Below, piece after piece: positions 1 through 64,000 of a stretch of DNA of 64,000 nucleotides; positions within the stretch are counted from its first letter, which is position 1, and each line of letters starts with the position of its first letter. The position numbers and the translations under genes were made by a program. Under the pieces are notes generated by a model. The model saw only the letters and a program-made list of their open reading frames with translations. It did no database searches and was not told the DNA's origin. Source of the stretch: Haloarcula sp. DT43 (GTDB taxonomy: Archaea; Halobacteriota; Halobacteria; Halobacteriales; Haloarculaceae); contig NZ_JAYMGZ010000002.1 in the NCBI RefSeq assembly GCF_037078405.1, forward strand, positions 310,001-374,000. Direction: 5' to 3'.

Positions 1-770
1 GGCACGACGTCGACGGGGTCCCCGACGGCCAGTTCCGCGCCGCGGTCGGCCTCGGGGACGCGGGCGATGAGCATCAGTGTGTAGCAGTGGTCGAAGGCGT
101 CCCGGTCGGCCCACTCCGGAAACGTCTCCCGCCGGCGTTCGACGAACCGCTCCCGGAACCCCGGCGTTTCCTCGCCGGTGTCGGGGTCCCGCTGGGGGAC
201 CACGCAGCGACCGCAGGGAGTCACGCCCTCGAACCGGACGCCGCCGGCCCGGAAAGCGGGGGCGTCCGCGCCGACGAAGCGGTCCTCCCAGAACGCCGGG
301 ACGCCGCCGACCTCAACGTTCGCCCGGAGTCGCCGTCGCAGGCCGTCGACGGTCACGGCGTCGAACCACGACGCCACGGTTTCCAGCGTCGCAGTGCTGA
401 TAACCGACGGCCCCATCTCGCGGCGGTCGACGTAGCCCAGCGTCTCGTCGCGCTCGACGGTCAGGGTCACGTCGAAGAACGCACCGAGCCACTCTGCCGC
501 TTCCGAACGGGCGCGCTCGTCCCGGAGGTCGAACACTGCGCTGTCGCCGTCGGTCGTGACCGAGAGCGTTCCCGTGTCGGGGTCGTAGTCGGCGTCGACG
601 TCGTGGACGCGGTCGGTCCGCTTGCCGTTGACCACGTCGCCGCCGTCGTCGAACATGGCGAACTCGCGGTCGTGTGCTAGCGTGCCGCCCGGCCGTATCG
701 ATACCGATTCGCAGTCCATGCCGTCCAGCGCCTTGACGGGGTAGACGGTGAGTCGCTCGACGTGTGCCAC
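1..770 (-). CDS. MOSC-domain protein (3' end outside window)
   Basis: The start is a GTG at 770 and the reading frame runs off the left edge of the window, so the C-terminus is missing. The N-terminus, VERLTVYPVKALDGM, is the MOSC N-terminal beta-barrel pattern. It is followed by a conserved stretch with GVTPCGRCVVPQRDP, which contains the cysteines typical of the MOSC domain of MOCO sulfurase, mARC and YcbX-like proteins. Such proteins handle sulfur or the molybdenum cofactor; the substrate cannot be told here. It is divergent from the permease gene that begins at 938. Codon use is typical of the window. The family call is firm, the exact role is not. Confidence 0.85.
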   Translation of the reverse strand, partial: MAHVERLTVYPVKALDGMDCESVSIRPGGTLAHDREFAMFDDGGDVVNGKRTDRVHDVDADYDPDTGTLSVTTDGDSAVFDLRDERARSEAAEWLGAFFDVTLTVERDETLGYVDRREMGPSVISTATLETVASWFDAVTVDGLRRRLRANVEVGGVPAFWEDRFVGADAPAFRAGGVRFEGVTPCGRCVVPQRDPDTGEETPGFRERFVERRRETFPEWADRDAFDHCYTLMLIARVPEADRGAELAVGDPVDVV

Positions 771-937
771 TGTCACCGGGTTCGGCGGCCGGGCCTATAG
801 CAGTGTTCCGTTCCCGCCCGCAAGCGAAATCGACACGACGGCGTCGCCCCGTCGGAACCCGGAACGACAGCGGGTGTTCGGCCAATCCTCTGAACGATAC
901 TATTACGTATCGACTGGAGCAATCAGTTGCCAGACGA

Positions 938-3271
938 ATGGTTGAGCACACCCGAACGCTAGATTTCAAGATCGCGTTCGCAATCGGGCTGGGGACGATG
1001 ATCGCCGCCGGGATCTTCTCCCTGTCGGGTACCGCCGTCGCAGCGATTGGTTCGAGCGCCGTCATCGCGTTCGTCATCGCCGCCGTCATCGCGGGCGTCA
1101 CCGCCGCCGCCTACTCCGAGTTCGCGTCGGTCTACTCCGAGAACGGCGGCGGCTACCTCTTCTGCTCGCGGACTTTCGAGGACCGGGACCTGCTGACCTA
1201 CAGCATCGGGATGTCGCTGTTTCTCGGCTACACCGGCACGACGGCGTTCTACCTCGCGACGATGGACGAGTGGGTCGTCCGGTTCATCCTCCCCGAAGCG
1301 CTTCACTTCCTGCCCCACGGCACCGCCGGCGTGACGACCGCGGTCCTGCTCGGCGTCCTCAACGCCCGCGGGACCGAGGAGAGCGGGAGCTTCCAGCTCA
1401 TCGTCACGGGCGCGAAGGTCGCCGTCCTGCTCGCGTTCATCGGCGGCGCGTTCGCCTTCCGTGGGCCCTCGGCGGCCGTCGGTACGTTCGCCGGAAACTT
1501 CGGCGGCGGCCCGGTCGACATCCTCGCGATATCCGCACTGGCCTTTATCACCTTCTTCGGCTTCTCGGCCATCGCGGCCAGCGCCGGCGAGATAATCAAG
1601 CCCAAGCGGACCGTCCCGCGCGCCATCGCCGCGAGCATCATCACGGTCACCGTCCTCTACGCGTTCGTCATCGTCGCGATGGTGAACTCCCCGATTCCCG
1701 CGGAGGTCATCGCACAGGAGGGCGAGACGGCGATGGGTCGGGTCGCCGCCTCGTTCCTCGGGAGCATCGGCGAGAGCCTCATCGTCGCCGGGGCCATCTT
1801 CTCGATGGTCTCGGCCTCGAACGCGTCGATACTCGCCGCCAGCAGCATCGGCTCGCTGATGGGGACCCGCGGGCAGGCTCCCCGGCGGTTCTCGCGCATC
1901 CACCCCGACTACGGGACTCCCTCCTGGAGCGTGGCGACCGCGACGGCGACCATCGTCGCGCTCATCGTGTTCTTCATCGCGCTGTTCCCCGCCGAGGGCG
2001 GCCTGCTGGGCGGGCTCGGCCTCCACCTGGGGCTGAACGCCCTGACCGGCTTCGCGACGCTGAACCTCCTGTTGCCGCTCGCCGTCGTCAACGTCGCGCT
2101 CATCTACTCCCGGCGGCGGTTCCCCGACATCACGCGGGGCTTCCGCGTCCCCGGCGTCCCCGTCGTCCCGGTCATCGGTGTGCTGGCGAACCTCGGGCTC
2201 ATCTACAACCTCCCGACCAAAGGCGTCGTGACTGGACTCGTACTGACGGGCGCGATGGTCGTCGTGTACCTCGCCTGGGGCGGCGCGCCGGAGACCGAGG
2301 ACCTGCTTCGGGAGGTGGTTCCGGAGACGCCAGCGTCGAGTGCGGCGACAGCAGGAGCCGAGGCCGAATCGGTCGCCGGGGCCGGCGGCTTCCGGGTCCT
2401 CGTCCCCGTCGCACGCCCGGACCGGGCCGCCCGCTACGTCGAGCTCGCCGCGGCGCTGGCGAAGGTGTCCGACGAGGACCCCATCGTCCACGTCCTCAAC
2501 GTGACGCAGGTGCCCGACCAGACGCCCTGGGAGTCCGTCCAGGACACTGCGAAGGCACGAACCGAGCGCATCCGGTCGGAACTGGGGGACGACTACGGCG
2601 TCGACCTCCTCATCGAGGGCCACACCTGCCGCGACGTGGCCTTCGACATCCTCCAGACGGCGCGCGACGACGACGCCGACCTCATCCTCATGGGGTATCC
2701 CGAACGCCATCAGGACGTGACCGAGACCGTCGAGCACGAGGCCCCCTGCGACGTGTTCTTCGCCGACAAGACCACGTCCGCGGACGACCTCGGCGTCATC
2801 AACATCGGCGCGGGCGGCGGCCCCCATCACCAGGCCGTGCTCCCGCTCGTGAACGCGCTCGGTCAGTTGGGGAGCGACCTCCACCTCATCAACGTCAGCA
2901 CCGACGACGAGGGGGCAAACGAGGCGTCGGGGACGACGCTCGACGCGCTCGAAGGCGTCGAGACGACGCAGGTCCACAACGTCCGGGCCGGCACCGTCGC
3001 GGACGGCCTCGTCGAGACCGCGGCGGAGAACGGCGGCGTGCTGGTCATCGGCGCGTCCCGGGACCGCTGGCTCAGACAGGCCCTGTTCGGGAGCACACCG
3101 GACGAGGTCATCGCGCTGGCCGCCGACCGGGACGTGCCGGTCCTCGTCTACGCCAGCCAGACCGGCGTCTCCGGCCGGCTGAGCGAGCGGCTGTTCCCGG
3201 TCACGCGGTACCTCAGAAAGCGGCTGTCGCGGTCGGGCCGGAAACAGGGGTCCAGCCCCGACTGGAACTAG
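938..3271 (+). CDS. APC-superfamily amino acid permease fused to two universal stress domains
   Basis: This 777-residue protein has two parts. Residues about 1-470 form a hydrophobic transporter with about 12 membrane segments, beginning with a segment containing GLGTMIAAGIFSLSG, the APC-family TM1 signature that binds substrate. Residues about 485-615 and 617-745 look like two UspA-type cytoplasmic domains (for example FRVLVPVARPDRAARY and the segment ending VLVIGASRDRWLRQALFG). I chose ATG 938 because upstream codons in the same frame have no family similarity and lie in the divergent promoter region. The role is likely amino acid or cation-coupled uptake tuned by nucleotide binding to the Usp domains. 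The substrate is unknown. Confidence 0.9.
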   Translation: MVEHTRTLDFKIAFAIGLGTMIAAGIFSLSGTAVAAIGSSAVIAFVIAAVIAGVTAAAYSEFASVYSENGGGYLFCSRTFEDRDLLTYSIGMSLFLGYTGTTAFYLATMDEWVVRFILPEALHFLPHGTAGVTTAVLLGVLNARGTEESGSFQLIVTGAKVAVLLAFIGGAFAFRGPSAAVGTFAGNFGGGPVDILAISALAFITFFGFSAIAASAGEIIKPKRTVPRAIAASIITVTVLYAFVIVAMVNSPIPAEVIAQEGETAMGRVAASFLGSIGESLIVAGAIFSMVSASNASILAASSIGSLMGTRGQAPRRFSRIHPDYGTPSWSVATATATIVALIVFFIALFPAEGGLLGGLGLHLGLNALTGFATLNLLLPLAVVNVALIYSRRRFPDITRGFRVPGVPVVPVIGVLANLGLIYNLPTKGVVTGLVLTGAMVVVYLAWGGAPETEDLLREVVPETPASSAATAGAEAESVAGAGGFRVLVPVARPDRAARYVELAAALAKVSDEDPIVHVLNVTQVPDQTPWESVQDTAKARTERIRSELGDDYGVDLLIEGHTCRDVAFDILQTARDDDADLILMGYPERHQDVTETVEHEAPCDVFFADKTTSADDLGVINIGAGGGPHHQAVLPLVNALGQLGSDLHLINVSTDDEGANEASGTTLDALEGVETTQVHNVRAGTVADGLVETAAENGGVLVIGASRDRWLRQALFGSTPDEVIALAADRDVPVLVYASQTGVSGRLSERLFPVTRYLRKRLSRSGRKQGSSPDWN

Positions 3272-3292
3272 CTCGGTCCCGCGTGCGATGCC

Positions 3293-3841
3293 TTATCGGT
3301 GAATCTCGACCGATTCGAGCAGCATCTCCTCGGTCGGCGCGTCGTTGCGGTCGGTGTCGACGCTGCCGATGGACTCGACGACGTCCATCCCGTCGACGAC
3401 CGTCCCGAAGACGGCGTGTTTGCCGTCGAGGTGGGGCTGGGCGTCGAGGGTGATGAAGAACTGCGAGCCGTTGGTGTTCGGGCCGCTGTTGGCCATGCTG
3501 AGCACGCCCGGGCCGTCGTGGGTGAGGTCGTCGTGGAACTCGTCGTCGAAGGAGTAGCCGGGACCGCCGCGGCCGGTGCCGGTCGGGTCGCCCATCTGTA
3601 TCATGAAGTCGTCGATGACGCGGTGAATCTCGACGTCGGTGTACAGCGGGTCGATGCGCTTCTCGCCGGACTCGGGGTCGGCCCACGCGCCGGTCCCCGG
3701 GCCGATTTCGGTCCCGTCGTAGTCGTCGGCCCCCTCGGCCAGGCCGACGAAGTTCTCGACGGTGGTCGGCGCGCGCTCGTCGTACAGTTCGACTTCGATG
3801 TCGCCCGCTGTCGTGTGGAGAGTCGCGGTCAGGTCGCTCAT
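3293..3841 (-). CDS. Cyclophilin-type peptidyl-prolyl cis-trans isomerase
   Basis: This is a 182-residue single-domain cyclophilin with no signal peptide, so probably cytoplasmic. Family landmarks are [19 protein letters not shown] at the N-terminus, [19 protein letters not shown] around the catalytic region, and [16 protein letters not shown]. These match the peptide-binding and catalytic blocks of the family. It would speed proline isomerisation during protein folding. The start at [10 protein letters not shown] was chosen because about 44 further upstream codons are arginine-rich and unlike the family. It is convergent with the permease gene; the 3' ends are about 20 bp apart. Confidence 0.93.
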
Positions 3842-3937
3842 ACCCGGTCGGAGGGAACCACGGCAGAAAAGCCTACCCACTGACCGAGAGTTCAAGTACC
3901 GGGACGCGGGCACCCCCGCCGTGTCCTGACGAGTGAC

Positions 3938-3976
3938 CGCGTGGCGTCCAGCGGGTGTCCGACACGCCGCCACGCG
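3938..3976. repeat. Perfect 9-bp inverted repeat with nested inner dyad
   Basis: The arms CGCGTGGCG (3938-3946) and CGCCACGCG (3968-3976) are perfectly complementary. The 21-nt spacer contains a second dyad, GTGTC and GACAC (3955-3965). It lies between the end of the alpha/beta hydrolase gene and the start of the cyclophilin gene, both on the minus strand. It could form an RNA stem or be a protein site. There is no poly-T tract, so it does not look like a normal archaeal terminator. Confidence 0.35.
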
Positions 3977-4008
3977 CCGAGACGTGTCGGCTGTTCGCTA
4001 TTCTGCGG

Positions 4009-4941
4009 CTACGGCAGGTGCGACAGTAGCAGGTCCGACACCCGTTCGGGGGCGTCGAACTGGACCCAGTGGCTCGCCGCCGGGAGCCGCTCGACCCGAC
4101 AGTCCGGCACCCATTCGTCGAGGTCCCGTGTCAGAGCCAGCGAGAGCGCGTCGTCTTGCACGCCCCAGACGAGGAGCGTCGACGCCGTCACCGGGCGGTC
4201 GCCGACGCCGCCCTGCGTGAGCGTTAGTTTCGCGTTCCGACGGGCGAGCGCCCGGTAGTAGTTGACCGCCGCGGTGAGCGCTCCGGGCTGTCCGAGCGCC
4301 CGCTTGTACCGCTGGACGTCTGTCTCGGTGAACGCGTCCGGGCGGGTCGGCCCGTCGGTCAAGAGACGGTCAACCGTGGCGAACCCGTTCCGGCGGAGGC
4401 TGGCCTCCGGAAGCACGGGTAGCTGGAAGAACAGCACGTACCACGACCGCAGGAGCTGGTCGACCGAGCGGCGGAGTTCGCGCTCGTAGGCCGACGGGTG
4501 GGGCGCGTTCAGGACCGCCAGCCGGTCGACGACTTCGGGCCGGTCGATGGCGGTCTGCCAGGCCACCAGCCCGCCCCAGTCGTGGCCGACCACGTGGGCC
4601 CGCTCGCGGCCGAGCGCCGAGACGAGGCTGGCCACGTCGGCGACCAGTTCGTCGATGTGGTAGGCGGCGACACCGTCGGGCTTGTCAGAGTGGTTGTAGC
4701 CCCGGAGGTCCGGCGCGACCACGCGGTAGCCGGCGTCGGCGAGCCGCGGGAGCTGGTGCTTCCAGGCGTACCAGAACTCCGGAAAGCCGTGCAACAGGAC
4801 GACGAGGTCGCCGTCCGGCGGCCCGGCGGTCACGGTGTGGAGCCTGATGCCGTTGGTGTCGACCAGGTCGTGGATGCCGGGGGTCTCCGCGGCGGGGACT
4901 GTCCACCCCGTGCCGTCACGAGCGCTGGCGTGTTGTCCCAT
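4009..4941 (-). CDS. Alpha/beta hydrolase, epoxide hydrolase-like
   Basis: This 310-residue protein has the epoxide hydrolase pattern. The oxyanion motif HGFP is at residues 51-54 and is followed by EFWYAWKHQLPRLADAGYRV and APDLRGYNHSDKP. The nucleophile elbow is VVGHDWGG with the likely nucleophile Asp121. The catalytic histidine is in AASHWVQFDAPE near the C-terminus. Having Asp as nucleophile fits epoxide hydrolase or haloalkane dehalogenase rather than esterase. The cap region (about residues 145-215) would set the substrate, which is unknown. No signal peptide is seen. It is upstream of the cyclophilin gene on the same strand with a 167-bp gap, so co-transcription is uncertain. Confidence 0.88.
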   Translation of the reverse strand: MGQHASARDGTGWTVPAAETPGIHDLVDTNGIRLHTVTAGPPDGDLVVLLHGFPEFWYAWKHQLPRLADAGYRVVAPDLRGYNHSDKPDGVAAYHIDELVADVASLVSALGRERAHVVGHDWGGLVAWQTAIDRPEVVDRLAVLNAPHPSAYERELRRSVDQLLRSWYVLFFQLPVLPEASLRRNGFATVDRLLTDGPTRPDAFTETDVQRYKRALGQPGALTAAVNYYRALARRNAKLTLTQGGVGDRPVTASTLLVWGVQDDALSLALTRDLDEWVPDCRVERLPAASHWVQFDAPERVSDLLLSHLP

Positions 4942-4991
4942 CGAACCGCCTTCGCCCGCGCCGTAGAAGTGCGTTCCGTTCCGCTGTCAGG

Positions 4992-6077
4992 TTAGAAGTC
5001 CCTGAGGTCCTCGAGCGTGTCGCCGGCGCTGCCGTCGGCAATCGCATCGCGGGCCTGTTCGAGGCCGGCACGAATGCTGTCGGCGTCCTCGCGGGCGTAG
5101 ATGCGGAGCGCGGCGTTGAGCGCCACGGCGTCGGCGAAGCCGTCCTCGCGCTCGCCGGTCAGTACGGCCTCGGTTATCGCCGCCGACTCCTCGGCCACAT
5201 CCTCGACCTGCAGGTCCTCGCTCTCGATGTCCATGCCGTACTCGCCGGTCCGAATCTCGAAGTCCGCGATGTCCTCGTCGTCGGACTCGTCGCCCGCGAC
5301 GGGCCACTCGGCGACGATGGTCTCTCCGGGGCGGACGTCATCGTAGCCCTCCATCCCCTGGAAGAACAGGGCCCGTTCGAGGCTGCTGGTCTCGGACTGG
5401 ACGAGCGTGCGGACCATCTTCTTCGCGAAGGCCAGGTGGTAGAAACTGCCGAGGTGAACGCTGGCGTCGGCCGGGTTCGCCAGCGTCTCGACGGTGTTGA
5501 CGAAGGTCCGGACGCCCATCTGGTCGCGGCGGTCGAACAGGGCGTCGATGCCGGGGTTGAACGCGGGCTGGTAGTAGAAGCCGAAGCCAACGTCGTCGAC
5601 CATGTCGGCGCTCTCCTGGGGCTCGATTTCGGTTCGGACGCCGAGTTCGTCCAGGACGTGCTTGTAGGCGTCCTGCTTCTGTGTCGGAACGCGGTCGCCG
5701 GAGTGAACGGCGACGGGCGTGCCGGCGGCGGCGGCGACGACGCCAGCGGCGACGCCGAGAATCGCCGAGCGACCCTTTCCGTCGTAGTTGGCTCCGCAGT
5801 CGACCGGGTCGGCGTCCGGGGCCGCTGTCTCGACCGACTCCTCGGCCATCACGTCGACGTACCCGCCCAGTTCCTCGGGGGTGTTGCGCTTCCAGCGATT
5901 GGCGAGCCAGAACGAACCGAGCGTGGTGTGGTCGGGTTCGCCGGCGAGGATTCGCTGGAACGCCTCCCGGGCTTGGTCGCGGGTCATGTCGTCGGCCGAC
6001 TTCGGTCCCGAACCGATGACCTCGGTCACGAGTCGTTTGAGCGGCCATTCGCCGTACTCCCGGGTCGCTTGTGCCAT
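4992..6077 (-). CDS. Anthranilate phosphoribosyltransferase-like (TrpD/TrpD2 family) protein
   Basis: This 361-residue protein matches the nucleoside phosphorylase/TrpD fold. An N-terminal helical domain (about residues 1-80, with EAFQRILAGEPDHTTLGSFW) is followed by the larger domain. That domain has CGANYDGKGRSAILGVAAG and VAVHSGDRVPTQKQ in the places where TrpD binds phosphoribosyl pyrophosphate. The usual TrpD sequence HGNRxxSS is replaced by HSGDRVPTQ, so the acceptor is probably not anthranilate. No other trp genes are nearby. It is a stand-alone gene divergent from the fused ahbA-ahbB gene. Function beyond the family is unknown. Confidence 0.75.
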   Translation of the reverse strand: MAQATREYGEWPLKRLVTEVIGSGPKSADDMTRDQAREAFQRILAGEPDHTTLGSFWLANRWKRNTPEELGGYVDVMAEESVETAAPDADPVDCGANYDGKGRSAILGVAAGVVAAAAGTPVAVHSGDRVPTQKQDAYKHVLDELGVRTEIEPQESADMVDDVGFGFYYQPAFNPGIDALFDRRDQMGVRTFVNTVETLANPADASVHLGSFYHLAFAKKMVRTLVQSETSSLERALFFQGMEGYDDVRPGETIVAEWPVAGDESDDEDIADFEIRTGEYGMDIESEDLQVEDVAEESAAITEAVLTGEREDGFADAVALNAALRIYAREDADSIRAGLEQARDAIADGSAGDTLEDLRDF

Positions 6078-6186
6078 GGAAACGTGTTCGGGCCAGAGTT
6101 CAAAAGCCCCTGTGTTTCGTTCTCAATTTGTGGGAACCAGCGACGGTCCCGAAAGGGATACACTACTTGGTGCCCAATGATACGCA

Positions 6187-7224
6187 ATGAGTCTCAAGTC
6201 GGGTGAGTGGCGCGAGCGCATCGACGAGGTCGACGCCGCGCTCATCGACGAGTTCCAGAGCGACTTCCCGATTCGGGAACGCCCGTTCGAGGCCGTCGGC
6301 GAGACGCTGGGGGTCTCGGCGGCGACGGCGCTCGACCGGGTCGAGGCGCTCCGTGACGACGGCATCTTCCGTCGCTTCGGCCCGGTGCTCAATCCGCCGG
6401 TCATCGGCTCCTCGACGCTGGCTGCCGTCAGCGCCCCCGAGGACCGCTTCGACGAGGTCGCCGAGGTAATCAACGGGTACCGGCAGGTGAACCACAACTA
6501 CGCCCGCGACCACGAGTGGAACATGTGGTTCGTCGTCACCGCGGGGTCACGACAGCGCCGCGACGAGATTCTGGCCGAAATCGAGGAGCGAACCGGCTGT
6601 TCGGTGCTCGTCTTGCCGATGTTGACCGACTACTACATCGACCTGGAGTTCCCGGTCGTCAACGGCGACCGCTTCGCCCGGGAGAGCCTGGAGGCGACCG
6701 ACGCCAGCGCCACGCGGATAAGCGAGGACGCCGCCGCCGACCTCTCGGACTTGGACCGCCGATTGCTGCTGGAAATCCAGACCGGTTTCCCGCTCGTCGC
6801 AACCCCTTACCGGGAGGTGGCGGCGGCCGTCGACGCCGACGTGGCGGACGTGCTCTCGGCCATCGAGCGCCTCCAGCGGACCGGCTGTATCAAACGCATC
6901 GGCTGTGTCGTCAACCACATCGTCACCGGGTTCGACAACAACTGCATGGTCGTCTGGGACGTGCCGGACGACGCGCTCGACGAGCGGGGGGAGGCCGTCG
7001 GCGAACTCCCGTACGTCACGCTCTGCTATCACCGGCCGCGCCGCCAGGACCAGGACTGGCCGTACAACCTCTTTACGATGATTCACGGCCGCGAAGCGGC
7101 GGTCGTCGACGAGAAGATTGACGAACTCGCGGCCGAGCACCTGCCCTACGACCACGACCGGCTGTACTCGACGGCGACGCTCAAACAGACCGGGGCGCGC
7201 TACGACGACATCGTCGGCCAGTAG
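6187..7224 (+). CDS. ahbA-ahbB: Fused siroheme decarboxylase AhbA-AhbB
   Basis: This 345-residue protein consists of two Lrp/AsnC-like halves (about residues 1-165 and 170-345). Each half has a winged-helix-like N-part and a RAM-like C-part. The second half has the sequence LCYHRPRRQDQDWPYNLFTM, typical of AhbB/NirL-type siroheme decarboxylases, and the first has YARDHEWNMWFVV, the matching block of AhbA. In archaea AhbA and AhbB form the enzyme that decarboxylates siroheme to didecarboxysiroheme in the alternative heme pathway. Such genes are often mislabelled as Lrp transcription regulators. No other heme gene lies next to it. The call is strong; the catalytic state is inferred. Confidence 0.85.
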   Translation: MSLKSGEWRERIDEVDAALIDEFQSDFPIRERPFEAVGETLGVSAATALDRVEALRDDGIFRRFGPVLNPPVIGSSTLAAVSAPEDRFDEVAEVINGYRQVNHNYARDHEWNMWFVVTAGSRQRRDEILAEIEERTGCSVLVLPMLTDYYIDLEFPVVNGDRFARESLEATDASATRISEDAAADLSDLDRRLLLEIQTGFPLVATPYREVAAAVDADVADVLSAIERLQRTGCIKRIGCVVNHIVTGFDNNCMVVWDVPDDALDERGEAVGELPYVTLCYHRPRRQDQDWPYNLFTMIHGREAAVVDEKIDELAAEHLPYDHDRLYSTATLKQTGARYDDIVGQ

Positions 7225-7269
7225 GGCGGCCGGAACCCTTTTGCAATTCTGTTATAAATGTGCTAGCTA

Positions 7270-7869
7270 ATGTCAAAGAGTCGGCCAGCGACGGTCCTCG
7301 TCGTCGACGACGAACGGGCGGTGGCCGACGTGTACGCGGAGCAGTTGCAGGACCGGTACACGGTCGAGACGGCCTACAGCGGCGAAACTGCCCTCTCGAA
7401 ACTGGACGCCGCGGTCGACGTGGTCCTGCTGGACCGCCGGATGCCGGACCTGTCGGGCGACGAGGTGCTGTCGGCGATACGCGAGAAACGCCACGACACG
7501 CGCGTGGCGATGGTGACCGCCGTCGACCCGGACTTCGACATCATCGAGATGCCCTTCGACGATTACGTCATCAAACCGGTGTCGGGGGCGGACCTGGTCG
7601 AGACCGTCGAACAGTTGCTCCTGCACGCCGATTACGAGGAACGCCTGCGCGAGTGCTACTCGCTCACGGCGAAATACGCCGCACTGGAGGCCTCGAAACC
7701 ACCGTCGGCCCTCGCAGAGAACGAGGAGTTCACCGAACTGAAGGCCGAACTCGCGGAGGTCCGGGCGGAACTCGACGACATCACGGACTCGTTCGACGCC
7801 ACGGACTTCGAGATGCTGTTCCGGGACTTCGAGACGGCCGACTCGGCCCCGGACAGCACGCAGTCCTGA
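7270..7869 (+). CDS. HalX-domain response regulator
   Basis: This 199-residue cytoplasmic protein has a receiver domain at residues 8-115: acidic pair in LVVDDERAV, phospho-acceptor Asp55 in [13 protein letters not shown], and conserved Lys in VIKPVSG. A C-terminal HalX helical domain (about 120-190) begins with [20 protein letters not shown]. HalX proteins are haloarchaeal signal proteins without a classical DNA-binding output. No kinase is adjacent, so its partner is unknown. The ATG at 7270 gives the normal receiver N-terminus. It lies 45 bp after the siroheme decarboxylase gene. Confidence 0.92.
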
Positions 7870-7954
7870 CGTGAGTCGGCGGCCGGTTCGGCACTCACGG
7901 CGACCCGCCCGACCTTCCGAAAGCACTAACCGATTCTCTTCCATAGAGTGGGCA

Positions 7955-8884
7955 ATGAGTCAGCAACTCCCGGACGTGCAGGCGTCGAGTCCGGACGTAA
8001 CGGTCGGTCTCAATCGCGTCGGTGTGACGGGCGTCGAGAAGCTCGTCAAACTGGGGCGTCGTGACCGCGACCCCATCGTGCTCATGGCGGAGTTCGAAGT
8101 GTTCGTCGACCTGCCGTCCTGGCGAAAGGGTGCCGACATGTCCCGCAATATGGAGGTCATCGACGAGACGCTGGAGACCGCCGTCTCGGAAGAGGCCTAC
8201 CGGGTCGAGGACGTCTGTGGCGACGCTGCCGAACTCCTGCTGGAGAAACACGACTACACGACGAAAGCGGAGGTCCGGATGGAAGCGGAGTACGTCACCC
8301 ACGAGTCCACGCCGGCCTCCGGGATGCCCACGCAGTCGACCGCCGACATCATCGCCTCGGCGACGGCGACGGAGGACGGGACGAGCGAGGAAATCGGTGC
8401 CCGCGTCACCGGGATGACTGTCTGTCCGTGTTCCCAGGGGATGTCGGCCTCCCGCGCCCGCGAGACGCTCCAGCAACTGGACGTCGACGACGACGTCATC
8501 GAGGAGTTCCTCGAAACCAACCCGCAGGCCGGCCACTCACAGCGGGGCCACGCTACGCTCACCGTCCAGAGCGAGGGCGCGCCCGAGGTCGACCTGAACA
8601 AACTCATCGAGGTCGCCCGCGACTCGATGAGCGCACGCATCTACAACCTGGCGAAGCGGCCCGACGAGGACCACATGACCTACGAGGCCCACAAGGACGC
8701 CAAGTTCGTCGAGGACTGCGTCCGCGCCCTCGCTGAGGGCGTCGTCGAGACGTTCCCGGACCTGCCGGACGACGCCGTCGTGACGATGAAACAGTCCAAC
8801 GACGAGTCCATCCACCAGCACAACGCTCACGCCGAGCGGGTGGCGCAGCTGGGCGATTTGCGGCAGGAAGTCAGCGAGGACTGA
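7955..8884 (+). CDS. mptA: GTP cyclohydrolase MptA (FolE2-like)
   Basis: This 309-residue enzyme of the GTP cyclohydrolase IV/FolE2 family makes 7,8-dihydroneopterin 2',3'-cyclic phosphate from GTP. In archaea that is the first step to the methanopterin- or folate-type pterins. The metal-binding cysteine region [15 protein letters not shown] is near residue 155, and a conserved acidic-histidine block [15 protein letters not shown] is near the C-terminus. The start is ATG 7955 ([15 protein letters not shown]); the extra upstream codons of the frame are arginine-rich and not family-like. It is a single gene. The chemistry is from established knowledge of MptA; metal identity is not visible. Confidence 0.95.
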
Positions 8885-8956
8885 GCCCAGCGACGTCCTC
8901 GGAAATCTGTGCGGAGGGCGCAGCGACCCGCGCAACGGCGGTCGCTCGCCACGCAG

Positions 8957-9763
8957 TTACGGCGGCCCGACCGGCGTCGCCTCGGCCCAGTGTTCCTCGA
9001 ACGCCTTGCTGATGTCGGCGGTGAAGTCGGAGTCTTTCATGTCGATGACGCCGAACGTCTCCTCGCGGCCGAGGGGATGGGGGACCTCGATGCAGACCTC
9101 GACGCTGTCAAGTAGCTCGAAGGTGGTCCGGATGTTTGGGCTGGCGCGGGCGCTGTAGTTGTCGTAGTGGAAGAGCCGCTCGTAGTACTCGCGGTTGGCC
9201 TCGTCGGGCAGGCTCTCGAAGAGGTCCGGTCGGACGAGCAGAGACACGTCCACGCCCCGCTCCAGCGCCGCTTCGAGCTCCTCGACGATTCGCTCCGTGC
9301 CCGAGAGGATGTCGACCTGGCGGGCGGGTGCCGACCCGACCATCACTATCTCGTCGTCGGCGGCGGCCAGACGCTCCAACAGCAGGTCGAGCGAGTCCTC
9401 GGGGCCGACGGCGGCCGTCCAGAACGGCTCCTCGACGGGGTCGGCCGACTCAAGCTGGGACGAGAGGTCGTCGACGATGTCTTCGTACTGGCCGACCTTC
9501 TCCTGGAGTTCGCGTTTCTTGTCTTCGAGCAGGCGGTCAAGCGCCGTGTCCGGCTCGACCGCGACGTATTTCTTGGGCCGGCTGGCGGTCTGGCTGCGGA
9601 CCAGGTTGTACGTTTCGAGGCTGTTGAGCACGTCGTAGATGCGGCCCATCGGCACGTCGCTGGCCCGTGACAGTTCCTTGGCCGTCGTCGGCCCCGTCTC
9701 CAGCAGCGACCGGTAGGCTCTGGCCTCGTACTCGGAGAGCCCGAGGTCTCTGAGACTGGACAT
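8957..9763 (-). CDS. TrmB-family transcription regulator
   Basis: This 268-residue protein has an N-terminal winged helix (LRDLGLSEYEARAYRSLLET, then LSRASDVPMGRIYDVLNSLE). A coiled segment (about residues 80-105) and a C-terminal phospholipase-D-like sensor fold follow (FWTAAVGPEDSLDLLLERLA onwards). This layout is that of the short TrmB regulators, several of which control sugar or central carbon genes in haloarchaea. The start at MSSLRDLGLSEYEA was chosen because the family begins there. It is downstream of the DUF255 gene on the same strand with an 81-bp gap. CGTTT repeats at 9803-9824 lie just upstream of its promoter. Confidence 0.9.
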   Translation of the reverse strand: MSSLRDLGLSEYEARAYRSLLETGPTTAKELSRASDVPMGRIYDVLNSLETYNLVRSQTASRPKKYVAVEPDTALDRLLEDKKRELQEKVGQYEDIVDDLSSQLESADPVEEPFWTAAVGPEDSLDLLLERLAAADDEIVMVGSAPARQVDILSGTERIVEELEAALERGVDVSLLVRPDLFESLPDEANREYYERLFHYDNYSARASPNIRTTFELLDSVEVCIEVPHPLGREETFGVIDMKDSDFTADISKAFEEHWAEATPVGPP

Positions 9764-9802
9764 ACCTCTACATCCGGCCACACCTCTGAAAAACTTATCG
9801 GG

Positions 9803-9824
9803 CGTTTACCGTTTGTCAACGTTT
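9803..9824 (-). promoter_or_regulatory. Three CGTTT/AAACG repeats upstream of the trmB-like gene
   Basis: On the plus strand CGTTT occurs at 9803-9807, 9810-9814 and 9820-9824. The last two copies are one helical turn (10 bp) apart. A TATA-like sequence (reverse complement of AAACTTATCG, 9791-9800) lies between the repeats and the gene start at 9763. This is the place for an activator or autoregulator of the TrmB-like gene. Binding is inferred only. Confidence 0.35.
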
Positions 9825-9844
9825 CCGGTCGTTGAATCCGGCCG

Positions 9845-11458
9845 TCAGTTCTCGCCGGTCAGCGCGGCTTCGAGCTCGGTCGGGGTCGTCCCCTCGGCGA
9901 CGATAGCGTCGCCGTCGAGGAGCCGCACCGTGCCGTCGCCGTCCGGCTCCGGGACGACGGTGGTCTCGTGGTCGGCCAGCCGCAGCGCCGCGCGGTGGAG
10001 GTCGGTCCCCGCGTCGGTGCCGACGGTGAGCGTCTGTGGCTGCTGGAGCCGGGCCGCGACGCCGGCGTAGCCGGCCACCTCGACGCCCATGCGCTCGGCC
10101 GCCCCGGCGAAGGACTCGACGGCCGCGAGCGCCGCGTTGCGGTACCGGTCCTCGCCGGTGAGCGCCGCGAGGTCGACCAGCGCGTCGGCCAGTTCCACCG
10201 TCGCGTCGAGGGGATGGAGCGAGCGGCCACAGAGCCCCGCCCCGCTGTCGGGCCCGTCGCGGAACGCGCCGCCGCCCTGCTGTCGGTTCTCGATGGTCCA
10301 GTCGGCGACCGCTCTCGCCGGCCCCGGTTCGCCCAGGACCTGCCAGCTCGTCGTCAGCCCCTGGAGAAGCTGGGCCTGGTCCAGCAACAGGCCGGTGTCG
10401 CTGTCCGCGCCGTCGTAGTGGGCCACCTCGCCGCTGTCGACGAGGGACTCACAGACGGCGTCCCGTGCGCGAGTCGCGTACCGCCGGGCGCGCTCGTCGT
10501 CGGTGTAGGCCGCGACCCACAGCAGGGCGTCGATGGCGAGCCCGTTGCGGTCGGCGAATACCGTCTCGTCGACGTTCGGCGGCACCGTCCCCTCGCGCTC
10601 GCTCGGCTCCAGCCGGTAGTACTCGTCGGAGCCGGCCTGGCTCGCGGCGAAGGCGTCGCCGGCCCACAGCGTCGTCGTGAGGTAGTCGACGGTCCGCTGG
10701 GCGGCGTCCCGGTACGCCTCGGTCCCGGTGTACCGGTAGCCGTGGGCGAACGCCCGGACCAGCGCGGCGTTCTCGTCCAGCAGTTTCTCCCGCCGTGGGT
10801 TCCCCCAGTTGCGCTCCGTCGCGTACCGGAAGAAGCCGCCGTCGTAGGTGTCGAGCAAGTGCGTGCGAATCGCTTCGAGCGTCCGGGTGGCCTGGTCCCG
10901 CGCCCGGACGAGGGCGAACTCCACGGTCCGCGGCAGCGGGAACTTCACGTCGGCCCCCCAGCCGCCGAACTCGTCGTCGAACGCGCCGAGCAGTTGCTCG
11001 ACCATGTGCTCCTCGATACGCGGCCGGAGTTCGCCGGCCGGCGGCGATTCGTCCTGGAGCTGTCTGGGGACCGACCCCGCCGCCGCGCCCTGGGCGTCCC
11101 AGGACTCCCGGACGGAGTCCAGGATGCCGCGGAACCCGTCCGGCCCGAGGAACGTCGCCCCGGTGATGACCTCGCCGTCGGGGGTCAGGAACACCGTCGA
11201 CGGGAACCCGCCCATCGTGTACCGCTCCCGGACGCGTGGATTGCGGTCGGCGTCGACGCGGACCGGGACGAACCCGTCGTTGATGTTGGCCGCGATGCGG
11301 GGTTCGCCGAACGTCCCCCGGTCCATCGCCCGACACTCGGCGCTCCACGGGACCGTCAACGCCAGCAGCACCGGCTTCCCCGACTCGGCGGCGTCCTCGA
11401 AGGGGGCCGGTCCCCACTCGCGCCACTCGACCTTCGTGTCGCGTGCGTACTCGTCCAT
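9845..11458 (-). CDS. DUF255/YyaL-family thioredoxin-fold protein with altered active site
   Basis: This 537-residue protein has an N-terminal thioredoxin-like domain (about residues 5-130) followed by an alpha/alpha-barrel region like six-hairpin glycosidases. That is the layout of the DUF255 (YyaL, SPATA20) family. Family members normally have CHWCHVM in the thioredoxin domain. Here the aligned sequence is SAECRAM (residues 39-45), so the first cysteine is Ser39 and only Cys42 remains. Family function is poorly known. The start (MDEYARDTKVEWREW) agrees with the family; further upstream codons overlap the opposite P450 gene. It is divergent from the P450 gene. Confidence 0.82.
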   Translation of the reverse strand: MDEYARDTKVEWREWGPAPFEDAAESGKPVLLALTVPWSAECRAMDRGTFGEPRIAANINDGFVPVRVDADRNPRVRERYTMGGFPSTVFLTPDGEVITGATFLGPDGFRGILDSVRESWDAQGAAAGSVPRQLQDESPPAGELRPRIEEHMVEQLLGAFDDEFGGWGADVKFPLPRTVEFALVRARDQATRTLEAIRTHLLDTYDGGFFRYATERNWGNPRREKLLDENAALVRAFAHGYRYTGTEAYRDAAQRTVDYLTTTLWAGDAFAASQAGSDEYYRLEPSEREGTVPPNVDETVFADRNGLAIDALLWVAAYTDDERARRYATRARDAVCESLVDSGEVAHYDGADSDTGLLLDQAQLLQGLTTSWQVLGEPGPARAVADWTIENRQQGGGAFRDGPDSGAGLCGRSLHPLDATVELADALVDLAALTGEDRYRNAALAAVESFAGAAERMGVEVAGYAGVAARLQQPQTLTVGTDAGTDLHRAALRLADHETTVVPEPDGDGTVRLLDGDAIVAEGTTPTELEAALTGEN

Positions 11459-11539
11459 ACCTGCTCTGGGCGGTGGGCGTACAAAGGCCCTCTCACTCCC
11501 GGCGAAAGACCGATTTGCGGGGCGACCCAAGCGCCGGCG

Positions 11540-12916
11540 ATGGATACCCCGCAGGCTCGTCACGAAATCCCGGACCCGGTCACGCCGGGCGACCGGCCGC
11601 CCCGCCTCGGCCGCGTCCCGTTCCTCGACAACACCGTCGCGATGCTGCGTGACCCGCTCGGGTTCTACGACCGTGCCGGCGCTCACGACGCTGACGTGGT
11701 GGGGTACAGCGTCGCCGGGACGACGGGCTGTTTCGTCTGCCATCCCGACCTCGTCGAGCAGGTGCTTGTGACCGACGCCGACGCCTACGAGAAGGGTCGG
11801 CTCCTCCAGGACACGCTCGGCCAGTTCATCGGAGAGGGGCTGTTCCTGCTGGAGGGCGAGGAGTGGCAGCGCCAGCGGACGGCGCTCCAGCCGGCGTTCT
11901 ACCGGGAGCGCATCGCCGCCTACGGCGACACGATGACCGCGTTCGCCGACCGGACGGCGACGGACTGGCACGACGGCCAGCGTCTCGACGTGCGCCCACA
12001 GATGCAGTCGCTGACGCTGAACATTCTCGGCAAGACCCTGCTCGACGTGGACATCGAGACCACCGCGGGCGCGCTGGAACCGCTGCTGGACGCGTTGCGC
12101 GAGCGCCTGGACCCGCGGTCGCTGTCGGCGTATCTCCCGCTGTGGGTCCCGACGCAGACGAACCGCGTCGTCAATCGCTCGCTAGCCGAGTTCCAGGCCA
12201 CGCTCGACGACGTCATCGCCGCCCGCCAGCGCGAGGCCGACCGCGCCCGCGAGGCCCGTGACGACGTGCTTTCCCTGCTGCTCTCGCTCGACGACGAGAC
12301 GATGGACCGCGAGCGACTGGGCCACCAACTGTTGACCTTCCTCGTCGCCGGCCACGACACGACGGCGTTGACGCTGACTTACGCCTGGTTCCTGCTGGCG
12401 AACAATCCCGACTGCCAGCGCCGCCTGCACGAGGAACTCGACGCGACGCTGGGGGACCGGCAGCCGACGCCCGAAGACCTGTTCGACCTGCCGTATCTCG
12501 ACGCCGTGGTGAACGAGGTGCTCCGGCTGTACCCGCCGGCCTTCACCGTGTTCCGCCAGCCGACGGAGCCGGTGACGCTGGGCGGGTACGAGCTCTCCAC
12601 CGACGCACAGCTCACCCTCCCGCAGTGGCTCGTCCACCGCGACGACCGCTGGTACGACGCGCCAGACGCGTTCCGCCCCGAGCGCTGGAGCGACGGCCTC
12701 GAAGCGTCCCTTCCGGACTACGCCTACTACCCGTTCGGGGGCGGCCCGCGCCACTGCATCGGGATGCGCTTCGCCCGGATGGAGGCCAAGCTCGCGCTGG
12801 CGACCATCGCTCAGCAGTACGCCGTCGAAGCGGTCACCGAACCGCCGCTGTCGCTGGCGATGCAGATAACGCTGAGCCCTACGGAGCCCGTCGAGGTCCG
12901 ACTGCGCGAGCGGTGA
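11540..12916 (+). CDS. Cytochrome P450
   Basis: This is a 458-residue soluble P450 with no membrane anchor. The I-helix oxygen-activation motif is AGHDTT (residues 270-275), the K-helix ExxR is in NEVLRLYPPAF, and the heme-binding loop is FGGGPRHCIGMRFA with the thiolate ligand Cys406. It resembles CYP102/CYP4-like haloarchaeal P450s, which oxidise lipids or other hydrophobic compounds. No ferredoxin or reductase gene is adjacent. The start MDTPQARHEIPDPVTPG gives a proline-rich hinge and normal P450 length. A much longer open frame upstream is the shadow of the opposite gene. The substrate is unknown. Confidence 0.95.
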   Translation: MDTPQARHEIPDPVTPGDRPPRLGRVPFLDNTVAMLRDPLGFYDRAGAHDADVVGYSVAGTTGCFVCHPDLVEQVLVTDADAYEKGRLLQDTLGQFIGEGLFLLEGEEWQRQRTALQPAFYRERIAAYGDTMTAFADRTATDWHDGQRLDVRPQMQSLTLNILGKTLLDVDIETTAGALEPLLDALRERLDPRSLSAYLPLWVPTQTNRVVNRSLAEFQATLDDVIAARQREADRAREARDDVLSLLLSLDDETMDRERLGHQLLTFLVAGHDTTALTLTYAWFLLANNPDCQRRLHEELDATLGDRQPTPEDLFDLPYLDAVVNEVLRLYPPAFTVFRQPTEPVTLGGYELSTDAQLTLPQWLVHRDDRWYDAPDAFRPERWSDGLEASLPDYAYYPFGGGPRHCIGMRFARMEAKLALATIAQQYAVEAVTEPPLSLAMQITLSPTEPVEVRLRER

Positions 12917-12979
12917 GCGACCGCCGGTCGACGGCTCCGCTCTCGAAAGGCGTTTGGGGGCGGACCTGCAAGCGGTGGT

Positions 12980-13525
12980 ATGCTCCGGGTCATCGGGCTG
13001 TTGCTGCTCATCCCGCTGTTCGACATCGTGTTGCTGGTGACGGTCGCGATACCGTTCCTCGGCCCGCTCGTGACGGTCGCGCTCGTCGTCCTGACGGCGC
13101 TGGTCGGCATGCTGCTGGTCCGTGCCGAAGGCCGTGCGACGCTCCGGCAGATACAGCAGCGGCTCGCGGTCGGCGAACTCCCGACCGACGAACTCATCGA
13201 CGGCGGCCTCCTCATCGCCGCCGGCGCGTTCTTCCTCACGCCCGGTCTGGTGACCGACTTCGTCGGCCTCCTGCTCGCGGTGCCGTTCACCCGTTACCCC
13301 GTCCGTGCAGCCACGCGGCGCTGGGTCGTCCAGCCCTACGTCGACGCCAAGACCGGCGGCTTCGCCAGCGGTCAGGTGTACGTCGGCGGCTTCCCCAACG
13401 ACGACGGCCCCGCCGGTCCCGGCCCGAACGGTCCGGACGGTGGCTCGGGTCCCGGCTCCGCCGGCGGCTCCTTCGACCCCGACGAAGCCACCGACGTCGA
13501 CTTCGAAGACAACGACGAAAACTGA
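12980..13525 (+). CDS. fxsA: FxsA-family membrane protein
   Basis: This 181-residue protein has about three or four membrane segments in its first 115 residues. These include LLLLIPLFDIVLLVTVAI and the FxsA hallmark GGLLIAAGAFFLTPGLVTDF. A glycine, proline and acid-rich tail of about 45 residues follows. FxsA of E. coli relieves phage F exclusion by PifA; the archaeal role is unknown. The tail is longer than in bacterial FxsA and probably disordered. The gene starts 63 bp after the P450 stop on the same strand, so they may be co-transcribed. Confidence 0.87.
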   Translation: MLRVIGLLLLIPLFDIVLLVTVAIPFLGPLVTVALVVLTALVGMLLVRAEGRATLRQIQQRLAVGELPTDELIDGGLLIAAGAFFLTPGLVTDFVGLLLAVPFTRYPVRAATRRWVVQPYVDAKTGGFASGQVYVGGFPNDDGPAGPGPNGPDGGSGPGSAGGSFDPDEATDVDFEDNDEN

Positions 13526-13606
13526 AGCCCTGACGCGGTTTCACATCCCCAACCGCCAGCGAAACGTTACCCTTTTCAATACCCCTCGGGTACAGACGAA
13601 TGCGTC

Positions 13607-13680
13607 GGGCCAATAGCTCAATCAGGTTGAGCGCTCGGCTGATAACCGGGAGGTTCGCGGTTCAAATCCGCGTTGGCCCA
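13607..13680 (+). tRNA. tRNA-Ile (anticodon GAU)
   Basis: This 74-nt tRNA has no intron. The acceptor stem GGGCCAA pairs with TTGGCCC (13673-13679), followed by discriminator A at 13680; CCA is not encoded. The anticodon arm is CTCGG-CTGATAA-CCGGG with GAT at 13641-13643. The T arm is GCGG-TTCAAAT-CCGC. A TATA-like TTTTCAATA (13573-13581) lies about 30 bp upstream. It stands alone, not in an rRNA operon. Confidence 0.97.
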
Positions 13681-13790
13681 CTATTCTCGACGCGTCCTGA
13701 TGCCGTCTGAGAGCCGGCTACGTCGTGACTCGGGCCCCGGGTAGGTCGCCCACCGGAAAAATTTCGGCCCGGCGACCAATCAGTGGCTGT

Positions 13791-14648
13791 ATGCGACGAC
13801 GCCAGGTCCTCGCGAGCGGAACAGCCCTCCTCTCGGTTCCCGTCGCGGGCTGTGGGCATCCGTCGGTCGTCCTCGACATGGACGAAGCGACGGCGGCCGA
13901 CATCGTCGACGAGGTTTCGATGTCGCCCGAGCCACAGTCGGTGGAGCACAGGGTCGTCTCCGAAGCCATCGAAAACGGCTCGGCGACGCGCCGGGGTCGC
14001 TACGAACTGTTCGACCGCACCGACACGGTCCGCATCGGCGACGCCTTCTACGAGGTTTCGGAGACGGCGCTCGCCACCGGCGAGGTGACGGTCTACGACG
14101 TCCGAATCGACTTCGACCCAGCCGACGCGACGGCGACGGTGGGCGAAATCGCCTACGAGGCGTTACCGGCGGTGGACCGAGAGCGCCTCGGCCCGATACT
14201 CTCGGACGACGACCCGCCCACCGGGGACAGGTACGACGTGGGAATCGCGTACGGAACCGCTGCCGAGGTGGGCAACGAGTCGGTGTTCGTCCCCGAACAG
14301 CAGTACGATATCGTCGTCCGCGACGACGAGCGCTACCGGGTCGCCGTCGAGACGCGGACCGCATCGGAGACCGAATACCGCTACGAGGCCACGCGGGTCG
14401 CGTCCGGCGTCGATCCGTTTGCCGACCGGGTACGAGACCGGTATCTGTTCGCGCTGACGGGGCTCTCCGACGCCGAGCGCGAGGTCGTCGAGGCGGCCAT
14501 CGACGGCGGTTACTTCGAGGACGACGAGGCGTTCCGGTCGGTGACGGACCGCATCCGGGGCCACGAGGGCATCGAGGTCACGGACAGCTACGGGACGTGG
14601 CTCCTGGCGTACGAGGGGACCGAGTACCTCACGTACGTCGAGTGGTAG
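13791..14648 (+). CDS. Tat-exported lipoprotein of unknown function
   Basis: This 285-residue protein begins MRRRQVLASG and has a lipobox LSVPVAGC with Cys21, a twin-arginine lipoprotein signal. The mature protein would be anchored outside the membrane. The rest is acidic, has no membrane segments and no recognisable catalytic motif. A late block, VEAAIDGGYFEDDEAFRSVT, is typical of haloarchaeal conserved lipoproteins. ATG 13791 directly precedes the twin arginines, so the start is secure. It follows the tRNA gene by 110 bp and is convergent with the phosphatase gene. Function unknown. Confidence 0.8.
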   Translation: MRRRQVLASGTALLSVPVAGCGHPSVVLDMDEATAADIVDEVSMSPEPQSVEHRVVSEAIENGSATRRGRYELFDRTDTVRIGDAFYEVSETALATGEVTVYDVRIDFDPADATATVGEIAYEALPAVDRERLGPILSDDDPPTGDRYDVGIAYGTAAEVGNESVFVPEQQYDIVVRDDERYRVAVETRTASETEYRYEATRVASGVDPFADRVRDRYLFALTGLSDAEREVVEAAIDGGYFEDDEAFRSVTDRIRGHEGIEVTDSYGTWLLAYEGTEYLTYVEW

Positions 14649-14680
14649 CCGGGGTCGGGGACGCCGGCTGCCGGGGTCCG

Positions 14681-15094
14681 TTAGTCGGTATGCTCGTCGA
14701 ACAGGTCGGCGACGCGCGCCGCTATCTCGTCTCGGATTTCCCGCACTCGCTCGACGGACTGTCCGTGTGGGTCGTCCAGCGCCCAGTCGCGGACCGCCAC
14801 GTCGGCGTCGAGGTCGAGCGTCGAACACCCCATCGTCGCGACGACGGTGCAACTGTTGAGTTCGTCGTCCGAAACCGCCCGCGGGACCCGGTCGGACAGG
14901 TCGATATCCACCTCTCGCATGGCTTCGACGACCTCCGGATGCACTTCGTCCGCGGGGTCCGTGCCTCCGGTCAGGATTTCGACCTCGTCGTCGAGCCCGC
15001 GACGGGTCCGTTCTCGCTCGGCGAACGCCGCGGACATCTGACTCCGACCGGCGTTCTGGACGCAGACGAACCCGAACCGTAGCGTATCAGCCAT
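14681..15094 (-). CDS. Low-molecular-weight phosphatase / ArsC-type arsenate reductase
   Basis: This 137-residue protein begins MADTLRFGFVCVQNAGRSQM. The loop CVQNAGRS matches the CX5R(S/T) active site, with Cys11 as nucleophile and Arg17. A DP-type catalytic acid is in RDWALDDPHGQSVERVREIR near residue 108, and an internal cysteine is in VATMGCSTLDLD. The NAGRSQM form is typical of thioredoxin- or mycothiol-coupled arsenate reductases. The alternative is a protein tyrosine phosphatase. No ars operon genes are adjacent. The start was chosen at the family N-terminus; about 24 upstream codons are excluded. Confidence 0.85.
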   Translation of the reverse strand: MADTLRFGFVCVQNAGRSQMSAAFAERERTRRGLDDEVEILTGGTDPADEVHPEVVEAMREVDIDLSDRVPRAVSDDELNSCTVVATMGCSTLDLDADVAVRDWALDDPHGQSVERVREIRDEIAARVADLFDEHTD

Positions 15095-15306
15095 ACCGGA
15101 CTGTTCCTGGCGAGCGGAATAACCCTTCCTAAGACCGCTATTGTGGGCTATATATTCGGCGGCCACCGTCCGCTCCGGACGCCGGTCATCCGGAGGGACT
15201 GCGAGCCGCCGAGTGGGGGCCGTCCGGCGGGAGACACGTCGGCGAACCTATATTCCCTCCAGATTGAGGGCGCGCGCCTTCGGTCGTCCCCGTCCGTGCC
15301 TGCCAC

Positions 15307-15462
15307 ATGCCGGAGTACCGCTTCGCGTGTCCCGACTGTGGTGCGTGTACGACGGTCGACGGCGGCGTTCGGGAGCGCTTGCTGGCGGTCGGGTGTCCGG
15401 TCTGTGCCGAACCGGCCGACGCCCGGGCGTTCGTCGAAGTCCCGGCACACACCGACACCTGA
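15307..15462 (+). CDS. Small zinc-ribbon protein, 51 residues
   Basis: Reading ATG 15307 to TGA 15462 gives a 51-residue protein that starts MPEYRFACPDCGACTTVDG and carries a second CPVC pair near residue 30. The two CxxC pairs form a rubredoxin-like zinc ribbon, a common type of small haloarchaeal protein. It has strong third-position GC bias, which supports real coding. It lies between the divergent phosphatase gene and the convergent nreA. Its role is unknown; nucleic acid or protein binding is possible. It is easily missed because of its length. Confidence 0.75.
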   Translation: MPEYRFACPDCGACTTVDGGVRERLLAVGCPVCAEPADARAFVEVPAHTDT

Positions 15463-15474
15463 CGGGTCGGTCGA

Positions 15475-16752
15475 TTAGAAATCGCTCAGCTGCGACTGGA
15501 GCCCGGCGACGAGTTCGGACTTGCGCCGCAGTCCGCCGAGGCTGACCGGAAGTTGGTCGGCGATAGCCGTCAGCGCCTGTCGGAAGGACTGGGCGGTCCC
15601 GGGTTCCCCGTCGAAGGCGTTCCGGACGCCCTCGCGGACCTGCCAGACGCCGACCGGGGCCCAGTAGTCGTCGGTAATCTCCCGCAGCACCAGACACTTC
15701 GCCTGCCTGTCGCGCTCCTGGAGGTGTTCGAGGACGCCGAGCCGCGCCGCGTAGTACGCCCCGGCCGTCTCCTCGACGTAGGCGGTCCGTCCCTCGTAGC
15801 CCTCGTGGGCACTGGACATGTAGTAGCCGGTTTCGGGTCGCGGATTCCAGACGCTCTGGGGCGCTTTCATCTCGACGAGTTCGAACTCCCAGCGGCCGGG
15901 CGCGAGCACGACCCAGTAGCGGTTCCCCATGTACTCGTTGTACCACACCTCCGGCTTGTCGATGGTGTCGGCGTTGCGCAGCGTCCCGCGGACGTACTGG
16001 CCGACCGTGTCGTCGACCGCCGTAATCGACCACCGCGTCGGCACCAGCGACCGCTCGCTGGCCTGCCCGAGCGCGCCCGCCGAGAGGATGGTGTTGATGT
16101 CGTAGACGTCGAACCCCCGTCGGTACAGGTACGCCATCGCGCCCTCCGCGCGCCAGTCGTCGTCCGACAGCGTCTTCTCGACCGGCCGGGGGACGTGGGG
16201 GTTCTCCGCCAGGTCGGCCCCCGTCGCGTGTGCTCGCGGCCCCGTCGGCGTTCCGACGTCGTCGAACGCCACGTCCAGCTCCGGCGTGCCGTCGAGTCCG
16301 ACCTCCACGTCGACGGGGTGGTCCGCGATGGCGACCTCCCGCTGGACGCCGACGAAGCCGTTCCAGACGTCGTGGACGCCGCCGCGTCCGCTACTGACCG
16401 AGTCGACCGACGCCGTCTGCGTGGAGTTGACCATCCCGGTCCGGCGCTGGAGCACGTCCTCGATGCCCAGCCCCTCCTGGTACCACTCGCCGCTGGTCGC
16501 GAACCCGGCAGCCGCGGCGTCGGTGTCGACCGGGGAGAGCAGGCCCGTCGAGACGTTCGGATACCCCGAGCGGCCGACGAATATCTCCGGGGCCGTCGAC
16601 CCGAACAGCGAATCGCCCTGCACCGCGGCCTCGAACTGCCGCTCGACGTCTTCGAGGTGGTCGGTGATGGCGTAGGACTTCTCCGCTGCGAGGCGTCGCC
16701 GCTGTGCGGCTTCGTCCTCTTCGAACCCCTCGATGAACTCGTCGAGTTGCAT
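15475..16752 (-). CDS. nreA: DNA repair protein NreA
   Basis: This 425-residue protein is of the archaeal Nre (DUF650/DUF651) family. Conserved blocks include EIFVGRSGYPNVSTGLLSPV, NSTQTASVDS and WYNEYMGNRYWVVLAPGRWE. The last seven residues, QSQLSDF (419-425), form a PCNA-interacting box (QxxLxxF), as known for haloarchaeal NreA, so it likely acts at the sliding clamp in repair of DNA damage. Deletion of NreA genes in Haloferax causes mitomycin C sensitivity according to published work. It has no N-terminal zinc finger, unlike NreB. It is a single gene, convergent with the zinc-ribbon gene. Confidence 0.93.
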   Translation of the reverse strand: MQLDEFIEGFEEDEAAQRRRLAAEKSYAITDHLEDVERQFEAAVQGDSLFGSTAPEIFVGRSGYPNVSTGLLSPVDTDAAAAGFATSGEWYQEGLGIEDVLQRRTGMVNSTQTASVDSVSSGRGGVHDVWNGFVGVQREVAIADHPVDVEVGLDGTPELDVAFDDVGTPTGPRAHATGADLAENPHVPRPVEKTLSDDDWRAEGAMAYLYRRGFDVYDINTILSAGALGQASERSLVPTRWSITAVDDTVGQYVRGTLRNADTIDKPEVWYNEYMGNRYWVVLAPGRWEFELVEMKAPQSVWNPRPETGYYMSSAHEGYEGRTAYVEETAGAYYAARLGVLEHLQERDRQAKCLVLREITDDYWAPVGVWQVREGVRNAFDGEPGTAQSFRQALTAIADQLPVSLGGLRRKSELVAGLQSQLSDF

Positions 16753-16852
16753 CTGTCACGCCTTCGGCCCTCCCCGATAAGAACCTTTCCGGCGGGCCGT
16801 GTGGGAGCAACTCTTACGGGGTTGGGTTGAGTAACAACAGGTGATATAAATC

Positions 16853-17248
16853 ATGGTAGATACAACGAAGTGGGTCCTGTTCGGTGCGACGCTCGTCAGC
16901 ATCGTCGTCATCTTCGTGTCGGCGCTCATTCCAGTCGCGTACCAGCAGGCGCTGGTCAATCTGCTAGTCGGGGAACTCGCGGCCATCACGCTCGCACACT
17001 CCGCCTACCGCGTCTCCTCGGGCAAACAAGTGAGTCCGTTCGCGGGGTCGGTAGCCGTCCTGTCCGGTGTCATCCTGTTTCTCTCGCCGCTCTTCATCGA
17101 GCCCGTCGACCCCATCCTGTCGGTGATGTTCGCCGCCGGTGCCGTCATCGTCGTCGGTGGGCTGGCCGGCGTCCTGGGTCGGATACTGGGCGGCGAAGAG
17201 GGCCGCCAGACCGGTGCCGAGCGAATCAGCCGGAACGCCGGGAACTGA
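16853..17248 (+). CDS. Four-TM membrane protein, unknown function
   Basis: This 131-residue protein has four predicted membrane segments (about residues 7-27, 34-54, 64-82 and 88-109) and a short polar tail. No catalytic motif or named family is recognised. An AGGTGA sequence sits 8 bp before the ATG, a good ribosome binding site in a genome where many genes appear leaderless. It is divergent from nreA and ends 39 bp before rnhA. Function unknown. Confidence 0.72.
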   Translation: MVDTTKWVLFGATLVSIVVIFVSALIPVAYQQALVNLLVGELAAITLAHSAYRVSSGKQVSPFAGSVAVLSGVILFLSPLFIEPVDPILSVMFAAGAVIVVGGLAGVLGRILGGEEGRQTGAERISRNAGN

Positions 17249-17256
17249 CCGGAACG

Positions 17257-17262
17257 TCTATA
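17257..17262 (+). promoter_or_regulatory. TATA box of rnhA
   Basis: TCTATA is centred about 28 bp before the rnhA ATG (17288), which implies a leaderless or nearly leaderless transcript for rnhA and the overlapping gene after it. Confidence 0.5.
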
Positions 17263-17287
17263 CCGACGGGTCGGCCACCCTCGGACG

Positions 17288-17884
17288 ATGCCGGTCATCG
17301 AATGCGACGAGACGGCGGCCCGCGAGCGGCTAGCGGAGGCGGGGCTGGACGTCCAGTCGGGCAACACCGACCACGAGCGCTGGCGCGTCGACCACGGCGG
17401 CGCGACGGCGGTCGCCTACGACGGCAAAGTCGTCGTCCAGGGCGGGGAGACCGCACGACTGGAGGCCCTGTTGCGCGGCAGCGACGGCGGTCGCGTCCAC
17501 GCGTACTTCGACGGCGCGTCGCGGGGCAACCCGGGGCCGGCCTCGGTCGGCTACGTGCTCGTCGACGACAGCGGAATCGTTGCGGAGGGCGGGGAGACCA
17601 TCGGGACGGCGACGAACAACCAGGCCGAGTACGAGGCGCTCGTCCGAGCACTCGAAGTCGCGCGGGACTACGGGTTCGACGAGGTCCACGTCCGGGGGGA
17701 CTCGGAGCTCATCGTCAAGCAGGTGCGGGGCGAGTGGGACACGAACGACCCCGAACTGCGCGAGCACCGCGTCCGTGTGCGGGAACTGCTGACGGACTTC
17801 GACGACTGGCACATCGAGCACGTTCCGCGGGAGATAAACGACCGCGCGGACCAACTAGCAAACGACGCACTCGACGATGACTGA
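17288..17884 (+). CDS. rnhA: Ribonuclease HI, archaeal type
   Basis: This 198-residue enzyme degrades the RNA strand of RNA-DNA hybrids. The catalytic carboxylates are Asp75 in FDGASRGNPGP, Glu114 in NNQAEYEAL, Asp138 in RGDSEL and Asp188 in NDRADQLAN. Residues 1-65 are an added N-terminal domain found in haloarchaeal RNase HI. The basic protrusion of the E. coli enzyme is absent, as expected for the archaeal form. The next gene starts 8 bp before the rnhA stop, so the two are translationally coupled. Confidence 0.95.
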   Translation: MPVIECDETAARERLAEAGLDVQSGNTDHERWRVDHGGATAVAYDGKVVVQGGETARLEALLRGSDGGRVHAYFDGASRGNPGPASVGYVLVDDSGIVAEGGETIGTATNNQAEYEALVRALEVARDYGFDEVHVRGDSELIVKQVRGEWDTNDPELREHRVRVRELLTDFDDWHIEHVPREINDRADQLANDALDDD

Positions 17885-18431
17885 CCTGCCGACAGACGTG
17901 ACTGAGGAGGCCGAACGGCTGACCAGGCTCGCCCGCGACGCGGTCGACGAGGCCGAGGCCGAGGCCTACCGGACCGAACGCGACGACATGCTCGCCGAGT
18001 ACGACTACACCGCCCGCATCAGGAACGACGACACGGGCGACGTGCTCGTCTGCCACCCCGTCGACTGGGTCGACGACGGCGTCATCCGCCCAGAGCGGGT
18101 CGACGACATCGACCGCGGCGTCGAGAGGCGGCTCTCGGGGCCCGGCGACCCGGACGCGTGGGCGGAAATCGACGCGGAAAACCGGGCCGTCGTCGAGGCG
18201 GTCACGGACGCCCACGGCGAGACACACGGGGCCAACGCGGAGCTCCTCGCCGATTTCATGGGCAACCACTACGCGAAACACATCTCGGATGCGACGCCGG
18301 CGGAACTCGCCGAGTTCCGGGACGACTACGTCCCCCGGAACGCCTGGCCGACCGAGGACCAACAGACGGTCCTCGAAGAGTCGATCCGTCTGGCCGTGGA
18401 AGAAGCCGGCGGCCGCGTCCCCGAGACGTAG
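17877..18431 (+). CDS. rnhA operon protein
   Basis: This 184-residue acidic protein overlaps the end of rnhA by 8 bp. It begins MTDLPTDVTEEAERLTRLAR and contains DYTARIRNDDTGDVLVCHP and the block FMGNHYAKHISDATPAELAE. It matches the haloarchaeal family usually named rnhA operon protein. No enzyme motif, signal peptide or membrane segment is visible. Overlap and conserved pairing suggest a link with RNase HI, perhaps in RNA-DNA hybrid processing, but this is inference. Confidence 0.85.
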   Translation: MTDLPTDVTEEAERLTRLARDAVDEAEAEAYRTERDDMLAEYDYTARIRNDDTGDVLVCHPVDWVDDGVIRPERVDDIDRGVERRLSGPGDPDAWAEIDAENRAVVEAVTDAHGETHGANAELLADFMGNHYAKHISDATPAELAEFRDDYVPRNAWPTEDQQTVLEESIRLAVEEAGGRVPET

Positions 18432-18509
18432 CGCTTCACCCGCCGGTAGGGAGTGTTTGTACGCGTTAGGAACGGATTACCAGTAGTTCGCAGGTGCCCA
18501 GCTGCGAAT

Positions 18510-18869
18510 CTACTGCTGTGCCGCTATCAGGTCGCGGAGTTCGTCGGCCCGGCCGTCCTCGGAGAGGAACTTCCCGAACACCCATCCGAGCTGGTCGAGG
18601 ACCGCGTCCTTGCCCGTCTCCGTCAGGGAGTACTGGTTCGTCCGCTTGTCGAGTTCGCTCTTCTCGACGAGACCCATCTCGACGAGGTCGTCGAGGTTCG
18701 GGTACAGGCGGCCGTGATTGACCTCGTCGTCGTAGTACGCTTCGAGTTCGCGCTTGATAGCGAGACCATACCGCGGCTCTTCAGCGAGTATTACCAAAAT
18801 GTTCTGCTGAAAAGCGGTGAGTTCTTTTGCGATGCCCGCACTGTCAGTAACTGTTTGTGCCTCTGACAT
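18510..18869 (-). CDS. PadR-family transcription regulator
   Basis: This 119-residue winged-helix protein has the PadR core FQQNILVILAEEPRYGLAI, then NHGRLYPNLDDLVEMGLVEK and the wing NQYSLTETGKDAVLDQ. The short C-terminal helix would serve for dimer formation. PadR proteins are mostly repressors that act on divergent or own promoters. A perfect inverted repeat (18895-18908) covers the expected promoter of this gene, which suggests autoregulation. It is divergent from ppa across a 298-bp AT-rich gap (18870-19167). Confidence 0.9.
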   Translation of the reverse strand: MSEAQTVTDSAGIAKELTAFQQNILVILAEEPRYGLAIKRELEAYYDDEVNHGRLYPNLDDLVEMGLVEKSELDKRTNQYSLTETGKDAVLDQLGWVFGKFLSEDGRADELRDLIAAQQ

Positions 18870-18894
18870 AGTTGAGCAAATGTCAGCAAGCTAT

Positions 18895-18908
18895 TTAACA
18901 CTTGTTAA
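18895..18908 (-). promoter_or_regulatory. 6-2-6 inverted repeat over the padR promoter (candidate operator)
   Basis: TTAACA-CT-TGTTAA is a perfect palindrome, 26 to 39 bp upstream of the padR ATG (18869). It overlaps the TATA-like sequence TTAAAT that would drive a leaderless transcript. PadR regulators bind such palindromes, so autorepression is likely. Binding is inferred from position and symmetry. Confidence 0.6.
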
Positions 18909-18978
18909 CGCTGGCGCACAACGCCTTCTGTAGGGGATTAACGACCACACAACTAGCATCCGCATTAGTATAGGAAAA

Positions 18979-18984
18979 TTTATA
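18979..18984 (+). promoter_or_regulatory. Strong TATA box in the padR-ppa gap
   Basis: TTTATA within AAAATTTATATAAGG is a near-ideal haloarchaeal promoter core. Transcription on the plus strand would start near 19008, about 160 nt before the chosen ppa start, giving either a long leader or a separate small RNA. A hairpin (AATCTG-CTTT-CAGATT, 19017-19032) would lie at the 5' end of that transcript. The box is nearly symmetric, so minus-strand use towards padR is also possible. Confidence 0.5.
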
Positions 18985-19167
18985 TAAGGTACTTTCGAAC
19001 AAACTGAGTTCCGATTAATCTGCTTTCAGATTGTCGTTTACAGGTAGTAAGTGTAATTTAAGAATATATCTCTAGTCAGATATTATATTATGTTATATAG
19101 GACATAACGGCCGATAGCTGTGGCTATTACGAAAGGATTTTTTGACGGCGTCGCGCAGTCGGCGGTG

Positions 19168-19701
19168 ATGACGAACCTCTGGGAAGACCTCGAAACCGGA
19201 CCGAACCCGCCCGAAGAGATATACGCCGTCGTCGAGTGCCTGAAAGGCGAGCGTAACAAGTACGAGTACGAGAAGGACATCCCCGGCGTCGTCCTCGACC
19301 GCGTCCTGCACTCGAACGTCCACTACCCGTCCGACTACGGCTTCATCCCGCAGTCGTACTACGACGACGAGGACCCCTTCGACGTGCTCGTGCTCGTCGA
19401 AGACCAAACCTTCCCCGGCTGTGTCATCGAGGCCCGTCCCGTCGCTCTGATGAAGATGGACGACGACGGCGAGCAGGACGACAAGGTCATCGCGGTCCCT
19501 ATCGAGGACCCGCGCTACGACCACATCGAGGACCTCGACGACATCCCACAGCAGACCCTCGACGAGATAGACGAGTTCTTCTCGACCTACAAGAACCTCG
19601 AAGAGGGCAAGGAAGTCGAAACGCTGGGCTGGGAGGACAAGGAAGCGGCCAAGGACGCTATCGTCCACGCGCAGGAACTGTACGACGAAGAGTTCAACTG
19701 A
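19168..19701 (+). CDS. ppa: Inorganic pyrophosphatase, family I
   Basis: This 177-residue soluble enzyme splits pyrophosphate to phosphate. It has the family I signature with metal-binding acids in YYDDEDPFDVLVLVED, the basic substrate block ERNKYEYEKDIPGVVLDRV, and SNVHYPSDYGFIPQ. Downstream residues DKVIAVPIEDPRYDHIEDL complete the core. I chose ATG 19168 (MTNLWEDLETGPNPPE) because family members begin there; an in-frame GTG 48 bp upstream would add residues with no family match. It has a long AT-rich upstream region shared with divergent padR. Confidence 0.95.
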   Translation: MTNLWEDLETGPNPPEEIYAVVECLKGERNKYEYEKDIPGVVLDRVLHSNVHYPSDYGFIPQSYYDDEDPFDVLVLVEDQTFPGCVIEARPVALMKMDDDGEQDDKVIAVPIEDPRYDHIEDLDDIPQQTLDEIDEFFSTYKNLEEGKEVETLGWEDKEAAKDAIVHAQELYDEEFN

Positions 19702-19820
19702 GGCCGTAGCGCGTTTTCGCTCCCTCGCCGGTGTATTTCCAGAAGTAATACCGGCAGACCTCTCCGATTATGTATGAGCATGGGTAATCTTTTGCCCGTG
19801 TAGCCGGTACTCACGAGTGT

Positions 19821-19946
19821 ATGGCTACCGACGATACCGACGGGGCTTTGGACCACACGACTGTCGTTCCGCGAGCACAGGGGCGGTCGACGCCAGGAAT
19901 CGCGCACCTGACCGTGGTTCCGGAGAACGCCGACCGCTCGTCGTGA
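19821..19946 (+). CDS. Possible 41-residue small protein
   Basis: ATG 19821 to TGA 19946 would give a 41-residue peptide starting MATDDTDGALDHTTVVPRAQ and containing LTVVPENAD. No family is recognised. It is the only open frame of note in the 332-bp gap between ppa and the phosphatase-superfamily gene. It may be a gene remnant or chance. The rest of this gap (19702-20033) shows no other gene. Confidence 0.25.
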   Translation: MATDDTDGALDHTTVVPRAQGRSTPGIAHLTVVPENADRSS

Positions 19947-20033
19947 CCGGCCGATTCGGTCGACGATATTGCCGCTTTCGGTGACGCGACTCCGAAAAGA
20001 AGTTTCTTGTTCCTGACCTGACTAACGGGTCGT

Positions 20034-21377
20034 ATGGGACTATTCGACCGATTGAAGGGAGACGACGCACCGCGTGTTGCCTTCTTCGGCATCGACGGCG
20101 TACCGTTCAGCCTCATCGACGAACACCCCGACGTGTTCCCGAACCTCACGGACATGGCGGCGGAGGGAAGCGCCGGCCCCATCGACAGCATCGTCCCGCC
20201 GGAGTCGAGCGCCTGCTGGCCGGCGCTGACGACCGGCGTCAACCCCGGACAGACCGGCGTGTACGGCTTCCAGGACCGCGAGGTCGGCTCCTACGACACC
20301 TACGTCCCGATGGGGCGTGACGTGCAGGCGACGCGGCTCTGGGACCGCGTCACCGACGACGGCCGCAACGCGACGGTGCTCAACGTCCCCGTGACCTTCC
20401 CGCCCCAGCGGAACGTCCAGCGGATGGTGTCGGGCTTCCTCTCGCCCGGCGTCGACAAGGCCGCCTACCCGGACGAACTCCGGGACCACCTCCAGGACAA
20501 CGACTACCGCATCGACGTCAACGCCAAGCTCGGCCACGACGACGACAAGACCGAGTTCGTCGAGGACGCACACAAGACCCTGGACAAGCGCTACGAGGCG
20601 TTCAAACACTACGTCGAGCAGGACGACTGGGACCTGTTTTTCGGCGTGTTCATGACCACGGACCGGGTCAACCACTTCCTGTTCAAGGACTACGAGCGCG
20701 ACGGCGAGAACCAGGAGGCCTTCTTCGAGTTCTACAAGCAGGTCGACGCCTACCTCGGCGACCTGCGCGACCGGCTCCCCGACGACGTGACGATGGTCGT
20801 CGCCTCCGACCACGGGTTCACCTCGCTGGACTACGAGGTCCACTTCAACGAGTGGCTCCAGCAGGAGGGGTGGCTCGGCTACGCGGACGCCGACCACTCC
20901 GAACTCGGCGACATCAGCGAGGACACGAAGGCCTACTCGCTCATCCCAGGTCGCTTCTACATCAACCTAGAGGACCGCGAACCGAACGGCGGCGTCCCGC
21001 GGGACATGTACGAGTCCGTCCGCGCCGACCTCAAACAGCGCCTCGAGGAACTCGAAGGCCCGGACGGCAAGAAGGTCGCCGACCGCGTGGTCACCAAGGA
21101 GGACGCCTTCCGCGGCGACCACGACGACATCGCGCCTGACCTCACCGTCGTCCCGAACCACGGCTTCGACCTGAAGGCCGGGTTCAAAGGCTCGGAGGAC
21201 GTGTTCGGCGTCGGGCCGCGAAACGGGATGCACAGCTTCGACAACGCGACGCTCGTGGTCGACGACCCGGACGTCCGCATCGACGACGCCGACCTCTACG
21301 ACATCGCGCCGACCATCCTCGACCTGCTCGACCACGACTACGACCGCACGAACTTCGACGGCAGCAGCCTCGCCTGA
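20034..21377 (+). CDS. Alkaline-phosphatase-superfamily phosphodiesterase/nucleotide pyrophosphatase
   Basis: This 447-residue soluble protein has FFGIDGVPFSLIDEH at the N-terminus (first metal Asp) and a nucleophile region PPESSACWPALTTGVNPGQTG with Ser/Thr candidates. It also has FMTTDRVNHFLF (second metal block), VVASDHGFTSLD (metal Asp-His) and GMHSFDNATLVV near the C-terminus. This order is that of the type I phosphodiesterase branch, close to archaeal phosphoglycerate mutase-like enzymes. No signal peptide is seen, so it is intracellular. The substrate is unknown. It is convergent with cetZ. Confidence 0.88.
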   Translation: MGLFDRLKGDDAPRVAFFGIDGVPFSLIDEHPDVFPNLTDMAAEGSAGPIDSIVPPESSACWPALTTGVNPGQTGVYGFQDREVGSYDTYVPMGRDVQATRLWDRVTDDGRNATVLNVPVTFPPQRNVQRMVSGFLSPGVDKAAYPDELRDHLQDNDYRIDVNAKLGHDDDKTEFVEDAHKTLDKRYEAFKHYVEQDDWDLFFGVFMTTDRVNHFLFKDYERDGENQEAFFEFYKQVDAYLGDLRDRLPDDVTMVVASDHGFTSLDYEVHFNEWLQQEGWLGYADADHSELGDISEDTKAYSLIPGRFYINLEDREPNGGVPRDMYESVRADLKQRLEELEGPDGKKVADRVVTKEDAFRGDHDDIAPDLTVVPNHGFDLKAGFKGSEDVFGVGPRNGMHSFDNATLVVDDPDVRIDDADLYDIAPTILDLLDHDYDRTNFDGSSLA

Positions 21378-21382
21378 GACGC

Positions 21383-22456
21383 CTAAAACAGCCCGTCGAG
21401 TTCCTCGTTCGTGAACTCGTCGGGGTCGGTCGTCCCGCCCTGTGAGTCGGCCGCCTCGCGGGCGCGGCTCATGAACTCGTCGACCCGCTCGGAGCGTTCG
21501 ACGCCGGACAGGACGACGAGCGAGGCGATTTTCTCGGACCCGAGCGGGAAGTCACCGCCCCGCACCTCCATGCTGCCGGTCTGGTCTTCCACCCAGCGGC
21601 GCGCCCGTTCGACGCCCTTCCGCGAGAGCCGTTCGGGGTCGCCCGCGACGACGAGGAGGGCGGAGTCGGCCTTGACCGCGTTGGGCAGGCTCATGCTCGT
21701 GAGGAGGGCTTTTCGGGTGACGCTGGTGATGGTGTTGACGTTCTCGCCGGCGTCCTCGCTGGCCTGTGCGCTGGCGTAGCCGATGGAGGCGATGCCGCCG
21801 CCCCGGAGCGTGTTGATTATCTCTGAGGAGTCGACGACGCTCTCGCCGACGCCCTCGACCGCCTCACCGGAGGCAAACAGCAGGCCGATGCGCTGCGAGA
21901 TGGCGTCGTTGACGCGCTCGAAGCCGGCGGCGACGCTGTCGCCGCTGCCCCGCCAGGCGTCGTTGTCCACGAGGAGGAGGGAGTCGGCCTCGCGGGCGGC
22001 GGTCTTGAGCGAGCGGCCGGCGTTGGCCTGGTAGAGACCGCCTTCGTCCCGGCCGGGGAGGATACCGAGGACGTACACCGGCTTCTCGTAGATGCGCTTG
22101 AGCTCGCGGGCGAGCATCGGCGCACCGCCGGAGCCGGTGCCGCCGCCGAGTCCAGCGACGACGACGATGGCCTCGGCTTCGGTCGTGATGCGGCCGTCGA
22201 GCTCGTCGAGCACCTCGGTGGCGTTCTCCTGCATAATCTGGGCCCCGAGCTCGTTGTCGCCGCCGACCCCGTGTCCTTTCACGCGGTCCTGTCCGATGAG
22301 GGCCGTGTCGATATCGAGGTTCTGGAGGTCCGCCCGGGCCGTGTTGACGGCGAGGGCACCGCGGACGGCGTCGAACCCCATGTCGTAGTCGAACTGGGCG
22401 AGAGACTGGGTCACTTTGCCGCCAGCCTGCCCGACACCAATCAGGACGACTTTCAT
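21383..22456 (-). CDS. cetZ: CetZ tubulin-like cytoskeletal GTPase
   Basis: This 357-residue protein begins MKVVLIGVGQAGGKVTQSLA. It carries the tubulin/FtsZ GTP-binding signature GLGGGTGSGG at residues 102-111, the CetZ-type sequence QDRVKGHGVGGDNELGA, and NNDAW-like base contact VDNDAWRGSGDS. CetZ proteins control haloarchaeal cell shape and motility rather than division. The acidic C-terminal end DEFTNEELDGLF may bind partners. The start at 22456 gives the normal N-terminus. The winged-helix gene just upstream on the same strand (84-bp gap) may be its regulator or operon partner. Which CetZ paralogue this is cannot be told. Confidence 0.9.
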   Translation of the reverse strand: MKVVLIGVGQAGGKVTQSLAQFDYDMGFDAVRGALAVNTARADLQNLDIDTALIGQDRVKGHGVGGDNELGAQIMQENATEVLDELDGRITTEAEAIVVVAGLGGGTGSGGAPMLARELKRIYEKPVYVLGILPGRDEGGLYQANAGRSLKTAAREADSLLLVDNDAWRGSGDSVAAGFERVNDAISQRIGLLFASGEAVEGVGESVVDSSEIINTLRGGGIASIGYASAQASEDAGENVNTITSVTRKALLTSMSLPNAVKADSALLVVAGDPERLSRKGVERARRWVEDQTGSMEVRGGDFPLGSEKIASLVVLSGVERSERVDEFMSRAREAADSQGGTTDPDEFTNEELDGLF

Positions 22457-22539
22457 ATCGGATGTCTCGTGAGGCTGACTAATCAACGTTGTCCCCGGAG
22501 GGCGAAGGGGCGCTGTCGGACGCGAAAACGGGCGGGCGG

Positions 22540-22815
22540 CTACTCGACCTGGAGCGTGTAGATGCGCTTGCGCGCGTCGGCGAAGGAAAACCGGGAGTCG
22601 ACGACGCCGACCTCTTCGAGTCGGGTGAGTGCGTACCGGACCGTCCGCGGCGGCAGCAGCGTCTCCTCGGCGAGCTGGCTCTGAGTCAGGGTCTCGTTGT
22701 ACTCCAGGACCTTGGCGACGAGCTTCGCGCTCGGCGGGAGGTCCCGTACGGCGTCCCACCCGCTGTCCTCGGGGTCGCTGTCGGTCTCGGCGGACTGGAT
22801 GTCGGATGCGCTCAT
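22540..22815 (-). CDS. Small winged-helix regulator (MarR-like)
   Basis: This 91-residue protein has an acidic N-terminal tail (about 25 residues) and then one winged-helix domain: LPPSAKLVAKVLEYNETLT, a recognition helix QLAEETLLPPRTVRYALTRL, and a beta wing VVDSRFSFADARKRIYTLQV. It is shorter than classic MarR and lacks the dimer helices. It sits directly upstream of cetZ on the same strand and divergent from the SRPBCC gene. Its targets are unknown; control of neighbours is inference. Confidence 0.85.
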   Translation of the reverse strand: MSASDIQSAETDSDPEDSGWDAVRDLPPSAKLVAKVLEYNETLTQSQLAEETLLPPRTVRYALTRLEEVGVVDSRFSFADARKRIYTLQVE

Positions 22816-22956
22816 GGTATTTCCCCTGTATCCAATACAGAGTGATAATATTTTCTGTTCACGATTATGCTTTACAGAAATGTTTCGGCAAAAAGCGCGG
22901 GCAAGACCCCGGACGACGCCCGAAAGTTTACCTTCGGTACATCCGGTGTCACAGAC

Positions 22957-23487
22957 GTGGACGAAGTCGAGGTTAGCACGGTCGTGTACGTCCCGCCCGA
23001 AGAGGTCTACGAGTTCCTGCTGGACTTCCCGGGGTACGCGCGGTACTCAGAGTACCTCGACCGCGTCGTCCAGGACGGTGATGGCTCGCCGGGGACGAAC
23101 TACGACCTCGTGTTCTCCTGGTGGAAGCTCTCCTACACCGCCCGGTCGGAGGTGACCGACGTGTCGCCGCCGACGCGAATCGACTGGCGCATCGTCAAGG
23201 ACATCGACGCCGAAGGGTACTGGGCGGTCGAACCGGACCCGGACGGGGTCCCGGCGGACGTGGAGACGGCGTCACGGGTGCGGTTTCACGTGGCGTTCGA
23301 CCCCGGGTCGGCCTCGGGCGACGCCGTCGACCTCCCCCGGCTGGTCTCGATGGACTGGGTCATCGAGAAAGTCAAGCCGCTCATCCGCAAGGAAGCGACC
23401 AAAATCGTTGAACGCGTCGTCGAGGACCTCGAAGGGCAGAAACGGGACGTGGACCTGGAGATTCACACCGGTCCGGACTCGGTGTAG
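22957..23487 (+). CDS. SRPBCC-fold (polyketide cyclase/START-like) protein
   Basis: From GTG 22957 this is a 176-residue protein with the SRPBCC start DEVEVSTVVYVPPEEVYEFL followed by DFPGYARYSEYLDRV and SWWKLSYTARSEVT. The family binds hydrophobic ligands or acts as a lipid carrier in a deep cavity. An in-frame ATG at 22867 would add 30 residues without family similarity. A promoter-like GAAAGTTTACC at 22922-22932 lies about 28 bp before the GTG, which supports the GTG start. The C-terminal helix KIVERVVEDLEGQKRDVDLE closes the cavity. Ligand unknown. Confidence 0.78.
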   Translation: MDEVEVSTVVYVPPEEVYEFLLDFPGYARYSEYLDRVVQDGDGSPGTNYDLVFSWWKLSYTARSEVTDVSPPTRIDWRIVKDIDAEGYWAVEPDPDGVPADVETASRVRFHVAFDPGSASGDAVDLPRLVSMDWVIEKVKPLIRKEATKIVERVVEDLEGQKRDVDLEIHTGPDSV

Positions 23488-23496
23488 CGCGGCGGT

Positions 23497-24156
23497 CTAT
23501 TCGGGCGTCTCGTAGTCGCCGCCGTACCGGATGAAGAAGTACGCGAGTCCCAGCGTCGCGACCATCACGAACGAGGTGGCGACGCCGAGCGTCTTCGCGC
23601 TGTTTGGCACTTCGGGCGGGCCGGAACTCCCGCCGCCACCGCCACCGGAGGACTGGGTCGGGTAGTCCGTCCCGACGACGACAGCTCCCTTCATGCCGAG
23701 CCCCTCGTGGGGGACACAGACGTAGGGGTAGATGCCGTCCTCCTCGAAGGTGTGCTCGTAGTTGACGCCGGCGCTGGAGACGGCGCTCCCGGAGTCAAGC
23801 GGCCCCTCGCCGTCCGAGACGACGTTGTGGCCGCCCCCGTTGCCCGTCCACTCGAACTGGACGGTCGCGCCGTTGTCCACGTGAATCGCGGGCGGGCCGA
23901 AGCCGAAAGCCCCACCGTTGGCCTGCACGCCGACCTCCACCGTCGCCGTGTCCTGTCCGGTCGCGTCGGCGACGGAGCCGTCGAAGTTCCCGACCTGGTC
24001 GAGGAACCCGCCGAAGTCCGGCGGGCCGCCCCCGCTGCCGCCGCTTTCGGTGCTCTCCTGTGCGGTCGCGGTACCTGCAGCGGCCGACGCAGCCGTGGCT
24101 CCCGCCGCCGTCCGCAGAAAGCCCCGACGGGACACGTCCGCTCTACCGTCTGTCAT
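23497..24156 (-). CDS. Halocyanin-like blue copper protein, membrane anchored
   Basis: This 219-residue protein has a Tat signal (SRRGFLRTAAG, residues 9-19) and then a cupredoxin domain. The type 1 copper ligands are visible: His in GGGHNVVSDG, and Cys, His and Met in YVCVPHEGLGMKGAV. A glycine/serine linker and a C-terminal membrane segment (LGVATSFVMVATLGLAYFFI) would tether it outside the membrane, as a mobile electron carrier between respiratory complexes. It starts at ATG 24156. No oxidase genes are in the window. It is convergent with the SRPBCC gene. Confidence 0.93.
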   Translation of the reverse strand: MTDGRADVSRRGFLRTAAGATAASAAAGTATAQESTESGGSGGGPPDFGGFLDQVGNFDGSVADATGQDTATVEVGVQANGGAFGFGPPAIHVDNGATVQFEWTGNGGGHNVVSDGEGPLDSGSAVSSAGVNYEHTFEEDGIYPYVCVPHEGLGMKGAVVVGTDYPTQSSGGGGGGSSGPPEVPNSAKTLGVATSFVMVATLGLAYFFIRYGGDYETPE

Positions 24157-24273
24157 ACCTGACCGTTTGGGGCTCCCCGTCCTGAATATGTCGGTTTCGA
24201 ATCGGCCCTCAGAGACGACGCGCCGCCCCCGGTGCCGTGAAACATTTAACGCCGGTAGGCCGAAACCACCCGT

Positions 24274-25023
24274 ATGTCTACCGGAAGCCACGGGGTCGTC
24301 GGCGGTATCCGTATCGACCTCAACCGCCTGCACGAGACGTGGATGGAGCTCGTGTATCCGCGCCAGCGAAACGCCACCGACACCGTTCTCGGGACGTGGA
24401 CGCCCGATTCGGCGGTCGGGATGGCCCTCTACCGGCTCTGGTCGGCGCTCGGGGTCCCGGTCATCGCGCTGGTCTACCCCCTGGTGCTGTGTGGCGTCGT
24501 TCTGCGGTACCAGACACGGCGCATCGACGGCACGGCGACGCGTCTCGGCGTCGTCGGCGTGGTCCTCCTCTCGGCGCTCGTCTGGGGCGGCCTGGCGGCG
24601 CTCGCCCGGTACGAGCCGGGCCGCATCAACCTCGTGTCCGGTGGGTTCACCGCAGTCGCCGTCGCCGGCGGGGTGGCGACGCTGTCGGCCGCACTCGCCG
24701 TCACCTTCCGACGGGTCGGCGGGCGCGGGACGACCGTCGTGCTGGCGTACCCGTTCGCCGTGACGGCGGTCTTTCTGCCGCCGGTCGTCGCGGCGCTGTA
24801 CTCCACGACCGTCGCCGCCGTCGTCATCCCCGCCAGCGACTCGCTGTCCCGGTGGTTCCTCTACGAAGTGCTGGCGTCGGTCGGCCTCGCGGAGTTCTTC
24901 ATCCAGAACTTCGAGCGGGACGACATCGCCCACATCCTCATCTGGCTCGGCATCTCCATCCCGGTCGGGTGGGTGCTCGGCCTGCTGGTGACGCTCGCGG
25001 ACCTCGTGCGCCCGACGGAGTGA
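24274..25023 (+). CDS. Multi-pass membrane protein, unknown function
   Basis: This 249-residue protein has about six membrane segments (first near residues 58-77, last near 222-243) after a soluble N-terminal part of about 50 residues. No transporter or enzyme motif is recognised. A TATA-like CATTTAAC (24243-24250) is centred about 27 bp before the ATG, so a leaderless transcript is likely. It is divergent from the halocyanin gene. Function unknown. Confidence 0.75.
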   Translation: MSTGSHGVVGGIRIDLNRLHETWMELVYPRQRNATDTVLGTWTPDSAVGMALYRLWSALGVPVIALVYPLVLCGVVLRYQTRRIDGTATRLGVVGVVLLSALVWGGLAALARYEPGRINLVSGGFTAVAVAGGVATLSAALAVTFRRVGGRGTTVVLAYPFAVTAVFLPPVVAALYSTTVAAVVIPASDSLSRWFLYEVLASVGLAEFFIQNFERDDIAHILIWLGISIPVGWVLGLLVTLADLVRPTE

Positions 25024-25230
25024 CTGCAAAGCTACCGTGTAGACGACTCCGGCGACAGCCCGGGCTTGAGTCCGTCGAGGCACTTCCCGAGCATAATGGC
25101 ATTTTGCCGCTTGACAGTGATTCCGCATAGAATCCTGTCCCAGTCAATACGCAGTCCTGCCGGTAACCGAGTGGCGTTGAAATCGGAGTCAGGGTCGTTG
25201 TTCCGTGACCGAGCGGACTGAGGGCGGCTG

Positions 25231-25422
25231 TTACGGACTGGCGCGGAACTCGCCGTGTTTCATTCCGAAAAAGAACGCGATGACCGAGAACACTATCATC
25301 GATGGCAGCACCATCATGAACACTGTCGAGCGCCCCATCACATCCATAGAGATGAATGCCACTGTCGCAATGGCGACAATTACAACGAGTGGGGCTACCG
25401 CAGTTTTGAAGTCAAAATCCAT
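25231..25422 (-). CDS. Small two-TM haloarchaeal membrane protein
   Basis: This 63-residue protein begins MDFDFKTAVAPLVVIVAIAT. It has two membrane segments (about 8-27 and 34-52) and ends FFFGMKHGEFRAS. It resembles a conserved family of very small haloarchaeal membrane proteins of unknown role. An earlier in-frame start would add 32 residues without family character. The flanking regions (25024-25230 and 25423-25571) contain no other clear gene. Confidence 0.75.
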   Translation of the reverse strand: MDFDFKTAVAPLVVIVAIATVAFISMDVMGRSTVFMMVLPSMIVFSVIAFFFGMKHGEFRASP

Positions 25423-25571
25423 ACCCGTGATTGTGGCCGGACGGATATATTCTTTAACAAAGCAATAGCTGTCTTCAAGTGACTGACCAGCGGTTCCGCT
25501 TCTTGTCCACAGCAACACGGCGAGTGCCGCGTACCCGATGAGTACATCAATGACGAACGTCTGCCGAGTCG

Positions 25572-26321
25572 CTACGACGGCGTCGCGTCGGCCGGGCGAA
25601 CGACCGTCTCTTCGGGTGCGTCCCCGTCGGCGACGGCGATGTCGGCGGTTTCGTCGCCACCGAACACCACCGTCGCACCGGCCCGCATCGGCGCGAGCAG
25701 TCCGGCGACGAGCGCACCCGCCGTCGTCATCGGTGCCCGAAGGGCGACGGTCGTCGCTGCGTCGACGTCGTAGTCGGCGACGACGCGGCCGCTCTCGGCC
25801 ATGAGTTCGCCGTGCGTGTAGGTTCTATCGGCCGCCAGCACCTCGTCGTCGGGCGCGAGCTCACCCGGCGGCTGGAGCGGGTTCTCGCTCCACAGCTCCC
25901 GCTCGAACTGTGCGATTGTCGGGTCGTCGACCGGGCCGCCGTAGGCCAGCCCCTTCGTCCCCGGGCCCTGCGTGTAGCGGTCGAGCCACGCCGCGGGCGC
26001 GACCAGCGCCGTCGCGTCGACCGCGCTCGGCGGGTCCATGTCCACGATTGCGCCGTCTAGCGCGGCCGCGAGGAAGGCCAGCAGCGCGTCCGGCGCGTCC
26101 CGGAGGTAGCCGGGCCGGTCCTCGTCGGTCGGCTCTTTCGGGCCGACGACGACGGCGACCCGCGTCCCGTGCCGGACGCCGTAGTGGCGCAGTAGGTTCC
26201 CGCCTTTCCAGGCGTTCGTGGCGAAATCGGAGTAGCTGTACGGCGTCGACCGCTCCGGCGAGCGAAAGAGGACGCCGTCGCGGTCGCGTGCCTGGGCGAC
26301 GAGGTCACCGAGTACCTGCAT
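25572..26321 (-). CDS. Orphan N-terminal AMP-ligase-like domain
   Basis: This 249-residue protein resembles the N-terminal part of AMP-forming acyl ligases: YSYSDFATNAWKGGNLLRHYGVRHGTRV-type opening (residues about 30-57), then RAPMTTAGALVAGLLAPMRAG. It lacks the ATP/AMP P-loop (SGTTGxPKG) and the C-terminal domain, and full ligases are over 500 residues. So it cannot be a normal ligase; it may bind a ligand or partner. The frame is intact with typical codon use, so it looks like a maintained gene rather than decay. Start at MQVLGDLVAQARD. Function unknown. Confidence 0.7.
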   Translation of the reverse strand: MQVLGDLVAQARDRDGVLFRSPERSTPYSYSDFATNAWKGGNLLRHYGVRHGTRVAVVVGPKEPTDEDRPGYLRDAPDALLAFLAAALDGAIVDMDPPSAVDATALVAPAAWLDRYTQGPGTKGLAYGGPVDDPTIAQFERELWSENPLQPPGELAPDDEVLAADRTYTHGELMAESGRVVADYDVDAATTVALRAPMTTAGALVAGLLAPMRAGATVVFGGDETADIAVADGDAPEETVVRPADATPS

Positions 26322-26486
26322 GGGTCGACGTTCGGCTCCACCGATGAAAAACCGCGCGGACACGAGGCACAGCGACGTCGACACGCCGCCCGCCTACCGG
26401 CTGCTCGACGTGGTGACGGAAATCATCGATACCGCGGCCGCTGTCGGCGAGGCGACCGGACCGGGACGCCGGCCAGCGGCGACTGC

Positions 26487-27635
26487 TTACAGCGAGTTCT
26501 TCAGTTTCTCGAAGAATCCTTCCTCGACGTCGACCTCCTCGCCGCCGGCCTCCGCGAACTGCTCGAGTGCCTCCTTCTGCTCGGCGTTGAGGCTGTCGGG
26601 CGTGACGACCTGCACCTGGACGTAGAGGTCGCCCCGGCCGCGGCGGCGGAGCCGCGGCATGCCCTTCCCCTCCAGGCGGAACACCTCGCCGCTCTGGGTT
26701 CCGTCCGGGACGTCGACTTCGACCTCGCCGTCCAGCGTCGGGACGGTGATGGTGTCGCCGAAGACGGCCTGCGGGAACGAGATGGCCTGCTGGTGTTGCA
26801 GGTCGTCGCCGTCGCGCTCGAACTCGGGGTGGTCGCGGACGCTCACCTCGATGAGCAGGTCGCCGTTCGGGCCGCCGTGCTCGCCGGGCGCGCCCTCGCG
26901 TTCCATCCGGAGCGTCTGCCCGTCGGCGATGCCGGCCGGAATCTCGACTTCGAGGCTCGCGTCGTTCTGGACGACGCCGTTGCCCCGACAGGTCGAACAC
27001 GTCTCGTCGTACAGCGTCCCCTCGCCGTCACACCGGCGGCAGGTCGTGGTCTGCTGGACCCGCCCCATCGGCGTCTGCTGGACCTGCGTCGTCTGGCCCT
27101 GCCCGTTACATTCGGGGCAGGTCTCCGAGTCGGCCCCCGGCGGATGGCCGGCTCCGTCACAGTCGCCGCAGGTCTCCGGCCGGGTGACGTTCAACTGCTT
27201 GGTCGCGCCGTCGTAGGCCTCTTCGAGGTCGATTTCCAGCCGCGTCTGGAGGTCCTGGCCCTGCCGCCGTCGGCTCCCCCGTCCGCCGCGGCCACCGCCG
27301 CCGAAGAACTGGTCGAAGATGTCCTGCATATCGAAGCCGCCGGCACCGCCGCCGAACGGGTCCCCGCCCATCCCGCCGCGGCCGCCGCCACCGGCTCCGC
27401 CGCGCTTTTCGGCCTGCTCGAAGCGCTCGTGCCCCATCTGGTCGTACATCTGGCGCTTCTCGTCGTCGGTCAGCACCTCCTTTGCCTTCTTCGCTTGCTT
27501 GAACTTCTCCTCCGCGTCGGGGTCGTCGCTCACGTCCGGGTGGTACTCCCGGGCTTTCTCCCGATAGGCCTCCTTTATCTCGTCTCCGGAGGCGTCCCGA
27601 GAGACACCCAGTATCTCGTAGAAATCCTGACTCAT
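26487..27635 (-). CDS. dnaJ: Chaperone DnaJ (Hsp40)
   Basis: This 382-residue type I DnaJ co-chaperone stimulates DnaK ATPase and delivers unfolded clients. The J domain (residues 1-70) has HPD in AREYHPDVSDD. A glycine-rich linker follows (about 75-120). Four zinc repeats are seen: CGDCDGAG, CPECNGQG, CRRCDGEG and CSTCRGNG. The C-terminal substrate domain ends EGFFEKLKNSL. All are intact. It is on the same strand as dnaK and grpE but separated from dnaK by a pilin-like gene and a HalOD1 gene, so it has its own transcription. Confidence 0.97.
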   Translation of the reverse strand: MSQDFYEILGVSRDASGDEIKEAYREKAREYHPDVSDDPDAEEKFKQAKKAKEVLTDDEKRQMYDQMGHERFEQAEKRGGAGGGGRGGMGGDPFGGGAGGFDMQDIFDQFFGGGGRGGRGSRRRQGQDLQTRLEIDLEEAYDGATKQLNVTRPETCGDCDGAGHPPGADSETCPECNGQGQTTQVQQTPMGRVQQTTTCRRCDGEGTLYDETCSTCRGNGVVQNDASLEVEIPAGIADGQTLRMEREGAPGEHGGPNGDLLIEVSVRDHPEFERDGDDLQHQQAISFPQAVFGDTITVPTLDGEVEVDVPDGTQSGEVFRLEGKGMPRLRRRGRGDLYVQVQVVTPDSLNAEQKEALEQFAEAGGEEVDVEEGFFEKLKNSL

Positions 27636-27861
27636 TCGTTGTACGAGGCTTAGACGATTGAGCTACTTCAAAAGAACGGGTTGCCGACTAACAGTGTCCG
27701 TACCCGTGACCCGGACCTCGAACCGCCGGACGGCATCCGCGCCATCGACGCCCGCGGTCTGGTTCCTCGCAGTTGTCTATCCTTCGCACGCTCGTCTGAG
27801 GCGCGTCGACCTTCGGCCCGTACCGGGGCGCTTATTTCCGTGCCGGGGGACGGTTCCGGCA

Positions 27862-28374
27862 ATGAGTCCAGAGCGCGGTCACCGAGGTCTCGTCACGGTC
27901 GAGCGCGTCGCAGTCTGGGGGCTCGCGGCGCTGGCCGTCCTCGGCCTGGCCGCACTCGTCGTCGGCCCCGGCGCGGACCTGCGGACGGCAGCGCCGTCGG
28001 TCGACGTCGACGGCCAGTTCGACGCCGAGGCGGGGACGGTCACGCTCACCCACGCCGGCGGGGACCGCCTCACGGCCACCAGCACGCACGCGCTGGAACT
28101 CGTCGTTACCGACGCCGACCGGAACCGCTCGACCACGCTGACGTGGGCCGGGGCGGGCCAGTTGCCCGTCGAACCCGGCGATACGCTCGTCGTCGACGAC
28201 CCGCGCGTGGATTCGAACGGTGACGGGAACTACCTCGACGGCCACGTCTCCGTCGGCTTTTACCTCGACGCCGGCGACACCGTCGCGGTCCGCTGGACCG
28301 GCCGCCCGCTCGGCGCGCCGGCCGAACGGACGACGACGCTCGACACTGTCACGCTCGGCAACGGGACCGGCTGA
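27862..28374 (+). CDS. Pilin-like secreted protein, type IV pilin N-terminal type
   Basis: This 170-residue protein has a basic start MSPERGHRGLVTVERVAVWG, one hydrophobic segment (about residues 14-36) and then an extracellular beta-rich domain with FDAEAGTVTLTHAGGDRLT. Such a layout is common in haloarchaeal type IV pilin-like proteins. No clean prepilin peptidase site is visible, so it may be membrane anchored instead. A TATA-like GCTTATTT (27831-27838) lies about 27 bp before the ATG. It is divergent from dnaJ. Confidence 0.68.
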   Translation: MSPERGHRGLVTVERVAVWGLAALAVLGLAALVVGPGADLRTAAPSVDVDGQFDAEAGTVTLTHAGGDRLTATSTHALELVVTDADRNRSTTLTWAGAGQLPVEPGDTLVVDDPRVDSNGDGNYLDGHVSVGFYLDAGDTVAVRWTGRPLGAPAERTTTLDTVTLGNGTG

Positions 28375-28434
28375 GGAGGTCCTGTCGTCGCCGAAGCGCC
28401 ACCGACGACCGGTGGCGACGCACCGGGCGCGTCG

Positions 28435-28743
28435 TCACGGACCGACGCGTTTCGTGCGGACGTACACGTCCCCGGCCCCGGTTACGGTCACCGCGAACTC
28501 GTCCAACTGGAACGACAGAGACACGTCTCCGTCCGAGTCCGTGGCGTGGCCGAGCAGTTCGTCGAGCGCGTCCGGGTCCAGCGCCTCGATGAGCGGCGAG
28601 AGCTCTCTCGCCTCCCGGTCGGCCGCGGCTGCGACCGTCTGGACGACGGCAACCGACGGCGACATGACGTCCCAGTCGAACTCCTCGTGGAGGCCGTCCG
28701 GCGCGTCGGATATCCAGCTGGACCGGTCGTCGGATTCACCCAT
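28435..28743 (-). CDS. HalOD1 output-domain protein
   Basis: This 102-residue protein carries the HalOD1 fold: SPSVAVVQTVAAAADREARE, LSPLIEALDPDALDELLG and a C-terminal strand pair ending FAVTVTGAGDVYVRTKR. HalOD1 is a haloarchaeal signal output domain often found alone or with receivers. It is a stand-alone form with no receiver. A TATA-like sequence on the minus strand lies within 28757-28775. It sits between dnaK and dnaJ. Its partner is unknown. Confidence 0.85.
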   Translation of the reverse strand: MGESDDRSSWISDAPDGLHEEFDWDVMSPSVAVVQTVAAAADREARELSPLIEALDPDALDELLGHATDSDGDVSLSFQLDEFAVTVTGAGDVYVRTKRVGP

Positions 28744-29124
28744 TACTGAGGATTTGTTGGTATATCATATTAATTCTGCTGTCAATTCATCGGTACGTGG
28801 ACTGACACGAAGCGCGGCGGCTCGATATCTCCGCTGGAGTGCTGTTTCACGCGCGTTCACTTCGGCAGCAACGTCGCACATAACTTCGAAGTGACACACT
28901 GACTATCTAATACACTTATAATTCAGGCCGACGAGCCGGCTACACAGAGTGCGGTCGGTACCACCGCGGCCCACGACTGGTCCCCGTGCCGTATTCCGTC
29001 ACGGCTCGGCTACGTTGGAGCGATAGGAGAAACGCACGTTCGTTCCGGAGTCGCTCCGTGTCTTTCCGAACTGGCGAAACCGGCTTACTCGTCTACCGAG
29101 CGGACGAGCGCGGCTCGGCTCGCT
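28744..29124. other. 381-bp gap between HalOD1 gene and dnaK end
   Basis: No protein gene is supported here. The left half is AT-richer and holds a TATA-like TTATAA (28916-28921) usable on either strand, and a perfect 10-bp palindrome ACTTCGAAGT (28883-28892). The right half is GC-rich with no clear signal. An 18-nt stretch (28966-28983) is identical to part of the kinase fragment after carB (50812-50829). Confidence 0.5.
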
Positions 29125-31038
29125 TCACTCGTCGTCGTCGTTCTCGTCGACGTCCTCGAAGTCGGCGTCGACGTACTCCTCGCCCTGCTCGGCCGCGCCG
29201 CCCGCTGCGCCGCCCGGTCCGGCAGCCCCGCCGGGGCCGGCACCGGCCGCACCGCCCGGACCAGCGCCCGCAGCGCCGCCGGCGGCCTGCTGGGCCTGCT
29301 CCTGGTACATCTGCTTGCCGATTTCCTGCAGCTCCTCGCTCAGGGTCTCCGTGACGTCCTCGTAGTCTTCCTTCGTGGCGTCTTCGTCGTCGAGGACGTC
29401 CTCGACGTCCTCGATTTTGGCCTCGATGTCGGCCCGGAGGTCGTCGTCTATCTCCTCCTCGTTCTCGTCGAGGAGCGTCTCGGCGCGGCGGACCGACGCC
29501 TCGGCCTCGTTGCGGGCCTCGATGCGCTCGCGGCGCTGTTCGTCCTCCTCGGCGTGCTGTTCGGCCTCCTGTTGCATCTCCTCTATCTGGTCGTCGGAGA
29601 GGCCGGCACCGCCCTCGATGGTGATGTCCTCCTTGTTGCCCGAGCCCTTGTCCTCGGCCTCGACGTTGACGATGCCGTTCTCGTCGATGTTGAACGAGAC
29701 CTCGATTTGCGGCGTGCCCGCGGGGGCCGGCGGGATGCCCGAGAGCGCGAACGCCCCGAGCAGTTCGTTCTCCTCGGCGATTTCTCGCTCGCCCTGGAAG
29801 ACGCGAATCTGGACCTGCGTCTGGTTGTCCTGGGCGGTCGTGAAGATTTTGGACTCCTCGGTCGGGATGGTCGTGTTCTTCTCGATGAGACGCTCGAACA
29901 GACCGCCCTTGACCTCGACGCCCAGCGACAGCGGCGTCACGTCGAGCAGGACGATGTCGTCCACGTCGCCCGAGAGGACGCCGGCCTGGATGGCCGCGCC
30001 CAGCGCGACGGCCTCGTCGGGGTTGACGTTCTTCTTGGGCTCCTGGCCGGTCATCTCCTCGACCTTGTCCTGGACCTGGGGCATCCGCGTCGAGCCGCCG
30101 ACGAGGATGACCTCGTCGATGTCGCTTTTGGTGTAGTCGGCGTCGGCCAGGGCCTGCTCCGTCGGGCCGACGGTGCGCTCGATGAGGTCCTCGGTGAGCG
30201 ACTCGAACTTCGCGCGCGTGAGCTTCTGTTCGAGGTCCAGCGGGCCGTCGTCGGTGGTCGCGATGAACGGGAGGTTGATCCGCGTCTCCTTGCGGGAGGA
30301 GAGTTCGATTTTGGCCTCCTCGGCGGCCTCGGTCAGCCGCTGGAGCGCCTGCCGGTCGTCGCGCAGGTCGATGCCGTGTTCGGCCTCGAACTCCTCGGCG
30401 AGGTAGTCGATGATGGCGTGGTCCCAGTCGTCGCCGCCGAGGTCGTTGTCCCCGTTCGTGGCGACGACCTCGTAGACGCCCCCGCCGAGGTCGAGGATGG
30501 ACACGTCGAACGTCCCGCCGCCCAGGTCGTAGACGAGGACGGTCTGGTCGGACTCGTCGTCCAGCCCGTAGGCCATCGCGGCCGCGGTCGGCTCGTTGAC
30601 GATGCGCTCGACCTCGAAGCCGGCGATTTCGCCGGCGTCCTTGGTCGCCTGCCGCTGGCGGTCGTTGAAGTACGCCGGCACCGTGATGACCGCCTTCTCG
30701 ATTTCGTCGCCGAGGTACTCCTCGGCGTCGTGTTTTATCTTCTGGAGTATCATCGCCGAGACCTGCTCGGGCGTGTACTCCTCACCGTCCAGCTCCACCG
30801 TGTAGTCGTCCTCGCCCATGTGGCGCTTGATGGACTGGATGGTCTGGTCCGGGTTCTTTACCGCCTGGTTCTTGGCCGGCTTCCCGACGAGCCGCTCGCC
30901 GTCGTCGAACGCGACGACAGAGGGTGTCGTCCGCTCGCCTTCGCCGTTGACAATGATTTCGGGGTCGCCACCTTCCATGACCGCGAACGCGCTGTTCGTG
31001 GTCCCGAGGTCGATACCCAGAATCTTGTTGCTCGCCAT
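29125..31038 (-). CDS. dnaK: Chaperone DnaK (Hsp70)
   Basis: This 637-residue Hsp70 has the nucleotide-binding start [18 protein letters not shown], the phosphate 2 loop [14 protein letters not shown], and [10 protein letters not shown] in the adenosine block. It also has the linker and substrate domain [20 protein letters not shown], and an acidic helical lid. The C-terminal tail has glycine-alanine-proline repeats (residues 587-619) before the acidic end. It binds exposed hydrophobic peptides with DnaJ and GrpE. It has its own upstream region of 164 bp after grpE, so grpE and dnaK need not be one transcript. Confidence 0.98.
29182..29280 (-). repeat. Gly/Ala/Pro repeat tract in DnaK tail
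   Basis: The reverse strand encodes two GGAAGAGP units followed by [10 protein letters not shown] and GGAAEQG, at DnaK residues 587-619. The DNA is a short-period GC-rich repeat that may vary in length by slippage. Confidence 0.8.
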
Positions 31039-31202
31039 CTTACCCGCTCATAGCGGATTGGGCCGGTTAAAAGTTGCTAGATGTACTGATTCGAAAAACA
31101 CCCAACGGCCCCTCCTCCGGGCGGTTTTATACTCGGCGGCGTTCCCTGACCGGTGATTATTTAATGTACCGCAACACGACCGCTACGCCGGCAGGGTGGC
31201 CG

Positions 31203-31880
31203 CTACTCCTCGCTCTCGCTGACGGTCACCTGCGCCTCGCGCAACACCTTGTCGGCCATCTCGTAGCCCGGCCGGTGGACGTCTGCAATCGTCCCCTCGG
31301 GCTGGTCGCTGTCGACGCGGGCGAGCACCTGCTGCTGTGTCGGGTCCACGTCCTCGCCGGGCTCGGGGTCGATGACCTCGACGTTCTCGGCGTCGAGCAC
31401 GTCGTCGAGTTGGCGGAGCGTGGACTCGACCCCGCCTCTGATGTCCGTGTCCTCGTCCTGGTCGAGCGCCCGCTCCAGGTTGTCCCGCACGTCGAGCAGG
31501 CGCGTCACGAGGTCCTCGGTGGCGCGCTTCTGTTCCTGTTCGCGGCGCTTGTCCATCCGCTTCTTGTAGTTCTGGAACTCCGCCTGCTTGCGCTTGAGCT
31601 TGTCCTCCAGCTCCTCGATGTCGCCGTCCTGCTGAGTGGCCTGCGATTCGAGGCTGTCGACGCGCGTTCGCAGCGCGGCCAGTTCTCGGGCGGTGTCCTC
31701 GGGGTCCGACTCGGCGACCCGGTCGACCAGGTCGTCGTCGACCTCGAACTCGCCTAAGTCGACCTCCGCGGCGTCGACGTCCTCCGGCGCGCCCTCGACG
31801 TTCGCGTCGTCCGCTCGCGCCTCGCCTGCGGTCGACTCCTCCGTCGCGGCCGTGTCGTCGGCTGCGTCCTGCTCGGTCAT
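31203..31880 (-). CDS. grpE: Nucleotide exchange factor GrpE
   Basis: This 225-residue protein has a long acidic N-terminal region (about residues 1-75), a coiled coil (TRVDSLESQATQQDGDIEEL and KRKQAEFQNYKKRMDKRREQ) and the GrpE beta domain near the C-terminus. The end of the family signature is seen in VHRPGYEMADKVLREAQVTV. It releases ADP from DnaK. It is upstream of dnaK with a 164-bp gap. A TATA-like CTTTTATCC on the minus strand lies about 29 bp before the ATG. The length of the acidic region is typical of haloarchaea. Confidence 0.96.
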   Translation of the reverse strand: MTEQDAADDTAATEESTAGEARADDANVEGAPEDVDAAEVDLGEFEVDDDLVDRVAESDPEDTARELAALRTRVDSLESQATQQDGDIEELEDKLKRKQAEFQNYKKRMDKRREQEQKRATEDLVTRLLDVRDNLERALDQDEDTDIRGGVESTLRQLDDVLDAENVEVIDPEPGEDVDPTQQQVLARVDSDQPEGTIADVHRPGYEMADKVLREAQVTVSESEE

Positions 31881-31951
31881 ACCCGACAGAAGTCGTCACG
31901 TGGATAAAAGGATTCAGAAACGGCGTGGCGGACCGACCACCGACACCGGTG

Positions 31952-32143
31952 TCACAGGAGGAAGCTAACGACCATCAGGACGAGGAACACGACGACGAGA
32001 ATCTTCGCGATTCGCATGCTGAGTCCCGCTATACCGCCCAGACCGGCCAGTCCGGCGACGACGGCGAGGACGAGAAACAGCAGCGCCAGTTCGAGGAACC
32101 CGCCGCCGGCCTGGAGCGGGACCGCAGTCAGTAGGTGGGTCAT
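31952..32143 (-). CDS. DUF1328-type small membrane protein
   Basis: This 63-residue protein has two hydrophobic segments: LELALLFLVLAVVAGLAGL and AKILVVVFLVLMVVSFLL with the GIAG turn between them. The pattern AGxxGxGGIAG is that of the DUF1328 (UPF0391) small membrane proteins, which in bacteria are linked with stress. The frame ends right at the hydrophobic segment. It is upstream of grpE on the same strand with a 71-bp gap; co-transcription is possible but not shown. Confidence 0.82.
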   Translation of the reverse strand: MTHLLTAVPLQAGGGFLELALLFLVLAVVAGLAGLGGIAGLSMRIAKILVVVFLVLMVVSFLL

Positions 32144-32188
32144 GACGACAGCCGACGCCCTCGCCCCGGTTTATTATACAGTCCCTAA

Positions 32189-32809
32189 TCAGGGACCGAC
32201 GGCGAACGCGCCGGGGTCGTACTTGAATCGCGTGCGGTAGGCCTCCCACTCGCCGAGCTCTTCGAACCGGTACTTGCCGAAGGCGGGGTTCCGGACCAGC
32301 TCCAGTTCCGCGAGGCGCTCCTGGACCGGGTCGAAGAGGGTCCCCCAGTCGAGTTCCCGGAGCGTCTCGTCCGGGCCTCCCTCGTTCGCGGTGAACGTCA
32401 GTCCGTCGTCGGTTCGCTCGATAGTCCCGTACTGGTACCGGCTCCAGACGGTGTACTCCCCAAACGGGACGGTCTCTGTCGGTGGCGGCGGTCGGCGGTA
32501 CTGCGCCTGGAACCGCTGGTGCGTCTCGTCGCCGCCCCACAGCACGCCGCGAGTGAGGAGCTTGATTCGGCGCTCGGCGTCCACGCCGCTGTTGTAAACG
32601 ACCCGAGCGTGTTCGTACTCGCTGGACTGGAACTGCTCGGCGACGTCGTCGGAGTGGTGGACGTCTATCTCGTGTTGATACGGCAGCGGCGTCCGGCAGG
32701 CTCGTTCGAGCACCGAGACCGTCTCCGCGCCCCGGCGTAGGTCCTCGTGTGGGCCCGCACCGCGCCACTGCGCCGGGTCGGCCTCGTCGGGATCGACCCA
32801 TCGGTCCAT
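32189..32809 (-). CDS. Conserved haloarchaeal protein, unknown function
   Basis: This 206-residue soluble acidic protein starts MDRWVDPDEADPAQWRGAG. It contains TPLPYQHEIDVHHSDDVAEQ and PFGEYTVWSRYQYGTIERTD, with no known motif. A GTG six bases upstream could also start it; the ATG is preferred because an AT-rich sequence (about 32831-32842) is centred near 28 bp upstream of it. It lies between cbf5 and the small DUF1328 gene on the same strand. Function unknown. Confidence 0.72.
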   Translation of the reverse strand: MDRWVDPDEADPAQWRGAGPHEDLRRGAETVSVLERACRTPLPYQHEIDVHHSDDVAEQFQSSEYEHARVVYNSGVDAERRIKLLTRGVLWGGDETHQRFQAQYRRPPPPTETVPFGEYTVWSRYQYGTIERTDDGLTFTANEGGPDETLRELDWGTLFDPVQERLAELELVRNPAFGKYRFEELGEWEAYRTRFKYDPGAFAVGP

Positions 32810-32858
32810 GCTCACAATACGCGGGACGCGGTCTTAGTTTTTCCCGCGGGGCGCGGTC

Positions 32859-33749
32859 TCAGACCAGCACACGGTCGAGTTCGACGACGAGGCCGCGTTC
32901 GGCGTCCGGGTCGCCGACGAGCGTCCCGAGGCAGACCGCCGCGCCGTCCGGCGTGACACAGACCACTTGCGAACCCTGCTGGGGCGTCGCCTCGCTCGCC
33001 TCGGCCGGACCGGCATCGATGACGCCCGGCGCGTACACCGGCGCGCCCTCGGCGACCTCGCGGGCCGCGCTCGGGGCAATCCTGACCCGCGGCAGGTGGA
33101 CCAGCGCGCGCTCCGCCGGTTGAATAACCTCGCGCACCTGCGACTCGTCCCCTTCCTCGGCGAACGCGAGCGCGTCCACGAGGTCGTGCATCGTCGACAG
33201 CGACGCGTCGTCGAAGGTCCCCGTCGCCGTCCGTCGGAGGTCGCCCATGTGTGCACCGGTCCCCGCCGCGAGGCCGATGTCGTGACACAGTTTCCGGACG
33301 TACGTCCCGGACTCACAGCGCACCCGCAGGAGGAGTCGGCGCTCCTCGCGTTCCAGCACGTCCAAGGCGTGAATCCGGCGGGAGCGAAGCTGGCGCTTCA
33401 CCGCGCTCTTGCGCGGGGGTTTCTGGTAGACTTCGGTCTCGAACTCGGCGACGATGTCCGCGATGTCCGCCGGGGCCCGGTCGTGGAGTTCGAGAACGGT
33501 GACGTACTCCTTGACCGCGTCGTCGAACACCTGCGCCATCCGGGCGGCGTCGCCGAGCAACACGGGCAGACAGCCCGTCACCTTCGGGTCGAGCGTCCCG
33601 CCGTGGGCGACCCGGTCCTGGCCGGTCGCGTCACGAATCCAGGCCGCGACCTGGTGGGCCGACGGCCCCGGCGGCTTGTCGAGGTTGACGACGCCGAAAG
33701 AGCGAAGCGAGTCGAGGTTGCGGTCCTCGGGCGGGGCACGGAGCGTCAT
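32859..33749 (-). CDS. cbf5: Pseudouridine synthase Cbf5 (H/ACA RNP catalytic subunit)
   Basis: This 296-residue enzyme has the TruB/Cbf5 motif GGTLDPKVTGCLPVLLGDA with catalytic Asp54, then a motif II-like RCESGTYVRKLCHDIGLA. A C-terminal PUA domain (about residues 215-296) includes GAPVYAPGVIDAG and TPDGAAVCLGTLVG. Cbf5 acts with guide RNAs, Nop10, Gar1 and L7Ae, and also modifies tRNA U55 in archaea. It starts 4 bp after the cmk stop, so it is in the adk-EMC3-cmk-cbf5 operon. The start MTLRAPPEDRN was chosen because upstream codons run into cmk. Confidence 0.96.
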   Translation of the reverse strand: MTLRAPPEDRNLDSLRSFGVVNLDKPPGPSAHQVAAWIRDATGQDRVAHGGTLDPKVTGCLPVLLGDAARMAQVFDDAVKEYVTVLELHDRAPADIADIVAEFETEVYQKPPRKSAVKRQLRSRRIHALDVLEREERRLLLRVRCESGTYVRKLCHDIGLAAGTGAHMGDLRRTATGTFDDASLSTMHDLVDALAFAEEGDESQVREVIQPAERALVHLPRVRIAPSAAREVAEGAPVYAPGVIDAGPAEASEATPQQGSQVVCVTPDGAAVCLGTLVGDPDAERGLVVELDRVLV

Positions 33750-33753
33750 CGGC

Positions 33754-34332
33754 TCAGAACTCGTACCGGACGTTCTCGACCGGCGCTTGCCCCTCATCCC
33801 CGTCGGGGCTGTACGACTCGACGGCGTGCAGCGTCACGCTCAGGACGCCCTGTGGGTCCCAGCGGGCGGTGTTGACCGACAGGTCGTAGATAGAGAGGTC
33901 GTCGAAGTCGATGTCGTAGTAGTCGCTGTAGCGCTGCGCCTCGCTCTCGCCGCGCTCCCTGGTCTCGGTCTTGGCCTGCTCGAAGGGCTTGTTCTCCCGC
34001 GTGGCGATGCGGTCGGCGCGCACGTCCAGTGGCGCGGTCAGCCACAGTTTCATGTCGGCGTACTCGCCGGCCATCCAGCCGGCGAGACGGGATTCCAGCA
34101 CGAGGCCGTCGCGCTCGGCGGCGATGTCCCGGAGCCGCCGGTCGAGGTCGCGGTCTATCTGGTCGTCCTCCTCGGCGGCCTTGTTCAGTTCCAGCGGCGT
34201 CATCCCGCGTTCCTCGGCCAGCGAGCGGAAGATGTCGCCGCCGCTGACGTGCTCGTAGTTCAGTGCGTCGGCCAGGCTCTTGGCAAGTGTGCTCTTGCCG
34301 CTGCCGGCCGGGCCGGAGACGGTAATCAACAT
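33754..34332 (-). CDS. cmk: Cytidylate kinase
   Basis: This 192-residue enzyme transfers phosphate from ATP to CMP or dCMP. It has the P-loop [10 protein letters not shown] (residues 6-15), the archaeal block [19 protein letters not shown], and LIDEVILESRL-like [20 protein letters not shown]. It has the short archaeal form without the bacterial insert. It is in the same strand order EMC3-cmk-cbf5; cbf5 starts 4 bp after its stop. The start at [10 protein letters not shown] is unambiguous. Confidence 0.95.
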
Positions 34333-34377
34333 AGAGGTGTTCGGGAGGCCCCGATAGAAAGGGCTGTCTCTTCGCGC

Positions 34378-35268
34378 CTACCCGGTCGGCGTCGTCTCGA
34401 CGTTGAGCGCCTTCCGGATAATCTGGGTAAAGGAGAGCGAGCACAGGAAGTACCAGACAATCCACGCCTGTACCGGGCCGGCGACGCCGTTGCTCCAGGC
34501 CTCGACCGCTCCGAAGATGGGGAGCGTAATCACCGGGCTCGCCTCGACGCCGGCGCCGAAAACGATCCAGTAGAGCCAGAGGAACAGCGGGATGTTGACC
34601 AGCATTATCCACACCATCGGGCGGAACTGCTGTTTGAACATCCCCATCTGGTCGGTCATCAGCTCCATCTGCTCCTCTTCGAGCCGGTCCAGGGCCTCCT
34701 GGTCGTCGCGTTCCTTCGCGGCCTTGCGGCGCTCTTTCAGGTCCTCCATCTTCTCCTGGTGGTCGCTCATCCCCGACATGTCCATGAGGTTGTCCTGCAG
34801 AATCGTCGAGGTAGTCCCGGTGATGATGGCCAGCACCAGGATGACGACGTAGAACGGCAGCATGTCGTTGAGCGGCCCGAGGAAGATGTCGATGACGCCG
34901 CCCGCGATGACGTCCCTGACGGAGGTCAGCGAGTAGCCGGCAAAGAGGCCGAGCGTCCCGAGCCCGGCGAGCTTGTCCCACTTCGACCAGCCGCCGTCGT
35001 CGTCATCGTCGCTCGGGGCCGCGTCGGACTCCTCGAGCGCCTCGCGGACGCCCTCGGGGTCGTCGATGACGAAGCCCTCGCCGTCGGCGTCGATGAGCAG
35101 CCCGGACTCGATGAGCCGTCCCCACTCGCCGCTCGTGAGGTCGTCGCTCACGTCGCTCCAGGTGACGGTCCCGTTCTCCTCGGCCGCGGCGAGCACCGTC
35201 GAGAGCGCGTCAGTCATTGCCTCGCCGTCCTCGGCGAGTCGTTCTACCTTCGGCGCGGTACGTGCCAT
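34378..35268 (-). CDS. EMC3/TMCO1-family (DUF106) membrane insertase-like protein
   Basis: This 296-residue protein has a soluble acidic N-terminal region (about residues 1-95) and membrane segments near 100-120, 140-158, 222-240 and 262-282. A charged coiled coil, KMEDLKERRKAAKERDDQEA, lies between. This is the archaeal DUF106 layout related to YidC/Oxa1/Get1 insertases. It is likely to help insert membrane proteins. It lies between adk and cmk, a conserved archaeal order that normally follows secY, which supports a link to translocation. The N-terminal region is long for the family. Confidence 0.9.
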   Translation of the reverse strand: MARTAPKVERLAEDGEAMTDALSTVLAAAEENGTVTWSDVSDDLTSGEWGRLIESGLLIDADGEGFVIDDPEGVREALEESDAAPSDDDDDGGWSKWDKLAGLGTLGLFAGYSLTSVRDVIAGGVIDIFLGPLNDMLPFYVVILVLAIITGTTSTILQDNLMDMSGMSDHQEKMEDLKERRKAAKERDDQEALDRLEEEQMELMTDQMGMFKQQFRPMVWIMLVNIPLFLWLYWIVFGAGVEASPVITLPIFGAVEAWSNGVAGPVQAWIVWYFLCSLSFTQIIRKALNVETTPTG

Positions 35269-35355
35269 TGTGTGTGTTTGAGGCGCGACGGCATATCAAC
35301 GTTTTACTCTGGCGGTCCTGGCTGCGTCGGTCCCGAACGGCGGTTCCGTCCGGGT

Positions 35356-36006
35356 TCAGGCCGTCTGTGCGTCGACGGCGTCCTGGATGTCGCTCCAGAC
35401 CTCGTCGGGCGTCTGCTCGCCGTCGACGGCGACGAACCCGTCGTGGTCCTCGTAGTGGTCGATGACCGGTGCGGTGTTGTCGTCGAACACGTCCAGCCTG
35501 TTGCGGACGGACTCCTCGTTGTCGTCGTCGCGCTGGATGAGGTCGCCGCCACACTCGTCGCAGACGCCCTCCTCCGCGGGCTGATTGAACTCCACGTGGT
35601 AGTTCGTGCCGCAGTCGTCACAGACGCGGCGACCGGTGAGCCGGTCGACCAGTTCCTCGCGCGAGACGTCGAGCGACAGAATCACGTCGAGGTCGGTCAT
35701 CCCTTCCAGTTCCTCCGCCTGGTCGAGGTTGCGCGGGTAGCCGTCCAGCACGAAGCCGTCGGCCTGCGAGAGCGCCTCCTCGACGATGGCGTTGACCACC
35801 GCGTCCGGGACCAGGTCGCCCGCCTCCATGTACTCGCGGGGCGTGTCGTACTCGGTGTCCATGTCGCTGATGTCCATGTCCTTGTTCGCCCGGAGCGCGT
35901 CGCCGGTGGTGACGTGCTCGACGCCGTACTCGTCGGCGAGGTTGGCGCTCTGGGTTCCTTTGCCGGCTCCCGGCGGCCCGAGAATCAGGATTCGCGGATT
36001 CGACAT
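35356..36006 (-). CDS. adk: Adenylate kinase
   Basis: This 216-residue enzyme converts ATP plus AMP to two ADP. The P-loop is GPPGAGKGT (residues 10-18), the AMP site includes [11 protein letters not shown], and the lid region has a zinc finger with CDDC and CDEC pairs. The signature [13 protein letters not shown] is also present. It leads the adk-EMC3-cmk-cbf5 operon. The start [10 protein letters not shown] is the family N-terminus; the frame continues upstream into the peroxiredoxin promoter region without similarity. secY is not next to it in this window. Confidence 0.97.
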
Positions 36007-36106
36007 AGTCTGGGTTTCCGAGGGGTCCGTTAAATGGTTGTCCAAATCCTGCTGGCGCGCTGCCGCCACCCAAAGGTGTGTAGGCCTCTCGGGCGAACAG
36101 CGGGTG

Positions 36107-36559
36107 ATGCTCGAACCCGGAGCGCCCGCGCCCGACGTCAGCGCACAGAACCAGTTCGGCGACACTGTCTCACCGGACTTCGAGGAGCCGACCGTGGTGT
36201 ACTTCTATCCCGAAGACTTCACCGGCGGCTGTACCATCGAGGCCCGGGACTTCCAGGACCACCTCCCGCAGTTCCGTGAGGGCGGTATCACCGTCTACGG
36301 CGTCTCGATGGACGACGTGGCGACCCACGACGAGTTCGCCGAGGAGGAGGGCCTGCTGTACGACCTGCTGGCCGACCCCGACGGGACCGTCGCCGAGGCG
36401 TTCGGCCTCGACACCAGCGGCGGCCGGACCGACCGCCGGACGTTCGTGCTGGCCGACGGCGAAGTCAAGTCTGTCTACGACCCGGACCGCTCGAACCCCG
36501 AGGGCCACGCCCAGGAAGTCCTTCGGGACGTTCGCAACGAATTCGTCCAGGGCGGGTAG
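36107..36559 (+). CDS. One-Cys peroxiredoxin of the Bcp/PrxQ type
   Basis: This 150-residue thiol peroxidase has the block [20 protein letters not shown] with peroxidatic Cys42. The resolving cysteine that many Bcp proteins have five residues later is Arg here, and no other cysteine exists, so it needs an external thiol. Other core parts are [19 protein letters not shown] and the C-terminal helix [17 protein letters not shown] just before the ATG is an alternative start. It is divergent from adk and convergent with thrB. Confidence 0.92.
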
Positions 36560-36665
36560 ACCCCCGTCGTTCCCCAGCGGCACCTGCAGGCCGTTCGGTC
36601 GCGGATGCGACCCGCCGGGTCGGCCCGTTCCGGCTGTCAGCAGCGGCGACGGCGGCCCGGCGGCC

Positions 36666-37541
36666 TCAGAACACTTGCGCGCCGCGGCCGATTCGGGTCT
36701 GATACACGCGGGCGTCGACGCCGCGCTCGCCGAAAGCGTCGAGCATCGTGCTCGCAATCCGCCGGCGGTCCGCCTCGGCGCAGGCCGCGATGACGGTCGG
36801 ACCGGCCCCGGAGATGGTGACGCCGGTCGCACCGGCCGCCAGGGCGGCCTCGCGGACCTGTTCGTAGCCGTCGATGAGCTTCGCGCGGGCCGGCGTCACG
36901 ACGGTGTCGTGCATCCCCTGCCCGACGAGTTCGGGGTCGTCGCGGTGCATCCCCGTCGTCAGCGACGCGGCGTTGCCCACCGTCTCCACCAGCTGCTCGA
37001 CCCTGGCGCTCTCGGGGACGACGTTGCGCGCGTCTCGCGTGGACACGACGATATCGGGGAGACACGCGACCAGCGGGATGTCGGCGTCGACCTGTGTGAC
37101 GCCCTGCTCGGTGGCGATGGTGAACCCGCCCAGGATAGAGGGGGCGACGTTGTCGTCGTGGGCGTCACCCGAGACGACGGCCTCGCCCTTGGCGGCGATG
37201 GGGACCAGTTCCTCGCGGGAGTAGCCGCGGTCGTACAGTTCGTTCAGTCCGACGGCCGCCGCGGCGGCGCTGGCCGCTGAGGATCCCAGCCCCGAGGCGG
37301 GGCGGACGCCCTTGTCAATCTGGATGCGGGCCGGCGCATCGAGCGCCTCGGCGACCGCGCCGACGGTGTTCTTGTCGGGGTCCTCCGGGATGTACTGGCT
37401 GCCAGCGCCGGTCATCTCGATGGTGACCCGGTCGGCCTTTTCGAGGCGGACGACGTCGGCCGGACGCTCCAGTGCGACGCCGAACACGTCGAAGCCGCTC
37501 CCGAGGTTCGCACTGGTAGCCGGCGCCCGGACTGTCAGCAT
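36666..37541 (-). CDS. thrB: Homoserine kinase
   Basis: This 291-residue GHMP-family kinase phosphorylates homoserine for threonine synthesis. It starts MLTVRAPATSANLGSGFDVF (GHMP N-terminal). The ATP loop is PASGLGSSAASAAAAAVGL and the C-terminal motif is GVTISGAGPTVIAACAE. No other threonine gene is adjacent. The start at MLTVRAPAT matches the family; the frame upstream belongs to the sensor kinase shadow. It is divergent from the sensor kinase gene. Confidence 0.96.
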   Translation of the reverse strand: MLTVRAPATSANLGSGFDVFGVALERPADVVRLEKADRVTIEMTGAGSQYIPEDPDKNTVGAVAEALDAPARIQIDKGVRPASGLGSSAASAAAAAVGLNELYDRGYSREELVPIAAKGEAVVSGDAHDDNVAPSILGGFTIATEQGVTQVDADIPLVACLPDIVVSTRDARNVVPESARVEQLVETVGNAASLTTGMHRDDPELVGQGMHDTVVTPARAKLIDGYEQVREAALAAGATGVTISGAGPTVIAACAEADRRRIASTMLDAFGERGVDARVYQTRIGRGAQVF

Positions 37542-37662
37542 GCCCGGGAATTTCAGCAGTGTAGGCAAAAAGGTAGCGAACCGACACCGGCGTGTTTGCA
37601 GTCCTGAGAACGCGGCCCAAAGGCATAACCCGGGGAAACGCGACCTGCGAGTAGGTATCGAT

Positions 37663-39894
37663 ATGGATGTCGACATCGCCACGGTCGCCATCCTCGGGAA
37701 CGTAGGCGGAGCGCTCGTGGGGTTCGCAGTCGCGGTTCTGGCCACTCGACACCAGGAGACCCCCGGCGCGCGCCAGTACGGCTGGCTCGCACTCGCCGGG
37801 GGTTGCTGGTGTGCCGTGGCTCTCGGGCAGGTCCTCGCCACCGGCCCCGACGTGGCGGAGACGGCGTACGTGCTGGCGCGGACCACCTCGGCCCAGCTCA
37901 TCGGCCTCTGGGCCGTCTTCGTGCTCGTCTACACCGGCCGGCGGTCGTGGCTCCGCCCGTCGCGTCTCGCGCCGCTGTTGCTCGCGGCGAACGCGGACGT
38001 CCTGCTACTGCTCGTCGGCCAGGGGCGCTTCGTCGAGGCGACTGCCGTCCCGGTCACACAGAGCGGCGTGACGCTGTTCGTCGTAGAACGGGGCGCGGTC
38101 TACACGCCGAGCCTCGCGGTCTCCTACGTGCCGTTACTGCTGGGCTACGCGCTCCTGCTCGAGTTCCTGTTCCGGTCCGAGAACATCTACCGGCGGCAGA
38201 CGGCGGCCATCGCAGTCGGGGCCGTCCTCCCCGGGGTCATCGCCGTGCTGTACGACTTCGGCTACACGCCGCATCCGGCCATCGACTTCACGCCGATGGC
38301 GTTCTCGGTCAGCATCCTGTTCGTCGGCTGGGTGCTGTTCAAGGACGAGTCGCTGTCGGTGACGACGTTGTCGGGGGACACCCTCGTCGACAACCTCCCC
38401 GACCCGGTTGTCGCGCTCGACGAGGACTGGTCGGTCATCGACTACAACGCCGCTGCTGCGGCCGAACTTGACCACCCCGACCCCGAGGGGGAGTCCCTCG
38501 ACGCCCTCGCGCCGGGCCTTTCCGACCACATCACCCACGGTGAGGTGTTCTCCTTCGGGGACTCGCTCACGTACTACAACCCACAGACGACGAGTCTCAC
38601 GGACCAGTTCGGGACCGAGCGCGGCCGGCTCGTCGTCCTCAGGGACGTGACCGGCCAGCAGCGCCGCCAGGACCGGCTCGAAGCGCTCCAGGCCGCGACA
38701 CAGCAGTTCATCGAGGCCGAGACTGCCGAGGCGGTCGCGGAGATGGCCGTCGAGTTCGCGACGGCAGTCCTCGACCAGAACGCGGCGGGCGTGTTCCTCG
38801 AAGACGACGGCGTCCTCGAACCGGCGGTGGTCAGCGACACGGTCGCCGAACACGTCGAGGCGGAACTGCTGTACGGCCGGCCGACGGACGAGCCCGAGAG
38901 CAAGCTCTGGCGGACCTACGAGACCGGCGAGGTACAGACCGTCTCGCTGGAACAGGACGGCCTCGACCCCCTCGACAACGCGCTCATGCTGCCGCTTGGC
39001 TCTCACGGCGTGATGGCGGTTGCGTCACACGACGACACGTTCGCCACGGAGGACCGGCGATACGCCGCGATTCTCGCACAGACGACCCAGGTGGCCCTCG
39101 ACCAGGTCGAACGCGAGCGCGAACTCCGCCGGAGCCGGAGTTCGGTCAAGCGTCGCCGCGAGCAGATAGAGTTCTTCAACGGCCTGCTCAGACACTCCCT
39201 GCACAACGCGATGGTCGTCATCCGCGGCCGCGCCGAGCACGTCAGGGACGACGTGTCGGCGTCGGAGCGACACCACATCGACAGCATCAGCGACTGGTGT
39301 ACGAAGCTCACGGAGATGAGCGAGACCATCCGGGACATCAACAACACCGTGACCGCGAGCGAGGCGGAGCGGCTGGGTGCCGTCGACCTCAACGCGACGC
39401 TCCGTCGCTCGGTCCAGTCGCTCCGGGCGGAGTACGACTCGGCGTCGGTGACCTGCGAACTGGACGGGGACTACTGCGTGCAGGCGAACGAACTGCTCGA
39501 CGAAGTCCTCCTGAGCGTCCTCCGGAACGCGGTCGACCACAACGACGCCGAGACCCCGCGGGTGTGTGTGTCGGTCCAGCGGGCCAGCGACTGGCTGCAG
39601 GTCCGCATCGCCGACGACGGCCCCGGGATGAGCGACGAACTGAAGACGAAGGTGTTCGAGCGCGGGCTCTCGCCGGACCAGACCGCCGACGGGTTCGGCC
39701 TCTACTTCGTCTCGGTCATGATGGAGCTGTACAGCGGGACGTTCTGGTTCGAGGACAACGACCCGACCGGGACGGTCGCCGTCCTCGAATTCCAGCGGGT
39801 GGCGGCCGCCGAACAGCCGGCGGACGGTCCCCACCGCGACAGCGACGACGGGGCGGCCGCCGAAGCGCAAGCTAAATCCCACAACCGCGGGTAG
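37663..39894 (+). CDS. Sensor histidine kinase with 7TM N-terminal domain
   Basis: This 743-residue protein has about seven membrane segments in residues 1-225 (histidine-kinase 7TM type). A PAS-like segment (about 245-335) starts LPDPVVALDEDWSVIDYNAA, and a GAF-like domain (about 340-485) follows. The kinase core has H-box NGLLRHSLHNAMVVIRGRAE, N-box SVLRNAVDHNDAE, G1 IADDGPGMSDEL and G2 GFGLYFVSVM. The H-box has RHSLHN where RHDLRN is usual, but the histidine is kept. No response regulator is adjacent. It starts at ATG 37663. Confidence 0.92.
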   Translation: MDVDIATVAILGNVGGALVGFAVAVLATRHQETPGARQYGWLALAGGCWCAVALGQVLATGPDVAETAYVLARTTSAQLIGLWAVFVLVYTGRRSWLRPSRLAPLLLAANADVLLLLVGQGRFVEATAVPVTQSGVTLFVVERGAVYTPSLAVSYVPLLLGYALLLEFLFRSENIYRRQTAAIAVGAVLPGVIAVLYDFGYTPHPAIDFTPMAFSVSILFVGWVLFKDESLSVTTLSGDTLVDNLPDPVVALDEDWSVIDYNAAAAAELDHPDPEGESLDALAPGLSDHITHGEVFSFGDSLTYYNPQTTSLTDQFGTERGRLVVLRDVTGQQRRQDRLEALQAATQQFIEAETAEAVAEMAVEFATAVLDQNAAGVFLEDDGVLEPAVVSDTVAEHVEAELLYGRPTDEPESKLWRTYETGEVQTVSLEQDGLDPLDNALMLPLGSHGVMAVASHDDTFATEDRRYAAILAQTTQVALDQVERERELRRSRSSVKRRREQIEFFNGLLRHSLHNAMVVIRGRAEHVRDDVSASERHHIDSISDWCTKLTEMSETIRDINNTVTASEAERLGAVDLNATLRRSVQSLRAEYDSASVTCELDGDYCVQANELLDEVLLSVLRNAVDHNDAETPRVCVSVQRASDWLQVRIADDGPGMSDELKTKVFERGLSPDQTADGFGLYFVSVMMELYSGTFWFEDNDPTGTVAVLEFQRVAAAEQPADGPHRDSDDGAAAEAQAKSHNRG

Positions 39895-39902
39895 GTCGGG
39901 GT

Positions 39903-41258
39903 ATGATCGGCGTCGTCGGCGGCGGTATCGCCGGCCTCTCGGCAGCGTACCGGCTCCAGCAGCGCGGCTACGAGGTCCGCGTCTTCGAGGCGAGCGAGGA
40001 CCTCGGCGGCCTGGCCGCGACCTACGAGACGGCCGGGGACCCCATCGAGAAGTTCTACCACCACCTCTCGAAGTCCGAGGAGACCATCGTCGAACTCGCC
40101 GGGGAACTGGGGCTCGGCGACGCCGTCGAGTGGCACATCGGGAAGAACGCCTACTACGTCGACGGCGTCGTCCATCCGATGGACAAGCCCTGGGAAATCC
40201 TCGCGTACCCGCATCTCTCGCTGTACGACACGTTCCGGCTGGGGATGCTCGTCCTCGATATCGACGTTCGCGGCGGCGTCCCGTCGTTCGACACCTACGA
40301 GCGACTGGAGGACTTCGAGGACGTCCCTATCGAGCAGTTCGTCGTCGAACACACCACGCGGGGCGTCTACGAGAATTTCTTCGAGCCGCTGCTGGACGCG
40401 AAGTTCGGCGACCGGAAGGACGACGTGAGCGCCGCGTGGCTGCTCGGCCGGGTCAAGTTCCGCGGCGAGCGGGACATTCTGAACGGCGAGATTCTGGGGT
40501 ACTTCGACGGCGGGTTCGGCCGCCTGCTCGACGCGCTGGTCGACGCTGTGGGCCGCGAGAACATCGCTACGGGCACGCGCGTGACCGACATCGACACCGG
40601 CGGCGGGGCCGTCTCGTCGCTGACCGTCTCCGACGGCACCGGGGCGACGACGCACGCGGTCGACGACGTCGTCGTCGCGGCGATGCCGAACGTGCTGGAG
40701 GAGCTGACCGGCTACGCCTGCGACATCGACTTCCAGGGGACGGTGTGTTCGGTCGTCAGCATGGAGGAGTCCCTGCTGGACACCTACTGGCTGAACATCG
40801 CCGACGACGCCCCCTTCGGCGCGCTCATCGAGCACACGAACTTCGTCTCTCCCGAGCGGTACGGCGGCGAGCACCTGCTGTACGTCGCTCGGTATATCCA
40901 GGACGAATCCGAAGCCATCTGGGGACAGGACGACGACGAGGTCCGCGAGACGTGGCTCTCGGGCATCGAGTCCCTGTTCCCCGAGTTCGACCGCGACGCC
41001 GTCAACTGGGTGCGAACGGCCCGAAACCCCCGGACTGCGCCGGTCTACGAGCGCGGCTATCTGGACATGGTCGTCCCCTACGACCTCGGCGACGCCGTTG
41101 CGGACGGGCTCTACTACGCCGGCATGGCCTCACGGGCCCAGTACCCGGAACGGTCGCTCAACGGCGGTATCGTCGCGGGCTTCGAGTGCGCCGACCGAAT
41201 CGCGGACGGCTCGGCGGCGACGGACGCCGACTCGCCGCTCTCCGAAGCCCGGCGCTGA
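39903..41258 (+). CDS. FAD-dependent amine oxidase/protoporphyrinogen oxidase-like protein
   Basis: This 451-residue flavoprotein begins MIGVVGGGIAGLSAAYRLQQ, a Rossmann FAD site with GxGxxG-like GGGIAG, then FEASEDLGGLAATYE. The C-terminal FAD motif is DGLYYAGMASRAQYPERSLN. It belongs to the NAD(P)-binding Rossmann amine-oxidase group, which includes protoporphyrinogen oxidases, carotenoid desaturases and UDP-galactopyranose mutase relatives. The substrate is unknown. It starts 9 bp after the sensor kinase stop on the same strand, so it may be co-transcribed. Confidence 0.85.
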   Translation: MIGVVGGGIAGLSAAYRLQQRGYEVRVFEASEDLGGLAATYETAGDPIEKFYHHLSKSEETIVELAGELGLGDAVEWHIGKNAYYVDGVVHPMDKPWEILAYPHLSLYDTFRLGMLVLDIDVRGGVPSFDTYERLEDFEDVPIEQFVVEHTTRGVYENFFEPLLDAKFGDRKDDVSAAWLLGRVKFRGERDILNGEILGYFDGGFGRLLDALVDAVGRENIATGTRVTDIDTGGGAVSSLTVSDGTGATTHAVDDVVVAAMPNVLEELTGYACDIDFQGTVCSVVSMEESLLDTYWLNIADDAPFGALIEHTNFVSPERYGGEHLLYVARYIQDESEAIWGQDDDEVRETWLSGIESLFPEFDRDAVNWVRTARNPRTAPVYERGYLDMVVPYDLGDAVADGLYYAGMASRAQYPERSLNGGIVAGFECADRIADGSAATDADSPLSEARR

Positions 41259-41312
41259 GACGCCGCGTGCAAGCCGTTTTACGGTCCGATACGCCGACCC
41301 ATCGCCGCTGGG

Positions 41313-41921
41313 TCAGTCGCCGGCCGCGTTCTCCACGTCGTCCTCGTCGATGACCGGCGCGTCGGTCGGGCTCACGTCGTCCGGCTCCTCGCGGCCGCCG
41401 CCGACAATCATCTCGCCGTCCTCGGTCTCGACGTAGACGTCGTCGGCGAAGCCACCGACGGCGTGGGGGTGTTCCGGCTCGTCCAGCCGCTCCGGCGTGG
41501 ACGGCGCGTCGGCGACGCCGTCGGCCGGGCGGAACGTCCCGAGCGGGTCGTCGATGGTGATGCCGTGGGTCTCGAAGAAGTCCGCGTACCGCTCGTAGTG
41601 GGCTTCCAGCTCCCCGGCCGGGAACTCCATCATCTCCGTCCAGCCGTGGTTGTAGAAGTCGAAGTTGGCCTGGATGTGGGTTATCTCGCGGGCCTCGGCC
41701 TCGGAGTAGTCCGCCTCCAGTGCGGCCACGTAGGTGTCCATCGTGGCGTCGAAGAAGTCATCGAGGTGGTCCCGCCGCTCCGCCCGGCGGTCCTCGTCGG
41801 CCTTCCCGAGGAAGATTTTGGTGTGGAGTTTCACCAGCCCGTAGTTGGCCACCGACCGGACGCCGGGTGTGGTCAGGGCCTTCTTGCTCGCCCAGTGGCG
41901 CGGGTTCTGGTAGATTTTCAT
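41313..41921 (-). CDS. Conserved haloarchaeal protein, unknown function
   Basis: This 202-residue soluble protein starts MKIYQNPRHWASKKALTTPG and contains DHLDDFFDATMDTYVAALEA and HIQANFDFYNHGWTEMMEFP. The pattern matches a haloarchaea-specific conserved family (perhaps DUF6149; not certain). It has an acidic proline-rich tail of about 60 residues. No membrane segment or catalytic motif is seen. It is divergent from the next FAD gene; both share the 131-bp intergenic region. Confidence 0.75.
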   Translation of the reverse strand: MKIYQNPRHWASKKALTTPGVRSVANYGLVKLHTKIFLGKADEDRRAERRDHLDDFFDATMDTYVAALEADYSEAEAREITHIQANFDFYNHGWTEMMEFPAGELEAHYERYADFFETHGITIDDPLGTFRPADGVADAPSTPERLDEPEHPHAVGGFADDVYVETEDGEMIVGGGREEPDDVSPTDAPVIDEDDVENAAGD

Positions 41922-42052
41922 CTCGACTCCGGATACGGGCCCGAGCGCCTTCAAATCCCCGACTACCGGCGTCTCCCGCTGGATTCAGGCGGCTATCGCA
42001 AACGATACGCAGATAGCAATCCACATTAAGCCCGATTTCGTACCGACCGTAC

Positions 42053-43303
42053 ATGAGCACGTCGCACGTAATCATCGGTGACGGCATCGCGGGTGCGTCC
42101 GCAGCCGAGACAATCCGGGAAGCGGACCCGGACGCGTCGGTCACGGTCCTGACCGACGAGGGGGAGGCGCTGTACAACCGAATCCTCATCAAGGAGTTCG
42201 CCAAGGGCAAGCTCCCGGAAGCGCCCATCTCCATCCACGAGCCGGAGTGGTACGAGGAGCGCGACATCGACCTCCAGCTGAACACCCACGTGACCGACAT
42301 CGACCCCGACGCCCACGAGATACAGACCCACGAGGGCGACACCTACGAGTACGACAAACTGCTCGTCGCGACGGGTGGGACGCCGGCACAGCTCCCGGTC
42401 GAGAACAGCGACGCCGACGGCGTGCACCACTTCTGGACGTTCCAGGACGCCCGTGGCATCCGCGAGCACGCCGACGAGGCCGACCAGGGCATCATCGTCG
42501 GCGCGGGCCTGCTCGGCATCGACCTCGCCGCCGTGTGTGCCGCACAGGAAATCGACGCCAAGTACCTGATGCGCGGGAACCGCTGGTGGCGCTACGCGCT
42601 CTCGGAGGACGGCGCGGCCATCATCCACGAGGCCCTCGAAGAGAACGGCGTCGAACCGGTCTTCGAGTCCGGCGTCGACCGCTTCGAGGTCGACGACGAC
42701 GGCCACGTCACCGGCGCGGTCGACCCCGACGGCAACCACTACGACGGCGAGTGGGCCGGCGTCGCTATCGGCCTCGATTTCAACACCGAGTTCCTCAACG
42801 GGACCGGGCTCGAACTCGACGACGGCGTCGTCGTCGACGAGTACATGCAGACCAACATCGAGGACATCTACGCCGCGGGCGACCTCACCCAGTTCTACGA
42901 CACCATCCTCGACTCCCAGGCCCAGAACGGCGCGTGGGGGTCGGCCAAGGAGCAGGGGTCCGTCGCCGGGACGAACATGGTCGCCGACGCCGAGGAAGAG
43001 GAGTTCCGCTGGGTCTCCTCGTACTCCATCACCCACTTCGACTTCCCGTTCCTCTCGTTCGGTCACCCGACCCGCGGCGACGACGAGGCCGAACGGAAGT
43101 ACTCCGACAGCGAGTGGCGGCGGCTCGCCTTCGAGGACGGCCAGCTCATCGGCGGCGTGCTCATCGGCGACCTCTCGCAGCAGTCGACGTTCAAACAGCT
43201 CATCCGCGAGGAGCGCCAGGTCGCGGACAAGAAGGAACTCCTGCTGGAGAAGGACGTCGACCTCGAGGAAGTGAAGGCACAGACGCCCGCGCCCGCCGAG
43301 TAA
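42053..43303 (+). CDS. NAD(P)/FAD-dependent oxidoreductase
   Basis: This 416-residue protein is a two-dinucleotide-binding flavoprotein. FAD binding is in MSTSHVIIGDGIAGASAAET and the second motif DIYAAGDLTQF; NAD(P) binding is in GIIVGAGLLGIDLAAVCAA. It is like the NADH-dependent reductases of the rubredoxin reductase/NirB N-terminal group, and no redox-active CxxC is present. The partner acceptor is unknown. A TATA-like CACATTAAGC (42021-42030) is about 27 bp before the ATG, so the transcript is probably leaderless. It is monocistronic. Confidence 0.88.
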   Translation: MSTSHVIIGDGIAGASAAETIREADPDASVTVLTDEGEALYNRILIKEFAKGKLPEAPISIHEPEWYEERDIDLQLNTHVTDIDPDAHEIQTHEGDTYEYDKLLVATGGTPAQLPVENSDADGVHHFWTFQDARGIREHADEADQGIIVGAGLLGIDLAAVCAAQEIDAKYLMRGNRWWRYALSEDGAAIIHEALEENGVEPVFESGVDRFEVDDDGHVTGAVDPDGNHYDGEWAGVAIGLDFNTEFLNGTGLELDDGVVVDEYMQTNIEDIYAAGDLTQFYDTILDSQAQNGAWGSAKEQGSVAGTNMVADAEEEEFRWVSSYSITHFDFPFLSFGHPTRGDDEAERKYSDSEWRRLAFEDGQLIGGVLIGDLSQQSTFKQLIREERQVADKKELLLEKDVDLEEVKAQTPAPAE

Positions 43304-43422
43304 CGACCGCCGACACCGATTTTTCGCGTGCTGGGGCCGTAGCGACGCGTCGGTCGGCCGCGAGCGGTGACCGTCAGCGGGAGAACGACGCCCTTTTTTC
43401 GACCTAAGGCGGAGAGACGCGT

Positions 43423-43839
43423 ATGGATGGCGGCAGCGGCGACATGACACTCGCGTTCGACCTCGACGCCCTCAAGCAACTGGCCTATCCGGACAGCGTC
43501 TTCAACGACGCGCGCCAGTGGTCGGAGTACGTCGGCGTCATCTCCGAACAGCCCACCTACGTCGTGACCAACTTCACCCGGAAACACCGGATTCGCCAGG
43601 ACTTCTTCTCCGGGCCGCGGGGCCGCGAGGAGAGCCTCGAAAACGTCAAAGAGCAGTTCGACACCGACCGGCACGTCTTCGTCGGTGCGAACGACGAGGA
43701 CGCCGACCTCGCAGAGGCGGTGGGCTGGGAGTATCTCCCCGTCGAACAGGCGGCCGAGGCGGCCGAGTGGGAACTCGGCGACCCGGAGGCCCCGGACGCG
43801 ACAGCCGACGCGGACGAGGCGCGCGACGACTGGCCGTAG
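43423..43839 (+). CDS. Conserved haloarchaeal protein, unknown function
   Basis: This 138-residue acidic soluble protein starts MDGGSGDMTLAFDLDALKQL. It contains VFNDARQWSEYVGVISEQPT, TNFTRKHRIRQDFFSGPRGR and an acidic tail. It matches a conserved haloarchaeal family of unknown role (a DUF protein). MTLAF at 43444 is an alternative start. It lies between the FAD gene and the tandem membrane pair on the same strand. Confidence 0.78.
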   Translation: MDGGSGDMTLAFDLDALKQLAYPDSVFNDARQWSEYVGVISEQPTYVVTNFTRKHRIRQDFFSGPRGREESLENVKEQFDTDRHVFVGANDEDADLAEAVGWEYLPVEQAAEAAEWELGDPEAPDATADADEARDDWP

Positions 43840-43883
43840 GTGACACACCCCCGCTGTCGGCGGGAATCTTCGCTTCGACTAGT

Positions 43884-43889
43884 TTTATA
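43884..43889 (+). promoter_or_regulatory. TATA box of the first MALQI membrane gene
   Basis: TTTATA within AGTTTTATATTTTT is centred 27 bp before the ATG at 43914, the spacing for a leaderless transcript. A matching TTTATA lies before the paralogue at 44816-44821. Confidence 0.6.
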
Positions 43890-43913
43890 TTTTTCCGAAG
43901 AGCGACTGAAGAT

Positions 43914-44762
43914 ATGGCCCTCCAGATCAGCGACGCCTTGCGTAGCGGTCTCGATACACTCCTCAGTGAGGACGGACTCCTCGTTACCGGCGTTTTCCTC
44001 CTGTTCAACCTCGGGAACACCGTCGCAAACTCCTCGTTCACCGAGGCACTGTTCGACGAAGTGATGAACATGGGCGGCCCCGCTGGGCCGGGAAGCGCTG
44101 CGGGAGCAGGTGCACCGGTGTTCTCGGTGTCGGATTTCACCGGCCCGTTCAGCCTTGACATCGCACTGCCGGTCGCTGTCGTGATGGTCCTCCTGTTTCT
44201 GGTTGTCGGCCAGCTCGTCAAGTTCTGGGGAATCAGGCTCTTCACCGAGCCACAGGAGATCATGGAACCCAGGACGTCCGATAGAGCCGTTATGGCCGTT
44301 GTCCTCGGTGGCGGCGTCGCGGTTCTCACGTTCGCGGTCTCGATGAGTTCGACCGCACTGAACGTCGGCGGGCGGCCACTGCTTGGGGGGCTAGCTGGCC
44401 TTCTCGGCGGCCTCCTGTCCCTGATCGTCGGTCTCGCTTTTGTCTATCTGCTGCAGTCGATTGCCCTGTACGACGGCGGCTACGTCGCGACACTCAAGCA
44501 CTGCGTCGCACGGTTCATGGACGCCCCGGCACAGATCATCGTCCTCCTCTTTCTCCTGTTCCTTCTCGGTATCATTCCGGGGATTCCCTCTACGGCGTCC
44601 ATTATTTCGGTGTTTCTCCCCGGCTCGTTTGACCTGCCGTCCCAGTCGGTTCTGCAGGTCGCGTCGATGGTGTTAAACGCACCAGTGCAGGCGTTCAGTC
44701 TCGCAGTGATTACGGACGCATACCTGCAGGTGCGGGCGGACCGGGCTGACGACGAGTTCTGA
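43914..44762 (+). CDS. Membrane protein of tandem MALQI pair, copy 1
   Basis: This 282-residue protein begins MALQISDALRSGLDTLLSED and has about six membrane segments. A short Gly/Ala/Pro-rich loop (GGPAGPGSAAGAGAPVF) lies near residue 55. Late segments include QIIVLLFLLFLLGIIPGIPS, and the tail is TDAYLQVRADRADDEF. It is paralogous in layout to the next gene (same start MALQI, same YLQ tail). It resembles haloarchaeal membrane proteins related to the glycerophosphodiesterase membrane domain. Function unknown. Confidence 0.8.
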   Translation: MALQISDALRSGLDTLLSEDGLLVTGVFLLFNLGNTVANSSFTEALFDEVMNMGGPAGPGSAAGAGAPVFSVSDFTGPFSLDIALPVAVVMVLLFLVVGQLVKFWGIRLFTEPQEIMEPRTSDRAVMAVVLGGGVAVLTFAVSMSSTALNVGGRPLLGGLAGLLGGLLSLIVGLAFVYLLQSIALYDGGYVATLKHCVARFMDAPAQIIVLLFLLFLLGIIPGIPSTASIISVFLPGSFDLPSQSVLQVASMVLNAPVQAFSLAVITDAYLQVRADRADDEF

Positions 44763-44815
44763 GAGCTGGATTCACGTGCTCTGGGTACTCACTCGCTCTA
44801 AAATATTTATTCAGA

Positions 44816-44821
44816 TTTATA
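44816..44821 (+). promoter_or_regulatory. TATA box of the second MALQI membrane gene
   Basis: TTTATA is centred about 27 bp before the ATG at 44846, so this copy also has its own leaderless-type promoter. Between TATA and ATG lies CCCC-GATTA-GGGG (44825-44837), a weak inverted repeat. Confidence 0.55.
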
Positions 44822-44845
44822 GTTCCCCGATTAGGGGTAGTGTGT

Positions 44846-45625
44846 ATGGCCCTCCAAATCGGCCGTGCCTTCCAAGACGGTATCGACGAGTTTCTCAGTG
44901 AACGCGGTGCGGTGTTTGCTGGCGCATTCATTGTCCTCGGATTGGCCAACGGCATCATCTGGGCATCGCTGTCCCAAGGTCTGCTTGACATGTTGCTGGA
45001 AATGCTGCCACCCAGTGCACAGGTCAATCAGGCGGCGATGGGCAGTAATACGGCGGTATCCCTCGATATCCCGGTTGCCGTGGCCGCCGTCAGTGCGCTC
45101 GCGCTGTTTATCATTAGCGAGGCGCTGAACATTGTCACGATTCGTGCCTTTGCCAGTGATGCCAACGACCCGATTCCCGACAATATCGGTCGGCGGCTGG
45201 GCAAGACCGTTGCAATCGGGATCGCCGCTGGTATCCTCACTGGCGTCGCAGTAATCATCGGATTCGTTTTCCTCATCATTCCTGGACTTGTCCTGGCGTT
45301 TCTGTTCTTCTTCGTCCGGCAGGAGATCGCGCTGAACGACAGCGGTGTTCTCGAGTCCATCAGCAACAGCATCGGTCTCGTCACCGACAACCTCCTCGCC
45401 ACGTTCGTTATCGCTGTCGTGCTCGCGGTGCTCGGACTCGTTCTCGGAAGTGCCTTTGGCTTCCTCCCGATCTCGTTGCCGCCCATGGTTTTGACGACAG
45501 TCTCGACGATACTCTCTAGCCTCGTCGGCGTGTTCTCGATTGCTGTGACGACTGTCGCATATCTCCAGGCGACCGAGTCTGACCACGATGTCACCCACGG
45601 GACTGAGTCCGTCGGTGGGCTCTGA
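44846..45625 (+). CDS. Membrane protein of tandem MALQI pair, copy 2
   Basis: This 259-residue protein begins MALQIGRAFQDGIDEFLSER and has about six membrane segments, including VIIGFVFLIIPGLVLAFLFF. The tail is VAYLQATESDHDVTHGTES. It matches copy 1 in start, segment order and YLQ tail, but the sequences are well diverged, so the duplication is old. Third-codon positions are less GC-rich than in neighbours. A GTG six bases upstream is an alternative start. Function unknown. Confidence 0.8.
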   Translation: MALQIGRAFQDGIDEFLSERGAVFAGAFIVLGLANGIIWASLSQGLLDMLLEMLPPSAQVNQAAMGSNTAVSLDIPVAVAAVSALALFIISEALNIVTIRAFASDANDPIPDNIGRRLGKTVAIGIAAGILTGVAVIIGFVFLIIPGLVLAFLFFFVRQEIALNDSGVLESISNSIGLVTDNLLATFVIAVVLAVLGLVLGSAFGFLPISLPPMVLTTVSTILSSLVGVFSIAVTTVAYLQATESDHDVTHGTESVGGL

Positions 45626-45680
45626 GCCGGGTTGTATCCGTATCGCGGCCTTTAACCACGCGAGCGACCAACCGCGAGTA

Positions 45681-46214
45681 ATGGCTGAACCGCGCGTGCC
45701 CGGCGGGCGCGAGTCCGAACTCGAACTGCCCTGTGGCGACCGCGTCGACACGCACGACCTCCATCTGGGGATGCGGGAGTTCGTCTGTGACTGCGGGAAG
45801 ACCCACGCCGTCGTCCTCGACCCGCACCCGCTGGCACGCTTCGTCCCGGAGTTTCTCACCGAGGTGCTGCACGCGACCATCGAGACCAACGACGACTACG
45901 AGGAGTTCACCACCGTCCACCTGATGGGCGTCGTGATGGAGGAGTTCCCCGAAAAGGTCGTCGCCGCCGACACCAGCGAGGACGGGTCCGTCGGGTTCTC
46001 GCTGGCGTGGGTGAGCGACTTCGACTCCCGCCGGCTGCACGAAATCGTCGTCGAACTGCTGGTGGAACTGATGGAACACGCGATCAGCCACGCCGAGGAC
46101 GACGACGTGATGGCGGAGTTCGAGGAGCAGATGCTCCAGTTCGACGTCGACGCGTTCGTCGAGCAGTACCGCGATGAGCGGGACTTCGACGGGCGGTCGG
46201 ACACCGCCATCTGA
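45681..46214 (+). CDS. Conserved haloarchaeal protein (DUF5815-like)
   Basis: This 177-residue soluble protein starts MAEPRVPGGRESELELPCGD and contains MREFVCDCGKTHAVVLDPHP with a CxC pair, then PEFLTEVLHATIETNDDYEE. It matches a conserved haloarchaeal family, probably DUF5815. The CDC motif may bind a metal. The acidic helical C-terminus (EFEEQMLQFDVDAFVEQYRD) is unremarkable. It starts at ATG 45681, right after the membrane pair. Function unknown. Confidence 0.78.
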   Translation: MAEPRVPGGRESELELPCGDRVDTHDLHLGMREFVCDCGKTHAVVLDPHPLARFVPEFLTEVLHATIETNDDYEEFTTVHLMGVVMEEFPEKVVAADTSEDGSVGFSLAWVSDFDSRRLHEIVVELLVELMEHAISHAEDDDVMAEFEEQMLQFDVDAFVEQYRDERDFDGRSDTAI

Positions 46215-46258
46215 GGCGGCCACCCGGTACTTAGTTGCTCCGACCCCCACAGTGACAC

Positions 46259-47038
46259 ATGGCGGGTCGCGTGGCGGTCCTACTCTTGCTCTCCCTCTCT
46301 GCGGGCTGTGGAGCCTTCGGCGGCGCGGAGCGACAGACTGTGACCCCGGTTCCGGTCCCCGAGGCGGCACAGGACAGCCGGGTCGAACCCGCGGTCTCCG
46401 GGGGCGCTGTCGACGCCAGGCGACTCGCGGCGGCCCACCGGCGCGCGACGCGGAACCGCTCGTACGTGCTGGGGATGCGGCTCTCGCTCGAATGGGGCAC
46501 GCAGGTCGTCTCCCTCGTCGTCGAAGACCGGTATCGCTACCAGTACCGGACCGAAATCGTCGGCCAGCAGTACACGAAGCGGGTGTACGCCGACGGCGAC
46601 CGGCGGTTCGTCTACGACGAGCGAGCACAGGGGGCCTGGACGACGACGGGGCGGCCGGCCCCGGTCGACGAGTGGCTCGATCCCGACCCCGCCCGGCTGG
46701 TCGAGGCGTACCTCGCGACGAACGTCAGCGTCGACCGGCCCAGAGACGGCTGTGATACCTGTCCCGTGGTACTCACGGCGACGGAACCGCCGGCGGCGTT
46801 CGAACCGGCCGACGACTACAGCGTCCGGGCGGCGGTCCGGCCGGGCGGCCTCGTCGAGTCGCTCACCGTCTCGTACTGGGACCGCTCCAGGAGCGCCCTG
46901 GTCGACTACGAAATCCGGTACTCCGCGGTCGACGACACGACCGTCTCCCGACCAGGGTGGGTCCGACGGCACTGGGCGAACGCGACAGACAGCGACCCCG
47001 CGCTGTCCGACAGCCACCGCCGCGACGCCGTCGGCTGA
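46259..47038 (+). CDS. Haloarchaeal lipoprotein, unknown function
   Basis: This 259-residue protein has a signal peptide MAGRVAVLLLLSLSAGCGAF with lipobox LSAGC. No twin arginine is present, so export is by Sec. The mature part contains RRATRNRSYVLGMRLSLEWG and DRYRYQYRTEIVGQQYTKRV, which fit a haloarchaeal lipoprotein family with a LolA/LppX-like beta fold. It would sit on the outer face of the membrane. It follows the DUF5815-like gene by 44 bp on the same strand. Confidence 0.78.
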   Translation: MAGRVAVLLLLSLSAGCGAFGGAERQTVTPVPVPEAAQDSRVEPAVSGGAVDARRLAAAHRRATRNRSYVLGMRLSLEWGTQVVSLVVEDRYRYQYRTEIVGQQYTKRVYADGDRRFVYDERAQGAWTTTGRPAPVDEWLDPDPARLVEAYLATNVSVDRPRDGCDTCPVVLTATEPPAAFEPADDYSVRAAVRPGGLVESLTVSYWDRSRSALVDYEIRYSAVDDTTVSRPGWVRRHWANATDSDPALSDSHRRDAVG

Positions 47039-47106
47039 TTTCCCGAAATCAGCCGTCTGACTGCTGTCTGACGGTGTTATATGGTGGATGCGGTGTTGTA
47101 TTCTGT

Positions 47107-47337
47107 ATGGCTATGCGCGAGGGGGAGTTCGAGCGCATCCTGACAGTGCTCGAAGAAGCCGACGCCGACGGCACGCTGACGGCCCGCGAGATATGTGACC
47201 TGCTCGAAGAGCACGACGAGCCGTTCGGGAGCGCCCACCGCGTAGCGACCGTCCTCGGTCGCCGTGCCCAGGCCGGCGAAATCGAGGTCATCCAGGACCA
47301 GCCCTATCGGTATCGTATCCCCGACCGCGAGGGGTGA
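47107..47337 (+). CDS. Small winged-helix-like protein
   Basis: This 76-residue protein starts MAMREGEFERILTVLEEADA and has a helix-turn-helix layout: LTAREICDLLEEHDEPFGSA, then HRVATVLGRRAQAGEIEVI and a short wing QDQPYRYRIPD. It is likely a DNA-binding protein or domain. A second ATG at 47113 is possible. It lies 63 bp before the carB regulatory element and 141 bp before carB on the same strand. Targets unknown. Confidence 0.75.
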   Translation: MAMREGEFERILTVLEEADADGTLTAREICDLLEEHDEPFGSAHRVATVLGRRAQAGEIEVIQDQPYRYRIPDREG

Positions 47338-47399
47338 CGGTTTCCGGGGCCGCTGGCCGCGACGAGCGGATGACACAGCCTCCCGTGTGACGGCCCCCC

Positions 47400-47426
47400 A
47401 TTACGATATTCGAAATTAGACTTCGA
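47400..47426 (+). promoter_or_regulatory. 27-bp shared car element upstream of carB
   Basis: The element runs from ATTACGA through the core ATTCGAAATT to CTTCGA. It matches the carA element (54047-54021, opposite strand) at 24 of 27 positions. It ends 21 bp before the TATA-like CTTATTA (47448-47454), which is centred 28 bp before the carB ATG. It is therefore placed like an activator or repressor site. Confidence 0.75.
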
Positions 47427-47478
47427 GCTTCGCATCCTTTCGCCGGGCTTATTACGATGTGTAGACTCCGCTCGTACA

Positions 47479-50400
47479 ATGACAGCGGACGAGGACCGTA
47501 CCATCCTGCTCATCGGCAGCGGCCCGATAAAAATCGGCCAGGCGGCCGAGTTCGACTACTCCGGCGCACAGGCGTGTCGCGCCCTCCAGGAGGAGGGGGC
47601 CCGCGTCGTGCTCGTGAACTCGAACCCGGCGACGATTATGACCGACCCGGAGATGGCGGACAAGGTGTACCTCGAACCCATCAACACCGAAGCCATCTCG
47701 GAGATTATCCGGAAGGAGGACCCCGACGGGGTCATCGCCGGCCTGGGCGGCCAGACCGGTCTGAACGTCACGGCCGAACTCGCCGAAGAGGGCGTCCTCG
47801 ACGAATTCGACGTGGACGTGATGGGGACGCCGCTCGACACCATCTACGCGACGGAGGACCGCGACCTGTTCAAACAGCGGATGGAGGACATCGGCGAACC
47901 GGTGCCCCGCTCGACGACCATCACGCTCGACGAGGGCGAGTCGGTCACCGACCTGGACGAGGAATCGCTGGTCGACCGCGTCGAGGCCGCCGTCGACGAG
48001 GTCGGCGGGCTCCCCGTCATCGCACGCACGACGTACACGCTGGGCGGCTCCGGCTCCGGCGTCGTCGACGAGATGGACGAACTCATCGAACGCGTCCGCA
48101 AGGGTCTGCGCCTCTCGCGCAACAACGAGGTGCTCATCACCGAGTCCATCTCCGGCTGGGTCGAACTCGAATACGAGGTGATGCGCGACGCCGACGACTC
48201 CTGTATCATCATCTGCAACATGGAGAACATCGACCCGATGGGCATCCACACCGGGGAGTCGACCGTCGTCACGCCCTCGCAGGTCATCCCCGACGAGGGC
48301 CACCAGGAGATGCGCGACTCCGCGCTGAAGGTCATCCGCGACCTGGGCATCCAGGGCGGCTGTAACATCCAGTTCGCCTGGCACGACGACGGCACCCCCG
48401 GCGGCGAGTACCGCGTCGTCGAGGTCAACCCCCGCGTCTCCCGCTCCTCGGCGCTGGCCTCGAAGGCGACCGGCTACCCCATCGCCCGCGTCACCGCGAA
48501 GGTCGCGCTCGGCAAGCGCCTCCACGAAATCGAGAACGAGATTACCGGCGAGACGACGGCGGCGTTCGAGCCGGCCATCGACTACGTCGTGACGAAGGTG
48601 CCACGCTGGCCCATCGACAAGTTCCAGGACACCGAGTTCGAGCTCTCGACGGCGATGAAATCGACCGGCGAGGCGATGTCCATCGGGCGGACCTTCCCCG
48701 AGAGCCTGCTGAAGGCGCTCCGCTCCTCGGAGTACAACCCGGCCGCGGACTTCAACGACATCGACGACGCGGAGCTGGAGACGGAGTACCTCGAAAAGCC
48801 GACGCCGGACCGCCCGTACGCGATGTTCGAGGCGTTCTGCCGCGGCTACACCGTCGAGGAAGTCGTCGACATCACCGACATCAAGGCGTGGTACGTCGAG
48901 CGGTTCAAGGAGGTCGCCGACGCCGCCGAGGCCGCCCGCGAGGGCGACTACGAGACGGCCGCACAGGCCGGCTTCACCGACCAGGAGATAACCGCGCTGG
49001 CCGGCGGCGAGTTCAACGACACGCACGTCTCCTGGCTCCCGGCCGACCTCGACGGGGACGGCGGCGACGAGGCGGAAGTCGAGGCTGCGACGGACGGCTC
49101 CGGCGTCACGGTGGACTCCGTCGAGACCGACACCACCGACCGCGACTTCAAGCTCGTCGACACCTGCGCCGGCGAGTTCGAGGCGACGACGCCGTACTAC
49201 TACTCGACGCGCGACCCGATCTCGGGCATCGACCGCAACGAACTCCAGATAGACCCCGACCTGGAGAGCGTCGTCGTCGTCGGCGGCGGCCCCATCCGCA
49301 TCGGACAGGGCGTGGAGTTCGACTACTGTTCGGTCCACGCCGTCCGCGCGCTGGAGGAACTGGGCATCGACGCCCACGTCGTCAACAACAACCCCGAGAC
49401 GGTGTCGACCGACTACGACACCTCCGACGGCCTGTTCTTCGAGCCGGTCACCGCCGAGGAGGTCGCCGACGTCATCGAGGCGACCAACGCCGACGGCGTG
49501 ATGGTCCAGTTCGGCGGCCAGACCTCCGTCGACATCGGCCACCCGCTCGAACAGGAACTGCAGCGCCGCGACCTCGACTGTGAGATTATGGGCACGTCCG
49601 TCGACGCGATGGACCTCGCCGAGGACCGCGACCGCTTCAACAAGCTGATGGACGAACTCGGCATCGCACAGGCCGAGGGCGGCTCCGCGACCTCCAAGGA
49701 AGAGGCCCTCGACCTGGCCCACGACATCGGCTACCCCGTCCTCGTGCGCCCGAGCTACGTGCTCGGCGGCCGCGCGATGGACGTGGTGTACAACGACGAC
49801 GACCTCGAGACCTACATCGAGGAGGCCGTCCGCGTCTCGCCGGACAAGCCCATCCTCGTCGACGAGTTCCTCGCCGACGCCGTGGAACTGGACGTCGACG
49901 CCGTCGCCGACGAGGACGACATCCTCATCGGCGGCGTGATGGAACACGTCGAGACCGCCGGCGTCCACTCCGGTGACTCGGCCTGCATGATTCCGCCCCG
50001 CTCCCAGGAAATCAAGGCCGTGATGCCCCGCATCCGCGAGGTCGTCGAGGACATCGCCGACGCGCTCGACACGGTCGGCCTGCTGAACGTCCAGCTGGCG
50101 GTGCGTGACGGCGAGGTGTTCGTCCTCGAAGCGAACCCGCGCTCCTCGCGGACTGTGCCGTTCATCTCCAAGACCGCCGGCGTCCCAATCGCCAAAATCG
50201 CCGCCAAGGTGATGTCCGGCGCGTCGCTGTCCGACCTCGACGTCCAGGAGCAGATTCCCGAGCAGGTCTCTGTCAAGGAGGTCGTCCTGCCGTTCGACCG
50301 CCTGCCGGGCTCGGACCCGCGTCTCGGCCCGGAGATGAAGTCCACCGGCGAGGTCATGGGCACCGCCGGCTCCTTCGGCAAGGCCTACCAGAAGGCCCAG

Positions 50401-50730
50401 ATGGCCGTCGGCAAGCCGATTCCGCTCTCCGGTACGGCCATCGTCGACCTGCCCATCCTCGGCTTCGAGGAGCACTTCGACGTGCAGGACTTCGACGACT
50501 ACGAGGACACCGACGCCATCATCGAGGCCATCCAGAGCGGCGAGGTCGACCTCGTCGTCTCCCGTAACCGCGACGTGCTGGAGGCCTGCGTCGAGGAGAC
50601 CGTGACGTACTTCTCGACCCGCGAGAGCGCCGAGGCGGCGCTGGAGGCTATCAACTCCGCCGACCAGCCACTCGCCGTCCAGGCCATCGACGAACGGCCA
50701 AAGACCCAGCGCGAGTGGGGCAGCGAGTAA
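47479..50730 (+). CDS. carB: Carbamoyl-phosphate synthase large subunit
   Basis: This 1083-residue synthetase makes carbamoyl phosphate from bicarbonate, ATP and ammonia supplied by CarA, for arginine and pyrimidine synthesis. Two homologous ATP-grasp halves are seen: MTADEDRTILLIGSGPIKIG near the start and VVVVGGGPIRIGQGVEFDYC near residue 595. Both have ATP sites (for example VIARTTYTLGGSGSGVVDEM and VLVRPSYVLGGRAMDVVYND). The C-terminal allosteric domain runs from about 960. It is not in an operon with carA, which faces it 2.2 kb away. Both share an upstream element. Confidence 0.97.
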   Translation: MTADEDRTILLIGSGPIKIGQAAEFDYSGAQACRALQEEGARVVLVNSNPATIMTDPEMADKVYLEPINTEAISEIIRKEDPDGVIAGLGGQTGLNVTAELAEEGVLDEFDVDVMGTPLDTIYATEDRDLFKQRMEDIGEPVPRSTTITLDEGESVTDLDEESLVDRVEAAVDEVGGLPVIARTTYTLGGSGSGVVDEMDELIERVRKGLRLSRNNEVLITESISGWVELEYEVMRDADDSCIIICNMENIDPMGIHTGESTVVTPSQVIPDEGHQEMRDSALKVIRDLGIQGGCNIQFAWHDDGTPGGEYRVVEVNPRVSRSSALASKATGYPIARVTAKVALGKRLHEIENEITGETTAAFEPAIDYVVTKVPRWPIDKFQDTEFELSTAMKSTGEAMSIGRTFPESLLKALRSSEYNPAADFNDIDDAELETEYLEKPTPDRPYAMFEAFCRGYTVEEVVDITDIKAWYVERFKEVADAAEAAREGDYETAAQAGFTDQEITALAGGEFNDTHVSWLPADLDGDGGDEAEVEAATDGSGVTVDSVETDTTDRDFKLVDTCAGEFEATTPYYYSTRDPISGIDRNELQIDPDLESVVVVGGGPIRIGQGVEFDYCSVHAVRALEELGIDAHVVNNNPETVSTDYDTSDGLFFEPVTAEEVADVIEATNADGVMVQFGGQTSVDIGHPLEQELQRRDLDCEIMGTSVDAMDLAEDRDRFNKLMDELGIAQAEGGSATSKEEALDLAHDIGYPVLVRPSYVLGGRAMDVVYNDDDLETYIEEAVRVSPDKPILVDEFLADAVELDVDAVADEDDILIGGVMEHVETAGVHSGDSACMIPPRSQEIKAVMPRIREVVEDIADALDTVGLLNVQLAVRDGEVFVLEANPRSSRTVPFISKTAGVPIAKIAAKVMSGASLSDLDVQEQIPEQVSVKEVVLPFDRLPGSDPRLGPEMKSTGEVMGTAGSFGKAYQKAQMAVGKPIPLSGTAIVDLPILGFEEHFDVQDFDDYEDTDAIIEAIQSGEVDLVVSRNRDVLEACVEETVTYFSTRESAEAALEAINSADQPLAVQAIDERPKTQREWGSE

Positions 50731-50898
50731 CGCGAGGCGGTGTTCGAGAGCGGGTACACCACCACCGACGGCGGCACCGGGTTCGGTCTCGCCATCGTCA
50801 AGGAGATAGCGGCGGCCCACGACTGGTCCGTGTCGGTGACCGAGAGCGACGCCGGCGGCGCGCGGTTCGAGTTCACGGGCGTCGACCGGGGGTGCTGA
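50731..50898 (+). pseudogene. Histidine kinase ATPase-domain fragment fused to the carB stop
   Basis: Directly after the carB TAA, and in the same frame, 55 codons followed by TGA read [20 protein letters not shown] and on to [16 protein letters not shown] and ending [11 protein letters not shown]. This is the G2 box and last strands of a HATPase domain ([16 protein letters not shown]). No start, H-box or N-box is present, so it is a remnant of a deleted kinase gene joined at the end of carB. Confidence 0.85.
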
Positions 50899-51093
50899 GG
50901 CCCTCCCGTCTTCGGCTTACAAGTCCGGACCGTTCGGTCGGGAGAGTGCCGACTGAACGTAACTGGCTGCGTCTCGGTGTCCGTCTGTTTTCTTCTGGGA
51001 CAATAATGGCACGTTCGTAACACTCATTTCCAGGCGCTGTGGCACTACCTGTATGGATAGCGTTGAAACTGCTGTCGCCGCCTCGGGACCCCG

Positions 51094-51714
51094 ATGATAG
51101 AGGACATCACCCGACGGGCGGAGACAGTCGCGGAGATGGCTCCCAGTAGCTCGGTGACCACGGCGGTTCTCGCCGGGCACGCGAGCCGCTTCTCGGCACA
51201 CCCGCCGCTGAACGACCCGCCGCTGACGTACCTCGACGGCGCTGAGGCCCCGGCGTACCTCCTGACGAACGGGAAACGCGGCATCGGGCGCGGGACGAAA
51301 CGCAAGACCGAGTCCCCCGTCGGCGACCGCCGCACCGTCATCATGGTCACCGGCCGCCGGACGCTCTGTCTCATCGGGAAAGACGAGGACGACGAGGTCA
51401 TCGAGGTCCCCCACGAGTCGGTCGCCGACGTCACCACCAAGACCGGGTTTCGCGCACACCGGCTCGCGCTCCGGACGCCGCGGAAGATGTATCACTGCTG
51501 GGTCCACCGCAAGACCGACACCGAGACGCTCGAAGCGGCCGCCGAGTTCATCGAGAACCACCAGCAGGAGACGCCCGACGCAATCGACGGCGACGACACC
51601 GCCAACCGGGTGATGTACCGCGGCCGTCCCGTCGCGCCACAGGACACCCCGGAAGAGACGGACAGCGACCAGACCACGTACTACCGCGGCCAGCCAATCG
51701 ACGACGGCGACTGA
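51094..51714 (+). CDS. PH-like domain protein, unknown function
   Basis: This 206-residue soluble protein contains a beta-rich region TVIMVTGRRTLCLIGKDEDD, VIEVPHESVADVTTKTGFRA, like a bacterial PH domain (YokE type). An alpha helix follows, DTETLEAAAEFIENHQQETP, and two short YRG repeats (MYRGRPVA, YYRGQPID). No catalytic motif is present. It lies in the interrupted segment between carB and carA, but its GC content is normal. Function unknown. Confidence 0.75.
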   Translation: MIEDITRRAETVAEMAPSSSVTTAVLAGHASRFSAHPPLNDPPLTYLDGAEAPAYLLTNGKRGIGRGTKRKTESPVGDRRTVIMVTGRRTLCLIGKDEDDEVIEVPHESVADVTTKTGFRAHRLALRTPRKMYHCWVHRKTDTETLEAAAEFIENHQQETPDAIDGDDTANRVMYRGRPVAPQDTPEETDSDQTTYYRGQPIDDGD

Positions 51715-51874
51715 GTTACGCGGCGTACTGCGCTACTGCTGTTCCGAGAGCCGCGTTTCGCGTGCCCCCTCGCTTCGCTCGGACTCCCTCCTCACGGTTC
51801 GTCAGTTGTCGTGAATACGGTTTCTTTATTCGTTAGACTGGCTGAAAGCCTTGCTCAATACACTTGCAAGCCTT

Positions 51875-52390
51875 TCAGGACACCCCATTCTCGGTCCGCC
51901 CCTCCTCCTTGATGTCTTCCAATTCATCTGTGCTGAGGAATGCACTACGAACCGCTGGATCAAGCGATTCTTTTAGTTCAGAAGCGGTCGTCGTGGGGAG
52001 CCAGTAGTGCTGAAGAGACCCATCATAGCGAGCGGCGATACCGTAGCCATCAGTATCGACGAACAGCGCGTGATGGAGCCCAGGCGTGTACGCCGAAAGA
52101 ATGGCGTCAACGACATCTGGTGACGACGCAGCCTGCCCGTTGATGTGTCCGTCAGTAATCGTGAACCCTGCCTCACGGAGTGTTTCCAATGAACTGTCTT
52201 CTGCTCCTCCCGACTTCATCAGTGAAACCGTTCCCTGTATTCTGATTTCGTTCACTTGACGAGGACTGATCGCAAGCACCTGCCGAGTCAGCGAGCGAGC
52301 GACATCCTGGTACTCGTGTTCGGTCATTCGGGGACGGTAGAGGTAGTATTCAGTCTCGTCTGACGGCCCCGTCACGGATAGTTCGCTCAT
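51875..52390 (-). CDS. Orphan hypothetical protein in AT-richer segment
   Basis: This 171-residue protein starts MSELSVTGPSDETEYYLYRP and contains VARSLTRQVLAISPRQVNEI and HHALFVDTDGYGIAARYDGS. No family is recognised. Its codon third positions are clearly less GC-rich than those of the flanking car genes, which points to horizontal gain. An in-frame ATG 30 bp upstream is an alternative start. Function unknown. Confidence 0.65.
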   Translation of the reverse strand: MSELSVTGPSDETEYYLYRPRMTEHEYQDVARSLTRQVLAISPRQVNEIRIQGTVSLMKSGGAEDSSLETLREAGFTITDGHINGQAASSPDVVDAILSAYTPGLHHALFVDTDGYGIAARYDGSLQHYWLPTTTASELKESLDPAVRSAFLSTDELEDIKEEGRTENGVS

Positions 52391-52566
52391 TAGCTTCTCC
52401 TCGCCCGTACGTATCTCCACTCTATAACGTTACACCCACACTCTGTACTTACCGAAGTGATTCATCGCATTAAAGCCAGTTCTCACCGATTGATTTGTGG
52501 TGAAACAGCCGTTAGATGGGTGTGCGTATTCATCATCCCCAGTATTTTTGTAAGGATAGCCCATAT

Positions 52567-52713
52567 ATGTCTTTCAGCAGCATGTATTCCATTCTACAAA
52601 TTGGGCTTGAAGGGTCTAGAAGCCCGGTCGACTTCCTTTTGGCCGTGGTAATCTGGGTCGGTGTTTTCGTCGTCGTGCTTATTCTCGGCAAGTTAGTTAA
52701 TTCCCATATTTGA
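52567..52713 (+). CDS. Very small membrane protein, 48 residues
   Basis: This 48-residue protein starts MSFSSMYSILQIGLEGSRSP and has one membrane segment, FLLAVVIWVGVFVVVLILGK. It lies in the same AT-rich stretch as the orphan gene at 51875-52390. An upstream in-frame start at 52516 would add 17 residues. No family recognised; it may be a chance hydrophobic frame. Confidence 0.4.
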   Translation: MSFSSMYSILQIGLEGSRSPVDFLLAVVIWVGVFVVVLILGKLVNSHI

Positions 52714-52933
52714 AATGAATATTATTGACATCTGGTAAAGGTAGATTGGTAGATTCACCCTCTGTACTGACCAGAAGGCCCACGAATAGAACTGCCGTAT
52801 TCACAACCACTGTTATCACTCACCGTTCGGATATCTGGAGACCCCTCGCTACGCTTGGGCTCTCCCTGATCACGGCTCGCTATCGCTCGCCGTTCGCAAC
52901 AAAACGATGCCTCTCACTCCGTTCGAGTCCTCG

Positions 52934-53980
52934 CTACTCTCCAGCCATCCCCAGCACGTCGTCGAAGAAGCCCAGCGAGTCGTGCGGACCGGGGTTGGCC
53001 TCGGGGTGGTACTGGCGCGTGATGATGTTCAGGTCGTCGTTCTCCAGTCCCTCCGGCGTATCGTCGTTGACGTTGACCTGGGTCACGTCCAGTTTGTCGC
53101 CGGGGTCGGCGACGGTGTAGCCGTGGTTCTGGGTCGTCATCACGACCTGGTTCGAGCGCAGGTCGCGGACGGGCTGATTGACGCCGCGGTGGCCGAACTC
53201 CATCTTCTCGGTCTCGCCGCCGAGCGCGTTGGCGACGACCTGCTGGCCGAGGCAGATGCCCGCGAGCGGCACGTCGCCGACGTAGGTCTCGACGAGGTCG
53301 CCGGCCTGCTCGAAGTTCTGGGGGTCACCTGGGCCGTTCGAGATGAACAGCAGGTCCGGGTCGACGGCGGCCACGTCGTCCTCGCTGGCGTCGTACGGGA
53401 AGACGTGGACTTCGGCGTCGCGTTCGACCAGCGAGTCGACGATAGAGCCCTTCGCGCCGCAGTCGACGAGCGCGACCGTCGCGCCGTCGCCGCCCTCGTT
53501 GTGGACCTCCACCTCGTCGACGGAGACCTGCGCGCCGATGTCGGTGTGGTCGGACATGTGCTTGCACTCGTGGAGTTCGTCGAGCGCGTCCTGCTCGGTC
53601 ACGTCCGGGCCGGCGGCGATGCCGCACTTCATCGCCCCCTCGTCCCGGATTTCGGTGACGATGTCGCGCGTGTCGAGGTGGTCGACGGCGGGGACGCCCT
53701 CGGATTCCAGCCACTCGGCCACGTCGTCGGTCATCTCGCGGGCGACGGCCGCACGCGGGTGCACGCGGTCGGACTCGAAGCGCTCCTCCCGGACGCCGTA
53801 GTTCCCGATGAGCGGGTACGAGAACGTCAGGACCTGCTCCTCGTAGGACGGATCGGTGAGACTCTCCTCGTAGCCGGTGTACGCCGTTGTAAATACCAGT
53901 TCGCCGCGAGCGGTGCCGGGAGCGCGAGCGCGCGCTTCGATGACGCGGTCACCCTCCAGGGCCACGTATGCATCAGCCAT
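52934..53980 (-). CDS. carA: Carbamoyl-phosphate synthase small subunit (glutaminase)
   Basis: This 348-residue glutamine amidotransferase feeds ammonia to CarB. The N-terminal CPSase domain (about residues 1-135) starts MADAYVALEGDRVIEARARA. The class I glutaminase domain (about 165-345) has FISNGPGDPQ, the nucleophile Cys in LAGICLGQQVVANALGG, and the His-Glu pair in RQYHPEANPGPHDS. All catalytic residues are present. It is convergent with carB and divergent from the Lrp-type gene. Its upstream element at 54021-54047 matches that of carB. Confidence 0.96.
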   Translation of the reverse strand: MADAYVALEGDRVIEARARAPGTARGELVFTTAYTGYEESLTDPSYEEQVLTFSYPLIGNYGVREERFESDRVHPRAAVAREMTDDVAEWLESEGVPAVDHLDTRDIVTEIRDEGAMKCGIAAGPDVTEQDALDELHECKHMSDHTDIGAQVSVDEVEVHNEGGDGATVALVDCGAKGSIVDSLVERDAEVHVFPYDASEDDVAAVDPDLLFISNGPGDPQNFEQAGDLVETYVGDVPLAGICLGQQVVANALGGETEKMEFGHRGVNQPVRDLRSNQVVMTTQNHGYTVADPGDKLDVTQVNVNDDTPEGLENDDLNIITRQYHPEANPGPHDSLGFFDDVLGMAGE

Positions 53981-54020
53981 TACGAGATGCGTATACTACA
54001 GTCGGCCATAAGGGTTGCTT

Positions 54021-54047
54021 TCGAAGACGAATTTCGAATTTCGTAAT
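54021..54047 (-). promoter_or_regulatory. 27-bp shared car element between carA and the Lrp gene
   Basis: Read on the minus strand it has ATTACGA, the core ATTCGAAATT and CTTCGA, 24 of 27 positions identical to the carB element (47400-47426). The core reads ACGAA-A-TTCGAA-A-TTCGT, a palindrome except at two A/T positions. It ends 8 bp before the TATA-like CTTAT (54012-54008) of carA, and lies 36-62 bp upstream of the Lrp ATG, so it can serve both genes. Confidence 0.75.
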
Positions 54048-54082
54048 CCTCAAGTCACGACCGGTGGTACCGTCACATCTCG

Positions 54083-54496
54083 ATGGACGACCTCGACAGA
54101 GAGATACTCTCGATACTCCGCCGGGACGCTCGGACCCCGTACACGGAAATCGCAGACCGAGTCGGAACGTCGGAAGGGACCGTACGGAACCGCGTCGAGC
54201 GCCTCGTCGACGACGGCGTCATCGAGCGCTTCACCGTCGCGACGCGGACCGGCAACGTGAAAGCGATGATCGAGGTCAGCGTCGACGTGAACGTCGACAC
54301 CGCCGAGGTCTCGGACCGCATCGCCGAGTGGCAGGAGGTCGACTTCGTCTGGCAGGTCTCCGGGGAGGAGGACATCGTCGTCGTCGTCGACGCGGCCGAC
54401 ACCGACGCCGTCAACGAACTCATCACCCAGGCGCGTGAACTGGAGGAGGTCGTGGGCACGAAGACGAGGTTGATTCTGAACGAGCGCGTCGGGTGA
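54083..54496 (+). CDS. Lrp/AsnC-family transcription regulator next to carA
   Basis: This 137-residue protein has an AsnC helix-turn-helix (MDDLDREILSILRRDARTPY, then IADRVGTSEGTVRNRVERLV) and a C-terminal RAM ligand-binding domain (VKAMIEVSVDVNVDTAEVSD, then QVSGEEDIVVVVDAADTDAV). Such proteins sense amino acids or related metabolites and often control the divergent gene. It shares a 102-bp region with carA that holds the 27-bp element also found before carB. It is the best candidate for the car regulator; this is inference from position. Confidence 0.93.
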   Translation: MDDLDREILSILRRDARTPYTEIADRVGTSEGTVRNRVERLVDDGVIERFTVATRTGNVKAMIEVSVDVNVDTAEVSDRIAEWQEVDFVWQVSGEEDIVVVVDAADTDAVNELITQARELEEVVGTKTRLILNERVG

Positions 54497-54638
54497 CGTC
54501 CGGCAGCGCCGCGTGCGAACCGACGGCGTCGAACCGGACTCGGCCTCGTTTCAGATGGCCCCCAGTGGGCGCTCGCTTCCCGACCACGGTCGATACCGAG
54601 AGCGATGTCTTAAGACCACGCACCATCACATCGGTAAC

Positions 54639-56093
54639 ATGTCCAGTCCGACCGATAGCTCCCAGCGCCACGTTCTCTGTCTACCGGCCGAACAGGACTG
54701 GAACGTCACAGCCGAGGCACTCAGCCAGCACCTTCCAGGGGCCACAGTCGAAATCGTCGACACGCTCGCCGAGGCACAGGCCCGCCGTTCGGAAACGGTC
54801 GACTGCTTGATTTCGGGGTTCGAGGTTCCCGGTGGCACCGCCGTCGACCTCTTCGACGGAGCGGCGACCGACCATCCCGACCCGCCGGTGGTCCTCGTCG
54901 CTGATGCGAGCGACGGCACCGTCCCGGTCTGCGCCGTGTCGGAACCCTTCGCCGACGTGGTCCCCGTCACCGGCGACGTGGACGCGGCCGAGCTTGCCGA
55001 GGTCGTCGACGGGGTGCTGCCGAAGACCACCGACCCGGACATCGCCGCTCTCCCCCTGCCCGACTCGCGGGCGATGAACGACTGGAAGGCCGACATTTTC
55101 GACCAGTTGTTCACCGAGATTCCCCTGCACATGTTCGTCAAGGACGCCAGGGCTCGGCACGTCGTCGTGAGCGAGAGCGCAGTCGACCACCGGATTCACC
55201 GGCAGAGCGACGCGTACCTCGGTCGGCGGGACATCGACGGCATCGTCCCCGACGCAGAGGCGGCAGAACCGTACGAGGACGACATCGCGGTCATCGAGTC
55301 CGGTGCGCGGATTCACAACAAAGTGGAGTACTACGCGGAGAGCGAGCGGTGGTTTCTGACCTCGAAAGTACCGTGGGAGAGCGAGACGGGCCAGTCGCTC
55401 GGTGTTCTCGGTATCGCGCAGGAGATTACCGACCGGAAGGAGCGCGAGCGGCAGTTAGGGATTATCAACCACCTCCTTCGCCACAACCTGCGAAACAAAC
55501 TCAACGTCATCAGCGGCCGGGCCGAGTACCTCCGCGACAACATGGACGCCGCTTCCGAGGAAGTCGACTGTATCCTGAACGCCGCCGCGGAGCTGATAGA
55601 GCAACTGGACAAGCAACAGACGATACTTGACATCATGGTGGGCGAACCGGACCCCCATCCGGTCGACCTCTCGACGACGCTCCGGTCGGAACTCGAACTG
55701 CTCGCCCGGCGCTACCCGGACGCGACTATCGACTCGGACGTCGAAGACGGAGTGGTCGGGTCCGCTACGGAGAATATCTCACACGCCGTCGCGGAACTGG
55801 TCGAGAACGCGGTCGTCCACAGCGACCGTTCCGAACCCCGAGTCGAGGTAACGCTGGAAAAACGCGACGACGAAGTGGCGTTGCGCGTCGCCGACGAGTG
55901 TGCCCCCATTCCGCAGTTCGAGGTAGCGATACTGACCGGTCGGCAGTCGGCCGACCAACTGCGCCACAGCACTGGGCTGGGACTGTGGATCACCCGATGG
56001 GTGGTAAAGCACGCCGACGGCACGGTCAGTTTCGACCGAATCGACGGCGGGAACGAGGTGACGGTGACGGTCCCGACGGCGACGTCATCGTGA
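54639..56093 (+). CDS. PAS sensor histidine kinase with degenerate receiver-like N-terminus
   Basis: This 484-residue soluble kinase has three parts. Residues 10-130 resemble a receiver, but the phospho-acceptor site reads CLISGFEVPGG, with Gly where Asp is expected. A PAS domain spans about 145-270 and starts FDQLFTEIPLHMFVKDARAR. The kinase core has H-box INHLLRHNLRNKLNVISGRA, N-box VAELVENAVVHSDRS, an unusual G1 DECAPIPQFEVAIL, and G2 STGLGLWITRWVVK. No membrane segment is seen, so it senses an internal signal. It starts at ATG 54639. Its partner regulator is unknown. Confidence 0.9.
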   Translation: MSSPTDSSQRHVLCLPAEQDWNVTAEALSQHLPGATVEIVDTLAEAQARRSETVDCLISGFEVPGGTAVDLFDGAATDHPDPPVVLVADASDGTVPVCAVSEPFADVVPVTGDVDAAELAEVVDGVLPKTTDPDIAALPLPDSRAMNDWKADIFDQLFTEIPLHMFVKDARARHVVVSESAVDHRIHRQSDAYLGRRDIDGIVPDAEAAEPYEDDIAVIESGARIHNKVEYYAESERWFLTSKVPWESETGQSLGVLGIAQEITDRKERERQLGIINHLLRHNLRNKLNVISGRAEYLRDNMDAASEEVDCILNAAAELIEQLDKQQTILDIMVGEPDPHPVDLSTTLRSELELLARRYPDATIDSDVEDGVVGSATENISHAVAELVENAVVHSDRSEPRVEVTLEKRDDEVALRVADECAPIPQFEVAILTGRQSADQLRHSTGLGLWITRWVVKHADGTVSFDRIDGGNEVTVTVPTATSS

Positions 56094-56184
56094 CCACACC
56101 GCCACCCGTGGCTGCCGTCGGACACGGGACCCGCGACAGTTCTGACAGCCAGCGTTTACGGTACCGCCGACAGTAGGGGCGTGT

Positions 56185-57060
56185 ATGCAGGCCACCGACC
56201 CGTTCTCGGGCGACCTCGCCTCGACGTACGCGCAGCTCGCGGAGGACGGCGCGCAGTTTCTCGTCGTCGGAGCGGCCCTCTACTTTCTGGGGCGGCTCCT
56301 CGTCGTCCCGGCCATCCGCTGGGGACTGGAGCGGTCGCGGATCGACCGGACGCTCGAGAGCGCGCTGGGTAGCGCCAGCCACCTCCTCGTCGTCGTCCTC
56401 GCGGTCGTCGTCGCGGCGAGCGTCGCTGGATTCCAGGGGACCCTCGCCGGGTCGACGCTCGTCGCGGCCGGCGTGACGGTCGCCGTCGGACTGGCCGCCC
56501 AGGACGTGCTGGGGAACTTCGTCTCGGGCGTGTTCATCGTCACCGACCCGGACCTGAACGTCGGCGACACCATCGAGTGGAACGGCAAGCGCGGCGTCGT
56601 CGTCGACATCGACCTCCGGGTCACGCGGGTCCGGACGCCGGACAACGAGCGGGTCATCGTCCCGAACACCGACCTGGCGACGAGCGCGGTGACGAACCGG
56701 ACCTCGACGGGACCCATCGGCATCTCATACGACTTCGGCGTCGGCTACGACGCCGACCTCGACGAAGTGGAGGCCATCATCAAGAACGTCGCCCGCGACA
56801 TCGACCACGTCGCCGAGAAGCCCGAACCGGTGGTCGGGGTCGACGACCTCGCCGACACCGCCGTCGTGGTGACCGGGCGCATCTGGATTCCGAACAACCG
56901 CCGGAACCGACTGCCCAGCGTCCACTCGGCGTTCGTCCGCGGCGTCCACGAGGCCTGTCGCGCCGAGGGCATCGACCTCAGCGAGACGACCCAGCACTCG
57001 CTGTCGGGCGAAGTGGCGCTTCAGGACCCCGCAGAACCACTCGACGACCGCCCCGAGTGA
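56185..57060 (+). CDS. Small-conductance mechanosensitive channel (MscS)
   Basis: This 291-residue channel has three membrane segments (about residues 24-45, 66-90 and 93-115). The third is the pore helix LVAAGVTVAVGLAAQDVLGN. The MscS beta domain follows with VTDPDLNVGDTIEWNGKRGV and VPNTDLATSAVTNRTSTGPI, and then an alpha/beta C-terminal domain. It opens under membrane tension to release solutes. It follows the sensor kinase by 91 bp on the same strand. It starts at ATG 56185. Confidence 0.94.
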   Translation: MQATDPFSGDLASTYAQLAEDGAQFLVVGAALYFLGRLLVVPAIRWGLERSRIDRTLESALGSASHLLVVVLAVVVAASVAGFQGTLAGSTLVAAGVTVAVGLAAQDVLGNFVSGVFIVTDPDLNVGDTIEWNGKRGVVVDIDLRVTRVRTPDNERVIVPNTDLATSAVTNRTSTGPIGISYDFGVGYDADLDEVEAIIKNVARDIDHVAEKPEPVVGVDDLADTAVVVTGRIWIPNNRRNRLPSVHSAFVRGVHEACRAEGIDLSETTQHSLSGEVALQDPAEPLDDRPE

Positions 57061-57117
57061 GCATCGCTCGGGACGGCAGCCGCCCCGTTCCGTCGTCGAC
57101 ATCTCTGCGCCCGTACG

Positions 57118-57123
57118 TTTATA
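57118..57123 (+). promoter_or_regulatory. TATA box of AI-2E-family gene
   Basis: TTTATA in ACGTTTATATTTGCC is centred about 27 bp before the ATG at 57147, the spacing expected for a leaderless transcript. Confidence 0.6.
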
Positions 57124-57146
57124 TTTGCCCCTAAAATGGTACGTAT

Positions 57147-58247
57147 ATGGACGAGAACCGCCTTGTCGTTGCCCTCTTCGGTCTCGCCGTCGCGGTGGTG
57201 GTCGGCGCGCTCGCCTACCAGTTCGTCGCGGCGCTGACCGTCTCCGTGTTCCTCTACTACTCGACGCGACGGTACTACAGTTCGCTGCGCCGGCTCCGAC
57301 TCCCGGCGCGGGTGCGCGCCGTCGTCGTCATGGCGTCGCTGGTGATTCCCCTCCTGTTGCTCGTCAGCTACGCGACCGTCCTCCTGGTCGTCGAGGCCCG
57401 GCAGTTCGTCACGCAGTACGCGCTCGTCGACGCGGCCGCGGTGCACGTCTCCTGGCTGGACGGGGCGGAGTCGGTGCCGGACCTCACGGTCGAGGGGCTG
57501 TACAGCGCCTACCAGTCGGGACGGCTCTCCCCGTTCGTCGATTTCCTCGGCCAGCACGCCATGGTGCTCACCTCGGTCGTCTCCGAGTTCGTCCTCAATC
57601 TGTTCGTCACGACCATCGTCACGTACTACCTCCTGGTCGACGGGCGGCGCATCCGCGAGTGGCTGCTCCGATTCGACGACGGGACCGTCATCCGCGAGTA
57701 CCTCGAAGCCGTCGACGAGGAACTGGAGGCGGTGCTGTTCGGCAATCTCCTGAACGTGCTGGCCATCTCGCTCATCGCCATCGCCGCGTTCACCGGCTAC
57801 AACACCGTGGCACCGGCGGCCGTCGAAGTCCCGTACCCGGCGCTCGCCGGCGCGCTGACCGGTATCGCGAGCCTGATTCCCGTCGTCGGGATGAAAGTCA
57901 TCTACCTCCCGCTGACCGGCATCACCGCCCTCCCGGTCGTCCTCGACGGCCGGTCCTCGCTGCTCGTGTACGTGCTCGGGTTCCTCCTGCTCGCGGCGGT
58001 CGTCGTCGACACGGTTCCGGACCTGCTGCTCCGGCCGCTTCTCAGCGGCGAGAGCACCCACGTCGGTCTCCTGATGCTCGCGTACACGCTGGGGCCGGTC
58101 GTGCTGGGGTTCTACGGGCTCTTTTTCGCCCCGATACTGCTCGTCGTCGGGCTGACGTTCGCCAACACGGCGCTGCCCCGACTGCTCGGTGCGAGCGAAC
58201 CGGACAGCCTGTCGCCGGACCAGATGCGGCTCAGCGACTTCCGGTAA
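57147..58247 (+). CDS. AI-2E-family (PerM-type) membrane transporter
   Basis: This 366-residue protein has about seven to eight membrane segments in the AI-2E/PerM order. An N-terminal pair (MDENRLVVALFGLAVAVVVG) is followed by a soluble loop (about 95-140). Typical blocks include FVTTIVTYYLLVDGRRIREW, ALAGALTGIASLIPVVGMKV and DTVPDLLLRPLLSGESTHVG, with a C-terminal pair LMLAYTLGPVVLGFYGLFFA. Family members export AI-2 or move ions; the substrate here is unknown. It has its own promoter and is convergent with the helicase gene. Confidence 0.9.
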   Translation: MDENRLVVALFGLAVAVVVGALAYQFVAALTVSVFLYYSTRRYYSSLRRLRLPARVRAVVVMASLVIPLLLLVSYATVLLVVEARQFVTQYALVDAAAVHVSWLDGAESVPDLTVEGLYSAYQSGRLSPFVDFLGQHAMVLTSVVSEFVLNLFVTTIVTYYLLVDGRRIREWLLRFDDGTVIREYLEAVDEELEAVLFGNLLNVLAISLIAIAAFTGYNTVAPAAVEVPYPALAGALTGIASLIPVVGMKVIYLPLTGITALPVVLDGRSSLLVYVLGFLLLAAVVVDTVPDLLLRPLLSGESTHVGLLMLAYTLGPVVLGFYGLFFAPILLVVGLTFANTALPRLLGASEPDSLSPDQMRLSDFR

Positions 58248-58270
58248 CGCCGCTTGGCACGCTCGCGTTC

Positions 58271-60676
58271 TCACTCCACCCCGTCGGTCGTCAGCCCGTC
58301 CAGCAGGTGTATCGCGCCGTGTTTGTCCAGCGGGTCGTTGGCGTTCCCGCAGTGAGGCGACTGTACGCAGGCCGGGCAGCCGTCGGCACAGTCACACGAG
58401 CGCAGCATCGAGAGCGTGGTGTCCATCAGCGGTCCGATGTCCCGATACCCGGCTCGCGTCAGGCCGATGCCGCCGGGGTAGCCGTCGTAGATGAATATCG
58501 TCGGCTCCCCGGTGTGGGGGTGGCGGGGCGTCGAGAGCCCGCCGATGTCGCCGCGGTCACAGAGGTACTCGAAGGGGAACATCGATATCATCGCGTGCTC
58601 GGCGGCGTGAATCGCACCCGGGAAGTCACCGGCCTCGCCGCCGTCCGCGGCCGTGTCGCCGGCACGACTGTCCCCGCGACCGCCGTCGGGCCCGTACTCG
58701 CCGCGGCGAATCTGGGCGTCCAGTTCCGACGGGACGGTGTGATACAGGGCCTTCGTCTCCAGCGTCGTCTCGGGCAGGTCGAGCGCGCGCTGGCCGAGAA
58801 CCTCCCCCGATGAGCCGTCGCGGCGCTCGTAGCCGGTGATCTGCTTGCGCATCGTCACCGAGGCGAAGCGGACCGGAACGTCCTCGCGGGCCGGGAGACG
58901 CCGCTCGTCGAGGTCGGCCTCGACCGTGATGGTCTTGTCGTGCAGGACGCGCGTGAAGTAGTCCGCCCACGTGCGAGAGAGTTCGGCGACGCCGGTCGCG
59001 AGGTCCAGGTCGGTCACCTCGTAACGCCGGCCCTGGTGGTGGTATATCGCGCCGGGGTGGGCGTCGCGCAGCGCGTCCTCGAAAGGGAGCGTCGCGATCA
59101 CGTCGCCTTTCGCCACCAATTTCACCTCGCGGTCGTCGACCGTGCGGAGGTTCATCTCGTGGTGGGGGCTGCCGGTGCCGAGCCAGCGGATGCCCTGGTC
59201 GGTCTGGCGGCGGTCGAGCGCGCCCGCGGACTCCAAGTCCGCGACCACGTCGGGGAAGCGCTCGCCGAAGTGGCGGTCGTCGTCGGGCGAGAGCCAGTTC
59301 TCGCAGGCCGCCGCGTGGACGTGGTCGGGGAGCAACTGCTCGTTTTCAGGGTTCGTCACGGCCTGCTCGGCCCCGGTCTCGAACAGCGCGTCGGGGTTGC
59401 GCAGGACGTACTGGTCGAGCTGGTCCTCGCCGCCGACGAGCGCGACGAGCGCCGGGTCGGTCCCGCGGCCGGCCCGTCCGGCCTGCTGGAACGCCCGCAT
59501 CCGCGTGCCGGGGTAGCCGTCGAGCAGGACGGCGTCGAGACCGCCCACGTCGACGCCGAGTTCGAGCGCGCTGGTCGACCAGACGCCCTGGAGGTCGCCG
59601 GACTGGAGGCCGCGTTCCAGTTCGCGGCGCCGCTCGTCGGTCAGCGCGGCCTGGTACGCCCCGACGGCGTCGGCGAGGTCGTGGTGGCCGCGGTCGTGGA
59701 GTTCGTCGGCGCTGTCGCTGGCGTAGCGCTCGGCGGTCTGGCGCGACCCGGCGAAGACGACCGTCTGGAGCCCCCGCGACACGAGGTCGACGAACAGCCG
59801 CTTGGTCTCGACGTGGTTCGACCGGCGGCGGCCGCTCCCCCAGCCCGCGCCCTCGTACTCGGGGGGGTTCCACAGCAGCCAGTGGCGCGGGCCGCTGGCG
59901 CTCGCGTCCTCGTCGACCAGCGCGAACGACGATTCGGCCTGTCCGGTGACCGCCGCGGCGTGTTCGACCGGGTTCCCGATGGTCGCCGAACAACAGACCC
60001 ACTCCGGACCGCCCGCGGTCCCGCCGTCGCTCCCCGCGTCGAAGCGCTCGGCGACCCGCTGGAGGCGGCGCATCACGAGCGAGACGTGGCTGCCGAAGAC
60101 GCCGCGGTAGCCGTGGACCTCGTCGATAACGACGGTTTCGAGCCGCTGGAAGAACCAGTCCCACAGGCGGTAGGCGTGGGGGAGGATGCCGTAGTGAAGC
60201 ATGTCCGGCGTCGTCAGCAGGACCGTCGGCTGGCGCTCCCTGATGGCCTCCTTCTCCGATTTGGACTGCCGACCGGTGTACTGCGCGACCGAGACGCCGG
60301 ACGCGAAGCCGAGGCCCCGCGCCAGTTCCGAGAGTGTCTCCGTCTGGTCGTTGATGAGCGCGACCTGCGGGGCGACGTACAGCGCCGTCGCGCGCCGGTC
60401 GAGCGCTCGCTCGAACGCGGGGACGGTGTAGGCGAGGCTCTTGCCGCTGGCCGTCTCGGTCGCGAGCACGACGTTCTCGCCGCCGCGGACCGCCTCGATT
60501 GCCGCGACCTGGTGGGCGTAGAAGTCCTCGATCCCTTCGTCGGCGAGGACGCCGGCGAGGCGGTCGTGCACGTCGCAGTCGGCCGTCCGCCCGGACCGTC
60601 CGGGGATCGTCCGCTCGTCGACGATCTGGCCCTCGTAGTACGGGCGCTCGCGGAGCCACGCGATGGTGTCGTCCAC
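58271..60676 (-). CDS. MrfA/YprA-like DEAD-box helicase with C-terminal cysteine domain
   Basis: This 801-residue helicase has motif I in LATETASGKSLAYTVPAFER, motif II in VVIDEVHGYRGVFG, and motif VI in GRAGRGTDPALVALVGG. The C-terminal DUF1998-type domain has the zinc cysteine cluster CDCADGCPACVQSPHC. This is the layout of YprA/MrfA and Hrq1 helicases; in Bacillus MrfA repairs mitomycin damage with an exonuclease (established knowledge). No exonuclease gene is adjacent here. It starts at ATG 60676 and is convergent with the AI-2E gene. Confidence 0.92.
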   Translation of the reverse strand: MDDTIAWLRERPYYEGQIVDERTIPGRSGRTADCDVHDRLAGVLADEGIEDFYAHQVAAIEAVRGGENVVLATETASGKSLAYTVPAFERALDRRATALYVAPQVALINDQTETLSELARGLGFASGVSVAQYTGRQSKSEKEAIRERQPTVLLTTPDMLHYGILPHAYRLWDWFFQRLETVVIDEVHGYRGVFGSHVSLVMRRLQRVAERFDAGSDGGTAGGPEWVCCSATIGNPVEHAAAVTGQAESSFALVDEDASASGPRHWLLWNPPEYEGAGWGSGRRRSNHVETKRLFVDLVSRGLQTVVFAGSRQTAERYASDSADELHDRGHHDLADAVGAYQAALTDERRRELERGLQSGDLQGVWSTSALELGVDVGGLDAVLLDGYPGTRMRAFQQAGRAGRGTDPALVALVGGEDQLDQYVLRNPDALFETGAEQAVTNPENEQLLPDHVHAAACENWLSPDDDRHFGERFPDVVADLESAGALDRRQTDQGIRWLGTGSPHHEMNLRTVDDREVKLVAKGDVIATLPFEDALRDAHPGAIYHHQGRRYEVTDLDLATGVAELSRTWADYFTRVLHDKTITVEADLDERRLPAREDVPVRFASVTMRKQITGYERRDGSSGEVLGQRALDLPETTLETKALYHTVPSELDAQIRRGEYGPDGGRGDSRAGDTAADGGEAGDFPGAIHAAEHAMISMFPFEYLCDRGDIGGLSTPRHPHTGEPTIFIYDGYPGGIGLTRAGYRDIGPLMDTTLSMLRSCDCADGCPACVQSPHCGNANDPLDKHGAIHLLDGLTTDGVE

Positions 60677-60750
60677 GGGCGGGCTACGGGGACGAGAAGT
60701 ATCGGTGTTGCTGTTTTCGACCCACGGATCGGCCGCTGACCGTCACCCGT

Positions 60751-61998
60751 TCAGTCGGTCGAGGACCGGCCGACCGGCGGGGCCGCGTCCGCCTGCCTGG
60801 GCGGTGGCAACGTCGCGACAGCGGTCGGGAGCGCGGCCAGCGGTATCGTGTCGCTGACGGTCTGTGAGTGGCCAGCGCCCCCCGTCTCGACGCCGAGGCG
60901 GACGCGGCCGGCCTCGACCACCGGCGCGTTCCCGTCGCCGACCGCCCCCGCGACCACGACGGCGTCGGCAGCCCGGGCGAGGGCGACCGCGCGCTCGCGG
61001 GCCGCGTCGTCGACGCCGGCGAACGCCGGGACCGTCACCGTTTCGCAACCGAGGTCGGCGGCCCGCTCGGCGGCCGCGTCGCCGGCCGGAACGACGCCGA
61101 CGCTCACCCGGCAGTCGGCTCCGACCAGTCTCGCGACGGCGTCGGCCGCCGGTCCACCGGTCCCGACGACGTGGACGCGGCGGGCGACCGACTCGCGCTC
61201 GGCCAGCGGCGTCACCAGCGGCGCGTCGGTGCCCGGCTGGGTCGTCACCAGCGTCTCCGCGTCGAACGCGTCCCGGAGCGTCTCGCTTGTGAGCACGTCG
61301 GCGGGACGGCCCGCGGCGCGGACCGTGCCGTCGGCGAGCAACACCAGTTCGTCGCAGTACCGCGCCGCCAGATTGAGGTCGTGGATGGCGGCGACGGCCG
61401 TCTTCCCGTCGGCGACGAGCGAGCGCACCAGTTCGAGCGTCTGGACGGCGTGGTTGATATCCAGGTTCGCCGTCGGCTCGTCGAGCATGAGGACGGGCGT
61501 CTCCTGGGCCAGCGCGCGGGCCAGCAGGACGCGCTGGCGCTCGCCGCCGGAGAGGGAGGTGAACGCCCGGTCGGCGAACTGGTCGACGCTCGCGCGCTCC
61601 ATCGCCCTCTCGACGGCGCTGTGGTCGCGCTCGCCCATCCGGTCGAAGCGACCGAGGTGGGGCGTCCGCCCCATCTCGACGGTCTGCCTGACCGTGAAGT
61701 CGAAAGAGAGGTCGGTGCCCTGGGGCGTGCTCGCGACCAGGCGGCCGACCGCCTTCGCCGAGCGGTCCGAGACCGCGTCGCCGTCGACGCGGACCGTCCC
61801 GTGGTCTGGAGCCAGCGTCCCCTTGACCGTCCGCAGGGCCGTCGTCTTGCCCGCGCCGTTGGGGCCGACGAGGCCGACGAACGTCCCGCGGTCCACCGCG
61901 AAGTCGACCCCCGAGAGCACGTGCTGGTCGCCGAACGTCACCGAGAGGTCGGACACGTCGAGCATCGGTCGACGGCGGTCTCGGGCGCGGTCGCTCAC
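60751..61998 (-). CDS. btuD: Cobalamin/metal-chelate ABC transporter ATP-binding protein BtuD
   Basis: From GTG 61998 this is a 415-residue protein; the start overlaps the btuC stop in a GTGA, typical of translational coupling. An internal ATG (61965) is an alternative. The ATPase part has Walker A VGPNGAGKTTALR, signature LSGGERQRVLLARAL, and Walker B VLMLDEPTANLD. About 140 residues at the C-terminus form an extra domain (HVVGTGGPAADAVARLVGAD, then VVVAGAVGDGNAPVVEAGRV), a nucleotide-like fold common in haloarchaeal BtuD. It drives uptake of corrinoid or iron-chelate substrates. Confidence 0.9.
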   Translation of the reverse strand: MSDRARDRRRPMLDVSDLSVTFGDQHVLSGVDFAVDRGTFVGLVGPNGAGKTTALRTVKGTLAPDHGTVRVDGDAVSDRSAKAVGRLVASTPQGTDLSFDFTVRQTVEMGRTPHLGRFDRMGERDHSAVERAMERASVDQFADRAFTSLSGGERQRVLLARALAQETPVLMLDEPTANLDINHAVQTLELVRSLVADGKTAVAAIHDLNLAARYCDELVLLADGTVRAAGRPADVLTSETLRDAFDAETLVTTQPGTDAPLVTPLAERESVARRVHVVGTGGPAADAVARLVGADCRVSVGVVPAGDAAAERAADLGCETVTVPAFAGVDDAARERAVALARAADAVVVAGAVGDGNAPVVEAGRVRLGVETGGAGHSQTVSDTIPLAALPTAVATLPPPRQADAAPPVGRSSTD

Positions 61999-63065
61999 AG
62001 CTCTCGCACCTCCCGTTTGCGGAGCAGGTACAGGAAGAAGGGCGCGCCCAGCGCGGCGGTGACGATGCCGACCGGGACCTCGGCGCTGCCCGAGCGCGCG
62101 AGCGTGTCCGTCGCGACCAGGAAGGAGGCCCCCGCGAGCGCCGCCGTCGGGAGCAGTATCCGGTGGTCCGGGCCGACGAGCAGTCGCATGACGTGGGGGA
62201 CGATGAGGCCGACGAAGCCGATGATTCCGGCGACGGCGACGCCCGCGGCGGTGACGACCGAGGACAGGGCGAGCAGGACCCGCTTGGTCCGCTCGACTTC
62301 GATGCCGAGGCTCTGGGCGTCCTCCTCGCCCAGCAGCATGACGTTCAGGTCGCGGGCGTAGGCCAGCAGGACGACGAACGGGACGGCGACCAGGAGGACG
62401 CTGGTGGTGACCTCGGGCCAGGACGCCCCCTTCAGGTGGCCCATCAGCCAGAACAGCGCCCGACGGATGCTCTCGCCGCTGTGGAGGAGCAGAAAGGAGA
62501 CGACCGCGCCGAGGAACGTCTGGACGGCGACGCCGGCCAGCAGGAGCGTGGCGACGGGCGTCTCGCCGTTGCGCGTCGCGATGAGGTAGACGCCGAAGGC
62601 GGAGAGGATCGCCCCCGCGAAGGCCGCGCCGCGCAGGCCGAGACCGAGCGGAATCGCGACCGGCGCGACGATGTAGCCGACAGCACCGACCGCCGCGCCG
62701 GAGGAGACGCCGATGATGGAGGGGTCGGCCATCGGATTCCGGAAGATGCCCTGCATGATGGTGCCCGCGGCGGCGAGCGAGAAGCCGACCACAGCGCCGA
62801 GCAGGATGCGGGGCAGACGGACTTGCATGACGATTTGGGTCTGGAGGTCGGTGACGGGATAGACGAACAGGCGGGTCGTGGACACGTCGAGCGCGGGGCC
62901 GGAGAGGGAGACGCCGGTCGGGACGGCGACGGCGTTGAGCAGCACCTTCGCGACCGCGGCCGGCGGTATCCACACCGGGCCGATGCCGGCGCTAACCGTC
63001 ACAACGACACCGAGGACGGCGGTGAGGCCGACCGACCACCCGACGGAACGCCCCGCGAAACGCAT
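61995..63065 (-). CDS. btuC: Cobalamin/metal-chelate ABC transporter permease BtuC
   Basis: This 356-residue FecCD/BtuC-family permease has about ten membrane segments. Signature blocks are RLPRILLGAVVGFSLAAAGT, NPMADPSIIGVSSGAAVGAV and IGFVGLIVPHVMRLLVGPDH, the last contacting BtuD. The start MRFAGRSVGWSVG agrees with the family; an earlier in-frame ATG would run into the promoter. It is upstream of btuD with an overlapping stop-start, and divergent from btuF. Together they form a BtuCDF system; substrate choice is inferred. Confidence 0.93.
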   Translation of the reverse strand: MRFAGRSVGWSVGLTAVLGVVVTVSAGIGPVWIPPAAVAKVLLNAVAVPTGVSLSGPALDVSTTRLFVYPVTDLQTQIVMQVRLPRILLGAVVGFSLAAAGTIMQGIFRNPMADPSIIGVSSGAAVGAVGYIVAPVAIPLGLGLRGAAFAGAILSAFGVYLIATRNGETPVATLLLAGVAVQTFLGAVVSFLLLHSGESIRRALFWLMGHLKGASWPEVTTSVLLVAVPFVVLLAYARDLNVMLLGEEDAQSLGIEVERTKRVLLALSSVVTAAGVAVAGIIGFVGLIVPHVMRLLVGPDHRILLPTAALAGASFLVATDTLARSGSAEVPVGIVTAALGAPFFLYLLRKREVREL

Positions 63066-63085
63066 GTATGAAAGCCCAGTTGCAG

Positions 63086-63100
63086 TAGATAAGTATTTAT
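63086..63100. promoter_or_regulatory. Divergent overlapping promoters of btuC and btuF
   Basis: The 58-bp gap holds an AT-rich core TAGATAAGTATTTAT (63086-63100). On the plus strand TATTTAT is centred 27 bp before the btuF ATG (63124). On the minus strand ACTTATC is centred 26 bp before the btuC ATG (63065). Both transcripts would be leaderless and the two TATA boxes overlap. Confidence 0.6.
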
Positions 63101-63123
63101 TGCTCCTGGCACCCGCATAGACC

Positions 63124-64000
63124 ATGCGACGCCTGTCTCTCGTCTGTGTCCTCGTCTTGCTCGCGGGCTCGATTGCGGCCCCGACCGCAGCGACGGCGAC
63201 CACGCAGGCCGACGACTGCTCGTTCCCGGTGACCGTGACCGACGCGACCGGGACCGAGGTCACCATCGAGGAGCGCCCGGAGCGGGTCACGACGACGAAC
63301 CCCTCGGCCGCCCAGACGATGTGGGAAATCGGCGGCCGGTCGCAGGTCGTCGGGCTGACCCAGTACGCCGGCTACCTGGACGGCGCTGAGAGCCGGGAAA
63401 ACGTCTCGGCCAGTTTCGGCGTCAGCGTTGAGAGAGTCGTCGGGACCGAGCCGGACCTCGTGCTCGCCCCGAACGCCAGCGCCGGCGACGTGGCACCGCT
63501 CCGACAGGCCGGCCTGACGGTGTATCACTTCCGCGCCGCGACGACCGTCGACGACATCCGCGAGAAGACGACCACGACCGGTCGGCTGACCGGGAACTGC
63601 GACGGTGCGGCCGCGGCCAACGCCTGGATGGACGCGAACGTCGCGGCCGTCGACGAGGTGACCGCCGGCGTCGAGGACCGCCCGAAGGCGCTGTACCCGC
63701 TGGGGAGCGGCTACGTGGCCGCCGGGGACACGTTCATCAGTTCGCTCATCGACCTCGCCGGCGCGGAGAACGTCGCCGCGCGCAACCACACGGGGTACCC
63801 GCAACTCAGCGACGAAGTGATCCTGCGACTGGACCCCGAGGTGCTGTTCGTCACCGAGAACTCGGCGGGGATCGCGGCGACGGAACCGTACGCGAGCACC
63901 ACCGCCGGCGAGCGAAACGCCACGGTGTCCCTGCTGGTCAGGAACCTCAATCAGCCCGCGCCCCGGAGCGTCGTCAACGTCGCGCACAACGCCACCGCAC
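63124..64000 (+). CDS. btuF: Substrate-binding protein BtuF-like (3' end outside window)
   Basis: The first 292 codons are in the window; the C-terminus is cut. A Sec signal peptide MRRLSLVCVLVLLAGSIAAP is followed by the class III binding-protein start CSFPVTVTDATGTEVTIEER and PERVTTTNPSAAQTMWEIGG. These match BtuF and iron-siderophore binding proteins. Later blocks EPDLVLAPNASAGDVAPLRQ and VILRLDPEVLFVTENSAG fit the two lobes. Haloarchaeal members often end in a PGF-CTERM anchor, not visible here. It is divergent from btuC. Confidence 0.88.
   Translation, partial: MRRLSLVCVLVLLAGSIAAPTAATATTQADDCSFPVTVTDATGTEVTIEERPERVTTTNPSAAQTMWEIGGRSQVVGLTQYAGYLDGAESRENVSASFGVSVERVVGTEPDLVLAPNASAGDVAPLRQAGLTVYHFRAATTVDDIREKTTTTGRLTGNCDGAAAANAWMDANVAAVDEVTAGVEDRPKALYPLGSGYVAAGDTFISSLIDLAGAENVAARNHTGYPQLSDEVILRLDPEVLFVTENSAGIAATEPYASTTAGERNATVSLLVRNLNQPAPRSVVNVAHNATA

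Follow-up and report, generated by a model that had tools for sequence, protein, structure and literature searches.

Within the 64,000 nucleotides of the Haloarcula sp. DT43 genome analysed here (the window), the reading frame of carB continues past its TAA stop (50728-50730) for 55 codons, up to a second stop at 50896-50898. This raises the question of where those codons came from and whether they do anything. The gene itself (47479-50730, forward strand) is intact and encodes the 1083-residue large subunit of carbamoyl-phosphate synthase, the last 199 residues of which share 80-96% identity with their counterparts in 31/31 other Haloarcula genomes. We conclude with considerable confidence that the codons after the stop are the scar of a gene loss, in which an ancestral kinase located between carB and a 206-residue open reading frame (ORF) was removed by a single deletion of ~2.96 kb, leaving a remnant behind. 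A scar of this sort is ordinary and reflects a known kind of event. The locus provides a small, cleanly placed case of a haloarchaeon losing a sensor kinase, and its junction can be confined to roughly 12 bases. The loss indicates that at least one lineage can do without the kinase; what is known of CarB or of kinases is unchanged by the remnant. Among the titles and abstract openings listed by a literature search, none concerned this locus.

The codons after carB encode the end of a histidine kinase

An earlier note on this DNA, made from the sequence alone, proposed that the 55 in-frame codons encode the end of a HATPase domain, and both profile and homology searches bore this out. The Pfam HATPase_c profile matched residues 4-49 of the translated segment (E = 3.2e-8; 34.4 bits against a curated cut-off of 26.4). 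The match covers profile positions 57-106 of 111 only, corresponding to ~50 residues at 50740-50895 in the window, compared with positions 2-106 in the three related kinases that were scanned, such that the domain is incomplete. HATPase_c was the sole Pfam match in the segment, with no HisKA phospho-acceptor domain, which is found at residues 805-862 in the three scanned relatives. The kinase remnant thus occupies 50740-50898 on the forward strand and consists of the last ~52 codons of a kinase gene, encoding the second half of HATPase_c, plus the stop. Searching 60 related genomes for homologues, 58 of which gave matches, returned the C-termini of long Haloarcula kinases as the best matches beyond the window. 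Chance resemblance can be excluded because the top 13 of these outside matches, at 88-92% identity, are all kinase C-termini from the same genus.

Relatives carry the whole kinase at the same place

We located carB in all 32 Haloarcula genomes and compared the downstream DNA of the 31 others, although for G011 the comparison covered just ~1 kb 3′ of carB, where the contig ends. A past kinase gene beside carB had been suggested, together with a comparison of carB 3′ flanks as the way to find it, and this comparison recovered an intact orthologue: 13/31 other genomes have a kinase of ~1005 residues between carB and a homologue of the 206-residue ORF, on the same strand. These genomes include H. 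amylolytica (G006), H. vallismortis (G009), H. japonica (G028), H. argentinensis (G031) and H. sebkhae (G003). The kinase starts 107-111 bases past the carB stop in the 13 relatives, with the start in G012 and G006 positioned by homology comparison, as the start pattern was unmatched there. A AAATACTTATT stretch, which we take to be an archaeal promoter element, is present 25-36 bases upstream of the kinase start in 12/13 relatives, while G016 differs. In the 3/13 kinases scanned with Pfam, the architecture comprises a receiver, a GAF domain, several PAS domains, HisKA and HATPase_c.

The remnant shares 87-94% identity with the C-termini of the 13 carB-adjacent kinases. It resembles those of H. 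vallismortis, H. japonica, H. argentinensis and H. sebkhae in site, strand and the last ~50 residues, but ~950 of the ~1005 residues are gone, including every domain ahead of HATPase_c (receiver, GAF, PAS and HisKA) as well as the first half of HATPase_c itself. Downstream of all 13 kinases are homologues of the window's 206-residue ORF and of CarA. In the window, this ORF (51094-51714, forward strand) has weak Pfam matches to DUF7510 and bPH_3, both below cut-off, and its position after the kinase in the 13 relatives defines the right-hand end of the deletion; kinase-to-ORF spacer lengths were taken without G019 and G027, in which the start motif was not found. No donor kinase from elsewhere, as the earlier note had envisaged, is needed, since the remnant sits in its original place between carB and the 206-residue ORF. 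A donor within the same genome was also rejected based on identity, with the best listed of its own paralogues at 80%, whereas the kinases next to carB in other species reach 87-94%.

Probable loss of the kinase in the window's lineage

Phylogenies were calculated for carB (30 genomes, G002 and G007 left out), carB plus carA (28 genomes, also without G015 and G011, which have no carA in the stretch covered) and the 206-residue ORF (19 genomes). The window's genome grouped with the 13 kinase-bearing genomes in both carB trees (support 100/100), and H. salina (G004) fell just outside. The position of the window's genome beside the 13, rather than inside the group they form, received support of 93/90 with carB plus carA, while carB on its own did not resolve it. 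The ORF tree placed the window's genome with the same group (100/99), on its own branch (0.14) outside a clade of 12. Taken together, these trees make it most likely that the common ancestor of the 14 genomes had the kinase and that the window's lineage lost it.

An alternative history is that this lineage never had the kinase, and that recombination brought in the remnant and the 206-residue ORF together from a relative that has the kinase, one border of the import lying at the 3′ end of carB. The placement beside the kinase-bearing group is compatible with such an import, as is H. salina, which has carB and the ORF homologue without a kinase between them. However, the separate branch of the window's ORF indicates no sampled donor, and the import would still have to be joined non-homologously at this very point, which makes it less simple than one deletion; we therefore regard it as improbable.

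Under loss by deletion, the divergence of the remnant also bears on timing. It differs from the 13 copies by a mean of 15.2 synonymous and 5.5 non-synonymous changes, compared with 11.5 and 3.3 among the copies themselves, and dN/dS against the copies was 0.05-0.16 over 49 codons, with no clear relaxation. Because the differences are mainly at synonymous sites, most of the divergence would have arisen while the kinase was whole, which suggests that the deletion is fairly young, with the proviso that 49 codons are too few to tell a young deletion from weak constraint or a kept small frame.

About 3 kb present in relatives is missing from the window

Relative to the 13 kinase-bearing genomes, the window lacks 2960-2978 bases, with the largest figure coming from the public genome G006, where adapter sequence is counted in. 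Very probably, the deleted ~2.96 kb consisted of ~95% of the kinase gene plus the spacer separating it from carB, in which the promoter-like sequence lies. A deletion remnant should have an orthologue at the corresponding site in related genomes, as it does here, and its missing portion should not occur elsewhere in the genome; among the candidates scored, no such portion turned up. The full kinase gave no match at E 1e-100 in the window's genome (25 of 119 candidates scored), and its first 446 residues matched paralogues only (103/103 candidates scored), the best at 54% identity over 265 residues and 61% over a 139-residue receiver stretch. At the DNA level, the kinase matched the remnant at 88% over 144 bases, and no other match above 80 bases at ≥80% identity was found in the genome (40 of 165 candidates scored). 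Five further DNA matches, of 45-79 bases at 80-85%, were in other genes.

The window's genome assembly is 99.88% complete. It is very unlikely that the strain has the kinase and that the gene was dropped during assembly: the judgement rests on the assembled sequence, and the public genome G006 contains adapter sequence within the same kinase, but the junction is within an 868-kb contig and, among the candidates scored, none in the 19 contigs matched the remainder of the kinase as closely as an orthologue would.

The junction falls where carB and the kinase resemble each other

The suggestion that a deletion or recombination had ended exactly at the carB stop, with the join at the very next base, held as regards loss by deletion and was not supported as regards the endpoint. 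The junction zone spans 50729-50740 on the forward strand, and the join within it cannot be placed at an exact base because the carB end and the kinase are alike there. In the junction register, the two sides read GAGTAACGCG for carB and GA(A/G)(A/C)A(A/G)C(A/G)CGA for the kinase in the alignment of relatives, and it is due to this register that the remnant shares the carB frame. The T at 50728 belongs to carB, as the kinases have A or C in 13/13 cases, and the G at 50732 agrees with the carB flanks in 12/13 relatives and with the kinase in 1/13. At 50740-50741, G and T match the kinase of 13/13 relatives and the carB flanks of 4/13 and 3/13, respectively, and the window tracks the kinase sequence from 50740 onward. 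The CGCG after the window's carB stop is shared, at the corresponding place, by several kinase-bearing relatives. These positions put the join between about 50729 and 50740, with a point a few bases beyond the stop as the simplest reading, and the first three residues of the 55-codon segment (REA) may derive from the carB flank.

Agreement between the two sides was highest in G016 and G023, at 8/10 bases in the junction register, which is equalled by 0.16-0.19% of kinase registers, and was 5-7 of 10 bases in the other 11/13 relatives (equalled by 0.55-9.7%); these fractions are guides only, as the 10-base span was picked after viewing the alignment. In this comparison, relatives stand in for the parental sequence. 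We infer that microhomology-mediated deletion, in a single event, is the likeliest route. The ancestor would have had the ~1005-residue sensor kinase (receiver-GAF-PAS-HisKA-HATPase) flanked by carB and the 206-residue ORF, as in the 13 relatives, and would have lost the spacer together with its promoter-like sequence, the start of the kinase and every codon except the last ~50. Joining would have taken place where the carB stop region and the kinase DNA for E-(K/Q)-(H/R)-E match briefly and imperfectly, which would keep the carB stop and set the remnant in the carB frame, a product expected from microhomology-mediated end joining or replication slippage. Selection on CarB would presumably favour deletions that spare its stop.

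Microhomology-mediated end joining has been described in Haloferax volcanii (PMC7776575; PMC7521656), and the deletions there resemble that proposed for the window, in that a stretch is lost and the two ends share a short sequence where they meet. Those in PMC7521656 followed induced CRISPR self-targeting, whereas the deletion in the window is deduced by comparison with relatives and has an imperfect match.

The remnant is most likely inert

With no HisKA, only the second half of HATPase_c and nothing left of the sequence preceding the kinase start, the remnant is most likely inert and would at most be transcribed along with carB. Read-through of the carB stop, which had been suggested to append the 55 residues to CarB, found no support: the C-termini of all 32 Haloarcula CarB proteins lie no more than two residues apart, and among these ends no C-terminal extension occurs in any other CarB. 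A scan of 50600-51200 for promoters and terminators, covering bacterial-type signals only, found none.

We also considered whether the 52-codon frame (GTG at 50740) has been kept and is used, either as a small protein or fused to the end of CarB by read-through. The frame is open, continues that of carB and differs from the 13 kinase copies mostly at synonymous positions, but 49 codons provide little power, HisKA and the first half of HATPase_c are missing, the spacer that bears AAATACTTATT in 12/13 relatives is gone, and no other Haloarcula CarB has such an extension; retention is highly improbable.

Other features of the region

The ~1.2 kb between the 206-residue ORF and carA in the window (51715-52933) contains a 181-residue frame on the reverse strand (51875-52420) and a 65-residue frame (52516-52713). 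Neither matched the carB flanks of the 31 other Haloarcula genomes, and the 181-residue frame had no Pfam match.

Among the kinase-bearing relatives, the kinase frame of H. amylolytica (G006) is broken by what we take to be transposase-adapter sequence followed by N, an artefact of assembly that annotation could mistake for a disrupted gene. A nonsense mutation in this kinase, as a second independent loss, was rejected because the internal stop is within the adapter sequence next to N. The kinase of G005 has a TAG three codons ahead of the usual end, which we treated as trivial. In G023, the orientation of carA with respect to carB is reversed relative to the other 12 kinase-bearing genomes, which suggests a local inversion.
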